Assembly (NCBI GenBank): GCA_024644085.1
Contig: JAHELS010000006.1
Span: forward strand, 1 to 64,000
Direction of reading: 5' to 3'
Source of the DNA: Rhodopirellula sp.
GTDB taxonomy: Bacteria > Planctomycetota > Planctomycetia > Pirellulales > Pirellulaceae
DNA length: 64,000 nt
Shown piece after piece: positions 1-64,000 of this stretch. The translations under genes were made by a program, and so were the position numbers. Below the pieces are notes generated by a model. It worked only from the letters and a program-made list of their open reading frames with translations, had not been told where the DNA came from and ran no database searches. The first letter of the stretch is position 1. Every line of letters begins with the position of its first letter.

Positions 1-51
1 ATCCGCCCACGCGAATAACCGCTCCCCATCGACCCGTCTGAAATGACCCAG

Positions 52-77
52 CCCCGCAGTCTACTGCGGGGTTTTTT
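52..77 (+). terminator. Rho-independent terminator of a + strand gene lying upstream of the window
   Basis: Perfect 8-bp stem CCCCGCAG / CTGCGGGG with TCTA loop followed by TTTTTT. Confidence 0.85.
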
Positions 78-942
78 ATTGCCCCGCCGACGCACCCCAG
101 ATCTCGATGCTGCGGGCTGATTGGTCGACCAGCCCGATCGATCTCGCCATCTCGGACAGTCGCTCCAAGGCCTCCCGTCCCTCTTTGCCGAGTTGGCGAG
201 TCCACTGGTTGACGTACAAGTCGACGTGCTGCATCAGAATGTCGTCGTCAAACTCCTGGGCGTAAGTCCGCATCGTTTCTAGGGGTGCAGAGCGATCGGC
301 CAGAGCGAAATCCAGGGATTCAGCGATCGTCTGCTGAACCGAATCGATTGTTTCGGGCGGTAGATTTCGGCTCGCGACAAGGCCTCCCAATGGCAATGGG
401 CACCCCGTCTCCCGTTCCCAGCGTGAGCCCAGGTCCTCCACGAGGCTCAACCCTTCGTCTTGCCACGTGAAACGGCCCTCGTGGATGCAAACCCCAAAAT
501 CCGCCCGTGCTTGCTTGAGCCGTGGCATGATGTCGGAGAAAAGACAATGCGCAACGCTTGTCGTGTTGGCGTAAAAAAGCGCGAACAGCAATGCGGCAGT
601 CGTGTGCCGGCCGGGACAGAGGGTCAGTTGGCGGGGGTGACTCGGATGGGCGTTGGCGTCGGCCGCCAACAACAAGGGGCCGACGCCAAAACCGAGAGCG
701 GACCCGCTGGGCAGCACGATCGTTTGCTCGGCGAGTAATAGGGCCGCGTGAAAGCTGGTCTTCGCAACGTCCAACTCGCCGCGAAACAGCTTCTCGTTCA
801 ATTCCTGGATATCAAGCAGCTCGATTTGAAAATCGATCCCTCGCCAATCAACGCAGCGGTTGATGAGCCCATGAAATGTGAATGTGTCGTTGGGACAGGT
901 TGAAATGCCCAAGCGTACGCAATGCGAATCCGTCGATCTCAC
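76..942 (-). CDS. mqnD: 1,4-dihydroxy-6-naphthoate synthase (futalosine menaquinone pathway)
   Basis: N-terminus LGISTCPNDTFTFHGL and GxELDVAKTSFHA typical of MqnD; GTGA overlap with mqnB. Confidence 0.9.
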   Translation of the reverse strand: MRSTDSHCVRLGISTCPNDTFTFHGLINRCVDWRGIDFQIELLDIQELNEKLFRGELDVAKTSFHAALLLAEQTIVLPSGSALGFGVGPLLLAADANAHPSHPRQLTLCPGRHTTAALLFALFYANTTSVAHCLFSDIMPRLKQARADFGVCIHEGRFTWQDEGLSLVEDLGSRWERETGCPLPLGGLVASRNLPPETIDSVQQTIAESLDFALADRSAPLETMRTYAQEFDDDILMQHVDLYVNQWTRQLGKEGREALERLSEMARSIGLVDQSARSIEIWGASAGQ

Positions 943-1607
943 GATTGGGACGGCATCCAGTTTCGCGGCATCAAGCGGATCGCCATTTCAGCGGCCGCAT
1001 CAAGCGCTTCGTCGACCAACCATTGCTCGGAATTGCGATCTCCGACACGGTTAGAGATTCCACGGACGATTTGAAGTGGAACGCGAGCCAAGGCACACGA
1101 CATCGCGACAGCAAACCCCTCCATGTCTTCGCCCACAGCGTCGGGAAACATTCGCCGCCGCGCATTCGCGTCATCAGCGTCTCCCGAGGCGCTGCAGCAC
1201 GTCAGCAGAAGGCCGGCCAGGGGAACGCCGTCAACATAGGTCGAATCGAGCGAGATGACGTCACCGATCTCCGGCTGGGCGTCACCACCACTGAATTGAT
1301 GCCAACCCAATTCGTGGGCATCACGATGGTTCGCACCTGTGCCCACCCCCACACCGACACATGCGACGCGATCGAAACGACACGCCGTGCCCAGCGGGTG
1401 AGCATCGATATCAAAGCTGCCCGCAATCCCGATCAACATCACGCGCTCTGGTTTGTAGCGGGCGATTAACGCGCTGGCGCGGGCAGCAGCAGCGATTGGC
1501 CCGAATCCACCTATCTGAAACGCACAATCCGCGGCGGCCTCGCTTTCCCGCAATCGCCGCAACGAGTCCATCTCGCGCAGAGTCGGTACGAGAATCAGAT
1601 TGGCCAA
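939..1607 (-). CDS. mqnB: Futalosine hydrolase
   Basis: Nucleosidase-type protein (VMLIGIAGSFD, EDMEGFAVAMSCA, RGISNRVGDR) directly upstream of mqnD. Confidence 0.85.
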   Translation of the reverse strand: MANLILVPTLREMDSLRRLRESEAAADCAFQIGGFGPIAAAARASALIARYKPERVMLIGIAGSFDIDAHPLGTACRFDRVACVGVGVGTGANHRDAHELGWHQFSGGDAQPEIGDVISLDSTYVDGVPLAGLLLTCCSASGDADDANARRRMFPDAVGEDMEGFAVAMSCALARVPLQIVRGISNRVGDRNSEQWLVDEALDAAAEMAIRLMPRNWMPSQS

Positions 1608-1729
1608 GATATTGCATCCGGAGGTTTGCGGAGGGAAAGCGAAGCCGAATTCCGGTCCGAGTTCGCCCCATCCCTTTTGCCGCGTTCACGCAGACGTCAG
1701 TTTACACCTTTTCAGCGCCAGCGGGCGAC

Positions 1730-2749
1730 TCAGAAGCCACGCTGCAGTCCCGGCGTGACGTCGAGATCAAGGGAAGAAAACTCGCCACGCTTGATTTTCT
1801 CGAGCGCGATGGCGCCCATCACGGCATTATCGGTGCACAGATTCATCGGTGCTATCGTCAGTTCGAATTGACCTTCGAGCGCACTCTGCTGCAATCGTTT
1901 CCGCAAGGATCCATTGGCGGCCACACCTCCGCCGACGATTAACTGCCGTCGACTGAATTGCCGAATTGCCTTTTCGCATTTCGCGACCAGCACATCCACC
2001 ACGGCCGCCTCGAACGAGGCACATAAATCCGCTTTCGCTTGATCGGACAGGACGACCTTCGAGAAATCCTGTTGGCCGGGTCCGACGATTGCATAGCGGA
2101 CCGCGGTTTTCAGTCCGCTGAAACTGAAATCGAAATTGTCTTCGCGGATCATCGAGCGGGGAAAACGATGCGACTCTGGATCCCCTTTGGCCGCCAGCTT
2201 CGAAACCGCCGGGCCACCGGGAAATCCAAGCTGCAGCATGGCGGCAACTTTATCGAACGCTTCACCCGCCGCGTCGTCGATCGTTCCCCCCAGATACTCC
2301 AGGTCGAGCGGACCCTGGCAGTCATACAGACTCGTGTGCCCCCCGCTGACCACCAGCCCAATGCACGGATAGACCGAGTTCACGCTCGACATCTCGCAGG
2401 CGTAAAGATGAGCGTGCAGGTGGTTGACGGCGACGAGAGGGATTCGCCAAGCCAGGGCAAGAGTTTTTGCGGCCGTCAATCCAACCAGCAACGATCCGGC
2501 CAGCCCCGGCCGATCGGCGACCGCAACGTGCGTGAGAGCGTCGCGCGAAACCCCGGATTCGCGGATCGCGTTGTCGATTACCGGCAAAATCCGCTCGACG
2601 TGCGCGCGGGCGGCGACCTCCGGGACCACGCCACGGAATTGCTCGTGCAGGGCTTCCTGTGTCGCCACGCAATGCCCCAACACGCTGCCGTCATCGGCGA
2701 TCACCGCCGCAGCAGTCTCGTCACACGTCGATTCGATAGTCAGGATCGG
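1730..2749 (-). CDS. tsaD: tRNA N6-adenosine threonylcarbamoyltransferase TsaD
   Basis: ILTIESTCDETAAAV, HxxAHLYA, VVSGGHTSL, GGGVAANGSLR; start set at the internal Met MPILTIE. Confidence 0.95.
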   Translation of the reverse strand, partial: PILTIESTCDETAAAVIADDGSVLGHCVATQEALHEQFRGVVPEVAARAHVERILPVIDNAIRESGVSRDALTHVAVADRPGLAGSLLVGLTAAKTLALAWRIPLVAVNHLHAHLYACEMSSVNSVYPCIGLVVSGGHTSLYDCQGPLDLEYLGGTIDDAAGEAFDKVAAMLQLGFPGGPAVSKLAAKGDPESHRFPRSMIREDNFDFSFSGLKTAVRYAIVGPGQQDFSKVVLSDQAKADLCASFEAAVVDVLVAKCEKAIRQFSRRQLIVGGGVAANGSLRKRLQQSALEGQFELTIAPMNLCTDNAVMGAIALEKIKRGEFSSLDLDVTPGLQRGF

Positions 2750-2809
2750 CATCGCAACAATCGCCAGTGCGGGAATCACATCCGACCACCGATCAAAGGG
2801 AGTGTCAAG

Positions 2810-4219
2810 TCAGTTGCGAGACCGCCGCTCGGGACACTTACCAATGGCGTTAATCTCGAAACCGAGTTCCGACAGGGCCTCGTGGTCCAAAAGGTTGCGA
2901 CCGTCGAATACGAACGCGGGACGGTGCATCGATTGATAGATCTTTGCATAGTCGAGTTCGCGAAATTCATCCCACTCGGTCATCACTGCAACGGCATGGG
3001 CACCGTCGGCCGCTTCATAACTGTCGTTGACGACGGTCACATTTGTCTGGATCAATTCTCGTTCATGATCCGTCAATTGGCCATTGAGTTCAGTGCACGC
3101 AGCGGCCAAATCGGCGCGAATCTGTTGCTCGCCAACGCGCGGATCGTAAATCGCCAACCGAGCCCGCTCGCGCAACAGGTCACGGCAAACATAAATCGCT
3201 GCCGATTCGCGCGTGTCATTCGTGTCTTTCTTGAATGCGAATCCCAGGATCCCGATCTTTTTGTCCGAGACCGTGTTGAACATGGTTTTGACGATGCGTT
3301 CGGAGAACCTCCGCTTCTGGTAGTCGTTCATGCTGACGACTTGTTCCCAGTACGCGGCAACATCCCGCAATCCGAAATGCTCGCAGAGATAGACGAGATT
3401 GAGAATGTCTTTCTGAAAACAACTTCCGCCGAACCCGACCGATGCCTTCAAGAACTTCGGCCCGATGCGGGAATCGGTGCCGATCGCACGGCTGACCTCG
3501 TCAACATCCGCACCGGTTGCTTCACAAAGCGCCGAAATGGCATTGATCGACGAAACTCGCTGGGCCAGGAACGCATTGGCAGTCAGCTTGGATAATTCGC
3601 TGCTCCATAGATTCGTCGTCAGGATTCTCTCACGTGGAATCCAGCGGGCGTAGACATCGCACAGCGTCTCGATCGCCTCGTTTGACTCGCCGCCAATCAA
3701 CACTCGGTCCGGGTCGAGCAAGTCGCTGATCGCGGTTCCCTCGGCCAGGAACTCAGGATTGCTCAACACATCGAACGTGGCTCCGTAGCCTTCGCTACCG
3801 AGGATCCGTTTGACCGCCTCGGCCGTACGGACGGGCAGAGTTGACTTCTCGACGACAATCTTGTGACCCTTTGCGTTGCGAGCGATCTGGCGGGCGCATT
3901 TCTCGATGAATTCGAGATTCGCGGCACGGCCCGCGCCGATTCCAAAAGTCTTGGTGGGCGTATTGACGGAAATGAAGATCATGTCCGACTCGTCGATCGC
4001 TCGATCGACCTGGGTCGAAAAAGTCAGATTCCTGCCGCGGGCCTCTCGTACGACGGCGTCCAAACCGGGCTCGTAAATGGGCAACTGGTCTGAGTTCCAG
4101 GCATCGATCCGAGGTTGATTCAGATCAACCACGTGGACCGGGATTTCGGGGCATTGTTTGGCAATCATGGCCATCGTGGGTCCCCCCACGTAGCCAGCAC
4201 CGATACAGCAAATGTTCAT
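2810..4219 (-). CDS. UDP-glucose 6-dehydrogenase
   Basis: [60 protein letters not shown]; start trimmed from 4387 to 4219. Confidence 0.92.
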
Positions 4220-4550
4220 ACAAACGATTCTATTGCGGGACAATTCATGGATGAAGAAGATGCCACCGGGGCGAAAGCGAATCGCTCTGAACCGGGGGCG
4301 AACGCCGGGAGAGATCGCGACGAGGCATCGATGATAATCATTGCCCGGCCGAGCGGGAGAAAAACCACCCGCGAATTGGCCACTCAAACCGCACCATCGT
4401 TAGGATCTGCCCACGCGAACCGCAATTCGCCGCGAATCGGCCGCTCCGGCGGGAATCGAAACCTACATTTTCCATGGATCCATGTCGCTGCGAACGTATC
4501 CCGGCCGCTGACCAGGCCCCCCGGCACGCAGCCCAACCTTACAGAGTCGG

Positions 4551-5024
4551 ATGAGCACTAGACATTTCTTCGTTTTCCTTTTTGCTGCTGCGGCCACCTG
4601 GGTAGTTCCCGGTTGCGGCGTCCAGCCCGAAACGCTGGCCACCTTGACCGAAGCGGTGAGAACTGCGCAAGACCATGCCCGCACTCTCCAGCCGCCACCC
4701 TCGGTCATTGCGGCACCCTCGAAGAGCGAATTCAAGCCGGCTCATCCGAACCGAGTCGATCCTTTCGTCTTTCCGTCTGAGATTACCGACAACCAACGGG
4801 CACCGGTTCCGACCACCTCGGTGGCTCAAGTCCGGGTCATGGGATTCGCGGAAGTCGACGAATTACGAGTCTTGCTGGAGGCCAAGGATTCAACCCAATC
4901 ATTGAAAGTGGGCGATGAGCTAAACGGGATTGAAGTGGTCGCGATCAAGCCGCCAACGGTCGAGTTGCGACTCGGCAATCTCATCTGGACGGCGAGCATG
5001 TTCGATGGCGCCCTGACGCAGTGA
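4551..5024 (+). CDS. Hypothetical secreted protein, probable lipoprotein
   Basis: Signal-like N-terminus with cysteine (AAATWVVPGCGVQ); no family recognised. Confidence 0.6.
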   Translation: MSTRHFFVFLFAAAATWVVPGCGVQPETLATLTEAVRTAQDHARTLQPPPSVIAAPSKSEFKPAHPNRVDPFVFPSEITDNQRAPVPTTSVAQVRVMGFAEVDELRVLLEAKDSTQSLKVGDELNGIEVVAIKPPTVELRLGNLIWTASMFDGALTQ

Positions 5025-5185
5025 TCGTAGCCCCGCCGGCGCCTTTCGCGCACCGGTAACACGCTGTTGGCCATTTCCACCGGCCGCAGACCCCGTCCAA
5101 CTCGGCTTCAAAACTGCTATTCTCTCTGCTCGAAACAGGTTGGAAAGTAGTCCAACGGCCCGCGTCGTTGTTTTGAGCGAGATCC

Positions 5186-6289
5186 ATGAGCGCAACAGTT
5201 TGTCGTTGGGGATTCCTCAGTACTGCAGGGATCGCCCGTAAGAACTGGAAGGGAATTCGTCTCAGCGGGAACGCCCGCGTATCGGCGGTCGCCAGCAGGT
5301 CGATTGCGAAGGCTCAGACCTTCATCGACCAGTGCGCCGCCGAGGTACCGCAGCCAGCAAGTGTTGCGGCGGTTGGTTCGTACCAGGAACTTCTCGATCG
5401 CGACGACGTCGATGCCGTTTACATTCCATTGCCGACCGGGATTCGCAAGCAATGGGTGCTGGCAGCAGCACGGGCGGGCAAACATGTCCTGTGTGAAAAG
5501 CCCGCCGCCATCAATCAAAGTGACCTCGAAGAAATGATTGAGGCGTGCCGCTCCGCGCGTGTCCAATTCATGGATGGCGTGATGTTCGATCACAGCAAGC
5601 GGTTGGCTGAGATTCGAGACGTTCTTCAGCAGGGCAGTGTGCTGGGCAAGCTACGTCGGATCAGCACTCACTTTTCTTTTAGTGGCGACGCGAGTTTCCA
5701 ACAGTCCAATATTCGCACCGATGCAACGCTCGAGCCGCATGGATGTCTCGGCGACCTTGGTTGGTACTGTTTACGCATGACGCTTTGGGGCACCGGATTG
5801 AAGATGCCGACGCGAGTTTCGGCGCGGACTCTCACGCCACTCAGCGGATCGGATTCCGACGGAGAGGTGCCGGGCGAATTCTCGGCGGAACTACAGTTTG
5901 CCGACGGTATCTCGGCCGGCATTTACTGTTCGTTTCTTACCAGCAATCAGCAGACGGCTGTTTTTTCGGGTGACGACGGGTATCTGACGGTCAACGATTT
6001 CGTGTTGCCCTTTTACGAAGCCGAAGCGAGTTGGACCCATCACCATCATGTCCTTGAGATCGACAACTGCCGCTGGAACTTTCGTCGGCACGACCAGCGC
6101 AATGCAGTTGCGGAGTACCCCTCCGGCGAACCGAATGCCGCCGAGGTGAACATGGTTCGACGTCTTTCGCAGCTTTCACTCGACGGACAACTCGACCCCC
6201 TCTACCCGGACCTCGCGTTCAAAACACAGGTCATCCTTGATGCCTGCTGTCGCAGCGATGCGGCCAGCGGACAATGGATCGATCTGTAA
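5186..6289 (+). CDS. Gfo/Idh/MocA-family oxidoreductase
   Basis: VDAVYIPLPTGIRKQWVLAAARAGKHVLCEKPAA. Confidence 0.9.
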   Translation: MSATVCRWGFLSTAGIARKNWKGIRLSGNARVSAVASRSIAKAQTFIDQCAAEVPQPASVAAVGSYQELLDRDDVDAVYIPLPTGIRKQWVLAAARAGKHVLCEKPAAINQSDLEEMIEACRSARVQFMDGVMFDHSKRLAEIRDVLQQGSVLGKLRRISTHFSFSGDASFQQSNIRTDATLEPHGCLGDLGWYCLRMTLWGTGLKMPTRVSARTLTPLSGSDSDGEVPGEFSAELQFADGISAGIYCSFLTSNQQTAVFSGDDGYLTVNDFVLPFYEAEASWTHHHHVLEIDNCRWNFRRHDQRNAVAEYPSGEPNAAEVNMVRRLSQLSLDGQLDPLYPDLAFKTQVILDACCRSDAASGQWIDL

Positions 6290-6391
6290 CCGCTATGTGC
6301 GGTCAATGGCCGTTCTTCGGCGATACAGGTGTCGAGTCTCGCAGTCATGGATATTTGTCGGTATTTCGCCGACTTATTCTTTGCGACAACT

Positions 6392-6397
6392 TATAAT
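6392..6397 (+). promoter_or_regulatory. Possible -10 element upstream of the 6543 kinase gene
   Basis: Exact TATAAT about 150 nt upstream of the kinase start; no convincing -35 seen. Confidence 0.25.
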
Positions 6398-6542
6398 CTC
6401 GGGCCTGATTGGCAGTGGGGTGATATCGCGCCGCGTTTCAGTTGCCGAATCAATCCATTGCCGTCCACTTATCCATTAAAAAACATGACGCCGCTGACGG
6501 GATGTGTCGGGTTACGATGCGTTTTGTGAGGGCAAATCGTTC

Positions 6543-9500
6543 ATGAATGACGACGACATTTTGCCGGATGACGAGGATACCAATTCCCGTTGGCAGGGCG
6601 AAAAAGAAACGATCAGTGAATCGTCGCGTCACGAACCGCCCCCGTGGCGAGTCGGCGAGCAGCTGAACGACTTCGTGCTCGAAAAACTGCTCGGTAGCGG
6701 CAGCAGTGGGTTCGTCTATCGGGTCTGGGATACAAGAGCAAAACGCCACTGCGCTCTGAAGATTCTCAAGCACGGATTGGCCGACGACCTGCTCCGGAAC
6801 AAGCTCGGTTTCCGCCGCATGATGTCGATTGAGCATCCTAATCTTCTCAGAGTGGACCGCATTTACAAAGTCGCTTCGCACACAGCGTTGTCGATGGAAG
6901 AGGTCAAAGGTCGGACCTTCCACGGCGCCGTGATGGAGTACAAGAAGATTGACCCCGAGCTGGCGTTCCGGAAGCTATTGCAGGTGATGAGGGATTTTGC
7001 CACCGGGTTGGCGGTAATGCACAGTCACGGTTACATCCATCGTGACATCAAACCAGAAAATCTGATGGTCGATCGCGAGGGCAAAGGCCGGGTGATTGAC
7101 TATGGGCTGGTTGACGCTTACGAGTTGAATCACGCGTGGTACGGCGCCAGCGGCTTCTTGCTCGGCACCCCGCGCTACTTCGCCCCGGAAGCCATTTGGA
7201 GCCAACGATACCTGCCGGCCGGGGACATTTTCAGCCTCGGATTGGTCATCCTCGAAGCACTCGGATCGTTGCAGGGATCCGTGGATGATCCGCAATCAAT
7301 GCTCAAGCGTTCGCGCACCGACCGCCAGGTCGACGCCGAGCGGATCGATGACGCCATCGACAGTGTGACCGAATCGGTGCCACGCATCATCCGCGGCGTT
7401 TGCCGTGAGATGCTGCAGCGTGATCCATCCGAACGGCCGACCGCGATGGAACTCGCTCGAACCGGGTTACCAGCTGCACAGTCAGTGTTTCTTCCTCACG
7501 GCAGCCCGCTGGTCGGCCGTCATCGTGAATTAAAGGAGATCACTTCGTGGGTCGACGGAATCTTTGACGGCGAGGTCGGCCGCCTGCATTTGACCGGCGC
7601 CTCGGGGATCGGAAAGTCCCGATTGGTGGAAAACATCGTCGAATACATCGAGGCAAAAAAATGGGGCCAGGTCTTTCAAGCTCGGTGCCGATCACGTGAG
7701 GACCAGCCGCTTCAGGCCTTTGATCAGATTTGTGACGCGATCTCGAACCGTTACATGCGAGGCGATCGAGAACGCCTTGAGCTCGATGTGATCAGCAAGG
7801 GAGACCTCGAGAGAATCTTTCCCGTGCTGTCAAACATCTTGTCGAGTTCGATGACGCTGCAACCCGCCGGGAAAATGACGCAGCGACTCGACGCCTTGGA
7901 AGCCGCCGCGCGGATGAGCCACCAACTCAGGCTTGTGGGACCGCTGTTCCTGATTATCGACGATACGCAATGGTCCGATCGCGACAGCCTGACTGTCCTG
8001 GACCGGCTGCAAACGGCGGCCGGCAAGGAAGGCCTGGGAATCATTACCGTTTCGCGCGACGGGGAAGATGCCCAGCGAGTGCCACCAACCTGGACCGTTC
8101 ATCTCGAGCCCCTTTCGCTCGACGAATCGATCGATGTGCTGCGGCACGCCGCGGTGCGATGGTCGCGCCCGGTCGATGACGTGATGCTCCGGAGTCTCGC
8201 AGAAACGACCGATGGAATCCCGTTTCGGCTTCGGGAACTAGCGGACGAATTTCGGCCTGGCGGGCTGTTGGCCAGTGGTGATTCGTCCGCAGGTGCTTCC
8301 ATCGACAGCTTCGATCGTCTGTGGCTCAAACGAGCCGAGCGGCTCAGTGACGATGCCAAGTCGGTGCTGGCCTACGTGGTCACCGCAGGCGGCCTGGTGT
8401 CGATCGAACAGCTCGGTGAATTAACCTCGCTCGAGGATGCCGTGGATGTTCCAGTCTCAGAATTGGCCCGCCAGCGCTTGATCAGCGACGAAGCAACCGG
8501 TGGCGAATGCATTGCAATCGTCCATGACCGCGTGGCCGACGAATTGATCGGGACGCTCGACGAGGAAGCAATTCGGAAAGCCCATCACGCTTGGGCCTCC
8601 TTGCTGGTTCGCCAGAACAGCCCGGAAAGTCTCGCAGCCCGTATCGCCGGCCATTTTTTCTCGGCCGGTGAGCCCTTTCGCGCCGTGTCGCATGCCATAC
8701 TCGCCGCTGAGGATGCCGAGCGGCTGATGGCAAAGTCGGAAGCGGGTCGGTGGTACGGCAAGGTGGTCCAGTATCTCGACGGGGCGGAAAAACTGACACA
8801 GATGCGCAATGCTGCGCGTTGTTACGCCGAGGCCGATCTGAATGTCCAGGCGGCCGAGTACTTCCAGAACATTTCCAGGTTGGTTGACGTTGGGCAACGT
8901 GCCAAATACCAGGCGCTGGCAACGACACTCCTGATTCGCAGCGGGCGCCTTGGCCAGGTTCGCGACCAATTGTGTGAGTTGGCCGAAACCTACGGATTCC
9001 CAAAACCATCGAACCCTTGGCGGAGCCGACTTTCCATCCTGAGCCAGGGATTGCGGCGTGCCGCGTTGGGCAAAGACGTTCTGCTTTCGGCGATTGCGTC
9101 AGCAACGACCAGCGACGTCGATCAAAACCGTAAAGGCGACATCGAAGAAGATCGTCATCAACAGCGCCTGCGATTGTGCCTGTCACTGGTCCGTCCGATG
9201 TCCATTTTTGACGGCGAATATGCCGAGAGATTAGCCCTGAGCGGTTCCCTGATCGCCATTTCACATGGCACTGCTACCGAGAAGGTGAAAGCCGCGGTGG
9301 GTGAAGCCGTGTTCAATTGTTATGACGCGGGGCATCGGCGGTTGGCCGGTGAGTCCTCTTTGGCAAGACTGGTTCCGCTTGTCGAACGTCTTGATTGTCC
9401 CCGCGCATCCGCCGAACTGTGGTCTGGGATGGCGTTTTCGCATGCCCTGGCATGTCGTTGGGACGAGGTTTCCACGCCGGTCCAGCGGAGCGTCGATCTG

Positions 9501-10304
9501 TATCGCGCAGTTAACGACTCGAACAGGTTCGAATTAGCGCACACTCAATGGCTTGACCTTTGGGCAAACTGGCATCTTGGACAGTGGCAGACCATGCGCC
9601 GCATCGGCGATGCGATGTTCGACGATGCGCTCCACCGCAACGATCTGTTTCAACAACTGTTGGCAACCGAAGGTTGTGGTAACGGTGTTTGGCTTTCACG
9701 CGATTTGGTCGATGCGTGGCGTCGAGTCCGCAAGGACAATCCGAAAACCAACTTTGAAGCGAAGCCGAGCCAGATCATCGACTTGTTCCACTGGGTCGCG
9801 GAACTCCAGTGCCTGATTTACGAGGGTCGCTTTGCCGAGGCGTGGAGCTGTTACCAAACATTAAACCACAGCTTGAGCCGGGCGCCGCTTTCGCGACTGC
9901 AAATCATCCGCGTCACCGCCCGAATGCTCGGCGCCTTGGTCGCACTCCATCATGTCACCACCGAGGGCTCAGAGGACTGGATTTCCAGGACCCAGGCAAT
10001 CACGCGCCAACTTCGCCAGGAATCTTGCGACTTCGCCGGCGTCCTGGCGAACCTGTACGAGGGGCTTTTGCCATGCTCTTTCGAGCACGACCCCGAGACA
10101 GAAAAAGCAATCGTTCTGCTGTCACAGGCTCGCGAGGTCTCCCGAAACCGTCGATGGCGGCCCTACCAGTTGGTGGCCGAAGACGCGCTGGCGGAGATCG
10201 AGACCGGCAAGTCGCTCGGGCTGTTGGTTGAATACATGAAGGAACAACAGGTCACCCGGCCCGAGTTCCTACGGCGACTCTTCACGGTGTCCCGCCACGA
10301 TTGA
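6543..10304 (+). CDS. Ser/Thr protein kinase fused to an AAA/STAND-type ATPase and long helical-repeat region
   Basis: GSGSSGFVYRVWD, HRDIKPEN, APE; then Walker A GASGIGKSR and Walker B-like LFLIIDDTQW; start at MNDDDIL preceded by GAGG. Confidence 0.88.
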   Translation: MNDDDILPDDEDTNSRWQGEKETISESSRHEPPPWRVGEQLNDFVLEKLLGSGSSGFVYRVWDTRAKRHCALKILKHGLADDLLRNKLGFRRMMSIEHPNLLRVDRIYKVASHTALSMEEVKGRTFHGAVMEYKKIDPELAFRKLLQVMRDFATGLAVMHSHGYIHRDIKPENLMVDREGKGRVIDYGLVDAYELNHAWYGASGFLLGTPRYFAPEAIWSQRYLPAGDIFSLGLVILEALGSLQGSVDDPQSMLKRSRTDRQVDAERIDDAIDSVTESVPRIIRGVCREMLQRDPSERPTAMELARTGLPAAQSVFLPHGSPLVGRHRELKEITSWVDGIFDGEVGRLHLTGASGIGKSRLVENIVEYIEAKKWGQVFQARCRSREDQPLQAFDQICDAISNRYMRGDRERLELDVISKGDLERIFPVLSNILSSSMTLQPAGKMTQRLDALEAAARMSHQLRLVGPLFLIIDDTQWSDRDSLTVLDRLQTAAGKEGLGIITVSRDGEDAQRVPPTWTVHLEPLSLDESIDVLRHAAVRWSRPVDDVMLRSLAETTDGIPFRLRELADEFRPGGLLASGDSSAGASIDSFDRLWLKRAERLSDDAKSVLAYVVTAGGLVSIEQLGELTSLEDAVDVPVSELARQRLISDEATGGECIAIVHDRVADELIGTLDEEAIRKAHHAWASLLVRQNSPESLAARIAGHFFSAGEPFRAVSHAILAAEDAERLMAKSEAGRWYGKVVQYLDGAEKLTQMRNAARCYAEADLNVQAAEYFQNISRLVDVGQRAKYQALATTLLIRSGRLGQVRDQLCELAETYGFPKPSNPWRSRLSILSQGLRRAALGKDVLLSAIASATTSDVDQNRKGDIEEDRHQQRLRLCLSLVRPMSIFDGEYAERLALSGSLIAISHGTATEKVKAAVGEAVFNCYDAGHRRLAGESSLARLVPLVERLDCPRASAELWSGMAFSHALACRWDEVSTPVQRSVDLYRAVNDSNRFELAHTQWLDLWANWHLGQWQTMRRIGDAMFDDALHRNDLFQQLLATEGCGNGVWLSRDLVDAWRRVRKDNPKTNFEAKPSQIIDLFHWVAELQCLIYEGRFAEAWSCYQTLNHSLSRAPLSRLQIIRVTARMLGALVALHHVTTEGSEDWISRTQAITRQLRQESCDFAGVLANLYEGLLPCSFEHDPETEKAIVLLSQAREVSRNRRWRPYQLVAEDALAEIETGKSLGLLVEYMKEQQVTRPEFLRRLFTVSRHD

Positions 10305-10452
10305 CCTTTAACACGATTTCATGCTCCCACATCGATCTTTTCTCCCTTGCCGCTGCCATTTGCCAATCGCTAGCCTTGTCGAGTGGGTAATCTGAAACGG
10401 ACGCGATTGAGACCGTTGACACACACGTTTCTTCGATAGCGACGCAATTCCG

Positions 10453-11760
10453 TTGTCCGATTCTTCCAAATTGCCGCCACTCACGCAGAATTCATGGTCC
10501 GCACGGATCGCGGATCGATATCAGTGTGCGCTTTCGCCGTCGCTCGCCGACTGGTTCGACAGCGAAATCTGGATGCAGCCTGGTCACGGCGAATTTCGCG
10601 AAGCGGTCGATCCCGCCTGCCTGCTCCAGCAATCACCCGAAATGATCTGGCCGGGCCTGATGAGCTGCGACCTGCTTCCCATCCTCGGGAACACCGGTGG
10701 TGATTGGCTGTGCGTACGCGTCGACGGCGATGACCGGGCTTCGCAGATCGTGCATTGGTACCACGGTGGCGGTGATTGGATTCCTTGGGGAAACAGTCTG
10801 GCCGAAGCAATTGTGTTCGACGCGCTAGTGGATCGCTTGCCCGGCAAGACACGTCGCCACGCCGAGCCAGCAGAGGACCCGCGACCGGAGCCGCGTTTGT
10901 TAGAAGATCCGATGCTCCGCTGGGGGCTCGAGCACGTTCCCGACGCGATCGGAAAATTCATCCAATCCCCAGCCGAGCCGCATCAAATTGCTCAAACGCT
11001 TCTCGACAATCACGTCGCGGAAGTCGCCGTTGGATGCGAATTGGTGCTCGAAAACCTGATGCACTCCGTCAGCGAAATGATCGTGCCCGCATTGACCCGC
11101 GATACGGGTCTTCACCGCAATCAATTGGCGGAATGGTCATTCGACCTATTGCGAATTCCCCAGCGTGAACGTCAACGGCTCGCCAATGAATGTCCCCTGC
11201 CATTGGAGGAGTTGCAGGATTGGCGAGCCGCAAAACAACATTCGCAGCGTGTCGCAGAATTGGCACCGGAACTTGCCTGGCCGTGGGACATACTCGGATA
11301 TGCTGCCGAGCGCGAGGGAGATCTCGAGACCGCGAAGACGAGTTATCGCCGCGCCGCGCAGTGCTCCGTCTTCACGGATCAATCGATTCGCCTGCAAACC
11401 TATTGGACCTCCCCGGAGTCCGCCAAATTCGGCGTCGCCCGCCTGTCGTACCTGAGCCCGGAAGAGATAGCCGAGTCGGCCTACTTGAAAATGCTTTGTG
11501 ACCCCGACCCGAAACAGCGTCGCATTGAAATCACTCAATATTGGAGAGCCAAAGCTTCGAGGCATCTTGAATCGGACGATCCGGCCGAGGCACACCGATG
11601 TTTCACGAACGCAGCATGGGACGTTGGTGCCCAATCGATCCCGGTCTATGGGGAGCTGATCGAAAAGATCGAAGATTGTGCGCGGTTATCCAATCAGGCC
11701 AGCCGGGCCGAGATCGCTCGGACCCACCGCCGCTGCTTGAAAGATCGTTACGGAGAATGA
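10453..11760 (+). CDS. SMI1/KNR4 (SUKH)-like protein with C-terminal helical repeats
   Basis: LLPILGNTGGDWLCVRVD...IVHWYHGGGDWIPWGNSLAEAI resembles SMI1/KNR4; TTG start. Confidence 0.6.
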   Translation: MSDSSKLPPLTQNSWSARIADRYQCALSPSLADWFDSEIWMQPGHGEFREAVDPACLLQQSPEMIWPGLMSCDLLPILGNTGGDWLCVRVDGDDRASQIVHWYHGGGDWIPWGNSLAEAIVFDALVDRLPGKTRRHAEPAEDPRPEPRLLEDPMLRWGLEHVPDAIGKFIQSPAEPHQIAQTLLDNHVAEVAVGCELVLENLMHSVSEMIVPALTRDTGLHRNQLAEWSFDLLRIPQRERQRLANECPLPLEELQDWRAAKQHSQRVAELAPELAWPWDILGYAAEREGDLETAKTSYRRAAQCSVFTDQSIRLQTYWTSPESAKFGVARLSYLSPEEIAESAYLKMLCDPDPKQRRIEITQYWRAKASRHLESDDPAEAHRCFTNAAWDVGAQSIPVYGELIEKIEDCARLSNQASRAEIARTHRRCLKDRYGE

Positions 11761-11913
11761 GCTCGATTGCCCAGAATCTCTTTCGTTCCCCCGCGGGTGA
11801 GATTTTTCAGGCAATTCCTCTCTGATTCGAGTCTCTAAGCAGCGGCGTTCTGCCGATAACGATTGTGTTGACTTTTCCGATTATGCGGGTTTGTCAGGCA
11901 TATCGACGGGAGA

Positions 11914-13578
11914 ATGCTGAGAATGCGAAGAGTGAAAAACGCAGTGGTCTGCGGAGCCCTGATGCTCTGCGCCTCCTGCTGCGCGCTTTGCAGTGCCCAG
12001 CAACCATCGCAACGGGTTACCGACAGCGTCGACGGCAGCGAAGTGTCCTTGGAAGATTTGCGTTCGACTGAAGCTCGCGACGTGAAACTGAGAACGGCCA
12101 AAAGCGGAGTTGAGTTCAACTTGGCGCCACTCCCCGCCGCGAAGCAAGCGCACTCGGCCTCGAATCGACGTGAAACGAGCGTGACTCGACCCGCACCCAA
12201 ACTACGGAAACCCTCAGGTACGAGGCTGCCCTATACGCCTGGCGCCATTCAACAGGTTTCCGCAGAGACTCAGTTGGTACCGCTCGCCGTTGAACCTCCG
12301 GCCGAAGATGTCGATCTCGCCGGCACCGATGGACTGGTAACCTTGGTGGCGACGGGTGCTGAGCTCAAGGACGTTCTGCGAATGATTGCCGATCACCACG
12401 GATTGAACCTGGTGCTCGGTCCCAAAGTGCAAGGCCCGGTTACGGTCAGCATTCGGGGTGCGCGTCTCGAGGAAGTGCTCGATGCGATCCTGGGTGTCGC
12501 CGGCTTCGCCTGGCACCGGGTCGACAACTTGCTCTATGTGACCACCGCGTCGGCCCTGGGTTTGGACCCCCGTGTTCAGGGACGCAGGCTCCAGGTCTAC
12601 CCTCTAAATTACGTCGCGGCGGCCCAAATTGAATCGGTCGCCAACGGCCTGCTCTCGCCGGTCGGCAACGCTTACATCAGCGAAGCCGACTCGGCCGATC
12701 AGTTAAAGACTCGCGAAGTCCTCGTCATCGAGGACACCTCCGCGGCCCACGCGCGGATCGCACAATACATCGCTCAAATCGATATTCCGCCGCGCCAAGT
12801 ACTCGTTGAAGCCCACGTCCTACAGGTCGCCTTGGACGAAGAGGAACGCCACGGAGTTGATTGGCGCGGACTCGCACGGGTCGATGGCACGAGGGTCACT
12901 CTCGAGGGCAGCGGGTTCACCGACACGAATTCACAGGATGCGACACTGACGTTGCAAGTCGATGGGCGCGACATGCAAAGCTTCATCGAGTTGATTCGAC
13001 GCAACACCAATTCACGCACGCTCGCGTCGCCCAAGTTATCCGTGGTCAATCACCAGGAGGCCAAGATCCAGATCGGGCAACGGCTCCCCTACTCGGTTGC
13101 CACGACGACGCAGACGACAACCGTGCAAAGCGTTGAATTCCTTGAGGTCGGCATCGTCTTGACGGTTCGACCGGTAATCACCGCCGACGGCAACGTGTTG
13201 ATGAATGTGTTGCCGAAGGTTTCGGGCGGAAAGATCACGCAAAACGGATTCCCCGAAGAGGAAACGACCGAAGTCGCTACGACGATCATGATGCGCGACG
13301 GCGGGGGCGTGATCATCGGCGGGTTGATTCGCGAAGAGAACATCGAATCCCGTGCGCTGGTCCCCTATATCAGCAAGATTCCCGTCTTCGGGAATCTGTT
13401 CAAACGACGCACCAGCGATACCCGGCGGAACGAATTGATCGTCGCATTGGTCACGCACGTGATGCCCGATTCCTACGGGCCGCGAACACACGAAATGATG
13501 GAACTCAATCAAGCACTTCCGGATTATGCCGCCGAAGGATTGATGCAGTCCGAAGTTCCATCTGTGATGTACGAGTAA
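11914..13578 (+). CDS. Type II/III/IV pilus-family secretin
   Basis: N-domain LKDVLRMIADHHGLNLVLGPKVQGPVTVSIRG and C-terminal secretin region (VEFLEVGIVLTVRPVI...ALVPYISKIPVFGNLFKRRTSDTRRNELIVALVTHVM). Confidence 0.88.
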   Translation: MLRMRRVKNAVVCGALMLCASCCALCSAQQPSQRVTDSVDGSEVSLEDLRSTEARDVKLRTAKSGVEFNLAPLPAAKQAHSASNRRETSVTRPAPKLRKPSGTRLPYTPGAIQQVSAETQLVPLAVEPPAEDVDLAGTDGLVTLVATGAELKDVLRMIADHHGLNLVLGPKVQGPVTVSIRGARLEEVLDAILGVAGFAWHRVDNLLYVTTASALGLDPRVQGRRLQVYPLNYVAAAQIESVANGLLSPVGNAYISEADSADQLKTREVLVIEDTSAAHARIAQYIAQIDIPPRQVLVEAHVLQVALDEEERHGVDWRGLARVDGTRVTLEGSGFTDTNSQDATLTLQVDGRDMQSFIELIRRNTNSRTLASPKLSVVNHQEAKIQIGQRLPYSVATTTQTTTVQSVEFLEVGIVLTVRPVITADGNVLMNVLPKVSGGKITQNGFPEEETTEVATTIMMRDGGGVIIGGLIREENIESRALVPYISKIPVFGNLFKRRTSDTRRNELIVALVTHVMPDSYGPRTHEMMELNQALPDYAAEGLMQSEVPSVMYE

Positions 13579-13620
13579 GTGCGCCGAGGGCGATGAAACA
13601 CCTGCGCGACCGCTACAGGC

Positions 13621-13700
13621 GCCGCCCCGCCGAGTGGCCGCCCCGCCGAGTGGCCGCCCGGCCGAGTGGCCGCCCCGTCGAGTGGCCGCACGGCCGACGC
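13621..13700. repeat. GC-rich tandem repeat, 16-bp period
   Basis: Four consecutive near-identical copies of CGAGTGGCCGCCCCGC (13631-13694) between two convergent genes. Confidence 0.9.
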
Positions 13701-14642
13701 CTAGCTCTTTTGGCCCGCGTAACGCAGCCCGCGAACGATCGCCGCGATCGCTTCGTTTGCGTCAACGCTCGTCGCGACTTCCATGTTCATCGGCCACTCG
13801 CGCCTCAATCTCTGGTCGAACACGGTGGCTCCGCGCGTCAACTCCCCGTGAGTTTCGACCTTGCCCGCCATGCTTTCCCAGCCAAACAATTCGGGCTCGA
13901 CGACCGCCAACAATACCGTGGGGTCATACAAAGGTATCAATTCACGACCGAGTTTCTGGTGGGCGGTCCGAAACGCGTAGGGCAATACTTTGTGAAGCAG
14001 CGAGCCGGCGCGCGAAAACTTTGATGGCAACTTTTCGAGCAATTCGACGCCGAACAGAACCTGTTCAGTGACATCGAGCGGTACCAGGCTTTTGGTTGTC
14101 GCCGACGCAAAGACCTCACTGGCGCTTTCCGGATCGAAAAACATGTTCCGTTCGGCGATCGGCGATGCATTGCCGGGCGCGGACATCGATCCGCCGCTGA
14201 TGACGACGTTATTCAAGAGCGGAATTGCACCAGGATCGCGACGACACAATCGGGCCAGATTCGTCAGCGGACCCAGGCACAGCAAGGTAATTTCGTCGGG
14301 GTATTGATGCACCAGTTCGCCAATGACTTTCTCAGACGGCGTCTGGTGCTGGCGACCCGAATTCTCGAAATCGCAGTCTCCCAATCCGTCGCGGCCGTGC
14401 AGGTAGGTATCGTCGCACACAGCTCCGTTATCCGGTGGAGTCGCTTTGCCAATTCGCGGGTAGCGTGGCGGGTCGAGTTGGGCGACGATGGCGTGAACGT
14501 TCACCGTAGCCTGCTCGGCGGTAACCGTCCCAGCGGTGGGTGTGATCGCGAGAACTTCCAACCGAGGATCGAAAAGAGCCGCGCAGACGGCAGCGGCGTC
14601 GTCGATCCCAGGGTCACAATCGATGATAATCTTGCGGGTCAT
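13701..14642 (-). CDS. Inosine-uridine preferring nucleoside hydrolase
   Basis: N-terminal KIIIDCDPGIDDAAAV plus EITLLCLGPLTNLA. Confidence 0.92.
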   Translation of the reverse strand: MTRKIIIDCDPGIDDAAAVCAALFDPRLEVLAITPTAGTVTAEQATVNVHAIVAQLDPPRYPRIGKATPPDNGAVCDDTYLHGRDGLGDCDFENSGRQHQTPSEKVIGELVHQYPDEITLLCLGPLTNLARLCRRDPGAIPLLNNVVISGGSMSAPGNASPIAERNMFFDPESASEVFASATTKSLVPLDVTEQVLFGVELLEKLPSKFSRAGSLLHKVLPYAFRTAHQKLGRELIPLYDPTVLLAVVEPELFGWESMAGKVETHGELTRGATVFDQRLRREWPMNMEVATSVDANEAIAAIVRGLRYAGQKS

Positions 14643-14715
14643 GTGACAAGTTTAGAATCCCGGAGGGGTCGGTGCACGACCCCGAACCGAAATCACTTTT
14701 TCGGCGACCGCCGGA

Positions 14716-15819
14716 ATGGACATCGGCGCACCTTCGCCCCCTTTCCCTTACCCAACATTCCTGCCCATGCCTGCCAGCAAGCCCTCGTCCTCGAACCAGC
14801 CCGATCCGTCAAAATCAGCGTTTCAAGAAGCGATCCATCAAGTGTCGGCGGGATCCGACCTCAGCTCCGGCCAAACGGCGGACTTGATCGATGCAATGCT
14901 GCGCGGTGAGGCCGACGAAGACAAAGTCGGTGAGTTGTTGCTGGCTCTGCGCGACAAGGGCGAGGCGGTCAGCGAATTGGTTGGGGCCGCTCAGGCAATG
15001 CGACGGCATATGACACGGATCGACCACCATCACGACGTGCTGTTGGATACGTGCGGAACCGGCGGTAGCGGAAGCGGCACATTCAATATCAGCACGGCGG
15101 TCGCCATTGTCGCCGCCGCCTGCGGTGTTGCCGTCGCCAAACATGGAAACCGAAAAGCGACAAGTCTGACCGGATCGGCCGACGTTCTGGAAGAACTCGG
15201 GGTGCCGATTGAGTCGGATGCCGATGCCGTCGCCGAACGACTCGATTCGATCGGAATTTGTTTCTGCTTTGCTGCCAAGCTGCATCCAGCCATGCGGCAT
15301 GTTGTCGGCATTCGGCGCAAGTTGGGGGTCAAAACTTTGTTCAACTTGCTCGGCCCCCTTTGCAATCCTGCTGGCGCAAGCCACCAATTGCTTGGCGCAT
15401 CGACGCCTGACGCCCAAATGAAGGTCGCGGCCGCCTTGGGGCAACTCGGCACGACGCGGTCATTCGTCGTTCATGCATCCGACGGCCAGGACGAAGTTTC
15501 GCTCGACGGGCCGACCAACGTGATCGAGGTTCGGGGCAACGACGAGCATCAACATACGTGGAACCCGAGCGATTTCGGATTGCTTCCAGCGGGACGCGAG
15601 GCGCTCGCGGCTGCCGATCCGAGCGAAAGTGCCGCGATCATTCGCCGGTTGCTCGAGGGTGAGCCCGGGCCGTGCCGCGACACAGTGCTGGCGGGAACCG
15701 CAGCGGCGCTGTTGTTGGTCCAGCGCGTAACGTCACTGGGCGACGGCGTCACAATGGCCGCCGCAGCGATCAACGACGGCGCGGCATCGCAAAAGCTCGC
15801 TGCCTTGCGTGCCGGCTAG
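14716..15819 (+). CDS. trpD: Anthranilate phosphoribosyltransferase
   Basis: DTCGTGGSGSGTFNISTAVAIVAAACGVAVAKHGNRKATS; LFNLLGPLCNPA; start uncertain (possibly 14767, MPASKPS). Confidence 0.92.
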   Translation: MDIGAPSPPFPYPTFLPMPASKPSSSNQPDPSKSAFQEAIHQVSAGSDLSSGQTADLIDAMLRGEADEDKVGELLLALRDKGEAVSELVGAAQAMRRHMTRIDHHHDVLLDTCGTGGSGSGTFNISTAVAIVAAACGVAVAKHGNRKATSLTGSADVLEELGVPIESDADAVAERLDSIGICFCFAAKLHPAMRHVVGIRRKLGVKTLFNLLGPLCNPAGASHQLLGASTPDAQMKVAAALGQLGTTRSFVVHASDGQDEVSLDGPTNVIEVRGNDEHQHTWNPSDFGLLPAGREALAAADPSESAAIIRRLLEGEPGPCRDTVLAGTAAALLLVQRVTSLGDGVTMAAAAINDGAASQKLAALRAG

Positions 15820-15872
15820 TCGGGTGGGGACGGCTCGATCGATGCCCTGTGCGCCAGTTGGGACCGGCTTGA

Positions 15873-16727
15873 TTACCACTTATCAAACCATTCCGCCAAC
15901 GAAAACTTCAAATCGTCACGCTCCTTGTCAATCGACTTGTTCAGCTTGGCGACGATGCGGTCGTTTTGTTTCTCTATGAATCGATCGAGGATGATCTCTT
16001 CAACCATTTCGCCCCACTGCTCGGCCGCCTCACCGCCGATGCGACTGACGCGATCAACCTCGAATTGCTCAAGTGAAAGGTGAGCCTGTTCGATGCGTGG
16101 ATCGATCACCAATCCCGGCGGAATTTCCCCGTAGTCCGGTAGAAAGCCGACAGTAGCCGTGGTCGTCATTCGCACGCGCATGTGCCCGCTTACCGTCATG
16201 CTGTAGACCTTGACGCCGAAATTCCAACGCTGAATTCGAGCTGTAAAATACATGGGCGCCGCGATCGACGACTCGATCTTCCACCTCGGTGCGGCCGATT
16301 GCCGATCGGTTACCGCCATGACACGATCAACGGTCACCTCAGGCGCGTTGACGGATGACGGCTCCGGCATCGTCACTTCGTAGCGCACCCAACGGCCGTG
16401 TTCGACTTCGCGAAACCGACGGTTCGTTTTCAGCTTCCAACCGTCACGGCGAATTTTGACGCCTGCCCAAAGCTGTTTCGTTTTCCCCCAATCCTTGTCA
16501 CCGTCATAGGTCCGGGGGGCCTTCCGCACGGCCAATGCCGCAAGCCACTGGACCGACGCAAGCGCCTTGGCCGAATCGATCGAAACCGTCGCGAGCCCCG
16601 ACGACGTTTGCGAACCAACGACCACACCTTCGTCGGCGGCAAGCCGAGTCGAGCCGCAGGCGACAAGCATGATCGTGAACCAAAAAGAAATGCCGCTGGT
16701 GGCTCTTTCGAATCCACGCAGCGGCAT
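15873..16727 (-). CDS. Hypothetical secreted protein
   Basis: Start at internal Met MPLRGFER avoids overlap with the 16754-17404 gene; signal-like N-terminus. Confidence 0.6.
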   Translation of the reverse strand: MPLRGFERATSGISFWFTIMLVACGSTRLAADEGVVVGSQTSSGLATVSIDSAKALASVQWLAALAVRKAPRTYDGDKDWGKTKQLWAGVKIRRDGWKLKTNRRFREVEHGRWVRYEVTMPEPSSVNAPEVTVDRVMAVTDRQSAAPRWKIESSIAAPMYFTARIQRWNFGVKVYSMTVSGHMRVRMTTTATVGFLPDYGEIPPGLVIDPRIEQAHLSLEQFEVDRVSRIGGEAAEQWGEMVEEIILDRFIEKQNDRIVAKLNKSIDKERDDLKFSLAEWFDKW

Positions 16728-16753
16728 CGTGATCCGTCCGATCCGACGGGGAA

Positions 16754-17404
16754 CTAGCGGTACACCACGGCGAAATAGACGCCGTCTCGCCCAGTCACCA
16801 TCGCGGCACCAGCGTACGTCATCCGTGGATCGCTCGTGTAACATGCCGAAACTCCCGACGGCGAATAAGAACTCGACCATCCCACGCCTTCATAGCGTCC
16901 CGGTGAAAATGATCCGGGCGGATGGTTCTTTAATCCCCGTGAGGCCATCACTTGGGCCCGTCGCTGCGCGACGACCTGCAGTTGGGGATCGTATCGCAGG
17001 ATTCTGATACCCTGTCGAGCCCGTTGTGCATTCAAATTAGCCAACACGTTGGTGACGCCCGCAACCGCCCGGATTGCCGAACTGGGAGCCATCGGGGACT
17101 CAAACGACATGGCCCGCACCGGCGTGCTCTGAATCACCGTTGGCGTCGGAGCCACGTTTGGGGACGGTGTCACCGACGTGGTAGTTGCCTGCGTGATCAC
17201 AGGCGTCGCAGTCAAACCGACAGTCGACTCAGTGACGTGATGGGCCAGGGCGTGGACCTTGCCGCACTTGGGACAAACGTAATGGACCTTCCCGCATTTT
17301 GAACAAACCACCGAGTTGGCACTGGGAACTACCGGGTCGGCTGATGTTGTCGTGGCTCCCGCCACCATGATCAGACTGACCACAAACAAAGCTAGCGTTC
17401 GCAT
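16754..17404 (-). CDS. Secreted CAP-like protein with duplicated CxxCGKVH motif
   Basis: Signal peptide; VVCSKCGKVHYVCPKCGKVH; C-terminal LNAQRARQGIRILRYDPQLQVVAQRRAQVMASRG resembling the CAP/SCP start. Confidence 0.6.
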   Translation of the reverse strand: MRTLALFVVSLIMVAGATTTSADPVVPSANSVVCSKCGKVHYVCPKCGKVHALAHHVTESTVGLTATPVITQATTTSVTPSPNVAPTPTVIQSTPVRAMSFESPMAPSSAIRAVAGVTNVLANLNAQRARQGIRILRYDPQLQVVAQRRAQVMASRGLKNHPPGSFSPGRYEGVGWSSSYSPSGVSACYTSDPRMTYAGAAMVTGRDGVYFAVVYR

Positions 17405-17533
17405 CGGAGCGACTCCAAAAACTGTGAATAGAGTGGATACAAGCGAAAACGGATGCTGCGGAAGCTCTCAAGCCACGCCACCACCATCTTTCCGGCCTGC
17501 AAAGATCAAAAAGATTCGGATCAGGTAAAGGGG

Positions 17534-17571
17534 GCCGGCCAGGATAAATGGGAATTATTTATCGGTCCGGC
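17534..17571. repeat. Imperfect inverted repeat / stem-loop
   Basis: GCCGG-CCAG-GATAAAT / ATTTATC-GGT-CCGGC with GGGAATT loop in the 17404-17745 gap. Confidence 0.6.
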
Positions 17572-17744
17572 AGTTTGGCACGTGCGAAATCCCCTTTTCA
17601 GCCACGACTTAGCGAGGCTGACCGACCGACAATCTGATCCGAGAAAAGATTTGCTCAAATGTTAAAATAGGTAAGATTGCGATGGTTTCCGGCGTCGCGC
17701 CTCAATTCTGACGCCGCTCGTTCATCGGTGGCGACAAAGTCGCA

Positions 17745-18278
17745 TCAAGCTTTGCGTTGAGCGAAAGCGCCGACGAGCCTGGGCTCGATTTGGTATGCCC
17801 ACCGGTGTGTTTGCTGCGTCGAGGGCTGGCGCGGAACGACTGCCTCGATTCGCAACGTCTGTCGGTCATCGGGATCGGTGGGAACGAAGATTTCACTCGC
17901 GTCGAGCGGAGTCAGCGTGACGGAATTATCGAGCCGGTACGTGCTGCCGATGAAACCGGGGACCTCGCGTGAACGGCACGCCAGGTCGAACTTCAAGCCG
18001 CGCATGCTCGGATCCACCGCAACGCTGATACTCCAATGGCATCGTCCAGCCGCCCCCACTCCGAGCAGCACCTTGGATCCATCGATGGTTTCCAGCGAGA
18101 GTTGTTGAATCGGAGGGGCTGGCGGCCAAAGGTCATCGGCATCTCCTTCGACACTTTCCGCGACGCCTTCGCCGTCACGAACCAGGCGTTGCCGAAATCG
18201 ATCACGATGCCAATCGAAATGGACTGCGATACCCTCGGCCGCTTCGAGAATCACGCTTCGCGGCTGCCGCAAAGTCAT
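17745..18278 (-). CDS. Hypothetical protein, translationally coupled to hisH
   Basis: ATG (18276-18278) overlaps the hisH stop (18275-18277) as ATGA. Confidence 0.6.
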   Translation of the reverse strand: MTLRQPRSVILEAAEGIAVHFDWHRDRFRQRLVRDGEGVAESVEGDADDLWPPAPPIQQLSLETIDGSKVLLGVGAAGRCHWSISVAVDPSMRGLKFDLACRSREVPGFIGSTYRLDNSVTLTPLDASEIFVPTDPDDRQTLRIEAVVPRQPSTQQTHRWAYQIEPRLVGAFAQRKA

Positions 18279-18907
18279 CGCGACGCCGCCTCGGTCGCGC
18301 TGGGCAGATTGTGAAAGGCCTCCAACAGTTTCAATCCATCGTGTTGGCTTTTCTCGGGATGAAACTGGGTTGCGAACAGGTTGTCCCGCCACACCATCGC
18401 ACAGAATTTACCTCCGTAATCGCACGTCAACGCGACGACCCCCGGATCCGCCGGCCGCACGTAGTACGAGTGGACGAAATAAAAATGGGTTCCGTCAACG
18501 GTGTCACTGAGTATCGGCGCGATGTTTTCTTTGGTCACGCTATTCCATCCCATGTGCGGCACCTTGAACGAAGGGGGCAATTCGAATCGAACGACATCGC
18601 CACCGAGTATGCCAAGCCCCTCGTGCTCGCCATGTTCAAAACCGCGTTCAAACAAAAGTTGCAGTCCCAGACAAATTCCCAAGAACGGTCGGCCCGATTC
18701 AACGAATTCGCGGATCGGTTTTGCGAGATCTCGGCGGTTGATCTCTGCCATTGCATCACCGAAGGCTCCGACGCCGGGAAGGATCAGCTTCTCAGCGGCG
18801 GCGATCTGTCGTGGGTCGGACGAGACAATCGCTTCTCCCCCCACTCGCTCGATCGCTTTCTGGACACTTCGCAGATTGCCCATCTGGTAGTCAATGATCG
18901 TGATCAT
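18275..18907 (-). CDS. hisH: Imidazole glycerol phosphate synthase subunit HisH
   Basis: IIDYQMGNLRSVQKA, LPGVGAFGDAM, GICLGLQLLFE, FHPEKSQ. Confidence 0.95.
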   Translation of the reverse strand: MITIIDYQMGNLRSVQKAIERVGGEAIVSSDPRQIAAAEKLILPGVGAFGDAMAEINRRDLAKPIREFVESGRPFLGICLGLQLLFERGFEHGEHEGLGILGGDVVRFELPPSFKVPHMGWNSVTKENIAPILSDTVDGTHFYFVHSYYVRPADPGVVALTCDYGGKFCAMVWRDNLFATQFHPEKSQHDGLKLLEAFHNLPSATEAASR

Positions 18908-19234
18908 GGCAGCTGTCTTGCTGGACGGGAAAGAGACGGTGGCACAACAGGCATTGTCCCGAAAATCGGGGCCGAAGGCACTCCTCGCAGGTCAAGTGAA
19001 ACGAAACCTTACAAGATCCGCGGCAAATGAGGCGGGCTCCAATGCCAGTTGCAGGAATACTTTCGCAACGGCACCTAGCCTACCCGAAAGGCCAAGAGAC
19101 CCAACCCGAGGACCGAGTTCGCCATGTATCGAGTTAGCAGTGTATTTGCGGATTTCCTCATCGTTGGCAATCCCGCCTGGTCCGTCTAACATCGTTGCCT
19201 TGCGTGAACCTTCCACCGGCCTGGGATTCTCCTA

Positions 19235-19600
19235 ATGAGCGAAGCACTCGAGCCCATCGAGCGATTGATGCGGACGCTCCGCCAGCGTGCTGAGACGCGG
19301 CCGGAGGGGTCCTACACGACGAGGCTTCTCGAGGGTGGCGCCGTGAAAATCGGCGCCAAGATCCGCGAAGAGGCGGAGGAATTGATCGAAGCGGCAACAG
19401 AGCAGGGTGACACCGGTCGCGAGCACTTCATTCACGAGGCAGGCGACCTGCTGTACCACACCCTGGTCCTGCTCGCTTGGCGAGGTGTCGACCTGGATGA
19501 GGTCGCCGGGGAACTTGCCCGCCGCGAAGGGACATCGGGTCTTGTCGAAAAAGCCAAACGGAAATCCGAATCCAGTAAAAACAAAACCGAAGACGAGTGA
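19235..19600 (+). CDS. hisE: Phosphoribosyl-ATP pyrophosphatase
   Basis: GSYTTRLLEGGAVKIGAKIREEAEELIEAA and HEAGDLLYHTLVLL. Confidence 0.9.
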   Translation: MSEALEPIERLMRTLRQRAETRPEGSYTTRLLEGGAVKIGAKIREEAEELIEAATEQGDTGREHFIHEAGDLLYHTLVLLAWRGVDLDEVAGELARREGTSGLVEKAKRKSESSKNKTEDE

Positions 19601-20466
19601 CAACGTTGGGATCCGAAAAAAACCTCCGCATCGGGCTGCCGAGCAAGGGAAGACTGAGCGAAGTTGCCGGCGAGTTGCTGAGTCAAGCCGGACTGAATTT
19701 CCGCCGCCAAAGTCGCGGTCTATTCGCTCGAGTCAGCGGATTGCCAGTGGAATTGATATTCTTGCGCACCGACGACATCCCCACCCTGTGCGCCGAAGGC
19801 GCGATCGACATGGGGATTACCGGAAGCGACCTGGTTGAAGAATCGGGCGTCGACACCGAAGTTCGCATGCGGCTGGGCGTTGGACGCTGCAGGTTGGCGA
19901 TCTGCGTGCCCGATGACGCAGCGCTCTCGAGCGCCGCGGATCTGGACAAGAAGCGGGTGGCGACAAGTTTCCCGAACGTGACCAGGCAGTACTTGAAAGA
20001 GAAAGGAGCGACGGCCCATTTGGTTTCGCTGTCCGGTTCCGTCGAAGTCATGATCCAGCTCGGGGTCGCCGATGCCATCGTCGACCTCGTCGAAACGGGA
20101 AGCACGCTGGCCGCCAACCGTCTGAGGATTCTCGACGAAATCGACTCGTACGAGACCGTCTTGATTCAAAATGGTCGCTGCCGCGACAAGGAGACAGCCG
20201 ACCGCGTCGTACGACGTCTCGAAGGCGTTGTGATCGCCCGCGACTATTCGCTGCTTGAATACAACGTCCCGCGCAACAAGTTATCCGACGCCGAAGCGAT
20301 CACGCCCGGATTCAATTCACCCACGGTGAACTCGTTAGAAGACGAAAACTGGTGCAGTGTTCGCGTGATGGTCAAGCGGGGCGATGTGATTGACGCCATG
20401 GAACGTCTTGAAAACCTTGGCGCGTCCGCCATTATCGAAACGCCGATCTCTAATTGCAGACTTTGA
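19597..20466 (+). CDS. hisG: ATP phosphoribosyltransferase (long form)
   Basis: LRIGLPSKGRLSE, DMGITGSDLVEESG, DAIVDLVETGSTL; GTGA overlap with hisE. Confidence 0.95.
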   Translation: MTTLGSEKNLRIGLPSKGRLSEVAGELLSQAGLNFRRQSRGLFARVSGLPVELIFLRTDDIPTLCAEGAIDMGITGSDLVEESGVDTEVRMRLGVGRCRLAICVPDDAALSSAADLDKKRVATSFPNVTRQYLKEKGATAHLVSLSGSVEVMIQLGVADAIVDLVETGSTLAANRLRILDEIDSYETVLIQNGRCRDKETADRVVRRLEGVVIARDYSLLEYNVPRNKLSDAEAITPGFNSPTVNSLEDENWCSVRVMVKRGDVIDAMERLENLGASAIIETPISNCRL

Positions 20467-20513
20467 CGAACGCACCTGGAAATCCGGTCTCTCCAACCCC
20501 ACGAATCTTGTCG

Positions 20514-20858
20514 ATGCCCCACGCCGCTGATTTGCCAATCGAAACGGACGTTGCTTGCGTGGCCGAGAAGTTGAAACGAGGCGATGACTTTCTGCTGCTC
20601 GACGTGCGCGAAGAAGATGAGTTTGCGATCGCGAGGATTGACGGCAGCCTGCTGATTCCGATGAGCCAGCTTGCGGAACGTGTTGACGAGTTGGAAGAAC
20701 ATCGCCAGCGGCTGATCGTGGTTCATTGCCATCACGGTGGTCGCAGCATGCAGGTCACCCAGGCACTGCGGAATCATGGCTTTGAGAAAGTCCAGAACAT
20801 GGCCGGCGGGATCGACCAATGGAGCGAACAGGTCGATCCAGGCGTTGCCCGGTACTGA
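20514..20858 (+). CDS. Rhodanese-like domain protein
   Basis: LLLDVREEDEFAIARIDGSLLIPM and VVHCHHGGRSMQ active site; start set at MPHAADL. Confidence 0.85.
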   Translation: MPHAADLPIETDVACVAEKLKRGDDFLLLDVREEDEFAIARIDGSLLIPMSQLAERVDELEEHRQRLIVVHCHHGGRSMQVTQALRNHGFEKVQNMAGGIDQWSEQVDPGVARY

Positions 20859-20968
20859 GTCGACGGCCGCGGTTCCGCCGCAAACATTCGTCATAGCCGG
20901 ACGCGGCCGTCCATTTTTTTGGTCCGCATGCGGAGAATCCGTTTTTTCGACGGGTCCGGGCCAGTAGT

Positions 20969-21769
20969 TTGGACCAGATGCTAAGCGAGCCCGGCCCATC
21001 CCTTGCAACCATCATTCCGGTTGATCGCCGCTTTGCGGGCAGCACGCTCGGACTGTGGTCCATGCTGCGGTATTCGATTTCCATTTTCGTGTTTTCGTCG
21101 GGTTGGTGCTGGATGTCGCTGGGGGGACTCTACCTGTCCATCGACAGCCCCTTTTCCACGTCGCTCGGTACCGGTGTGATGCTGATTTCGCTGGCGTGGC
21201 TGGCATCGGTAATCATCCTCGCGCTGACCTACCCCGAATGGCCGCACAACGACGAGCTGTGCAAACGACTTCGCCAAACGCTGCAGCGCCGCGACCCGGC
21301 GCAGCGGGACGAATCTTTTTCCCGCGTGGTCGAATTGGTGCCGCGTGAGCGGTGGAATCGCGTCCGACTCGAAACCGCTACCGATTTAATGACGATTGAG
21401 GTCGACCAGCGCGGCGTAAGGATGAAAGGAGACCGTTTCGATTATGAATTACCGCGCGAGTCGATCCTGGGTACAGAGGTCGAATCGGTCACACCGTCGG
21501 GGTGGCTGTGTCGATCGCACATGGTCGTGCTGATCGTTCGAACGTGTGATGGTACGGTTGAACTACCGGTCGCGTACCGGGATTTCGCATTCGGGTCGCT
21601 GAGAAGTTCGCGGCGAAAGAGTCAAACGGTCGAGCTGGCAAGCCTGATCGCAAGAATCGCCGCGGGCGAGTGTAACGATCTCTCGCACCCGGCTGCTGCC
21701 GAAGATGCGATCGCGTTCTCAGAGAATCCTTACGCGTCTCCCGCCGTGCTGAACGATCGCCGGTCGTAA
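20969..21769 (+). CDS. Hypothetical membrane protein
   Basis: Two N-terminal hydrophobic segments; no family recognised. Confidence 0.5.
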   Translation: MDQMLSEPGPSLATIIPVDRRFAGSTLGLWSMLRYSISIFVFSSGWCWMSLGGLYLSIDSPFSTSLGTGVMLISLAWLASVIILALTYPEWPHNDELCKRLRQTLQRRDPAQRDESFSRVVELVPRERWNRVRLETATDLMTIEVDQRGVRMKGDRFDYELPRESILGTEVESVTPSGWLCRSHMVVLIVRTCDGTVELPVAYRDFAFGSLRSSRRKSQTVELASLIARIAAGECNDLSHPAAAEDAIAFSENPYASPAVLNDRRS

Positions 21770-21772
21770 ATC

Positions 21773-23944
21773 TTACAGGTGACGCAGAATGTCGTTCGCG
21801 AATACGACCGCCATCAACATCAGCAGCGTCAACAAACCGGCCACGGTCAATCGAAACTCGAGTTGCTCGTTGGCACGCTTGCCCGCCACGAACTCGTACA
21901 ACAGAAACATCATGTGTCCGCCGTCGAGCGCGGGGATCGGCAGAAAATTCAGAATCGCCAGATTCATGCTCAACATGGTCAGAAACATCAACTGACGCGA
22001 GATTCCCTTTTCGGCCTCATGCTTGGCGATATTGACGATTTCCAACGGGCCGCCGACATGCCGTAATTTAATGCTGCCGGTCGGGATCATTCTCAAGAAA
22101 CGAAGCACATTGGAGAATTGGCGGTAACCTTCGCGGGTGCCAAGGGCGAGTGCCTCGGAAAATGATTCGGCTTTCTGGATCGATTCACGGGGCTCGAACA
22201 CCAAACCACGTTCAAACATCACTTGATCATCCGCCTGGACAACGACCCTCGCCTTGACCACACGGTCCTGCGGCGGACGCGTGGCCAGCACAATCAGCTC
22301 GGTCCCGACGGGAAGTCGCTGGATTGTCTCGCGGAACGTATTGAGCGGCGTGATCGCGGTGAATTCCCAACCCTTTTCCAGCTGTTCAAACACCTGCGAG
22401 TACCGCTTGTCGGCCAACCACTCGGGCCGGTCGTCTTCGTCGACCACCAACCGGATTTCTTCGATCTGGTCCCCTGGCCTGAGGACGTCGAGCTGGTCAT
22501 CCCCGTCCGTCGCGTCCGAATCGGAATCGGGTGCAGTCGCCTCAACAACCGACGCGACCGTCGACAGGGGTTGGTATGCGAACCCGACAGAATTGACCGC
22601 GATTTCGCCGGAGATGCTCTGCGTGGGCGGAATCGTCTGGAGTGAACGGCTCGGCGTGATTTCGAGCTCGACGATTTGTGATTCGGTCCCCTCGCCCCGC
22701 TCGACGGCAATCGTTACCGGTTGTTTTGCATCAACCAGTGCGATCGCCAAACCGTAGGCGTCGGGGGATTCATCGTCGCCGACGCGGCGAACCACATCGC
22801 CAATCTTCATGCCGGCTTTCGCGGACGGCCCGCCCTCGACCAGCGCCACGACGGGCCCGACAGCAAACTGAATCCCGATCGACTTCGATTTCTGAGGCGG
22901 CAACGCCACCTGATACGTGCTGCCGTCGGCACGTCGCAAATCGAGTTGAACGGTCTTGGTCGGATTGGAATAGAGATGATGAAAAAAGGGTGCTCCGGGA
23001 ATGATCGACTCGGGTTTCACAGCCACGCCATCGAAACCGATCACTTCCGCGCCGCCATCGGCTTGCCCCAGAACTTCCGAGGCGACGCTCTCGGGGTCTG
23101 CGTAAGCGCCACGGCCGAGCGTCAACGACGATGGGATCGCAATCCCAATCATCTTCGCGTCTTTTTTCTTGGGAAGTGACTGGCTTTGCAATTGAAACTT
23201 GCGAATGCCATCGTCGTACTGGAGGGCCAATCCAATCGGCTTGTCGGGATTCGTCAATCCCTCGGTCAGAATCTCGATCTTCATTTCGCGGAAATGCATG
23301 TCATGGTCTTCATAGGTCCCGACCTTGACAACCTTACCGCCTGGTTCGATACCGGCTTGCCACGCTGGACCACCCGGAACGACACCTCCGATGTACGCCG
23401 GGCTGTAGGCAACGCCGTACCCAAACGCGATCGCGGCGAACAACACGCCGGTAATGACATTCATCACGACACCGGCACTGATGATGATCATCCGTTGCCA
23501 GACCGGTTTCGCAGGAAAGCTGCGCGGGTCGAACTCGGGTGGTGTCTCCGAATCGTCCGACGATTCGTCATCGACTCGAATCCGCTGAGCCTCTTCCTCT
23601 TGTTTGCGCGGATCGTCATCCTGGCCAAGCATCTTGACGTACCCACCCAGCGGAATCACACCGATTCCGTACTCCGTCTCGCCGTAGCGGAATTTGCCCA
23701 GCGTACGCGGAAACTTGATCGGGCCGATCCGGATGGGCACATCAAACCCGACGTAGAACTTTTCGCATTTCACGCCGAACGTTTTCGCAGCGACGAAGTG
23801 ACCCAACTCATGCACGAAAATCACCAGACCGATCCCGAGCGCCACACGGCCCCACAGAACCACGTTCTGCATCAAGGATGAAAAGAAGTTCGCATCGTCG
23901 GTGGCCGCCAACGGCATCGTCACGGAAATCCAATCAATCAACAT
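21773..23944 (-). CDS. rseP: RIP metalloprotease RseP (site-2 protease), enlarged PDZ region
   Basis: VIFVHELGHFVAAK zinc motif, GGYVKMLGQDD, LDGGHMMF; 723 aa. Confidence 0.92.
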   Translation of the reverse strand: MLIDWISVTMPLAATDDANFFSSLMQNVVLWGRVALGIGLVIFVHELGHFVAAKTFGVKCEKFYVGFDVPIRIGPIKFPRTLGKFRYGETEYGIGVIPLGGYVKMLGQDDDPRKQEEEAQRIRVDDESSDDSETPPEFDPRSFPAKPVWQRMIIISAGVVMNVITGVLFAAIAFGYGVAYSPAYIGGVVPGGPAWQAGIEPGGKVVKVGTYEDHDMHFREMKIEILTEGLTNPDKPIGLALQYDDGIRKFQLQSQSLPKKKDAKMIGIAIPSSLTLGRGAYADPESVASEVLGQADGGAEVIGFDGVAVKPESIIPGAPFFHHLYSNPTKTVQLDLRRADGSTYQVALPPQKSKSIGIQFAVGPVVALVEGGPSAKAGMKIGDVVRRVGDDESPDAYGLAIALVDAKQPVTIAVERGEGTESQIVELEITPSRSLQTIPPTQSISGEIAVNSVGFAYQPLSTVASVVEATAPDSDSDATDGDDQLDVLRPGDQIEEIRLVVDEDDRPEWLADKRYSQVFEQLEKGWEFTAITPLNTFRETIQRLPVGTELIVLATRPPQDRVVKARVVVQADDQVMFERGLVFEPRESIQKAESFSEALALGTREGYRQFSNVLRFLRMIPTGSIKLRHVGGPLEIVNIAKHEAEKGISRQLMFLTMLSMNLAILNFLPIPALDGGHMMFLLYEFVAGKRANEQLEFRLTVAGLLTLLMLMAVVFANDILRHL

Positions 23945-23963
23945 CTAAGCGCCTTGGGTTCAG

Positions 23964-24012
23964 ATACTGTGCCGTGGGATCGAATTGCGATCAAATACAG
24001 TGCCGTGGGATC
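23964..24012. repeat. Two direct repeats of ATACWGTGCCGTGGGATC
   Basis: Copies at 23964-23981 and 23995-24012, about 31-bp period, plus a partial AATACTGT. Confidence 0.7.
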
Positions 24013-24092
24013 CAATACTGTCTACAAGCTAGCAACTCTTACGGGCCGGGTCGGTCCATCGGGGGGATCCCGATTCTCGCAAACAGGATCGA

Positions 24093-25280
24093 TTACATCT
24101 TAAATCGTCGACGCAGTTCCGTCCTCGCCCAACGATCGAGTTGGAGCAATCGATCCAGCGGCGGATTGCTCTCGTGTGAGTGACTTTGGAGCACATCACG
24201 GCATCCCGGCACAATGTCAGTAAACCGGATTTGCCCGCCCAGGAACAGACCGACTGCCTCTTCGTTGGCCGCATTGAGCACGGCTCCAGCGGTCCCGCCG
24301 GCCGCCGCCACCTCGAAGCCGAGATCGAGGGCCGGAAACCGCTCGCGATCGGCGACTTCGAGGGAAAGGTCCCAGTTGCGAGTTCGCTCGAGCGGCGGAG
24401 TTTCACAGGGAAGCCGACGCGGATAGGTCAGGGCGTACTGGATGGGCAGCCGCATGTCGGGCGGACTCAGTTGGGCAATCACCGATCCATCCTCCCATTC
24501 AACCATCGAGTGGATGATCGATTGAGGATGAACAACCACTTCGATCGAATCCGCAGGCAAGCCGAAGAGCCAACGTGCCTCGATAATTTCCAGCGACTTG
24601 TTCATCATCGTCGCCGAGTCGACCGTGATTTTCGGACCCATATCCCACGTCGGGTGCGCCAAGGCTGATGCGGGCGTGGCCGCTTCCATCTCCGCATGGC
24701 TCCAGGTCCGAAACGGCCCGCCGCTCGCCGTTAGAATCAATTTCTTTGGTGCCGAGATCGCTGACTCAAGGCATTGGAAGATCGCGGAATGTTCGCTGTC
24801 GACCGGAAGGATCTCAGCGCCGCTCTTTTCCTTCGCTCGGCTGACGACCGGACCAGCGACGACGAGTGTTTCCTTGTTGGCCAGTGCGACGCGTTTTCCC
24901 GCTTCGACCGCCGCCAGCGTGCTCTCGAGCCCGGCACGTCCGACGATCGCCGCCACGACTGTATCGACCTCGTCGCACTGGGCGGCCTCCACCAGGGCGT
25001 CGGGCCCGAACTCGAATCGGCAATCCTCCAAACCGGCGCGGTTTCCCGCCGATCGATCCGCGCGCACCGCCTCGGCAGCCTCGGTATCCGAAACGATCAA
25101 GCATTGCGGGCGATGAACGAGCTTGGCTGCTAACTCGTACAACACTTCGGGACGGGTATGCGCCGAGGCCGCCGAGACTCGCCATTGCGTCTGCGGATCG
25201 ACTCGATCGAGGTGTGCAAGGACATCGAGGGTTGCCGCGCCAATGCTGCCGGTGGCGCCCAATACTGCCACGTTTTTCAC
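24093..25280 (-). CDS. dxr: 1-deoxy-D-xylulose 5-phosphate reductoisomerase
   Basis: VAVLGATGSIGAATLDV, ALANKETLVVAG, LPVDSEHSAIFQCL, LTASGGPF; GTG start at 25280 preferred over the ORF-track start at 25424. Confidence 0.92.
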   Translation of the reverse strand: MKNVAVLGATGSIGAATLDVLAHLDRVDPQTQWRVSAASAHTRPEVLYELAAKLVHRPQCLIVSDTEAAEAVRADRSAGNRAGLEDCRFEFGPDALVEAAQCDEVDTVVAAIVGRAGLESTLAAVEAGKRVALANKETLVVAGPVVSRAKEKSGAEILPVDSEHSAIFQCLESAISAPKKLILTASGGPFRTWSHAEMEAATPASALAHPTWDMGPKITVDSATMMNKSLEIIEARWLFGLPADSIEVVVHPQSIIHSMVEWEDGSVIAQLSPPDMRLPIQYALTYPRRLPCETPPLERTRNWDLSLEVADRERFPALDLGFEVAAAGGTAGAVLNAANEEAVGLFLGGQIRFTDIVPGCRDVLQSHSHESNPPLDRLLQLDRWARTELRRRFKM

Positions 25281-25679
25281 CGATCGACCTGGGTTGCCGG
25301 CGTGCTCGACTTGGCGACTTGAAACTGCGTCCGACACTGGGGCAATGGTCCTCGAAGGTTTGTACTCGAAACGGAAATCCGCAGGCTGGGCCCTCGTCGG
25401 AACGACGGATTTGCCATCAATCATGGACGATCGACAACATCGTTACGACCCACCCACGTGAAATGATGATCCCGGCCCCGGTTGCCGATGGTGGTGGCCA
25501 ACCGAACAATGCGTGACAACACTAATGCGCACGCACGGATCGAGCCGCTAACGAGATCGTGAATCCATCCTCATTTGCCTCGCACAGGTATAACCAAGGA
25601 TGGAATCAAGAAAAAACAGACCATGAAGGCAGCCCGGCGACCTCGTTTGGCATGCCTGATGCAGCGATAGATTGAGCAT

Positions 25680-27806
25680 ATGAGCGACGATAACCAACGA
25701 AATTCGAACCAATCCGAATCCCGTAATAGCGGAAATGTCTGGTTGGTGCTGATCGCGATCGTGTCCGCGGTCCTGCTCAGCGCTTTCCTGTTTGGCAACA
25801 CCGAGCGGCGGCTGCGATATCCCGATCTGATCGCATTGCTGGAGTTGACCGCCGAATCGCGGGTCGATTCCCAATCCGACGAGTCCGGCGAAGCGGAGCC
25901 CGATTCGGCGACTGGAACCGCAACAGAGTCGGACGAACCGGCCGCGGTAAAGATCGTTGTCCCTTCGTCCAAGAATCCCGAGACGCTGATTGAATACGGC
26001 GATTTGAAGGACGTCCTGGTCGACGATGGCACGATCACCGGCACGGTGATGTACCGTTCTCTCGGACCGGCCGGAAAGAAGCCGACCAGCGAGCCCAAGC
26101 GTGTCAGTTTCCAGACGATTCGTGATACCAACAACGAAGCGGAACACAAACGGCTGGTCGAAAAGCTTGATGCATCCGGCATCATTTGGGACAACGCGCG
26201 ACCAAGCCGCTTGCTCCAGGACCACTGGCCTGAATTGTTGATGATCGGGATTCTGGTTTGCCTCGGAGTTTTCATGTTGCGGCGAATTGGCGGTGTCGGC
26301 TCGCCGATGGCCTTTTCGCGAAGCCGCGGCAAACTTTATGGCCAGGAAGAGCTTGCGATCACCTTTGACGATGTCGCGGGAATCGACGAAGCGGTCGAGG
26401 AGGTTCGCGAGGTCGTCGACTTCTTGAAGAACAGTGAGAAGTACCAATCGCTCGGCGGGCGGATCCCCAAGGGAGTGCTGCTTGTCGGGCCTCCCGGAAC
26501 CGGAAAGACATTGTTGGCCAGGGCGATCGCAGGCGAAGCGGGTGTTCCGTTCTTCAGCCTGTCCGGCAGCGATTTTGTCGAGATGTACGTTGGTGTCGGG
26601 GCGGCGCGCGTTCGCGACATGTTCCAGCAAGCGACCAATCGCGCTCCCTGTATCATCTTCATCGACGAACTCGATGCGCTCGGAAAAAGTCGAAGCGGTT
26701 CGACCGTAGGCGGTCACGACGAGCGTGAACAAACGCTCAACGCGTTGCTGGTCGAGATGGATGGCTTCGATTCCAATTCGGGCGTGATCGTGATCGCGGC
26801 GACAAATCGGCCCGAGACTCTCGATCCGGCGTTGCTTCGTCCGGGTCGATTCGACCGGCACGTGTTGGTGGATCGCCCCGACGTCGGCGGCCGCGAGGAC
26901 ATCCTGCGGGTGCACGTCAAAAATGTAAAACTCGACGAAAAAGTCGACCTCAGGGACATCGCCTCGATTACGCCGGGCTTTGTCGGGGCGGATCTCGCGA
27001 ATCTCGTCAATGAAGCGGCGTTGCTGGCCGCACGCGCCGAAAAGAAAGCCGTTGCAATCGACCAGTTCAACGAAGCGGTCGAACGTGTCACGGCCGGATT
27101 GGAAAAGAAAAAACGGGTCATGAACGAGGATGAAAAGATCCGCGTCGCTTATCACGAAGCTGGACATGCCATGGTCGCAGCGGCCCTGCCCAATACCGAC
27201 CCGGTTCACAAGGTAAGCATCATTCCGCGGGGATTGGCAGCACTCGGATACACGATGCAGCGCCCCGAATCGGACCGTTACCTGATGACGAAAACCGAAC
27301 TTGAAAGCAACATGAAAGTGCTGCTCGCCGGGACGCTTACCGAAGAAATGATCTTCCAGGACATCAGCACCGGTGCTCAGAACGACCTGGAACGATGTAC
27401 CGAAATCGCCCGCAGCATGGTGATGGATTATGGCATGAGCCGGCTTGGCCGCATCAACTTTCGCCGCAGCTCACGATCGCCCTTTCTGGCTGACGGCGGT
27501 GGCGGCGACGGATACCAGATGATGCACAGTGATGAGATGGCGAAATTGATTGACAAGGAAGTCGCGCGGATCATCGACGATGAGTTGCTGCAAACCCGCG
27601 AAATCCTCGAACAACGCCGCAACGTTCTCGAAGCGGTCACTCAGCGATTGCTCGAAGTCGAATCGATCGACAACGACGAATTGACGCGGTTGATCGAGCA
27701 ACACAGCAAGGGACCCTGGCTCGTCCCGGGAACAGTCACCGAGAAACCTCTCGCGCAGATCCGCAATGACGGCGACACCTCCGATTCGAGCGCTGCCGAG
27801 AATTAG
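25680..27806 (+). CDS. ftsH: ATP-dependent zinc metalloprotease FtsH
   Basis: [49 protein letters not shown] zinc motif. Confidence 0.95.
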
Positions 27807-28777
27807 CGGTCGATTGAGGAAAGCTCTGTTTCCTCGATCGACGGGTACAGCAATATCATCATGTGCTGCGTCGTTTCGCCGATCGACGCGTTCTTGAAAC
27901 TGCGACCCACGTATGGAAGCTTGCTCAACACCGGCACTTCTGCTGGTTGCGCCATGACCTTACTCGAGCTGACGTGGGGGTCGATCAACAGGGTCTGTCC
28001 TGCTGCGAGACTGCTCGAAACGTTCGCCTTGGTCACTCGATGCAATGGCACCTGGACCGCGAGCGGCTCGCTTCGCGCGCCAAATACCTTGTCCGACTGA
28101 ACGTCCACCACACGGCTTACCTCGACGCCGCAGGTCAGATCGAAAGCTGTCCGCTCACCCGATTTCGAGGATCGAGCCAGCAACCGCAGCCGAGTCCCTT
28201 CATCGAGTACCTGCACTTTTGGCTCGATCGCATTCCCATAGCCCTGGATGTCAACAATAAAAGGACGCTGGACCATGTCCGTTAGCTCAGCCTCGTTGCC
28301 CTGCAACAAGACAACGCTCGGTGCACGTGTTACGTCTGACAAGTTCGATGCATTCGCCTGTGCGACGACCGACTCCTTTTGCGCGGGACTGAGCACGTAG
28401 CTGGTCACGCGTGATACCGACTCAAATTGGTACGAGGCCGTGATCGGATTTTCGGGAGTCGATGCTGACTTCCCCGCCGCAGGCGGCTGCACGAACGAGG
28501 CTCGCCTGATCTCGCCCGGTTCAAGCTTCTGGTAGATCTCGTCGCGGGTGGCGTCGTCCAACATCAAGTACTGTATCGTGACTCGAATCTGGGAAGGGTC
28601 CGATGCTGCGCGTCGGGCGGCAACGATTCCTGCGGCTGGTGAATCCGCCGCGGAAGGAACTTGGCGGGTCGCAATGGGTGTTTCAGGTGTGGTGATCGTC
28701 AGCTGCGCCCGCACTGGGCCGCACACGAGGAATGTCGCGAGCAGGGGAATCGTCGTCGTGGCGGTACGGAATCGCAT
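27803..28777 (-). CDS. Short secretin-like protein (C-terminal secretin region only)
   Basis: Signal peptide; [42 protein letters not shown] resemble the secretin core without recognisable N-domains. Confidence 0.6.
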
Positions 28778-29042
28778 GGAAATGTCCCGGATCGATAGGG
28801 GTAGATGGGGCCTGATCCGTAGCAACATCCGAGACGGGGCGTCAATGCGATCGGGGGTTCAGCCGTTCTCGAGCATGGGCTTTTTCATGCAAAATGCTGA
28901 TTTTCGGGGATAGAAATCAGAAAACCCGAAGTTTTTCGGCCTCCCGCGAAACCCGATCGGGCGGCTGAGGTTTCAATTTGTATCGGGCGTCTAACGCCCC
29001 CTGCGAACAACACATTCTTGTCGGTCCCATCGGAAACAAACA

Positions 29043-29909
29043 ATGAAACTCTCTCGAATCGTAATGAGCGTACTCTCGCTCGCGCTTGTGGCCTTCATGG
29101 TCACCGATACTCTTGCCCAAGAAGACGGCCGCCGCGGCGGACGTGGTGGCGGACCCGGCGGGTTCCAACGTGGTGGCGGACCCGGAGGCCCCGGTGGCCG
29201 AGGCGGACCCGGCGGCGGCGGCGACATGACCTTTGGACTGCTCCGCATTGAAGCGGTGCAAACGGAATTGGAAATCTCACCCGACCAACAGGAAGCGTTG
29301 GACAAGCTCGCTGAGCAGAATCGTCCCGAGCGCCCCGATGCCGATTTCCGCAACATGGACGAAGAACAGCGTCGGGCTTTCTTCGAGAAAATGCAAAAGG
29401 AACAGGCTGAAAGAACCGCGCAGATGAAGGACCAGCTGATCGAAGTTCTTTTGCCGGAGCAAATCGAGCGTCTCGAACAGATCTCAATCCAACTTCGCGG
29501 TGTTCAGGCTTTGGAAGACGATGAAGTCGCTGCCAAGCTGAAGATCACTGACGAGCAAAAGGAAAAGCTCGCCAAGGTACGCGACGAACTGCAACAGAAA
29601 ATGCGAGACCAGATGCGAGAGATCTTCTCGTCGGGCGACCGCGAGAAAATCCAGGAAGCATTCGGCAAGGCACGCGAGGACATGGAAGAAGAAGTCCTCG
29701 GTGTATTGACCAGTACACAACGGAGCGACTTCGACGCCATGAAGGGCGAACCGTTTGAAATGCCCGAGGGCTTCGGACGGGGCGGACCTGGTGGCCGCGG
29801 CGGATTTGGCGGTGGCGGCGGCGGATTCGGTCGTGGTCGCGGTGGCGACGGCGAACGCGGGGAAGATGGTGGCCGCGGTGGCCGTCGTCGACCCGAAGCC
29901 GAAGAGTAG
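29043..29909 (+). CDS. Secreted Gly/Arg-rich protein with charged helical core
   Basis: Signal peptide, GGRGG-rich ends, repeated ISPDQQEAL / ITDEQKEKL helical motifs. Confidence 0.7.
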   Translation: MKLSRIVMSVLSLALVAFMVTDTLAQEDGRRGGRGGGPGGFQRGGGPGGPGGRGGPGGGGDMTFGLLRIEAVQTELEISPDQQEALDKLAEQNRPERPDADFRNMDEEQRRAFFEKMQKEQAERTAQMKDQLIEVLLPEQIERLEQISIQLRGVQALEDDEVAAKLKITDEQKEKLAKVRDELQQKMRDQMREIFSSGDREKIQEAFGKAREDMEEEVLGVLTSTQRSDFDAMKGEPFEMPEGFGRGGPGGRGGFGGGGGGFGRGRGGDGERGEDGGRGGRRRPEAEE

Positions 29910-29964
29910 GCGATCTATTCTCGACAAATTCGGATTGCGACGAAGCGCTCCGTCGCGCCCGATA

Positions 29965-29998
29965 GGGGCAGGCTTCCTCGGAAGCCTGCCCCGTTTTT
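29965..29998 (+). terminator. Rho-independent terminator
   Basis: GGGGCAGGCTTCC TC GGAAGCCTGCCCC then GTTTTT, between the 29909 stop and the 30043 start. Confidence 0.9.
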
Positions 29999-30042
29999 CG
30001 TTAAGTCCAGTTTCGTTGAGTCCAACCTGGAGAGAAACGGCG

Positions 30043-31425
30043 ATGCGTCACCAGCTTTCAATTCTTGGTTTATCTCTCTCCGTCGCGCTGGCTGCTGCGT
30101 CAGCGGTGTCCGCTCAAGATCTCCCGGTCCTCGACAATCGACCTGGCGGTGCGATCCGCCCCGACGAGGGAATGCGGCGACCCGGCTCGGCCATGCCCGT
30201 TCGACCCGGAACACTGCTGCCTGTCATCGATGTGTTCGACGACCAGGGCAAAACGATTTCCACGGCATCTCTACGAGGGAATTACAACGTTCTGGTGTTT
30301 GGCTGCCTGACGTGACCGCCGTTCCTTCGTAACGTCCCCAGTTTGGAGACGATCGAGCGTGATTATTCACCCATGGGAGTGAAGTTTTTCTATATCTACA
30401 AGTCGCTTGCGCACCCGGAAACCAATGGCTTCGTGACGCCATTCAATCTCGAGGAAAGGCTGATGCACATTGCCGAGGCCCAGCGGACGCTCGGCTCGCG
30501 GTTTGGGTGGATCTGCGACACGATGCAGAACGATCTCAAACACGCGCTCGGTGACCGGCCGAATTCCGAATTCATTGTCGATCCCGATGGCAAGATCCTG
30601 GTCGCGCGTGCCTGGAGCGACCCGAAACAACTTCGCGAGGATCTTTCTCGGATCGTTGGCCCAGTCGAGAATCCCACATCGGTCAACGATCTCAGAATGC
30701 CCCGACAACCGCCTCCGGCAAGAGCCGTCACCGGCGTTGTCGATCGTGTCAAGCTTCCCGGCCGGATGACACCTTTGAAACTCACGCCGGTCGATTCGAA
30801 GATCCCCTTTTACGCAAAGCTGCGCGCCGAGTGGCAAGACGACAATCTGTATCTCGGGTTCTATCTCGATCCGCTCTACAAAGTCCACTGGAACAACAAA
30901 GCTCCGGCGATCCAGTTCGAGGTCATTCCGCCAAAGGGTGTCACGGTCACACCGAGTAAGGGTTCAGGACCCAAAGTCGACGTCGACGCCGACGCGGACC
31001 CTCGTGAGTTTTTGATCAAATTGGATGGCACCAGTGATCAACCTCTTGAGGTGACGGTGAAGTACTTCGCCTGCGATGACGCGGAAACTTTCTGTATCCC
31101 GGTAACCCAGCAGTACCTTGTTTGGCTAACGCAGGACCGAGATGGCGGTAGCCGACGATCAAGCGGCGGACCCGAGGGCGGGCGACAGAGACCTCCCGGC
31201 GGTCGGCCCGATTCGATGCGGTCGCCGCGGGATCGTCCCGCGCGTCAGAACATGGTGATGCGAATGTTCTTGCAAAATGATCGAAACGCCGATGGAAAAC
31301 TTGTCGGCGATGAGATCCCACCTCCGATGCGACAACGGCTCAGCCGACTCGACGCAAACGGCGACGGAGTCATCGAAAGGTCGGAAATCGAGCAAACGGC
31401 TGGACGGCGTGGCGGCGGTCGGTAA
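30043..31425 (+). CDS. Putative selenoprotein: deiodinase-like Trx-fold domain + DsbD-alpha-like domain + EF-hands, with in-frame TGA (Sec) at 30313-30315
   Basis: One open frame from ATG 30043 apart from a single TGA; translation VFGCLT-U-PPFLRNVPSLETIERDYSPMGVKFFYIYKSLAHPETNGF resembles the deiodinase SCT-U-PPF motif; the ORF track splits it into 29755..30315 and 30343..31425. Confidence 0.85.
30313..30356 (+). promoter_or_regulatory. Candidate bacterial SECIS element downstream of the Sec UGA
   Basis: Hairpin TCG-taa-CGTC-c-CCA [GUU] UGG-a-GACG-au-CGA at 30327-30356; apical-loop G about 26 nt after the UGA. Confidence 0.6.
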
Positions 31426-31577
31426 GAAATGCATGGAAGGTTCTTTATCGGAAATCAATCTCGCCGAGCGTGGCGCCAGTCACGACTCGAGCCGCCGCGA
31501 CAAATTTCGGCAACGGGTCCTCACAGCCGATAGATTACTATTCGACGTTGGACACTCCGTTCACATTGGGCCCCGCC

Positions 31578-33365
31578 ATGTTCCGCCACTTGCTTGCGAC
31601 TGCACTCTTGTTTTCGAGTCTAACGGCGGTCCTGAAGGCCGCCGACTCGCCGCCAAACATCGTCATCATTTTCACGGACGACCACGGTTACGCGGATTTG
31701 TCGTGCCAGGGAATCGTGGATGATATCCGAACACCGCACATCGATCATCTTGCTCGCGAAGGCGTGCGGATGACATCCGGCTATGTCACTGCGCCACAGT
31801 GCGTTCCGTCACGTGCCGGTCTGTTGAGCGGCCGGTTTCAAAACCGTCTCGGCGTCGAAAGCAACGGCATGCCGCTGGACCAATTCAACGAGGAACAGAC
31901 GATTGCCGAGCGTTTGAAGAACGCGGGCTACGCAACGGGAATGATTGGGAAGTGGCACTTGGGACCCGCCGATGAAATCGTCCAACACGGATTCGATGAT
32001 GTTTTCTATCAGGGCGGTTCATGGACGAATTTTGATGTGCAGGGGAACGATGTCACTCCCGGTACGAAGGTCAACGGAATGTACCATCTCGATGCCAACA
32101 GCGCCGCAGCGAGAGCGTTTATCCAACGTCACCACGATCAACCGTTTCTGCTTTATCTCGCCTACCGCGCCCCCCACGTGCCGCTGGATGCGACGCCGGA
32201 ATATCTTAAACGTTTCACGGGGCCGATGCCCGAGCGACGTCGCCAGGCACTCGCGATGTTATCCGCAGTTGATGACGGCGTCGGTGGCGTGCTGCAAACG
32301 CTACGCGATAACGGAATCGAAGAGAGAACACTCGTATTCTTCATCGGTGACAACGGCGCACCGTTAAAGATCCACAAACTCGACTCGCCCGGCGGTGGCC
32401 CCGGATGGGATGGTTCATTGAACAATCCGCTCAATGGCGAGAAAGGCATGCTCTCCGAAGGTGGCATCCGCGTACCTTTTGTCGTCTATTGGAAAAACAG
32501 GATTCCTGGTGGCCAGGTTTATCATCATCCTGTGATCTCGCTCGACGTCGCCGCAACGGCCGTCGCACTCGCGGGACTCCCCGTCGATACGAATCTCGAC
32601 GGCGTTAACCTGATCCCTCATTTACTCGGAACCACCGAGGCTGCTCCGCACCAGGAGCTGTACTGGCGTTGGATTGCGCAATCTGCGATTCGACAGGGAA
32701 AATGGAAGTACCTTCGCGGAGGATCACGCGAATACCTGTTTGATCTGGAAGCGGATCGAGAAGAGAAAACCAATTTGATCACCGAGCACCCCGAGTTCGC
32801 CGACCTACTGAGCCGCAAACTCGAAAAGTGGTCCAGTGAACTTCATCCTCCCGGGCTGGAAACGAATTCGATGTCCGAGGTGTGGGAGCGGTATTTTGAT
32901 TTTTATCTCGACGGCAAGTCCGCGCCGGCGCCTTCGATCCACTCGGGCAAAACGGATTCCGATCGGCGGTTTCAAGGGTGGGTCGGACGAAACTGCAAGA
33001 TCGATTTGGTTGACGGAATGCTCCAGGTTCGGCCGAGCAATCAGAACGGCACGGCTTTCATTGCGACGGCCCAATTACGCGCGCCCGCAAATTCGATCGC
33101 TGTGCTGCGTTTGCGCGCCAGGAGTACCGGTTCCGCGCGCATCACGTGGCGGGAAAAAGGCCAAGCCGGCTTCGTCGAGAACCAATCAGTAGCATTCGCC
33201 TGTAAGTCCTCCGACGGCCCGGTGGAATACAAAGTCGCGATTCCCGCGAGCAATGAAGTCATTCACCTTCGCCTGATTCTTCCGCGCGGTGGGGCAGATA
33301 TCGAATCGATCAGGATTAACACTCCTGAGGGAGAGTCGATCAAGAGTTGGCGTTTCGGGTCTTGA
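31578..33365 (+). CDS. Type I sulfatase (arylsulfatase family)
   Basis: PNIVIIFTDDHGYADLSCQG and formylglycine motif CVPSRAGLLSGR; start set at MFRHLL with signal peptide. Confidence 0.92.
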   Translation: MFRHLLATALLFSSLTAVLKAADSPPNIVIIFTDDHGYADLSCQGIVDDIRTPHIDHLAREGVRMTSGYVTAPQCVPSRAGLLSGRFQNRLGVESNGMPLDQFNEEQTIAERLKNAGYATGMIGKWHLGPADEIVQHGFDDVFYQGGSWTNFDVQGNDVTPGTKVNGMYHLDANSAAARAFIQRHHDQPFLLYLAYRAPHVPLDATPEYLKRFTGPMPERRRQALAMLSAVDDGVGGVLQTLRDNGIEERTLVFFIGDNGAPLKIHKLDSPGGGPGWDGSLNNPLNGEKGMLSEGGIRVPFVVYWKNRIPGGQVYHHPVISLDVAATAVALAGLPVDTNLDGVNLIPHLLGTTEAAPHQELYWRWIAQSAIRQGKWKYLRGGSREYLFDLEADREEKTNLITEHPEFADLLSRKLEKWSSELHPPGLETNSMSEVWERYFDFYLDGKSAPAPSIHSGKTDSDRRFQGWVGRNCKIDLVDGMLQVRPSNQNGTAFIATAQLRAPANSIAVLRLRARSTGSARITWREKGQAGFVENQSVAFACKSSDGPVEYKVAIPASNEVIHLRLILPRGGADIESIRINTPEGESIKSWRFGS

Positions 33366-33409
33366 ATCTAGAGCGGACACGATTCGACGACTAAGGCAAA
33401 TCGGTCTTC

Positions 33410-34714
33410 TCATGCAGCGCTGCGGCGTGTCGACCCGCGGCGGTTGAGAGCCTCAATCGTCCGCTCCGTCGCTCCGCGGTGTTGCATCACCACGTCGCGG
33501 GCCGATTGCCCAAGCGATTTCGCCGCGTGTGGATTCCGCAAGCAATTTGCAACAAAGTCAGACAGGTCGTCGGCGCCGGCGACTCGCACCGCGGCATCAT
33601 GCTTGATCAAACGATCCGCGATGGACTTGAAATTTCGTGTGTCGGGTCCGAATGAAACGGCGCATCCGTAACCGGCCGGTTCCAACATGTTTTGGCCGCC
33701 GCGGCGTCCGAAGCTACCTCCGACGGTCGCAATTTCAGCGACACCCCACCAATGTCGAAGCTCACCGATCGTATCGACCAGGATGACGGTGTCGCGTGGC
33801 AAGGTTCCCGCGACAGCCTCGCCGGCACTGCGGCGATGCACGCGTAAGCCGGCAGCTCGGATCATCCTTGCTACTTCCTCAAATCGCTCGCGATGCCTCG
33901 GCACAAGCACCAATCGCAACTGTCGATCTTCGTCCCTCAGATCGCGATAGATGTCCAGCGCCATTTCCTCTTCACCGGGCTGTGTGCTTCCAACAACCCA
34001 GACCCTCAGCGAACGATCGAGCCCCGCCCACTGCGCCAATGACTGGACCTCGGGGATGGTACGTGACGTCGGCGCGTCGTCAAACTTCATCGACCCGGTG
34101 ACGCTGAGCCGGTCCCTCGGTGTCCCGCAGGCTGCAAAGCGATCCAGAGACGATTCATCCTGGCAGCCGACCCACGACAAGCGAGCAAAGATTGGACGAG
34201 TAAAAGCCCGCGCACGTTGGTAACGCGAGGCGCTGCGTTGGCTGAGCCGGCCGTTGACGATCATCACTTCGCAACCTTGGCGGTCGGCTATTCGGACCAG
34301 GTTGGGCCAGATTTCGAGTTCGGCCAATACGAGCTGAGTTGGTGCCAGATTTCGCAGCGTACGTCTCACCGCCCACGTGAAATCAAGAGGACAAAAGAAA
34401 ACTCGGTCGGCCCCGAAATGTTTCACCGCCAAATCGTACCCGGTGTCGGTCGAAGTGCTGATCACGACTTGAGTATCGGGACGCGTCTGTTCAAGTCGCC
34501 GGGCGAGGCCGGGAAGAAGATTGACCTCCCCTACGCTGACGCCGTGAATCCATATGCATTCCCGGTCGTCTCGCATGCGTTGGGCACGTGCGGACGAAAG
34601 GCCGAGGATTTTTTCGGCAACGCCACGGCGATATCGTCCATACCGAATCATCCGCCACAAGATCATCGGCGCGACGATGAACATTGTGACGAGGTACAAG
34701 ACGTTTGCGAACAT
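33410..34714 (-). CDS. waaA: 3-deoxy-D-manno-octulosonic acid (Kdo) transferase
   Basis: IWIHGVSVGEVNLLPGLARRL, LAELEIWPNLVR, GSTQPGEEE, GGSFGRRGGQNMLEPAGYG. Confidence 0.9.
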   Translation of the reverse strand: MFANVLYLVTMFIVAPMILWRMIRYGRYRRGVAEKILGLSSARAQRMRDDRECIWIHGVSVGEVNLLPGLARRLEQTRPDTQVVISTSTDTGYDLAVKHFGADRVFFCPLDFTWAVRRTLRNLAPTQLVLAELEIWPNLVRIADRQGCEVMIVNGRLSQRSASRYQRARAFTRPIFARLSWVGCQDESSLDRFAACGTPRDRLSVTGSMKFDDAPTSRTIPEVQSLAQWAGLDRSLRVWVVGSTQPGEEEMALDIYRDLRDEDRQLRLVLVPRHRERFEEVARMIRAAGLRVHRRSAGEAVAGTLPRDTVILVDTIGELRHWWGVAEIATVGGSFGRRGGQNMLEPAGYGCAVSFGPDTRNFKSIADRLIKHDAAVRVAGADDLSDFVANCLRNPHAAKSLGQSARDVVMQHRGATERTIEALNRRGSTRRSAA

Positions 34715-34779
34715 CGGATTCCCTTCCGGTGTGGCCTACAGCTCGGCGCGACGAAGGCGCCGGGCGAACGGCGAGCGAT

Positions 34780-37700
34780 TTACATCTGCTTGCGCATGTG
34801 ACATGCTTTGTACTTCTTCCCGCTGCCGCACGGACAAGGGTCATTGCGACCGACTCGCGGACCTTTATTTCGCACCGGCTCGGGCTTGGCCTGTTCGCCA
34901 CGGTTGCTGGATTCGGCGGCCTGCTGGGCGGCCGAATCCATTTCACTTTGCGACGCAGCTTCTTCGTGCCTGGCTTGTCCCTGGACCCACGTGCTGCGAA
35001 TGAAGTCCTCGTTCAACGACGATTCCATTCGGAAAATCAGATCGGTGACGCGTTCGCCGATTGATTCCCACATCGATTCGAAAAGTCGCATACCCTCGCG
35101 TTTGTATTCGACCTTCGGATCCATTTGCGCATATCCCTTCAAGCCGACGCTGCTGCGCAGGTGGTCCATGGTCAGCAGGTGGTTTTTCCACGCGTCATCG
35201 ACGATCTGCAGCAGCACCTGACGTTCCATTCGCCTCATTTCAGGATGAAAGCGATCATCAACGGCTCCGTCGACAGCGAGCGCCAATTCCTCGCGATTCA
35301 TCCGCAGCAAATCTTCTTTTGGCGCGTGATAGTCGAGTTCGCCTTCGAGCCATTGGGCCAGCGCATCGAGCGATCCATTCCCGCCGCTGGCGACGGCGAC
35401 GGTGGTGCCTGAATCCGCCGATCCAAACAATTCGTTGAGTTTCGCTTCGGCGTGCTGGTATTTCTGGTCCGCGGCGCTGCCGGTTTTACGACTGAACTCG
35501 ATCAACTGGTTTTTCAAATCATCTCTGTTCAGCCGCACATCGTTCACGCTCAATTGAACGCCGAACCGGCTGGCGACCCAACTGACGAGCCCTTCGCGGT
35601 CAAGAGAAACCTGGGCACCTTGCTTCTGTGTGAAGCGAGAGAGTCCGGTCAGCACGGGGTACTCAGCTTCCTTGAGCGCGTAAGCCTCTTCGGCACGCGC
35701 GAAGAGCGTTTGAGCGACATCACGACGGTCTTCCACATCGCGGAATTCGTCGGGCGTCGTCTCAATGCCGAACTTATGACGCATCCATGCGCTAAGTGTC
35801 CGGAGTCCAAAATCGCCTTCGAGCATGATCGCACCTTCGCTCAGATCGACTTTCGCGATTCGAGCATGCGATTTCTGAATCAGCTCGTCGATCATCTCCG
35901 CGCGATCCAATCGTTTGAGCTGGTGCTCCTGGTAATTGGCACCCTGGCGCGTGTTGGCCCAATTCACCAAAGCCTTCCAATTCCACTCGTCCTCCATTTC
36001 CTCGGGAAGATTTTCTTCCACGATCTCGGCCACGACGACTTCGGCCTGTCGTTCTGCCTGGTCGTGCGCGTAATCGCTGGCCATCTCGAAGTCCATGTTG
36101 ACGAAATCACGCGGTTCGAGCTGGCAATCGAGTTGTCCGCCCGCATAGGTCGCGAAGGATTCCACACCGTAGTTTGGGTCGAGGAAAGTCTCGACGAACT
36201 TGTCGATCTGCCCGCGAATCAGGTCGAGAACCATGTTTCGCGAACTGTGACCATCCAGCAGATTCTGTCGGTAGCGGTAAACACGCTTTCGCTGTTCGTC
36301 CATCACTTCGTCGTAATCGAGCAGGCTCTTTCGGATTTCGTAGTTCCGCTCTTCGACCTTCTTCTGCGCCGCGGCGATTCGCCGGGTAACCAGGTTCGAC
36401 TCGATCGCCTCGCCCTCTTTCATTCCGAGTCGTTCCATCATGCTTTTGACGAAATCGCCGGCAAAGATCCGCATCAAGTCATCTTCGAGCGATAAAAAGA
36501 ATCGGCTCGAGCCGGGGTCGCCCTGGCGTCCGCAACGACCGCGAAGCTGCAAGTCGATTCGGCGTGATTCGTGGCGCTCGGTTCCCACCACGTACAGGCC
36601 GCCGATTTCACGAACGATCTCGCCCTGTTCGCTCATCTTTTCACGCTTGTCAATTTCCTTGACCAACGCGTTCCACTCGTCGTCGGGAACTTCCAATCGT
36701 GTCGGATACTTGTGTTGCAGTTGCGCCCAGGCCATGTTTTCGGGATTGCCCCCGAGGATGATGTCCGTACCGCGGCCGGCCATGTTGGTTGCGATCGTGA
36801 CCGCGCCGAGGCGTCCCGCCTGGGCCACGATCTCGGCCTCGCGGCCGTGCTGTTTCGCATTGAGCACGTCATGTTCGATTCCGCGGCGCTCCAACAGAGC
36901 CGAAAGTCTTTCGCTCTTCTCGATGCTCACCGTCCCGATCAACACGGGGCGGCCCTTGCGTTCGATCGATGCGATCTCGTTGCGGGCGACCCTTTGCGAG
37001 GCCTTCTCGCCCTTCAGGATGGTTGTGACTTCACCCTCGTCTTCACCTTGGATTGAGCCCCACAATTCGCTGCCGTCCTTCAGGTTCAGCACGTCCCATT
37101 TGTGGGTCCGCTCGACTTCCTCGGCCAGCGCCTTGAACTTGTCTTTCTCGGTCAAATAAATCAGATCGGGGTGTTCAATCCGCTGGAGTTCCCGATTGGT
37201 GGGAATCGCGACGACATCGAGGCCGTAGATTTTCATGAACTCCGTCGCTTCGGTCATCGCCGTCCCGGTCATGCCCGAGAGCGTCTTGTACATCTTGAAG
37301 ATGTTTTGCAGCGATGCGGTCGCGAAGGTCTGGGTTTCCTGCTTGATCGGAACGTTCTCTTTGGCCTCAACAGCCTGGTGCAATCCGTCGCTCCATTGAC
37401 GCCCTTCCATTAACCGTCCGGTGAACTCGTCGACGATGACAATTTGACGATCCTTGACGACGTAATTGACATCTCTCTTGTACAGGTAGCGTGCCTTGAG
37501 CGCGTTATCGATCAAATGCGGCCATTCCATGTTGCCGGCGGTGTAAAAGCTTTCCACGCCCGCCAGCTTTTCGGCCTCGCGAACGCCCTCGTCGGTCAGG
37601 GTGACGTTGTGCTGTTTCTCGTCAACCGTGAAATGCAACTCTTTGGTCAACTGGCCGGCGACCCGATCGGCTTCCTGGTACCGCCCGAGATCGAGGTCGG

Positions 37701-38472
37701 CCGGGCCGCTGATGATCAATGGTGTTCGCGCCTCGTCGATCAAGATATTGTCGACTTCGTCAATGATCGCGAAGTTCAACGGCCCCTGGCACTGTTGTGC
37801 CTCTTTCGGAAAACGGTCGTCTCCCTTGGCCGCCGGTCGCATGTTGTCGCGGAGGTAATCGAATCCGAATTCGTTGTTTGTGCCGTAAGTGATGTCGCAC
37901 ATGTAAGCGGCCTGTTTTTCCGCCGTCGACATCCCGGACTGGATCGCGTTGACGGTCAATCCAAGGTTCATGTACAGCGGCGCCATCCACTCCATGTCGC
38001 GGCGGGCCAGATAGTCGTTGACCGTCACGACGTGGACCCCTTTCCCCTCGAGTGCATTGAGGTATGCCGGCAATGTTGCCACCAGGGTCTTACCTTCACC
38101 TGTGACCATTTCGGCGATACCGCCAAAGTGCAAAACCATGCCGCCAATCAATTGCACGTCGTAGTGACGCATGTTCAGGTAGCGTTTCCCTCCCTCGCGA
38201 CACACCGCAAACGCATCTTCGAGAATTTCATCGAGGCTTTCACCCTTGCGCAGCCGCGCGCGCAGCAGTTCCGTTTGCTTGCGCAGCTCTTCGTCACTCA
38301 TCGACTTGTACTTGGATTCCAGCGCGGTGATGTCCTCGGCACGCTTTTGATGCTTGGTGACCTGACGCGCGTTGGCGGAACCGAAAACTGCGGTAACGGC
38401 TCGCTCGAATCGGCTCAGAATGCCGCCGAACAGGACACCAAGGATGTCCCAAAGTTGTTCAAGAAATGACAT
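34780..38472 (-). CDS. secA: Preprotein translocase subunit SecA (enlarged, 1230 aa)
   Basis: [50 protein letters not shown]-terminal [20 protein letters not shown]. Confidence 0.95.
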
Positions 38473-38840
38473 GGTGTTGTTGGTGTAGGTGGGTCATTTG
38501 CGACCGCGTTCAAAGTATTTTTCCGTGCACCGCACCAAGGGTTCGCGAGTGCGGCGGGATAGTCGTTGTTCGTATGTTGAGGTCGATTCTGGGACGGCAA
38601 ACTGGTGCCGATCCACCGTTTCACCTCTTCGATCCAGGGGGAACATACAAGTTGATCTTGGTGTTGGATGCTGCGATTGCAGGGCCGGTCAGCGCGCAAC
38701 GCTCCTAACTTGTTCTACTAGCTAAAGTTACGCGTTTGGAGAAAATGGGTCAACTGTGATTGTTCCCAGCCCCCGAGGCAACAATCAGTCCGTTTTCTGC
38801 ATCCCCATCGAGAAGGCCACGATCGAGAAGGCTCCCAGCC

Positions 38841-39413
38841 TTAACGCCGCACGGCAACCACGAACAACTGGATCCCGTGGACCATCAAGGCGTAACAACC
38901 CAGCACAACATTGAGCAATGCACCTTGAACGAGCGTTGTGAAGGTCGCGGCAAAGTACCCCATCTCGCCCGAAGCCGATCTAAGCTCAAAGCCCGTAATG
39001 CTTTGCGTTAGTCCAACGGACAGGATTCCGCAAATCGTATCGAGGTAGGCGCCGATGGGAAAAAGAATCGAGATGGCAATCCGCGTTCCGTAAGTGATCT
39101 TTAACGTGCGGCGTACCGTCCTTTTCCGGCGGATCGGCAAGGACGCGGTCCGATAGTCCAGCAGGGTGTATCCGATGACGAAAAGCAGGATACCGGTGAG
39201 CATCCCGGCAACCTGTCCACCAGTGATGGCGAGGCCGAACACGAAACTTGGTGCCGCACTGATGCCGCAAACGACGAGCCATCGGAGCGCTGTGCGACGA
39301 AGTGAGGCCGGAATCTCCTCGTCCGCCGCCGGCGCGGCCGGATCGACATAGGGATCATTGTCGACGGCCGTGGTGGGGGCGTAGGGATTGAGGCTTGGTT
39401 CGATTTCAGCCAC
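38841..39413 (-). CDS. Hypothetical membrane protein
   Basis: Several hydrophobic helices; no family recognised. Confidence 0.5.
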   Translation of the reverse strand: MAEIEPSLNPYAPTTAVDNDPYVDPAAPAADEEIPASLRRTALRWLVVCGISAAPSFVFGLAITGGQVAGMLTGILLFVIGYTLLDYRTASLPIRRKRTVRRTLKITYGTRIAISILFPIGAYLDTICGILSVGLTQSITGFELRSASGEMGYFAATFTTLVQGALLNVVLGCYALMVHGIQLFVVAVRR

Positions 39414-39655
39414 GAAAACCCCGGATTGGATTGGCGGTGGTCGGCACGGGTGGTGGTCGACGGGTACTCAATGGCACGATTCTCCCCCAGGGGAGGAAAT
39501 AAATTCGACGCATGGGCGTCAACGTTCTACGATGGATTGATGCGTTGGCCCGCTCTATGGGTGCCTCACTGTAAGGTCTGTGCCGGCGATTCGCGACACC
39601 GGGCCGACGGACCGGCGCTGTTCGACCCTTCTCCTCTCGTTGATTCGGCCATCGG

Positions 39656-42643
39656 ATGCACCTCCATCGACTTCACACACGTTTTTCGCCGCGCACCACT
39701 TCAACTTGGCTGCTCCTGGCGGGAATTGCATTGATCTGCCTGACCGACGGCATCCCGGCGATGGCCCAGGGGGGAAACCTCGGTGGATTTGGAACACTCG
39801 GTGGCCAGGAACCGATTGGTCAGTATCCATCGCCGCAGTACTACATGGCGCTTCGGATCTACCGCACCGGCGACATGGATGCGGCGATCGATGCGTTCGA
39901 GATGGCGGTTCGAGTGTCGCGACGCGACGTCCATGGCCGCTGGATCGACGCGATCCCTGCGCTGGCGATGCTGGCCGAATGCCACTGGCAACTGGGTGAT
40001 GTCGTCGGCGCGCACGAACATGTTGATCACGTGTTTCAGATTGCCATTCGCAATCGCGGGTGGCTTAGCCGCGTCGATTGGCAATCTTCGATGCAGCCCG
40101 GCGTACAACTGGCCCAGCAATCCGGTCTCTGGCCGGAGGCAACATCGGTGCGCCGCGTTCCGGTTGCCGGTCGAATCATGTTCACCTCGGGTACACCTCT
40201 GACGGCACAACGTTTGGCGCATGGAGGAACCATCGAGGAACCGAACATTCGCCCGATCGACATCGTGGAGATCATGCGCGGTCTTGCGATCGCCTCACAT
40301 CGGCGACGGGTAATTCTTGGGCCGTTGAGCGAAAACGATGCGTTGGCGACAGCGTTGCTCGATGCGACCAAGTTTCCCGCGGGGTTACAGCTTCCGCTGG
40401 CCCGGTCATTGATCGGTTCGGTGCGCACGACGGGGTACTTTTCGATCCTCGATGACAAGCGCGCTGTCGCCGAGGCATTACAAAATGGACTTATTGGCGG
40501 CGCGGCCCATCCATTGTCGGCGATCGCGATTCTTGCACAAACTTCCGCACTCGCCGGCGAGGAAAAGCCGGAGGCGGTCGTCGGTGTTGCGATGAACCTT
40601 GTCCATATCGCGGCGGCGCTGGAGCAACCCGAATTCCTCGGAGAAGCAATGCAGTTGGCGGCTGGCTGTGCCAGCGAACAACAAGCCGCGACGGTCCGCC
40701 AGGCCGCGGCGACCGTTGCCACGGCGATGTTGAGGAAATCACGTTTGGCGACCTTGCATTGCCTGATCGCCGGGGCTGATGCGGCAATCACTTCGGGAGA
40801 TCTCGATTCGGCAAACACGATGCTCTCTCAGGCCCAATCTTTGTCGGCTCGCCGCGATGTGCTGTTACCGCGACTCGATGCCTACGGTGCTTACGTGGCC
40901 GCTCGCCTAGCCGCGGCGCGCGGCTCTTCGATTGGTATCAACCAGGTCACGCCGCTCGATGAAGCGCTCGCCCAGATGACGACGTTTGCACTGAACCACC
41001 GGGGCCGGAAAAACGCCCTGGTATCGATGCCGCGGGTTTATCAACTGGGACTGATCCGACAAGCGGTCGGCACCTCCGTCGGCGGCAAGTCGAGTGAAAA
41101 ACTGCTGCAGGCCTACGGTGACGACCCGCCGATCGAGGTTTGGCGGCGCGACGCGGTCGACGCATTGGCGTCGGTCATGGTTGACCGCAGCTTGGCGCAC
41201 GCGGCGCGCGTCAACCTGCACGCATCCGCAGGTTACGGAGAAAAGCTGCTCCAGTCGGCCGATACGATGCTGGCTTCGCGATTCAACCAGCGATTACCTC
41301 TCGGTGGCCGCATCGCTCAGGTGCGGGCCATCGCCCGCGGCGACGATCAAGTGCTCGGCAAAGAGATCATCGATTTTCGCAACAAGGCGGGTCGCGGGAT
41401 GAAGGAACTCCGGGCCGCGGCGATGGCGGCGGCCAAACCGGACGCAATGCAACTTGAGAAACTCGAGGCGAAAGCATGCGCGGTCGCTCTGAGTCGACTG
41501 CACCTTCCCCATGTGACACCTCCCCTTCTGGATGAGAAGCTGCCGGTCGCGCGACTACCCAAACGCACTGGCCTGTTGAGTTTTACAGTCGTCGGCAACA
41601 AGCTTTTTGCGACACTGGCGGCCGATGGCAAGGTGGTCATGTGGGCGGTCGGCGGAAGCAATCGATTGCCCGGTGAAATCGGACGACTATTGAAAGGAAT
41701 TGGCGTCGGACGGGCTCGCGGAAACCGACTGCCCGAAGACGAATCTTGGAAGAGCACAGCCGTCACGCTGCGCCGCCATCTAGTTCCGGACGACTCGGTT
41801 ATCACTCCAGAAAAGTTTGATGAGTTGGTGATCGTCCCGGATGGTCCGCTGTGGTACCTGCCTTTCGAGATTCTACCGCTTGGTGATGAGGCGTCGCCGT
41901 TGCTGGCAGACAAGATTTCCGTGCGCTACGCGGCGACGCCCGGACTCGCGTTGAAGCCCGCGGCGATGCCCCCGATCACGCGAGCGGTCGGAGTGACGGC
42001 GGACCTTTTCTTCGCGCCGCGCGACCCGGACCTCAACGGCTCGATCGTTCAATCGATCGTCGACGTGCTGAACGACCCGGTCAAGTTGCCGGGAACCATC
42101 GATACACCAAGCGGGCTGCTCGGCAACCAACTCGGTCATCTCGTGGTCGCGGCCCCTCGGGCGCCGCATCCGAAAAACTTGCTTTTGACCAGCATCACGC
42201 CATACGATCAAACCACTCCGTTCAGCACGCTCGCCGGCTGGATGCGTTTTCCCGCCGAGGTGCCCCGTTCGGTCATCCTGTGCGGGTATCGAACGCCTGT
42301 CGGCGTGGGACAGATGGGAACCGGTGACGAGATCTTCACGACCCTCTGCGCTCTCAATTCCGCCGGCGTCCGGAGCATTCTTCTCAGCCGCTGGGCGGTG
42401 GGTGGTGAGTCCTCGGCGATCCTCCTGCGAGAACTGCTTCAAGAGTTACCGTTCACGGGGATGAACGCGTCTTGGGCACGTGCCCGAGAGGTGCTGCGCA
42501 ACAGCGAACTCGATCCCGCCGGCGAACCACTGTTGATGCAGGCCGAGCATGACCGAGAAGGACTGACCGGAGACCAGCCGTTATTCTGGGGTGGTTACCT
42601 GATCTCGTCGCCTCATCCGCCCACAGCCGGTGCGGCTCAGTAG
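39656..42643 (+). CDS. TPR-like protein with C-terminal CHAT-like domain, catalytic residues apparently absent
   Basis: LWYLPFEILPLGDE, LGHLVVAAP, SVILCGYRTPVG, GVRSILLSRWAVGGESSAILLRELL follow the CHAT layout. Confidence 0.65.
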   Translation: MHLHRLHTRFSPRTTSTWLLLAGIALICLTDGIPAMAQGGNLGGFGTLGGQEPIGQYPSPQYYMALRIYRTGDMDAAIDAFEMAVRVSRRDVHGRWIDAIPALAMLAECHWQLGDVVGAHEHVDHVFQIAIRNRGWLSRVDWQSSMQPGVQLAQQSGLWPEATSVRRVPVAGRIMFTSGTPLTAQRLAHGGTIEEPNIRPIDIVEIMRGLAIASHRRRVILGPLSENDALATALLDATKFPAGLQLPLARSLIGSVRTTGYFSILDDKRAVAEALQNGLIGGAAHPLSAIAILAQTSALAGEEKPEAVVGVAMNLVHIAAALEQPEFLGEAMQLAAGCASEQQAATVRQAAATVATAMLRKSRLATLHCLIAGADAAITSGDLDSANTMLSQAQSLSARRDVLLPRLDAYGAYVAARLAAARGSSIGINQVTPLDEALAQMTTFALNHRGRKNALVSMPRVYQLGLIRQAVGTSVGGKSSEKLLQAYGDDPPIEVWRRDAVDALASVMVDRSLAHAARVNLHASAGYGEKLLQSADTMLASRFNQRLPLGGRIAQVRAIARGDDQVLGKEIIDFRNKAGRGMKELRAAAMAAAKPDAMQLEKLEAKACAVALSRLHLPHVTPPLLDEKLPVARLPKRTGLLSFTVVGNKLFATLAADGKVVMWAVGGSNRLPGEIGRLLKGIGVGRARGNRLPEDESWKSTAVTLRRHLVPDDSVITPEKFDELVIVPDGPLWYLPFEILPLGDEASPLLADKISVRYAATPGLALKPAAMPPITRAVGVTADLFFAPRDPDLNGSIVQSIVDVLNDPVKLPGTIDTPSGLLGNQLGHLVVAAPRAPHPKNLLLTSITPYDQTTPFSTLAGWMRFPAEVPRSVILCGYRTPVGVGQMGTGDEIFTTLCALNSAGVRSILLSRWAVGGESSAILLRELLQELPFTGMNASWARAREVLRNSELDPAGEPLLMQAEHDREGLTGDQPLFWGGYLISSPHPPTAGAAQ

Positions 42644-42667
42644 ACTCGGCGCCGAACCAGGGTTCTC

Positions 42668-45655
42668 TCAGAATTCCTTCGCTTCGCCGAACAGCACGCC
42701 CGGCACATAGACCGCCAACCCCGAGAGCGCCGCGACCATCCAGGGCTCGAGCAGACTGGCAACGCCTGGAATTCCAAACATCGGGCCAAACAGGATCACG
42801 ATTGTTGCCACCGCCGCAAACGGTGTCATCCGCCAACCGGACACGAAGGCGGACATGACCAACAACAATCCTGCCCATCCGACCGACCAGGGTGACGTGC
42901 CCAGGAGCTGTGTGTCCGATTCGGTTTCGCCAGCCGCGGCAGCAGCACCACGCAGCGCCGTTGAAACTTCACCGAGGTCAGCGCTTTGGATGTTCTTGAA
43001 TGATTCGAACAGCCCACTGCTGTTACCCCATAACGCGAAGATGGCCAACAAAATGCAACCGGCCAACAACCGCGTCTGACCCCCCAGAGCAAATCGGATC
43101 GGTGCAAGTGGATCACGTTTCTTTTTGTACTTGCCGCTTCGCGCGTCGGCCAACATCGCCTTCATTCTCGCCCGCTTTTCTTCGGCGGCCGCTTGCGCAT
43201 CGGCGGTTGAGGTCGACACTTCTCTCGCGTTGTCCATGACGGCGGCGGCCATCTGCCACGCACGGTCTCTCGCCTCATCGGCGCTCAGCCCCTCGCTCTG
43301 CAACCCGTGCTGCTCGATCTTCGCAAGACGTTTGTGATCGCGTGCGTCCCGATTCACCCTGGCTTTGGAATCCAACGCAGCACAGATCTTGTCACGCCAT
43401 GAATTGGCAGACGTCGATGCCGAAAAGGAAGGGTCCCCTTTTAACTTTGTCCGCATCGTGCAAAGGGATGGATAACCAAACAAGTCCTCGAAAAGCGGCT
43501 GCCATCCCTTGCCCCCATACCGCGCCGCAAACGATCGGACACCTTCTTCGTCCGCCCCCTCGATTCGAAGATCTCGAATGAACCGTTCCGCCTCGTCGAG
43601 AATCGAGGCACGGCTGCCTCTCGACGGGGCAATCAGTGCAAAGTGAAACGCGGCGCCGGTGATCGCGCCGAGCAACAATCCGACAAAAAAGCCGGGCCAC
43701 AAACCCGAAATCAGCACCACAAGCAACAGCACGCAAGCCCCAATGATCGCGACCAGATAATCGACCCACGACAGCGAGCCGATCCAACCGCGCAAACTCG
43801 TCACCAACGCACTGCGTCCACCTCGGGCACCGAGAATCAAAGCCGTGCCGACTGTGGCGAGAAACAGGACCGGGCCGAACAACAACCAACCAAAGCCCGC
43901 CACGACGGGCAACAGCACCGTCAATAACCCGCTCACCGCGACCAACGCCGCGAACAACGGCTTGGTCATCCGGATCAGCGGTGCTGCGCTGCGATAGCGA
44001 GAAGCGATCGATTCCCACCTGTCGGCCTGGGCAACCGTCGGAGAAAACTGTCCCTCGTCGCTGTAGCCCAGGAACGATTCGAGGGCAGCGATCATTTCCG
44101 ATAACGACGCGTACCGATCCTCAGGACGCTTTGCCATCGCCCGCTCGACAATGCGCTCGAGCGGTTCGGGCACGCGGGTGCTGATGGAACGCAAACTCGG
44201 CAGCGGCTGCTGGGCGTGCTGTTGCAGCACTTCGGAAACCACAGTACCGTCGAAAGGCGGCCGTCCGACCAGCATGTAGAACAGCGTACAACCCAGTGAA
44301 TAAATGTCGGCGCGATGGTCGACTGCGGCCGCGTCGATTCCCTGCTCGGGCGCCATATAGGCGGGCGTTCCCACTGCGGTTCCCTGCATCGTCACTTGCG
44401 TGCCGCTCTCCAAACCGCTCATCGACGTGATACCGGCATCCGAATCGGTATCTGCCTGGTCGGGAATCTTCACCAGCCCGAGATCCGCGACCTTGATCAC
44501 GCCCTCGTCACTTAGCAACAGATTCGCCGGCTTCACGTCGCGGTGAACCATCCCATTGCGATGGGCGAACTGTAAACCACGAGCCGCCTGCAACGTGTAG
44601 CCCGCCGCCAACTTCGGATCGAGTGCTCCCTTCTCGCGGATCAATTCGTCAAGCGGCCCTCCACGCACCCATTCCATGCTGAAGAAATGCCGGCCCGCAT
44701 CCTCGCCAAAGTCGTAAATCTGTACCACGTTATGATGGGTCAGCTGGGCCGCCGCGTATGCTTCGCGAACAAACCGTGCCAACGACGCTGGGTTGTTCGC
44801 CAATCGATCACGAATTGTCTTTAGCGCCACCAGGCGATCGAGTGAAACCTGTTTGGCTTCGTAAACCGCACCCATCGCGCCGCGTCCGAGCAGCCGCAAT
44901 ACCCGATAGCCGCCAAGCCGCTCGGGCACTTCAGCCACATCGCCGCCGCGCGACGCCGAGACTTGGCGCGATGCCGATCTTCCGCTCGACGCGCCAGCCG
45001 AAACCAACGGCTTGGCTGATCGCCCCGCTTTGCTGGCGACCCTCTTACTCTCCTCCACAACAGTTCCGTCGACCGTCGCATCAACGTTGCCCGCCGTTTC
45101 GTCGGCCGCGCCGACCGTCACGCCCGGATCACCCTGCGAGGCCGGCCGCTGCTGGCGAGAAGCTACCGAAGATGAATTCGCGGCGCCGGCCCCAGTCGAC
45201 GGATCGAGCGTGGCCTGGTCGACGGTCGCCTGGTCGACGGTCGCCTGGTCGACGGTCGCCTGGTCGACGGTCGCCTGGTCGAGCGCAGGCTGTTCAACAG
45301 TCGCCTGATCGAGCGCAGGCTGTTCAACAGTCGCCTGATCGAGCGTGGCCTCCACGCCATCATTCTCGCTGGCTGCGGGTTTCCCAACCGCCGATTCAAC
45401 CGCTGAATCAACCGTTGCCTCGACGGTGCTATTGCTGGGCGCTGCGTCACCCGTTGTCGCCTCGGGATTCGCCCGCTTCTTGTTGGTGCGACTCTTATCC
45501 TGGGACAATCGCCCGACGCCAACTTTGGGTGGGTCATCATCGGTGACTTTGAGGCGAAATGCCTTACCGCAATGTTTGCATTTGGGCCGATAACTCCCCG
45601 GCTTCGGCTGACCGAGTGACAGGACCGATTCGCACTCGGGGCACTTGATTCGCAT
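42668..45655 (-). CDS. Membrane Ser/Thr protein kinase with N-terminal Zn-ribbon and repeat linker
   Basis: CPEC...CKHC; GRGAMGAVYEAK; HRDVKPANLLL; APEQG; C-terminal transmembrane segments. Confidence 0.9.
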   Translation of the reverse strand: MRIKCPECESVLSLGQPKPGSYRPKCKHCGKAFRLKVTDDDPPKVGVGRLSQDKSRTNKKRANPEATTGDAAPSNSTVEATVDSAVESAVGKPAASENDGVEATLDQATVEQPALDQATVEQPALDQATVDQATVDQATVDQATVDQATLDPSTGAGAANSSSVASRQQRPASQGDPGVTVGAADETAGNVDATVDGTVVEESKRVASKAGRSAKPLVSAGASSGRSASRQVSASRGGDVAEVPERLGGYRVLRLLGRGAMGAVYEAKQVSLDRLVALKTIRDRLANNPASLARFVREAYAAAQLTHHNVVQIYDFGEDAGRHFFSMEWVRGGPLDELIREKGALDPKLAAGYTLQAARGLQFAHRNGMVHRDVKPANLLLSDEGVIKVADLGLVKIPDQADTDSDAGITSMSGLESGTQVTMQGTAVGTPAYMAPEQGIDAAAVDHRADIYSLGCTLFYMLVGRPPFDGTVVSEVLQQHAQQPLPSLRSISTRVPEPLERIVERAMAKRPEDRYASLSEMIAALESFLGYSDEGQFSPTVAQADRWESIASRYRSAAPLIRMTKPLFAALVAVSGLLTVLLPVVAGFGWLLFGPVLFLATVGTALILGARGGRSALVTSLRGWIGSLSWVDYLVAIIGACVLLLVVLISGLWPGFFVGLLLGAITGAAFHFALIAPSRGSRASILDEAERFIRDLRIEGADEEGVRSFAARYGGKGWQPLFEDLFGYPSLCTMRTKLKGDPSFSASTSANSWRDKICAALDSKARVNRDARDHKRLAKIEQHGLQSEGLSADEARDRAWQMAAAVMDNAREVSTSTADAQAAAEEKRARMKAMLADARSGKYKKKRDPLAPIRFALGGQTRLLAGCILLAIFALWGNSSGLFESFKNIQSADLGEVSTALRGAAAAAGETESDTQLLGTSPWSVGWAGLLLVMSAFVSGWRMTPFAAVATIVILFGPMFGIPGVASLLEPWMVAALSGLAVYVPGVLFGEAKEF
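45213..45340. repeat. In-frame 15-bp (x5) and 30-bp (x2) tandem repeats in the kinase linker
   Basis: GCCTGGTCGACGGTC repeated from 45213; exact 30-mer GAGCGCAGGCTGTTCAACAGTCGCCTGATC at 45281 and 45311. Confidence 0.95.
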
Positions 45656-45700
45656 GTGTCAAACTCGGTCACTCATGTTGCAAAAAAGAATGATCATTTT

Positions 45701-47017
45701 CTATTGGCCCCTGATCCACGTGGCAAACCGTTCACGCAGCGGTGGCCGCGCGACGTCCTCGACCAACGACGGCAGGGAATCAGCGCAGCGGATCAGCGTT
45801 TGACCGATCAAGCCGCACGCCTCGTCACTGCGATTGGATCCGATCTCGCGCAACCGAGCCAGCAAATCAACCGACCACGACGCGTGCCAATCGACCGACG
45901 CAGCCGCCACCAACTTAATCAAGTCCTGCACATCCATGTTCATTCGGGCCGAAAGCGATGCGATTTGACGCGAGTTGCCGGCGGTCAACCATCGTTCCAA
46001 CGCGATACGGCTCGACGCGCCGTCGATCAAATGAATCTTGCCATCGTGATCGACCATCAGGTTATCGGAATGAATGCCCCCGTGAGTCGCTTGGGCGTGA
46101 TGCGCCGCGGCCACCGCGAACGCGACCCGCGAAAGATCGACGAGTTGAACACGGGGGGCCTGGTCCGCACGGTGCGACTGGAAGGAACGGGCAAACAGCC
46201 ACGGACGCACGACGCCGAGATGCCGGTGCTGGATGGCCGCGACGCTCGGCCGGACCCAACAGGGGTTGCGGACCGACGCGGCGCGCTCGCAAGCATCGAG
46301 CACCTGCTCAATCTCTGCCTCCGAGACTTGCACAGGCAGCTCGGAAATCTTCAAGGCGAGTGGGATGCCGCGGACTGAATCGCGGCCGCGGATCAGCCAT
46401 CGTCCCGGCCCGCTGGCGACGCAGCGATCCCCGATAAACCATTCCGGCACGTCGACCGGGTAGGGTGTCAACGGCGTGACCGGCAACGCTGGCTCGGCAG
46501 CGAAGGGCAATTCATCGATTGAAAAATCTCCAGAGTGTGAATTCACTCTGTCGGTGTCGATCAACATCGTGCCCTCGGTATCACCATCACCATGATCGGG
46601 GACGATGCTGTTGCCGGCACCCGTCGTCGGCGCGGCTTTTTCATCGGCGAAATCGATTTGCACCAGCTCGCGAATCGGGTCGGCCAGGTCGGGAAACCGC
46701 CGCGACAACACTTCCACATCGACTTTAGCCCCCAATTCCACCGAGACGCAAACCTCGGCGTCAATCAGGTCGAGTAGATTTGACTTCGTGCAAAGGGCGG
46801 GATACTCGTCGAGGTAATCTTCGACCTGCACCGGGTGTGACATGCGTCGCCGCTGCATCAAGTCGATGCAGACAATATCGACGAGCTGATTCTCTTCAAG
46901 CGGCCTTCCTCGGAGCAAATCTGCGAGCGGGGACTCCGGATCTCTCCGACGTTCGGCGCGAAGCCACTGAATCAGACTGTCGATTGATGCGGGCCGCGGA
47001 TCGGTTGTCTCGCCCAT
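45701..47017 (-). CDS. Predicted pseudokinase (STK-like domain without catalytic HRD aspartate)
   Basis: Kinase-like fold; catalytic loop HGGIHSDNLMV in place of HRDLKPENI, DGA in place of DFG; N-terminal VEDYLDEYPAL motif seen in planctomycete STKs. Confidence 0.75.
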   Translation of the reverse strand: MGETTDPRPASIDSLIQWLRAERRRDPESPLADLLRGRPLEENQLVDIVCIDLMQRRRMSHPVQVEDYLDEYPALCTKSNLLDLIDAEVCVSVELGAKVDVEVLSRRFPDLADPIRELVQIDFADEKAAPTTGAGNSIVPDHGDGDTEGTMLIDTDRVNSHSGDFSIDELPFAAEPALPVTPLTPYPVDVPEWFIGDRCVASGPGRWLIRGRDSVRGIPLALKISELPVQVSEAEIEQVLDACERAASVRNPCWVRPSVAAIQHRHLGVVRPWLFARSFQSHRADQAPRVQLVDLSRVAFAVAAAHHAQATHGGIHSDNLMVDHDGKIHLIDGASSRIALERWLTAGNSRQIASLSARMNMDVQDLIKLVAAASVDWHASWSVDLLARLREIGSNRSDEACGLIGQTLIRCADSLPSLVEDVARPPLRERFATWIRGQ

Positions 47018-47658
47018 CAGATCTCTTCGTCGTGGAAACCGATGTCAGCGCGTACACGGTCCAGGGCGCGTCGCACACGCATGCGAGCCGTATCGGCCTT
47101 GATGCCCAGTGCTTCACCGATTTCGTTCCAGTCACGGTTCTCGAGCATCATGTCGATCGCGCGGGCATCCTCCTTGGTGACCAGTGATCGAATCCTTGAC
47201 AAGACTTCGCGACGCAACGCGATCTGACTGGGCGTGACCTGTCGATTCGCCATCGTCATTTCGTCGACGGGCGTCCCTTCGTTGCGGCGAAAATCACGGC
47301 ACTGACGCGCCAACGTCCGAAATGTATCGAGGACCTGGTTATCAATTGCCCGCAGCACATAGGCGAGCACATCATCCGGTGTGACGCCCTGCTCGCCGTA
47401 GCGACGAGCCATGTCGGCCATCACGTCATTGCAAATGTCCATCGATTCGGCCTGGCCCATCAATCCGTATTGGCGAAGCCGCGTTCGAGCGCGGCGCCGC
47501 AGTTGGTCGCCAAATCGACGCCAAACAATCTCCAAGGGTTCAGCGGCGACCGATGACGTTGCGGCGTCGGATCGAAATTCGTTTGCTGCTGAAGGGCGAT
47601 CCGAATCATCTGGGATCGAATCATCTGGGATCGATGGGTCGGTCACTGGATGTACCAT
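47017..47658 (-). CDS. ECF-like RNA polymerase sigma factor
   Basis: Region 2-like helices and C-terminal HTH DWNEIGEALGIKADTARMRVRRALDRVR; start set at MVHPVTD; 1-nt overlap (TGATG) with the pseudokinase start. Confidence 0.85.
   Translation of the reverse strand: MVHPVTDPSIPDDSIPDDSDRPSAANEFRSDAATSSVAAEPLEIVWRRFGDQLRRRARTRLRQYGLMGQAESMDICNDVMADMARRYGEQGVTPDDVLAYVLRAIDNQVLDTFRTLARQCRDFRRNEGTPVDEMTMANRQVTPSQIALRREVLSRIRSLVTKEDARAIDMMLENRDWNEIGEALGIKADTARMRVRRALDRVRADIGFHDEEI
47603..47632. repeat. 15-bp in-frame direct repeat (x2) in the sigma factor N-terminus
   Basis: GAATCATCTGGGATC twice, encoding SIPDDSIPDDS. Confidence 0.9.
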
Positions 47659-47880
47659 GCCGCCAGAGCGAGGTGGGGAATGTGCGACGTAACGCTGCCG
47701 GTAACGGCCTCTTTCAAGAGTCACCGTACGGCGGTAATGGCAAAGGCGACATCGCATGCCACAACCGAACAACCGAATCACCGCCGCAGAGAGTCCATGA
47801 TCGACCATGCGGAGTCGATCATGCTTTGAGGGGGGCTCCGGAGTGCCAGTTTACCAGCATTCGTGAGGGCCAGCCGATTT

Positions 47881-50800
47881 TCAGGATTTCTCGCTGACCG
47901 GATCGACTTCGGACACTGAATCCGTCGGCTCTTGCGCTTCGTTTACCTCGTCCGCTTCGTTGTTCGAAGCCAGCCGCTTCTTGGCCTGGGCGAACATGCT
48001 CAAGCCCTCTTTGAGCGAAATCGCCGCTACGATCACAGTCATCGCCACGGCGAGCCAGCGAATGTTGCCGGGGATAAAGAAATAGCAGGCGATCCCGCAC
48101 AGCAAGGCGCCGGCCGCACAGCCGACATTCACCGCGCCGCGGATCTGAGTATCGCGAGTTTGCATGCGAACGCTTCTGCTGATCGCACTGCGTGCCGATT
48201 CGTTCGCCAGTTTTCGCATGGCCGACAAATCGCTGTTCTTTTCCGGTGCCTGCGAACGAGGCACCAATGGGGCCTCAGGATCGACCGCTTCTTCCTCGGT
48301 CTCTTCGTAAGGTTCGGCGTGCACTTCCGTCTCAACCGAGGTCAAGACGCTCGGCTCGGACGTCGTTGAAATCGACACCGACTCGGTGGGATCACCGTCC
48401 TCGGACGACTCGCCCTGACAGCGTTGCAGCAATCGATTCATGTAGGCTTCGATCGAATCATCATTCGGAGCCGGTTCCGAAACGGGTGGATCGACCTGGG
48501 CCGGCTCCTGATGAGCTTCCGGTTGATACGATGCCGTCGAATCCGAATCGACAGATTCATCGCCTGCGGTTTCATATCCGCCCGCAACCGAATCGTAGTC
48601 ACCGGATTCGTCAGCTGAATCGTAGTCACCAGATTCGTAGTCAGCTGAATCGTATTCGCCCGATTCGTATGCGCCCGCCTCGTAATCGCCTGGCGCGTAC
48701 TGACCGGCCTCCTGTTCAGCCGACCCATGTTCGGCCGATGCGAACGGACCTGATTCGTTTTCACTCGACTCGTATCCGCCCACACCATCGCCGTCCGCCG
48801 CGTAGCTGCCCTCTGACTCCGTGTTCGTCTCGTCGGTCGTCTCGTACGGGCTTGATTCACGAACCTCTTCGACACGATAGCCGTCCGGGTTGTTCGACCA
48901 CTGGCTGGTGTACGATTCTTCGGAATGTTCCTGGTCCCACGATACCGGCTCTTGTTCGTCCAGACCGGGCGATTGTGGAGCGTCGTCCATGACGAAGGTG
49001 CCATCGGGCGGAGTATCGATCGCAGCTTCGTCGGCGGATTCGGTCTCCAGGTCTTGAATCAACATGCTGGCCAACGAACCTTCGACGACCGAGTCATCGC
49101 CTGGGGATGCGTCACCGAGCGGTTCACCTGCGTCGTCGCCGGGTTCCTCGCCGAAGTGATTCTCCGGCGGCGCGGCCGCGTCACTCAAGTCATGCGCCGA
49201 CTCGTCTCCGGCGAAGCTACTTTCGTCCTGCAGATCTCCTTCCGATGATGGCAGCCCGGCGTCATGTTGCGGCAGAGCTTCGTCGGTGTCTCGGTACGCC
49301 GGATCGGTGCTCTTGAACGTATCCTCTGCATGACTCCCGCCATCATTTTCGAACCCGCCCGCGCCGGGCTGAAATGCGCCGTCACCAAATTCTTCTGTCG
49401 TCTCGTAGGTCGATTCCGGAGTGTCCCACCCCTGCGATTCACTCTCAACCGATTCCCCGGTATCCGACCAGGGCGAGTCGGACTCGGCGGCTGAGGCGTC
49501 ACCCCAAACGTCGTCCGTTTCCCCTTTGACGTCCGAGTCACCGGCCCACGCCGACTCTGGCGAAGACTCGCTCGCAGGCTCGCTTGCATCCTCGGTACTG
49601 TGATCATTCCAGAATCCCGTGCCGGCCGGAGTATCATCTGTGGCCGGTGGGTTTTCCGCTGCGCTAGCGTCAGCGTCCCAGGGAGAGATCCCATCGGACT
49701 CCGCTGAGGGGTCGCCCAACTCGGGAGCGTCGTTTTCGTCATGAGACTCGACCTGCGCGCTGTCCCACGCGGCGGTTTGCTCGACGTTTGCGGCGGGATC
49801 GGATCGGCCCTCTCGCGGGCTGTCGGTCCCCCAGTCGCCGTCGGCCGATTGCTCCTGGTCGACGACATGATCATTCGTGGACTCGTCCCCTGGCCACGGC
49901 GAGTCGTCGTCGGCCGCAGTCGCCGCTGAGCTGTCACCGCAGTCCGGTTCTCCAGCGGCAACGCTGGACAATTCCTCGGACTCCGTTGCTTCGGCGCCGC
50001 TGCACTCTTCGGCGCCGCTGGACTCTTCGGCGCCGCTGTACGCTTCGGTATCGGATTGATCCGGTGGGCCGGCCACCGACGGCGTACCGGCGGCGAGCGC
50101 GAGCGAATCGCCAGGTGATTCATGTTGGTCGAGATTTGCCAGCGCATCTTCGTAATCGCGCTTCATCTGGTCCAACTTTACGTTGGCCCCGTCGAGTTCG
50201 CTTCTGAGCGAGTCGAACGCTTCGGTTGTGGGCCTGGAAGTCAATTCCTGTTGTGCTTCGTCTCTTTCGTGCTGCATCGTGTCGAGCCGCGCCGAAAGAT
50301 CCGCATTGGCTTCGCGAAGGTCGGCCAATTCGCTGTTGGCATTGGCCAACTCTGTCGACAACTGCTCCATCGCGGTTCGCAGTTCATCAGCTTCGGCGGT
50401 CCAACTTTCGCGATCCTGTTCACCCCGTTGGCTGCTCTGTTGAACCAACGATTCGAGTTGCCGTACTGATTCACATGCTTCTTCGTAGTCATGTCGGAGT
50501 CGGGACGATTCTTCGCCGGCCTCTGAAACGCTTTGATGCAGCTCTTCGACTTGCTGCCGCAACTCCTGGGCGACTCGCTGGCTTTCTTCGAGAGCGGCCT
50601 GCTGTTGCTGCTCGTCGACACCCTGGCCCGATTTCAACGCTTCGATCTGGGCCGACATTTCTTCGACGCGTGAGAGCGCTTCGGTTCGTCTCGCTTCGCT
50701 TTCGGCCTGGGCGTCGATCGCCTCGTCCCGCGATTTTTCCAACTCGAGTCGCAAACGCTCATGTTCTTCGCGTTGTTGTTGTTCGCGCTGTTCAATGTCT

Positions 50801-51897
50801 TCCTGTTGACTCGAGAGCACCTCGATCTGCTTGTTCAAGCTCTCGAACTGTTCTCGCATCCGGCTGACCGCCTCGGTGGCCGAGTCGGCTTGCTGCTGGG
50901 ATTGGTGCAGCTGCCTGGTGGCTTCTTCAAGCCGCCGTCGGTATTCGAATTCCTCGTTTCGGAATTCATTTTCCCTCTGGCGGAACTGTTCCTGGCGGCT
51001 CTGCGTTTCTTCCCGAAGGCGAATCAATTCCTCTTGCCGCTGTGCAAATTCGTCGTACAACTGAAACGCTGCCGCTTCCTGGCTCTGCAACCTCGACTCA
51101 CGGCGATACAAATTCTCGGCACGCGACCAAAGTTCCGTTTCTCGGGATCGGAGATCACTTTCCCGTTCATCACAACGGTCCTCGCGGCGATCGCATTCCG
51201 ATTGACGCTCGCGCCATTGATCGATCTCCCGACGCAGCCGCTCACGCCAGATCACGTCTTCGCTCGACGGCAATTCGCTCCGCTCGCCACCGAGAGACTT
51301 TCTCCCACCCATAGCGGCGCGGCCGAACCGACCGGATGGCTCCGTGACCGGAGAATCAAAGACCGAACGCGGCGCGGTCTCGAACCGTGGTCCCAATGGT
51401 GATGCGGATGCTTTTGTCGATGACAACAACTCGAATTGGTACGCGCCAAGTCGAAGAACGTCACCCGACTCTAACGTCGCCTCCGTCATGCGTGTGCCAT
51501 TGACCTGGATCGGCACCGAATAGGCACGAACGAGGATACGTGAGGCGTCGCGAATCAGGACGGCGTGCATCGGTCGCAGCGCATGATCGCTTAAGCGAAT
51601 CGAACAGCCCTCGGCACTGCCGAACGTGTACCGGTTGCCCGTCAAACGCAAACGCCGAATCGGGGCGCCGGGGCGAATCACGCGAAACTCGATCGCGTCG
51701 GTCTGCGGACCCTCCGGACCGGATCCCCCGAACCCGGTTGGGGCGACTGGCTTCACGTCGGATGACGCATCTTGCTCGGGAATCGAGCTTTCCACGCCGC
51801 CATTTGAATCGGCAAAGATCGGGGTGGCGAAATGTGGATCGACCGCAGATTCCGGGCCCGCGTCCAATGGCGATCCATTCGTGTGATCTGTACTCAC
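47881..51897 (-). CDS. Large FHA-domain protein with coiled coil, acidic low-complexity region and C-terminal transmembrane helices
   Basis: FHA-like YTFGSAEGCSIRLSDHALRPMHAVLI; long E/Q/R coiled coil; ESGEYDSADYESGDYDSAD acidic repeats; GTG start at 51897 with AGGGA upstream, in frame with the longer track ORF. Confidence 0.8.
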   Translation of the reverse strand: MSTDHTNGSPLDAGPESAVDPHFATPIFADSNGGVESSIPEQDASSDVKPVAPTGFGGSGPEGPQTDAIEFRVIRPGAPIRRLRLTGNRYTFGSAEGCSIRLSDHALRPMHAVLIRDASRILVRAYSVPIQVNGTRMTEATLESGDVLRLGAYQFELLSSTKASASPLGPRFETAPRSVFDSPVTEPSGRFGRAAMGGRKSLGGERSELPSSEDVIWRERLRREIDQWRERQSECDRREDRCDERESDLRSRETELWSRAENLYRRESRLQSQEAAAFQLYDEFAQRQEELIRLREETQSRQEQFRQRENEFRNEEFEYRRRLEEATRQLHQSQQQADSATEAVSRMREQFESLNKQIEVLSSQQEDIEQREQQQREEHERLRLELEKSRDEAIDAQAESEARRTEALSRVEEMSAQIEALKSGQGVDEQQQQAALEESQRVAQELRQQVEELHQSVSEAGEESSRLRHDYEEACESVRQLESLVQQSSQRGEQDRESWTAEADELRTAMEQLSTELANANSELADLREANADLSARLDTMQHERDEAQQELTSRPTTEAFDSLRSELDGANVKLDQMKRDYEDALANLDQHESPGDSLALAAGTPSVAGPPDQSDTEAYSGAEESSGAEECSGAEATESEELSSVAAGEPDCGDSSAATAADDDSPWPGDESTNDHVVDQEQSADGDWGTDSPREGRSDPAANVEQTAAWDSAQVESHDENDAPELGDPSAESDGISPWDADASAAENPPATDDTPAGTGFWNDHSTEDASEPASESSPESAWAGDSDVKGETDDVWGDASAAESDSPWSDTGESVESESQGWDTPESTYETTEEFGDGAFQPGAGGFENDGGSHAEDTFKSTDPAYRDTDEALPQHDAGLPSSEGDLQDESSFAGDESAHDLSDAAAPPENHFGEEPGDDAGEPLGDASPGDDSVVEGSLASMLIQDLETESADEAAIDTPPDGTFVMDDAPQSPGLDEQEPVSWDQEHSEESYTSQWSNNPDGYRVEEVRESSPYETTDETNTESEGSYAADGDGVGGYESSENESGPFASAEHGSAEQEAGQYAPGDYEAGAYESGEYDSADYESGDYDSADESGDYDSVAGGYETAGDESVDSDSTASYQPEAHQEPAQVDPPVSEPAPNDDSIEAYMNRLLQRCQGESSEDGDPTESVSISTTSEPSVLTSVETEVHAEPYEETEEEAVDPEAPLVPRSQAPEKNSDLSAMRKLANESARSAISRSVRMQTRDTQIRGAVNVGCAAGALLCGIACYFFIPGNIRWLAVAMTVIVAAISLKEGLSMFAQAKKRLASNNEADEVNEAQEPTDSVSEVDPVSEKS
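49990..50043. repeat. 18-bp in-frame tandem repeat (x3) in the FHA-protein gene
   Basis: TTCGGCGCCGCTGNACTC three times. Confidence 0.9.
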
Positions 51898-51910
51898 CGT
51901 CTGTCCCTTC

Positions 51911-51970
51911 CCTGTTTGACAACGCTTGGGCCTGTTTGACGACGCTTGGCCCTGTTCAACAACGCTTGGC
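51911..51970. repeat. 20-bp tandem repeat (x3) just upstream of the FHA-protein start
   Basis: CCTGTTTGACAACGCTTGGG / CCTGTTTGACGACGCTTGGC / CCTGTTCAACAACGCTTGGC. Confidence 0.95.
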
Positions 51971-52535
51971 AAGCGCTCTTGTTCGATCCGGTCGGCCCGA
52001 CGAAATCCGCCCGGCGCGCGCACCCCCCGGATAAGCGCACCTCGGCCCTTTCTCTTTTTCGGACGTCGCGTCGCATCCGGTTAGAGAATCTGGGCCGACT
52101 GATCACCCTTTGACTCGATCGGCGCCGGAATCGCACCGATCGACCCCAAGAAACCAGCTCTTTTGGGGGGACCGAAACCCGTTCGAACCGAAATGTCCTG
52201 TTGGAATCGATCAACAAGTCGGGTTGTTCTGTGGGCTGCAAATCCTTTGCAACCGGCACTTTAGACAGAAATTCATCGGAAAACGGTGGGAATCCGCGAT
52301 TGAAAAAGACGATTTTGACGCCCTTCTCTCTATCATTGGGCCGGATCAAGTCAAACGTGGTGAAAACCACCACCCAACGCGATGCGTACGAAGGAAACCA
52401 CAGGTAGTTTGTGATCCTCGAATTGTTGGTCGGGTGGAATCGGGCGTTCGTCCACGGCTGGATTTCGGTCCTCAACCCCTACCCCTATCAACAAACGCTG
52501 ATCGCGGCGACCTTCTTTTCCTATGAGGTGATGCG

Positions 52536-52949
52536 ATGTCCCGAAAAGACGCTATCAAACAACTACGCGAGCAATTGGTGCGACGTCGCGATGCCCTCCA
52601 TCGTGCCCTCGAGGGCGACCTCAGTTTGCTTCGAGAGCTTCACCAGGAACGCACCGGCGACGTATTGGATGCTGCTGCCGATTCGGTCCAGGACGAATTG
52701 AACAGCCAGTTGATCGAGGCGGAAAGCCGTGAGCTCACCGCGATCAATGACGCGATCAGTCGGATCGAGCGCGACACCTACGGCAATTGCGAGTCGTGCG
52801 GAAAGGCAATTCCGTTAACGCGACTTCGTGCTGTTCCCTACGCGACCGATTGCATTGGTTGCCGGCGAAAAGCCGAAACACGCAACGCCACCGGCGGGGC
52901 GGTGATGTGGAACCGAGTCTTCGACAACGCCGAAGTCGATTCTATTTAG
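52536..52949 (+). CDS. DksA/TraR C4 zinc-finger family protein
   Basis: YGNCESCGKAIPLTRLRAVPYATDCIGCRRKAE. Confidence 0.9.
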   Translation: MSRKDAIKQLREQLVRRRDALHRALEGDLSLLRELHQERTGDVLDAAADSVQDELNSQLIEAESRELTAINDAISRIERDTYGNCESCGKAIPLTRLRAVPYATDCIGCRRKAETRNATGGAVMWNRVFDNAEVDSI

Positions 52950-53149
52950 GCGCTCGCTCTTTGGGGATAATCAGCGAGGCCGCCCCATTGGGATCGCGGC
53001 CGCGTCACGTTGACCCGCTGACCTGAGCGGACGTAGTCCGGAGCGAGAGAAACGAGTTCCGGAGCTTTTTGAACGCGTGCCGTGGCCGCCGGAGCTCGCC
53101 GCACGCCAGACGTTCATCCCGCGGCTGGCGAATTCCGTCATCCCACGCC

Positions 53150-53190
53150 ACAAAAAAACTTCCCCCGCGGGTAAAGCACGGAGGAAGTTG
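53150..53190 (-). terminator. Rho-independent terminator for the DUF1559 gene
   Basis: On the minus strand AACTTCC...GGAAGTT stem followed by T-run (AAAAAAA at 53152-53158 on +). Confidence 0.75.
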
Positions 53191-53232
53191 CATGAATCGA
53201 GTTGACCGAAAACAGTCAATCAACAACCAGAA

Positions 53233-54492
53233 TTACTGGTTCAACTCTTCTTCGATTTTTTCCTTCGACGCCTTGGTTCCCAGGGCACCCCACAAACCGT
53301 AGGGACTTTGGCTACCAGGCGTTTGAGGCCCGGTTCCAAAGCGGTGAACGTTTCCTGCTTGAGAGTTTCCAGCTTCGATGGAGTCGGTGATGAAAATGAC
53401 CGCACCATCGCCCATCAAGATGTGAGCGCCACCTTGATGCTGGCTGCTTGGCGGCAAGATACCCTCGCCCGCCCACGTGAACCAAACGCAAAGTTCGTCG
53501 TTGGGTGGCAGAATGGTGTTCATGTTCGTGTTCACCGAATGGCTGCTAGCCCAGGCAAAACCACGAGCGAGGAAAGAGGGCCCCAAGGAGGCCGAAGGAC
53601 CCCAGAATTGTGGCCGCTCGGGGTCGACGCTGTCCCGACACGACGTTGGATTCGCAATGATCGCGGCGTCACTCATCTCATGAGCATGAGTTCGGATGCT
53701 CCTATCCCCGAGGTCCGTAGCGATTTCGCCCGCCACGATGGTGTTCGATAGTCCGTCGAGAACGTCGCGAAACTTCGTGGTGTAGCGGGGCACGAATGCG
53801 CCTCGCCCCGATGCTCTCAAGTACGTGGCAAGAATCGTTGCAGCCCACCCGTTCTTGGGCTGCAGCGGGTAATACGGAACTCCCGTGTGATGCCAATCGA
53901 ACGCATCTCCCAGACAGGCCGCGTAATTGGTTCGGCCCATCGCTGGCAGCCCGCTGCCGGGATCGCTTGGGCAACGCAACGTTGGAATCTGCGTCATCCA
54001 AGGGCGATAGTTCGTGTTCGGCGGCAATGCACCAGTGGTGTACGCACTCGGGGTCGGACCCATCGCGGGCCATCGGGGGCTTCGCGGCGTGCCGGGATTG
54101 TTCAGGTCAAACGTACTGGGATTGGAAATCTCTTCCCAAAGAGCTTGTTGCTCCATGAACGGAAGCAGACCGACGAAGAGGCTCAACGATTGGTTGTTGG
54201 CTTGATCGTTCTCGGTCGCGTAGTGAGTGATGCCGTACAGGGTGTCGATATCCTGACCGGTACCGCCCGCCTGACGCGGCATCTCCTTGTAAGCGGAATG
54301 GTAATTGTGGATGGCCAGACCAATCTGCTTGAAATTGTTACTGCAACTCATCCGGCGCGCCGCCTCGCGTGCCGCCTGGACGGCCGGCAACAGCAGGCCG
54401 ACGAGAACACCGATGATCGCGATGACCACCAGCAGTTCGACCAGAGTGAACGCAGCACGACTCGTACTCATGCGTCTCATGTGAAACCTCAA
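53233..54492 (-). CDS. DUF1559 protein with prepilin-type N-terminal methylation motif
   Basis: AAFTLVELLVVIAIIGVLVGLLLPAVQAAREAARRMSCSNNFKQIGLAIHNYH and C-terminal GDGAVIFITDSI. Confidence 0.95.
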   Translation of the reverse strand: MRFHMRRMSTSRAAFTLVELLVVIAIIGVLVGLLLPAVQAAREAARRMSCSNNFKQIGLAIHNYHSAYKEMPRQAGGTGQDIDTLYGITHYATENDQANNQSLSLFVGLLPFMEQQALWEEISNPSTFDLNNPGTPRSPRWPAMGPTPSAYTTGALPPNTNYRPWMTQIPTLRCPSDPGSGLPAMGRTNYAACLGDAFDWHHTGVPYYPLQPKNGWAATILATYLRASGRGAFVPRYTTKFRDVLDGLSNTIVAGEIATDLGDRSIRTHAHEMSDAAIIANPTSCRDSVDPERPQFWGPSASLGPSFLARGFAWASSHSVNTNMNTILPPNDELCVWFTWAGEGILPPSSQHQGGAHILMGDGAVIFITDSIEAGNSQAGNVHRFGTGPQTPGSQSPYGLWGALGTKASKEKIEEELNQ

Positions 54493-54524
54493 AAAACGAA
54501 GGAAAAAAACTACGAGTAAAATTA

Positions 54525-54740
54525 CTAGTTGCCAATTTTCGATGGCTCGCCTGATGCCCCCGGGGAACGTGACATCGACTCCCGCATCTGGTCACCAAGT
54601 TGATCCATCTCGGCTTGTTGCTCGGGCGTCAGCGCGCCGGGTTGGATGACCGTATTGTCAGGACCGCCACAGCCGCCCAATGAAATGACGAACACGGCTG
54701 GTACGACCAACGATTTGAAAAAAATGCTTGGTTGTTTCAT
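54525..54740 (-). CDS. Small putative lipoprotein paired with DUF1559 gene
   Basis: MKQPSIFFKSLVVPAVFVISLGGCGGPDN lipobox-like; start set at internal MKQPS. Confidence 0.7.
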   Translation of the reverse strand: MKQPSIFFKSLVVPAVFVISLGGCGGPDNTVIQPGALTPEQQAEMDQLGDQMRESMSRSPGASGEPSKIGN

Positions 54741-55508
54741 TTGATCTTCAAGGCAGGAAGCAACATGGATGTCCGGATCGGATCGATAGGACACGGGAAG
54801 ATGGATAGAACGCAGATAGAACGCGGGAAGAGCTCGCCCGAGTTCATGGGATGGAGGGAATCGACAACCAATCCGTTGGGCCGCGATAGTTTAACCGAAG
54901 CGGCCATCAAATACGAAAGTTGAATGCCAATAAGAAAGTTGACTGGGCCAGTGGCCCATCGTCCACAGTCTTTTGCGTTTTTCTCCGAAGAAACTCGTTT
55001 TCAGGTCGCCGCATCCATCGTATTTTTCCGGGGCTCGCGATGGTGATTGTGGTGGAAACCACTACTGATGGTGCGGGTCACCGGTAGGTGAGGGAGGCAC
55101 CGGTTTGGTGAGCCGTAGAGACGATTCCGCAGTTCAAACTGCAGATGTCGTCACAGCGATTTCGGCGCCGCTTGACCGTGGGGGTCGGTGGCACCCGAAC
55201 GCGCCTTGCAGTGCGCATCCGCAACTGCGGTCGGCGCCAACGACAATTACCGAACCCATCAAGAAATCGAATCGGCCAGACGCGACGTTCGCGATGACAA
55301 GTTCCCTGGCTCGCCAGCAATTGATTCGGCCGTGGCGGTGCGTCGACCTGACAGGCCGTTTCTCATGTGCCGCCGGTAACGGTTCTTTCAAATACTCGGC
55401 TGGGGGATGGCGCCGCGAAGGCGCGACAAGCTCGGCAGGGCGGTTAGCCGATGCCTAGCAGAAGTACCACCTCCCTTGGTCCTCCCCCCAATAGCCTCCC
55501 ATCACACC

Positions 55509-56696
55509 ATGGTCGTATCGATCGTCCGTCGGCTGGTTTCCAGTCGACACACGCTGTTGCTTTGCGTCGCCACGTCGCTTGCACTGCCCGCATCCGTTTT
55601 CGCTCAGCAAGCCGATGTCGAGCAGGGTCAATCGGTGAGCGTTCGACGTCCGTCGATCGATTCTCCAGGCTCAACGCTCTCACTCGACTTGCAACGCGAG
55701 CGACTGTTCAACGAACTCGCCGAGGAATTTCATGCTTTCGATCGTCTTGGCCATCTCGTACGCCGTGTTTCGCAGCTTGTTAAGCCGAGCGTAATCCACA
55801 TCGAAGCTCACAAGACGGAAGAGACTTCCGGATCTCGCGCATCGTATGATGAAGCGGGAAGTGGAGTCGTGATCCGCGTCGACAACGGGGAAAGTTGGGT
55901 CCTGACCAATCGCCACGTGATCCAGGGCGCCAGTCCGCGAGAGATCCTCTTGCGTTCATCCGACGGTCGCGAATTCTATCCCAGCAAGGTGTTGTCCGAT
56001 CCAAGCACCGACGTTGCGGTGATGCGGCTTTCCTCGATCGATCTTCCCGTGGCACGGCTCGGCGATAGCGATGAAACCGACATCGGTGACTTCGTGATTG
56101 CGATTGGCAGCCCGTTCGGACTCAGCCACAGCGTGACATTCGGCATTCTCAGCGCAAAGGGTCGGCGCGATCTTTCGCTCGGCGAGCAAAAAATCGAACT
56201 CCAGGATTTCTTTCAAACCGATGCTGCAATCAACCCCGGCAACAGCGGCGGCCCGCTCCTGAACTTGCGTGGAGAAGTGATCGGATTGAATACCGCGATC
56301 GCCAGCAGCAGCGGCGGAAGCGAAGGAATCGGGTTCGCAATCCCAATGAACATGGCGATGGAAGTTGCCAATCAGCTTGTCCGCTATGGACGGCTTCGAC
56401 GAGGCTATCTCGGAGTAACACTCGACCCAGATTTTACAGCCGCCGACCTCGCTGCGGCCGGTTACGACTTGCCCGGCGGAGCTCTGGTGAAAAACGTCCG
56501 CGCCGGTTCACCCGCCGAAGTCGCCCATCTGCAACGCGGCGATATCATTGTTAAATTCGGTGGCAATCCAGTCGACAACGATGATCACCTGGTCGCACAG
56601 GTTGGTCTAACTCCGATCGGATCTTCCGTGCCGATGATCATCTATCGCGACGGGACGCGCTATCGCACCGAAGTCGTGCTCACCGATCTGAAGTGA
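55509..56696 (+). CDS. HtrA/DegP-family serine protease with PDZ domain
   Basis: SWVLTNRHVIQGA, STDVAVMRL, NPGNSGGPLLNLRGEVIGLNTAI; PDZ GYLGVTLD; start MVVSIVRR with signal peptide. Confidence 0.92.
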   Translation: MVVSIVRRLVSSRHTLLLCVATSLALPASVFAQQADVEQGQSVSVRRPSIDSPGSTLSLDLQRERLFNELAEEFHAFDRLGHLVRRVSQLVKPSVIHIEAHKTEETSGSRASYDEAGSGVVIRVDNGESWVLTNRHVIQGASPREILLRSSDGREFYPSKVLSDPSTDVAVMRLSSIDLPVARLGDSDETDIGDFVIAIGSPFGLSHSVTFGILSAKGRRDLSLGEQKIELQDFFQTDAAINPGNSGGPLLNLRGEVIGLNTAIASSSGGSEGIGFAIPMNMAMEVANQLVRYGRLRRGYLGVTLDPDFTAADLAAAGYDLPGGALVKNVRAGSPAEVAHLQRGDIIVKFGGNPVDNDDHLVAQVGLTPIGSSVPMIIYRDGTRYRTEVVLTDLK

Positions 56697-56740
56697 TGGC
56701 GCAGAGCAGCTCGTCCGATCCGAGTCCGGCGCAATGCCGC

Positions 56741-56848
56741 GCTGGGGCCGAATGGGCCGCGCTGGGGCCGAAAGGGCCGGGCTGGGGCCGAAAGGGCCGG
56801 GCTGGGCTCGAAAGGCGGGCTGGCCTCGAAAGGCGGGCTGGGCTCGGA
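56741..56848. repeat. GC-rich tandem repeat, 20-bp x3 then 18-bp x2 plus partial
   Basis: GCTGGGGCCGAAAGGGCCGG-type units between convergent htrA and MATE genes. Confidence 0.9.
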
Positions 56849-56876
56849 CGCCAGTTTTGATGCGACGCGACGGCCT

Positions 56877-58268
56877 CTAGACCATCCGCATCCGCTTCCA
56901 TCTCCCCTGGGCAAACCGGGCGGCCATCGACATCGCCAACAACCAGACCCAGAAGGCGACCATCCACCACCACCAATGGAGTCGGTCGCGCGGCGGTTCC
57001 CACCCAAAACCGATCGTCAGTGCGACCGCCGAGGCAAACAGCCCGGCGAGCAGCACGAACCACGTGTCTCCTGCACCGCGAAGTGCACCCGCGAGAATCA
57101 ACTGCATCGCATCGAGCACCACGTAGATCGCAACGAACTTCAGCAGTCCCCGCGCCAAAAGTACCGCCTCGGCCGATTCCCGACTGGTGTCGTTTAACTC
57201 GTACAAGGAAACCAGCACATCAGGCATGGTCAAATAACATGTCAGCCAGGTCCCCGAGTAGACGATCCCGATCAACAAGGCCGCGTAGACGCTACGCGAT
57301 GCGACCGCCGCACCGCTTTGCAACAGATGCCGACCGACCAGCACGGATGCCGCGATGGAAACTCCCACCAGCGGGATGAAAGCGACCATGTTGAAATTGA
57401 TTGCCATTGTCGTTGCGCGAAGCGGAATGTCACCGATGCTTCCGATCCGAAGTACGATCACCGCGAATCCTCCCGACTCGGTCAGGTACATCAACCCGGT
57501 GGGAAATCCGTAGAAGAAAAGATTCCTCGCGAGCGCCCCATCGAAACCGAATCCCGCCCGGATCCGGTACCGCGGTTCATACCGAGGACGAAGCAGTAGC
57601 ACACCGTAACAAATCGCCTTGAACCAGAACGACGCGACGCTTCCGATTGCGGCCCCCACGATCCCCAATTCCGGTATTGATCCCCAACCGAAAATCAGCA
57701 GGCAATCGAGGACAAGGTTGAGCAGGCCCGAAGCGACGGAAACCCACATGATCACATTGGTTCTTTCGGTGCCGCTGAAGAACCCGCTCAGCGCCGTTTC
57801 CAACACCATCCCAACGGCGCCGAGCAAAAGAATCCGCAGGTAGATCGTTTCGAGCGGGATCAGTTCCTCAGGTTGTCCGGAAGCCTCGAAAAACCATCTC
57901 GCCGATAGCGCCATCACGGCGAACAACGGTGCCGACGCGAATGACAACCAAACCGATTGCCAGAGAAATCGTCCGATGTGATCTTCTTCGTTGGCACCCA
58001 CGTATTGGCTGATGATCGCCCCAGTCATCGATACGACGCCGACCGGCAGACAAACCAGGACCCAGAACAGATTGCCGCCCGCCATCGCCGCGCTCATCGA
58101 TTCGCCGTCGTACCACAACAACAGCGTTCGATCGACGAACAGCACCAACGAGAACATTCCGGCGCTGACCATCAATGGCATCGCGACACGCAGCACCTCG
58201 CGAATTGCCGCGACCATTGTGTAGTCATCAACCGACGGTGAGTAAGGATCGCGCCGGTCGCCAGTCAT
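56877..58268 (-). CDS. MATE-family efflux transporter
   Basis: MVSAGMFSLVLFVDRTLLLWY and twelve-helix pattern; ATG at 58268 overlaps the rhomboid stop (ATGA). Confidence 0.85.
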   Translation of the reverse strand: MTGDRRDPYSPSVDDYTMVAAIREVLRVAMPLMVSAGMFSLVLFVDRTLLLWYDGESMSAAMAGGNLFWVLVCLPVGVVSMTGAIISQYVGANEEDHIGRFLWQSVWLSFASAPLFAVMALSARWFFEASGQPEELIPLETIYLRILLLGAVGMVLETALSGFFSGTERTNVIMWVSVASGLLNLVLDCLLIFGWGSIPELGIVGAAIGSVASFWFKAICYGVLLLRPRYEPRYRIRAGFGFDGALARNLFFYGFPTGLMYLTESGGFAVIVLRIGSIGDIPLRATTMAINFNMVAFIPLVGVSIAASVLVGRHLLQSGAAVASRSVYAALLIGIVYSGTWLTCYLTMPDVLVSLYELNDTSRESAEAVLLARGLLKFVAIYVVLDAMQLILAGALRGAGDTWFVLLAGLFASAVALTIGFGWEPPRDRLHWWWWMVAFWVWLLAMSMAARFAQGRWKRMRMV

Positions 58269-59254
58269 CGCCGGATCACGAGAGCCGCCAGAACTCCGCC
58301 GAACAAGCCCCCGAGATGGGCGCCGTTGGCCACATTCGGAATCAATGGAGTCATGCAGGCTACAAGCCATCCGAGCATCAGGACCACATTCATTGGAACC
58401 AGGTGGATCGGATAGCGCGGGTCAATTGAGGGGCGAATCCAAAGAAAACCGAATAGCCCGTAAACCGCGCCCGACGCACCGATGGCAAAAGGCGAACCGT
58501 GCAGCGCTTCGGGAAGAAAGTCCGCGTCGGGAAGGGAAACCTGCAACATCATGCCGGCGATTTGCGTTGCCATCGTCAACAGGACAAAGAACAGCGAACC
58601 GTGGAACCGTTCAATCACGGATCCCAGAAAGAAGATCCACAACATGTTGAACGCGAGATGAAACTCGTCACCGTGCAAGAACATCGGCGTGACCACTCGC
58701 CATACTTCACCCTTGCGAATTGAAGCGTAGGCGTCTTCGTTTTTTTCGAACTCGCGTCGGTCGACGAATGACAACCCGTAGTACGTGAATTCCTCGAGCG
58801 TCGTTTCGCCCGGTACGCGAGAGGCGCGCGGCTTGCCGAAATGACTGGTAAAACTGACGATCACCGAGATCACAATGATCGCGATCGTTACTGGGATCCC
58901 CTGCTGTTTTCCCGGCGTGCTGATCATCGGGCCGACGCCGCGTTGCTCGCGCGGCATCGATCGCTCCAGTTCCCGGTGCTTTTGCATCCGCGTTCGTTCT
59001 TTTTCGACCCGGTCGTCGCGGATGCGGGCGACTTCTTCTTCGACCTGGAAACGCGCGTCATCGGGTGATTGTTGGAAAGCCTCGAATTCGGAGCGGGCAC
59101 GCGGGACATCCTGCTCGTCACGGACCCAAACGTTCCATGGTGAATCGGGCTCGTCACTCTCCTGGTCTGCGGCCGCATCGATCGACAACGTGACCAGGTA
59201 CTCGCAAAACCGGCGAGCCGAGCTGCCGTCCGAAACTGTGCCGATTCGCCGCAT
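58265..59254 (-). CDS. Rhomboid-family intramembrane serine protease with soluble N-terminal region
   Basis: GEVWRVVTPMFLHGDEFHLAFNMLWIFFLG, GASGAVYGLFGF, NGAHLGGLFGG; start MRRIGTV is uncertain. Confidence 0.9.
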   Translation of the reverse strand: MRRIGTVSDGSSARRFCEYLVTLSIDAAADQESDEPDSPWNVWVRDEQDVPRARSEFEAFQQSPDDARFQVEEEVARIRDDRVEKERTRMQKHRELERSMPREQRGVGPMISTPGKQQGIPVTIAIIVISVIVSFTSHFGKPRASRVPGETTLEEFTYYGLSFVDRREFEKNEDAYASIRKGEVWRVVTPMFLHGDEFHLAFNMLWIFFLGSVIERFHGSLFFVLLTMATQIAGMMLQVSLPDADFLPEALHGSPFAIGASGAVYGLFGFLWIRPSIDPRYPIHLVPMNVVLMLGWLVACMTPLIPNVANGAHLGGLFGGVLAALVIRR

Positions 59255-59619
59255 GAATGGAGCCGCCCAGGAGCGGGGAAGGGGATTTGTCGATCTGGAC
59301 CGAGACGGTCCCAAGCATGCTGTTTTACGGTGCCCAAGCCAGAAAAGCACTCCCACAGCACGACGCCTCAGCCTTCCGCTTGCTCAATGCAGGGCGTGAG
59401 CAACGTGGATCGCTGGCCGCAATCCAATCAAATTGGGGAATTCTACAATGCAAAACTACCCGAAATCGGTTGCCAGGCGGTGTGATCACGGGGCTTGTGC
59501 CTTGCCGTTTTTGCCCTCGAGAGAATAATATGTGTGTGGCCAATCCCTCCGTCATTGGAGGGTGGCCGCGCGGAAAGAGTCTCACAACGAATCGTCCATG
59601 ACGAAGGGTTATATCGACG

Positions 59620-59952
59620 ATGGCAGTCAAATTAAGCGAACGAGCCGCCGAAGAAGTGAAGCGGTTTCAGAAAGAACACAACTTCGGCGACGACATGGTG
59701 TTGCGAATCGGGATTGCGGCCGGCGGTTGCAGCGGATTCAGCTACACGTTGAACTTCGACGACCAATTCGATGACAAAGTTGACACCAAGTACGAATGCC
59801 ACGGTGTTGCCGTTGTCGTCGACAAGAAAAGCTCGCTGTACCTCGATGGCACCACCGTCGATTGGTACGAGAGTCTTGAGAAACAGGGCTTCACGTTCGA
59901 AAATCCAAACGCCACCAAGAGTTGCGGCTGCGGAAGCTCCTTCCAGGCCTAG
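59620..59952 (+). CDS. HesB/IscA-family iron-sulfur protein
   Basis: [16 protein letters not shown] and C-terminal SCGCGSSF. Confidence 0.92.
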
Positions 59953-60037
59953 TTGCGAACCCAGCCAACTTGCAGAGCGACATTCGCGAAGGTGAGGTAG
60001 CGACCGCTGCCTCACCATTTTTCGTGCCCGTCTTATC

Positions 60038-60085
60038 GTGAAACAGACTCATGGTGCAACCGTCTCATGGTGAAACGGTCTCATT
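60038..60085. repeat. 16-bp tandem repeat (x3)
   Basis: GTGAAACAGACTCATG / GTGCAACCGTCTCATG / GTGAAACGGTCTCATT between convergent genes. Confidence 0.9.
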
Positions 60086-60148
60086 GTGCCCGGCGCGATT
60101 GAAAGTTAGCCGCTTCGCCGATCCGCGGCGGCGTTTTCACTTGCAGCC

Positions 60149-60601
60149 CTATTCTTCGTGAAACCATAACGTGCGAGTCGCGAACTCGACGCTGTTGCCG
60201 GCCGGATCTCGGCAATAGATCGAATGCCCGCCGCCGGGCCATTCGATTTGCGCTTCAATGGCCACGGCATGATCCGCTAGTCTTTGACCGATGGCTTCGA
60301 ATTGCTCACGTTTCGATTGAAAAGCAAAGTGAGATGCTCCGTCGCCGCCGTGCCTCGGAATCATTTGACCGCCGACCTTGACCGTCGCGGTGCGTGTCTG
60401 GTTCGGATTGAACACCAGTAACATGCTTTTGCCGACGCGAAAAAAGAGATGCCGGTCCGGTTCGTCGGAGACCAACTGCAATCCGACGACCTGTTCGTAG
60501 AATTGCCGAGCCGCAGCGAGATCTTCGCAGTAGACGACCGTTTCAAGAATCGCACTCGGCGTCCCCTCCAATACGCCTGCCGCCTGTTTCCCGCTGGTCA
60601 T
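60149..60601 (-). CDS. VOC-family (glyoxalase-like) protein
   Basis: LETVVYCEDLAAARQFYEQVVGLQLVSDE and CRDPAGNSVEFATR. Confidence 0.9.
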   Translation of the reverse strand: MTSGKQAAGVLEGTPSAILETVVYCEDLAAARQFYEQVVGLQLVSDEPDRHLFFRVGKSMLLVFNPNQTRTATVKVGGQMIPRHGGDGASHFAFQSKREQFEAIGQRLADHAVAIEAQIEWPGGGHSIYCRDPAGNSVEFATRTLWFHEE

Positions 60602-60668
60602 ACGTCGTAGAGCTGTCCAATCGCGAAAAGAAAGCGGTCCACGCGCCAAGTACCTGGTATCTAGTGCA

Positions 60669-61766
60669 CTACTTGGCGTCAGAGGAATCGAGGTGAAAAC
60701 GTCGGTTGAAGATTTCCGGATCGAAGGGATTGGAAACCTGTGGGAGACGAGCGGGCGGACCGTCCTCGCCATCCCGATTGAATTCCGGCTTCGACTCGAC
60801 CGTCGACGACGCTTGATCTGTTAGTGGCCGGGAAGATCCGCCCGCTGAAGGCTCGGGCTGATTGCCACCGGACTGTTGTACCGAGGCGGCGGTAACGGCA
60901 ATCCAGCGAGCAAGTGACTCAATCGCCTTGGCATTTCGTGAACTCAACATGTCGGCGCTGCCGCCGTGTGGATTCGTAGCCTTCAGGAACAATTCGCTTT
61001 GTGCGGCGGCGCTGGCGTCAATGTACTGCGTCGACGAGAGCAGATTCTCACGCGTCATCCGTGCCGATGCTCTTGTACCGACCGTCGGGATGACCAGATT
61101 CCAGCCCTCAGTTCGATTCGAGGCATCATGGCATCGGCCACACTTGCTGAGCAACATCGGTTGGATATGACGTGCGAAAAAACGAAGCGCCACCGGTTCG
61201 ACTTCCTTCTGCCTGGTCTCGTTCTCCTGGAATACAACCGGCTGCAACTCAAGCGAGTGTGAGGTTGACGCCGAGGGTGCGACGCGGGCCGATGTGAGAC
61301 GGCGCAATTGATCTTCGATCCGTTGGGCCTCGCGGTTAGCTGGATCGACTTTTCGGATCGCACGTATCTCCTGTGCCGCCAAATCGAACAAGTCATAACG
61401 CAGACACCATCGCGCATCACGGATGTGCGTTGCGATATCAGCCGAGAGGCGATGATCCTTTCGGTATTGGTACAGATCGCGTATCGATGCCGCCCAACAG
61501 GCAACAGCCGAACGCGGCAACCTGATCTCGCCGGTGTTGCCAGTTCGAACGACCACAAACTCACCGACCTGGTGGGCATGGCCGAAGAGCACGTTCCCGT
61601 TCTGCAGCAACACACAGGGCGACGAGTCGCTCTCTGGGGTACTCGCGGCCACCTCGGCCGTGATCGCCGGAGATTGCGACTCGGCGGCGGTGACCGTCCA
61701 GCACAGGAGCAGCATCGTCGTCAGGGCCCGATGTCTCAGGGGGTTATTCAACATCATGGCCCGCAA
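60669..61766 (-). CDS. Secreted protein with single CxxCH heme motif (cytochrome c-like)
   Basis: Signal peptide and HIQPMLLSKCGRCHDASNRTEGWNL; start uncertain. Confidence 0.65.
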   Translation of the reverse strand: MRAMMLNNPLRHRALTTMLLLCWTVTAAESQSPAITAEVAASTPESDSSPCVLLQNGNVLFGHAHQVGEFVVVRTGNTGEIRLPRSAVACWAASIRDLYQYRKDHRLSADIATHIRDARWCLRYDLFDLAAQEIRAIRKVDPANREAQRIEDQLRRLTSARVAPSASTSHSLELQPVVFQENETRQKEVEPVALRFFARHIQPMLLSKCGRCHDASNRTEGWNLVIPTVGTRASARMTRENLLSSTQYIDASAAAQSELFLKATNPHGGSADMLSSRNAKAIESLARWIAVTAASVQQSGGNQPEPSAGGSSRPLTDQASSTVESKPEFNRDGEDGPPARLPQVSNPFDPEIFNRRFHLDSSDAK

Positions 61767-61890
61767 CTAGCAATTATCTCCATGGAACGTCAATGCAGGC
61801 TTTTTCGGGAATCGCCGTCTCCATTGCCATCATTGCTAGCCGCCATCATTGATAACCGCTGGACGGCTGAGCATAATCCAGCCCGTTCGC

Positions 61891-61943
61891 ACCGATCGGG
61901 GCTGTTCACGCCGATCGGGGCTGTTCAAGCCAACATCGGGGCT
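61891..61943. repeat. Degenerate direct repeat of GATCGGGGCTGTTCA, about 19-21 bp spacing (x3)
   Basis: ATCGGGGCT recurs at 61895, 61914 and 61935 upstream of the DUF1080 gene. Confidence 0.8.
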
Positions 61944-61981
61944 CCGTCGCCCGGTTCACCATCCCCCCTTGGAATCTCGAC

Positions 61982-62794
61982 ATGCACCGCAACTTACGGA
62001 TCCTGCGTCCGAACTGGATGCTCATCACAATCACCGGATCTCTTTGTGCGCTGATTTCATTGGCGTCGGCCGCCGAGTACCTCAATGGGATCGAGTGGGA
62101 CTCGCCGCCGATCGTAACGCCGGGTGAGACGAATTCGGATCCGCCGTCCGACGCGATCGTGCTGTTTGATGGAGACGATCTGTCCCAGTGGACGAACGGG
62201 GAAAACTGGAAGGTCGAGGATGGCGTGGCATACTCAGGGAAAGGAAAGATCGTCACGAAAGAATCGTTTGGCGATTGCCAGCTACATCTCGAATGGAAGT
62301 CTCCCGTGCCACCCAAGGGGACCGGACAGGGACGCGGAAACAGCGGTCTCTTTCTGATGGACAGGTACGAACTGCAAATTCTCGATTCGTACGAAAACGA
62401 AACCTATCACGATGGCCAGGCCGGCGCGATCTACAAACAGACGCCGCCCGCCGTTAACGCGATGCGGCCGCCGGGGGAATGGAATACGTACGACGTCTTC
62501 TGGACCGCTCCGCGCTTTGATGACGAGGGTGGGCTCGTATCACCGGCTTACATCACCGTGATGCACAACGGTGTGTTGATCTTGAACCACTTTGAATTGC
62601 TCGGCGACAACCCATTCTCTCGTCCGCCGGCATACAACGCCCATCCTCCCACCGGACCGATTTCGCTCCAGGATCACGGCAACCCGGTAGGATTTCGAAA
62701 CATCTGGATCCGCGAGTACCAGGACGCGAAAGGGAAACAGGTTCGCAAACCGTTCCTCAAGGATGGCGACAAAGAAACGCCGATCGAGGACTAA
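61982..62794 (+). CDS. DUF1080 (3-keto-disaccharide hydrolase-like) secreted protein
   Basis: VLFDGDDLSQWTNGENWKVEDGVAYSGKGKIVTKESFGDCQLHLEWKSP, GNSGLFLMDRYELQILDS. Confidence 0.9.
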   Translation: MHRNLRILRPNWMLITITGSLCALISLASAAEYLNGIEWDSPPIVTPGETNSDPPSDAIVLFDGDDLSQWTNGENWKVEDGVAYSGKGKIVTKESFGDCQLHLEWKSPVPPKGTGQGRGNSGLFLMDRYELQILDSYENETYHDGQAGAIYKQTPPAVNAMRPPGEWNTYDVFWTAPRFDDEGGLVSPAYITVMHNGVLILNHFELLGDNPFSRPPAYNAHPPTGPISLQDHGNPVGFRNIWIREYQDAKGKQVRKPFLKDGDKETPIED

Positions 62795-62960
62795 GTGACT
62801 CGTCCGCAGCACGCGCCCGAGCATCATCGGCTCGAAATAACGACGCTGTGTCAATCGATCGTACGCGGTTGCGTGTTGCGACAACGATCAATCCACCATC
62901 GGATCGTGGTATCCTTCCCGAGCTGCCCTCTGCTGTGTGCCGGTATGTGTTGATTGAATC

Positions 62961-64000
62961 ATGTCATTGATTGTTCTCATTCGACGACGCGGTGCGACTG
63001 CAAATCTGTTGTCACATTTGCTTGCCGCCATCCTGGTCGCCACTTGCGGCTGTGACTTCGGTGGCACCAAACCGCCCGATCCGCTGGCGGCTCCACCTGA
63101 GCGCGAAACAGTGGTTTCATCGCCAGCGGCGACGATGGCAAGAATTCGCCGGCAGGCGGATGCCGGGAACATCGACCAGGCGGAACGTGAGCTTGAAGAT
63201 TACCTGCTTCGGGAGCCGGGCGATTCACAGGCGCTCGTGCTGGCATCGGAAATCGCCATGTCCCGCGGACGCTACGACCAGGCATTCAAGCTGCTCGATG
63301 ACGCCGCACGATCAGCACCCCAAGACGCGGCCAATCTTCGTATGCGTGCCGCACTCCTGTTCGCGAACCGCGGCCAATGGAAAGAAGCAATCGGGCGGCT
63401 CACAGCGCTGGTCAAAGATCATCCCGAGTTGGACGAGGCGCGTACTCAACTCGTCGAATTGCTGAATCAACGCGGATTTCGGTTTGATGCCAACGAACAT
63501 ATCCGCGAGCTGATTCGTCGCGGTGGTGTTACCAAAGAGTTGCTCGGCGGACTGATGGTTCCCGCGCGGACTTACACCGGCAATCCAATCGACGTCGATC
63601 TTTCGGACACGCATCAAGTGAACCGAGTTGGTCCGTTGAACGTTGCCCGAGACTTGCTCAGCAAGGGGGATGCCGAAAATGCATCGAGAATCCTCGGCGA
63701 GAGCGACCCGGTCCGAGAGAGAAACCCGTGTGCGGTGGCGTTGCAGGGTCAAACCCTGCTCGCCGCCCAGGATTTTGCGGCACTCGAGAACTGGCTTGAT
63801 CAGGTTCCATCGGAATGTCGCCGGTATCCCTCTTACTGGATTGCGTTGGGTGGCCGGGCGATGCGTGGACGACAGCATGACCAGGCCGTGCGGTTGCTGG
63901 CCGAAGCGGTCGTGCGTGAACCGGGTGAGCTGGCTGTTAACGACCGGATGACTCAGGCGCTCGCCGCCGGCGGTCACGTCGACGCGAGCGAACGATTCCG
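62961..64000 (+). CDS. TPR-repeat protein (runs off the window end)
   Basis: ATG 62961 opens a frame with no stop to 64000; lipobox-like LVATCGCDFGG; TPR-like AGNIDQAERELEDYLLREPGDSQALVLASEIAMSRGRYDQAFKLL; not in the ORF track because it lacks a stop. Confidence 0.8.
   Translation, partial: MSLIVLIRRRGATANLLSHLLAAILVATCGCDFGGTKPPDPLAAPPERETVVSSPAATMARIRRQADAGNIDQAERELEDYLLREPGDSQALVLASEIAMSRGRYDQAFKLLDDAARSAPQDAANLRMRAALLFANRGQWKEAIGRLTALVKDHPELDEARTQLVELLNQRGFRFDANEHIRELIRRGGVTKELLGGLMVPARTYTGNPIDVDLSDTHQVNRVGPLNVARDLLSKGDAENASRILGESDPVRERNPCAVALQGQTLLAAQDFAALENWLDQVPSECRRYPSYWIALGGRAMRGRQHDQAVRLLAEAVVREPGELAVNDRMTQALAAGGHVDASERF

Follow-up and report, generated by a model that had tools for sequence, protein, structure and literature searches.

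In Planctomycetes, many ECF sigma factors are encoded beside Ser/Thr kinases, and to our knowledge the control of these sigma factors by kinases is largely untested. The window (i.e., the whole 64-kb stretch of DNA that was analysed) raises the question of what a kinase-like protein does in such a pair when the residue for phosphotransfer is missing from it. Most same-genus relatives of the window genome carry the annotation Rubripirellula or Rhodopirellula. The pair and its parts are organised as follows:

47017-47658, minus strand: ECF sigma factor, with its ATG at 47658 and a longer open frame to 47808.
47015-47019, minus strand: TGATG, overlap of the sigma stop and the pseudokinase start with one base in common.
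45701-47017, minus strand: pseudokinase gene (438 aa); the N-terminal domain of its product is helical and is followed by a disordered linker (around residues 124-182) and a kinase-like domain.
46646-46990, minus strand: N-terminal domain (residues 10-124), all-helical, common to HRD-intact ECF-linked planctomycete kinases.
45773-46450, minus strand: kinase-like domain (residues 190-415), from the AlphaFold2 model and Foldseek.
46349-46351, minus strand: K223, the Lys at the VAIK position, kept in 29/31 orthologues.
46061-46084, minus strand: HGGIHSDN where HRDLKPEN is expected; His and Asn are kept, the catalytic Asp is changed to G314.
46022-46024, minus strand: D332, the DFG Asp, retained in 30/31 orthologues.

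In an alignment with active kinases, H312-G313-G314 stand at HRD and N319 at the loop Asn, and the motif after the loop reads LIDGASS. A sequence-only reading of this DNA had described the loop (HGGIHSDNLMV) as having lost its catalytic Asp to Gly and had taken the Lys of ALKIS for a possible VAIK Lys; both assignments hold in the alignment, where G314 occupies the Asp position and A-L-K the VAIK position. The same reading had given DGA in place of DFG: the motif is indeed present with Phe and Gly changed, but the Asp itself is retained. In the AlphaFold2 model (12 orthologues; mean pLDDT 76), the helical N-terminal domain is joined by a disordered linker to a kinase-like domain with a bilobal kinase fold, for which the top PDB match in Foldseek is Stk1 of S. 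aureus (E 2.8e-8). The protein is thus a pseudokinase in the operational sense, i.e., a kinase fold without at least one of the Lys, the catalytic Asp and the DFG Asp. Pfam and NCBIfam searches returned no significant name for it, and it is not among the 59 matches of the Pfam kinase profile PF00069 in its own genome, with no score above the cut-off. For the suggested role as a sensor there is no support, with no TM segment found and no sensor domain recognised by Pfam or NCBIfam. Assignment to a defence system was likewise rejected, as PADLOC gave just a weak partial match to a defence protein (16 bits).

Orthologues of the pseudokinase are found in Rubripirellula, in the Stieleria/Roseiconus clade, in K23_9 and in two further genera; a sixth genus (G083) possesses a more degenerate relative. 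Among the 31 aligned orthologues, the catalytic position (314) is occupied by Ala in 13, Ser in 10, Gly in 5, and Asn, Thr and Asp in one each, such that the catalytic Asp is absent in 30/31. A comparison with ECF-linked planctomycete kinases had been proposed as a check; among the further loci whose kinases carry the same N-terminal domain, HRD is intact in 19 of 20 (see below). Besides K223 and D332, the His and the loop Asn are kept (each 30/31), and the retained ATP-site and Mg residues fall within the 19 of 226 kinase-domain columns in which identity reaches at least 93%; in conservation, position 314 comes 115th of the 226. The Arg of HRD is Gly in all 31 orthologues, the Lys of HRDxK is replaced in 27/31, Phe and Gly of DFG are mostly changed, and in this alignment the Gly-rich loop is not conserved (columns 201-205 variable). 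In the genome of the window itself, H[RS]D is kept in 27/27 readable kinase loops. Since the Asp is lost across orthologues while Lys, His, Asn and the DFG Asp persist, the state of G314 is more than chance. The sole orthologue with an Asp at the catalytic position (G029) has lost the Lys, the loop Asn and the DFG Asp. In the relative from G083 (L148 2828-4087, minus strand), all kinase motifs are lost, and its gene is still linked to the sigma gene and to the orthologue of the active kinase described below. Nucleotide binding is therefore not essential everywhere, because G029 and G083 have both lost the Lys, Asn and DFG Asp. The dN/dS of the pseudokinase lies between 0.16 and 0.27 (five pairs, with dS near-saturated, exceeding around 1).

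Concerning its origin, the N-terminal domain is the informative part. Modelled separately (50 sequences), it reaches a pLDDT of 92; it has no Pfam match, and neither profile nor fold comparison gave a significant match in the PDB; it appears to be an undescribed helical domain of ECF-linked planctomycete kinases. It heads kinases of other Pirellulaceae and of other families, and it adjoins an ECF sigma gene in 17/20 further loci (8/10 in an earlier set). The HRD loop is intact in 19 of these 20 loci; the exception is L148, the degenerate pseudokinase, whose contig also carries the orthologue of the active kinase. Loci with the domain include L149-L157, L160-L165 and L167. That it is an exclusive sigma marker is not supported, as kinases of the same genome without it often have a sigma gene nearby (12/30 loci). 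Compared by hhalign with eight HRD-intact kinases that carry the N-terminal domain, the pseudokinase matches over both domains (Prob 99.4, E 5e-21). It thus shares with the ECF-linked Ser/Thr kinase family both the overlap with an ECF gene (30/32 loci, see below) and common ancestry (the same hhalign E 5e-21), and on this profile evidence its descent from ECF-linked kinases with the same N-terminal domain is indicated. In the simplest history, an ECF-linked kinase would have lost catalysis once and passed this state on within its lineage.

The pseudokinase-linked sigma factors fall into a single clade (support 100/99) with a long stem. The overlap of sigma stop and pseudokinase start, noticed previously, is confirmed on the minus strand (TGATG, 47019-47015), and a stop/start overlap is kept in 30/32 sigma loci. 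The region-2.2 motif of the sigma factor is ESMD, with two acidic residues as in other planctomycete ECFs with acidic residues, and with this motif a phospho-activation like that of EcfP is not indicated. Upstream of the gene, the following element is situated:

47745-47771, minus strand: promoter-like element TGTTCGGTT-N13-TCGCC, around 90-110 bp before the sigma ATG, conserved.

Its conserved form is TGTTCGnTT-N13-WCGCC. The position of this element upstream of 47658 supports the ATG at 47658 as the sigma start. A bipartite GTTCG-N16/17-CGCC precedes the sigma gene in 15/30 loci, to which two one-base variants are added, in four genera. The element is absent from the 11 sigma loci of the Stieleria clade in which the active kinase is unlinked, and it was not found before the unlinked kinase genes of that clade. 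The frequency of the loose pattern in the 64-kb window is around that expected by chance, such that the support for the element rests on position and conservation. It may possibly constitute an autoregulatory promoter. No regulon is claimed, its genome-wide occurrences being not clearly above the reversed-pattern control. During the promoter search, eight near-identical copies of TGTTCGTTTAACCGCTTGGGCATCGCC, many of them around 110 bp apart and with the look of a repeat array, were met in G003 (C1:1475202-1476593).

Two further neighbours of the pair have to be considered:

42668-45655, minus strand: active PknB-like Ser/Thr kinase (HRDVKPAN and DLG) with an N-terminal zinc-ribbon-like motif and around 7 hydrophobic segments.
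47881-52023, minus strand: FHA-domain coiled-coil protein that ends in two hydrophobic segments at its C-terminus, the upstream neighbour kept in Rubripirellula and K23_9.

The kinase lies directly downstream of the pseudokinase, and its intact motifs predict it to be active. Its orthologue is present in 34/34 genomes with the sigma-pseudokinase pair, including genomes of the Stieleria clade where it is unlinked, and is missing in 6/6 Rubripirellula genomes without the pair. The Fisher value calculated takes no account of relatedness and is not read as a probability. In most genomes of the Stieleria clade, the pair stands without an adjoining active kinase gene. Around 39 genomes without the pair carry the orthologue as well, and the active kinase must therefore have other work. 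The pseudokinase domain has been deleted in two species (G013 and G016), where the N-terminal domain forms an in-frame fusion with the active kinase and the sigma gene still adjoins:

L045 4860-7739, minus strand: fusion of N-terminal domain and active kinase.
L046 9795-12620, plus strand: fusion of N-terminal domain and active kinase.

Because the sigma factors of G013 and G016 nest inside the pseudokinase-linked sigma clade, the fusion is derived, and it places the active kinase in the same pathway as the N-terminal domain and the sigma factor. The active kinase of the window contains tandem repeats (DQATVDQATV / VEQPALDQAT; 45210-45345, minus strand), located between the zinc-ribbon-like motif at its start and its kinase domain. 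The FHA protein is tied only loosely to the pair; its place as an obligate part is weakened by its presence in G015 and G021, which are without the pair, and it was not found in G029. At 39656-42643 (plus strand), a large convergent protein, CHAT-like by eye, is situated, whose synteny with SecA and with the gene at 38841 is conserved across many loci of Rubripirellula.

Taken together, the best reading of these sequences is that the pseudokinase is phosphotransfer-dead, probably binds nucleotide, and acts as a partner of the sigma factor that works with a second, active kinase. The earlier proposal of a non-catalytic sigma partner is supported by the loss of the Asp in 30/31 orthologues, the kinase fold, the single sigma clade, the kept overlap and the co-occurrence; it had, on the other hand, overlooked the retained ATP and Mg residues and the active kinase downstream. 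The sequences show one sigma clade, a kept overlap, loss of the Asp with the ATP and Mg residues retained, common ancestry with HRD-intact ECF-linked kinases and the obligate presence of a second, active membrane kinase. The N-terminal domain would bind the sigma factor, or else a complex that contains it, and the pseudokinase domain would bind nucleotide and act as a conformational, nucleotide-responsive scaffold. The active kinase might receive a signal at the membrane and phosphorylate the pseudokinase or the sigma factor, by which the latter would be released or licensed and could switch on its own operon via the TGTTCG/WCGCC element; translational coupling would keep partner and sigma factor in balance. 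The catalytic job would thus have moved from the sigma-bound kinase to the second kinase. A role as anti- or co-sigma factor is plausible, and the sequence does not tell inhibiting from assisting. Counted against this reading are the losses in G029 and G083, the two species with the fusion, which do without the pseudokinase domain, the active kinase in genomes without the pair, the missing element at the 11 Stieleria-clade loci and the high dS of the dN/dS pairs. As a whole, the reading that a conserved, phosphotransfer-dead ECF-linked kinase is kept as the dedicated partner of the sigma factor, with catalysis passed to a second kinase, is considered rather probable.

A plain anti-sigma factor, i.e., a pseudokinase that simply sequesters the sigma factor beside an unrelated active kinase, would fit the overlapping order of sigma factor and then partner, the soluble partner without a TM segment, and the fact that in most Stieleria-clade genomes no kinase gene adjoins the pair. 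The orthologue of the active kinase, however, accompanies the pair in all 34 genomes and is missing in the six relatives without it, the partner's N-terminal domain has been fused to this kinase in two species, and the conserved Lys, Asn and Asp would be unneeded by a purely sequestering protein; this explanation is unlikely, though it keeps a real chance. These retained residues, together with the Arg of HRD being invariably Gly, are also what a repurposed catalyst would display, one that catalyses another ATP-dependent reaction (AMPylation or glutamylation, cf. SelO and SidJ) with either the sigma factor or the active kinase as its target, and the loop HG[AGS][IVL]xxxN resembles HGVMNTDN of SelO. 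Yet the hhalign match to SelO has a Prob of 0.3 and covers the 17-column motif alone, whereas the similarity to Hanks kinases is strong; moreover, the Gly-rich loop is not conserved and the needed residues are lost in G029 and G083, which makes such a catalyst distinctly improbable. That the pseudokinase domain employs its Lys, Asn and Asp for a non-kinase ATP reaction, e.g., AMPylation, that targets either the sigma factor or the second kinase is, as a claim of its own, quite improbable; if true, an AMPylation-type reaction on the sigma factor would represent a novel mode of sigma-factor modification.

The retained ATP-site residues would equally suit a kinase that remains active by means of a different base, as is the case for some kinases whose motifs are altered, but any of A, S, G, N or T is tolerated at the catalytic position, and the changes in the HRDxK Lys, in Phe and Gly of DFG and in the Gly-rich loop argue against it as well, such that it is very unlikely. 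A decaying gene without function is hardly credible: the identity among orthologues is low (35-42% vs 62-76% for the sigma factors of the genus) and degeneration has gone further in G083, but the frame is intact in a single clade across six genera, with invariant residues, the kept overlap and a dN/dS of 0.16-0.27.

The favoured reading, a dead sigma partner that works with an active kinase, matters because the phosphotransfer residue alone has been removed while partner, overlap and ATP site are kept, which separates the binding role of ECF-linked kinases from their catalytic role. The natural fusions and the unlinked arrangements offer ready-made comparisons, and the common N-terminal domain is predicted to be the sigma-facing part across the whole class of ECF-linked kinases. 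A three-part switch of sigma factor, dead kinase and second active kinase does not seem to have been described before: the text of the 2025 review of bacterial pseudokinases (PMC12599244) does not contain "sigma" or "Planctomycet-", and among the open-licence papers returned by searches for planctomycete or sigma-linked pseudokinases, none describes such a switch in its title or abstract. A survey of planctomycete kinases used PF00069 and the KDD residues as its screen (PMC11032199); the pseudokinase is below the PF00069 cut-off and would not be picked up by such a screen.

Among known systems, phospho-activation in ECF-kinase pairs is shown for ECF43 (EcfP-PknT, EcfK-PknS) and predicted for planctomycete ECF59, ECF61, ECF62 and ECF217 (PMC8999054). 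As in these, an ECF gene adjoins the gene of a Hanks-type kinase fold, and the N-terminal domain is common with HRD-intact ECF-linked kinases, whereas here the sigma-linked kinase is dead as judged by its motifs and a separate kinase is active; furthermore, region 2.2 is STTA in EcfP vs ESMD in the window. With the pseudokinase and AMPylase SelO, which has the loop motif HGVMNTDN (PMC12599244), the protein shares the HG-x-x-x-x-x-N loop, the Lys and the DFG Asp, but membership in that family was rejected (no Pfam SelO match; Prob 0.3 over 17 columns against PF02696), and given this lack of profile similarity the likeness is ascribed to convergence. The catalogued families ActPs1-3, GLW, CP1, DYD and DLHK likewise show a conserved loss of catalytic motifs; of these, ActPs2, ActPs3, GLW, CP1 and DLHK differ from the pseudokinase of the window in motif or domain patterns (PMC12599244). 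The closest working analogy is MviN-PknB-FhaA of mycobacteria, where a pseudokinase, a PknB-like membrane kinase and an FHA protein act in one pathway (PMC12599244, PMC11898655, PMC6180346); in the window, the genes for pseudokinase, active kinase and FHA protein are neighbours. In the MviN domain (ActPs3), the Lys, HRD and DFG motifs are all degraded and ATP is not bound, and the pseudokinase of the window, in which Lys and DFG Asp are kept, is not of this type (cf. Table 1 of PMC12599244). The output differs, too: it is a flippase in the case of MviN and a sigma factor in the window, where Lys, Asn and Asp have been retained.
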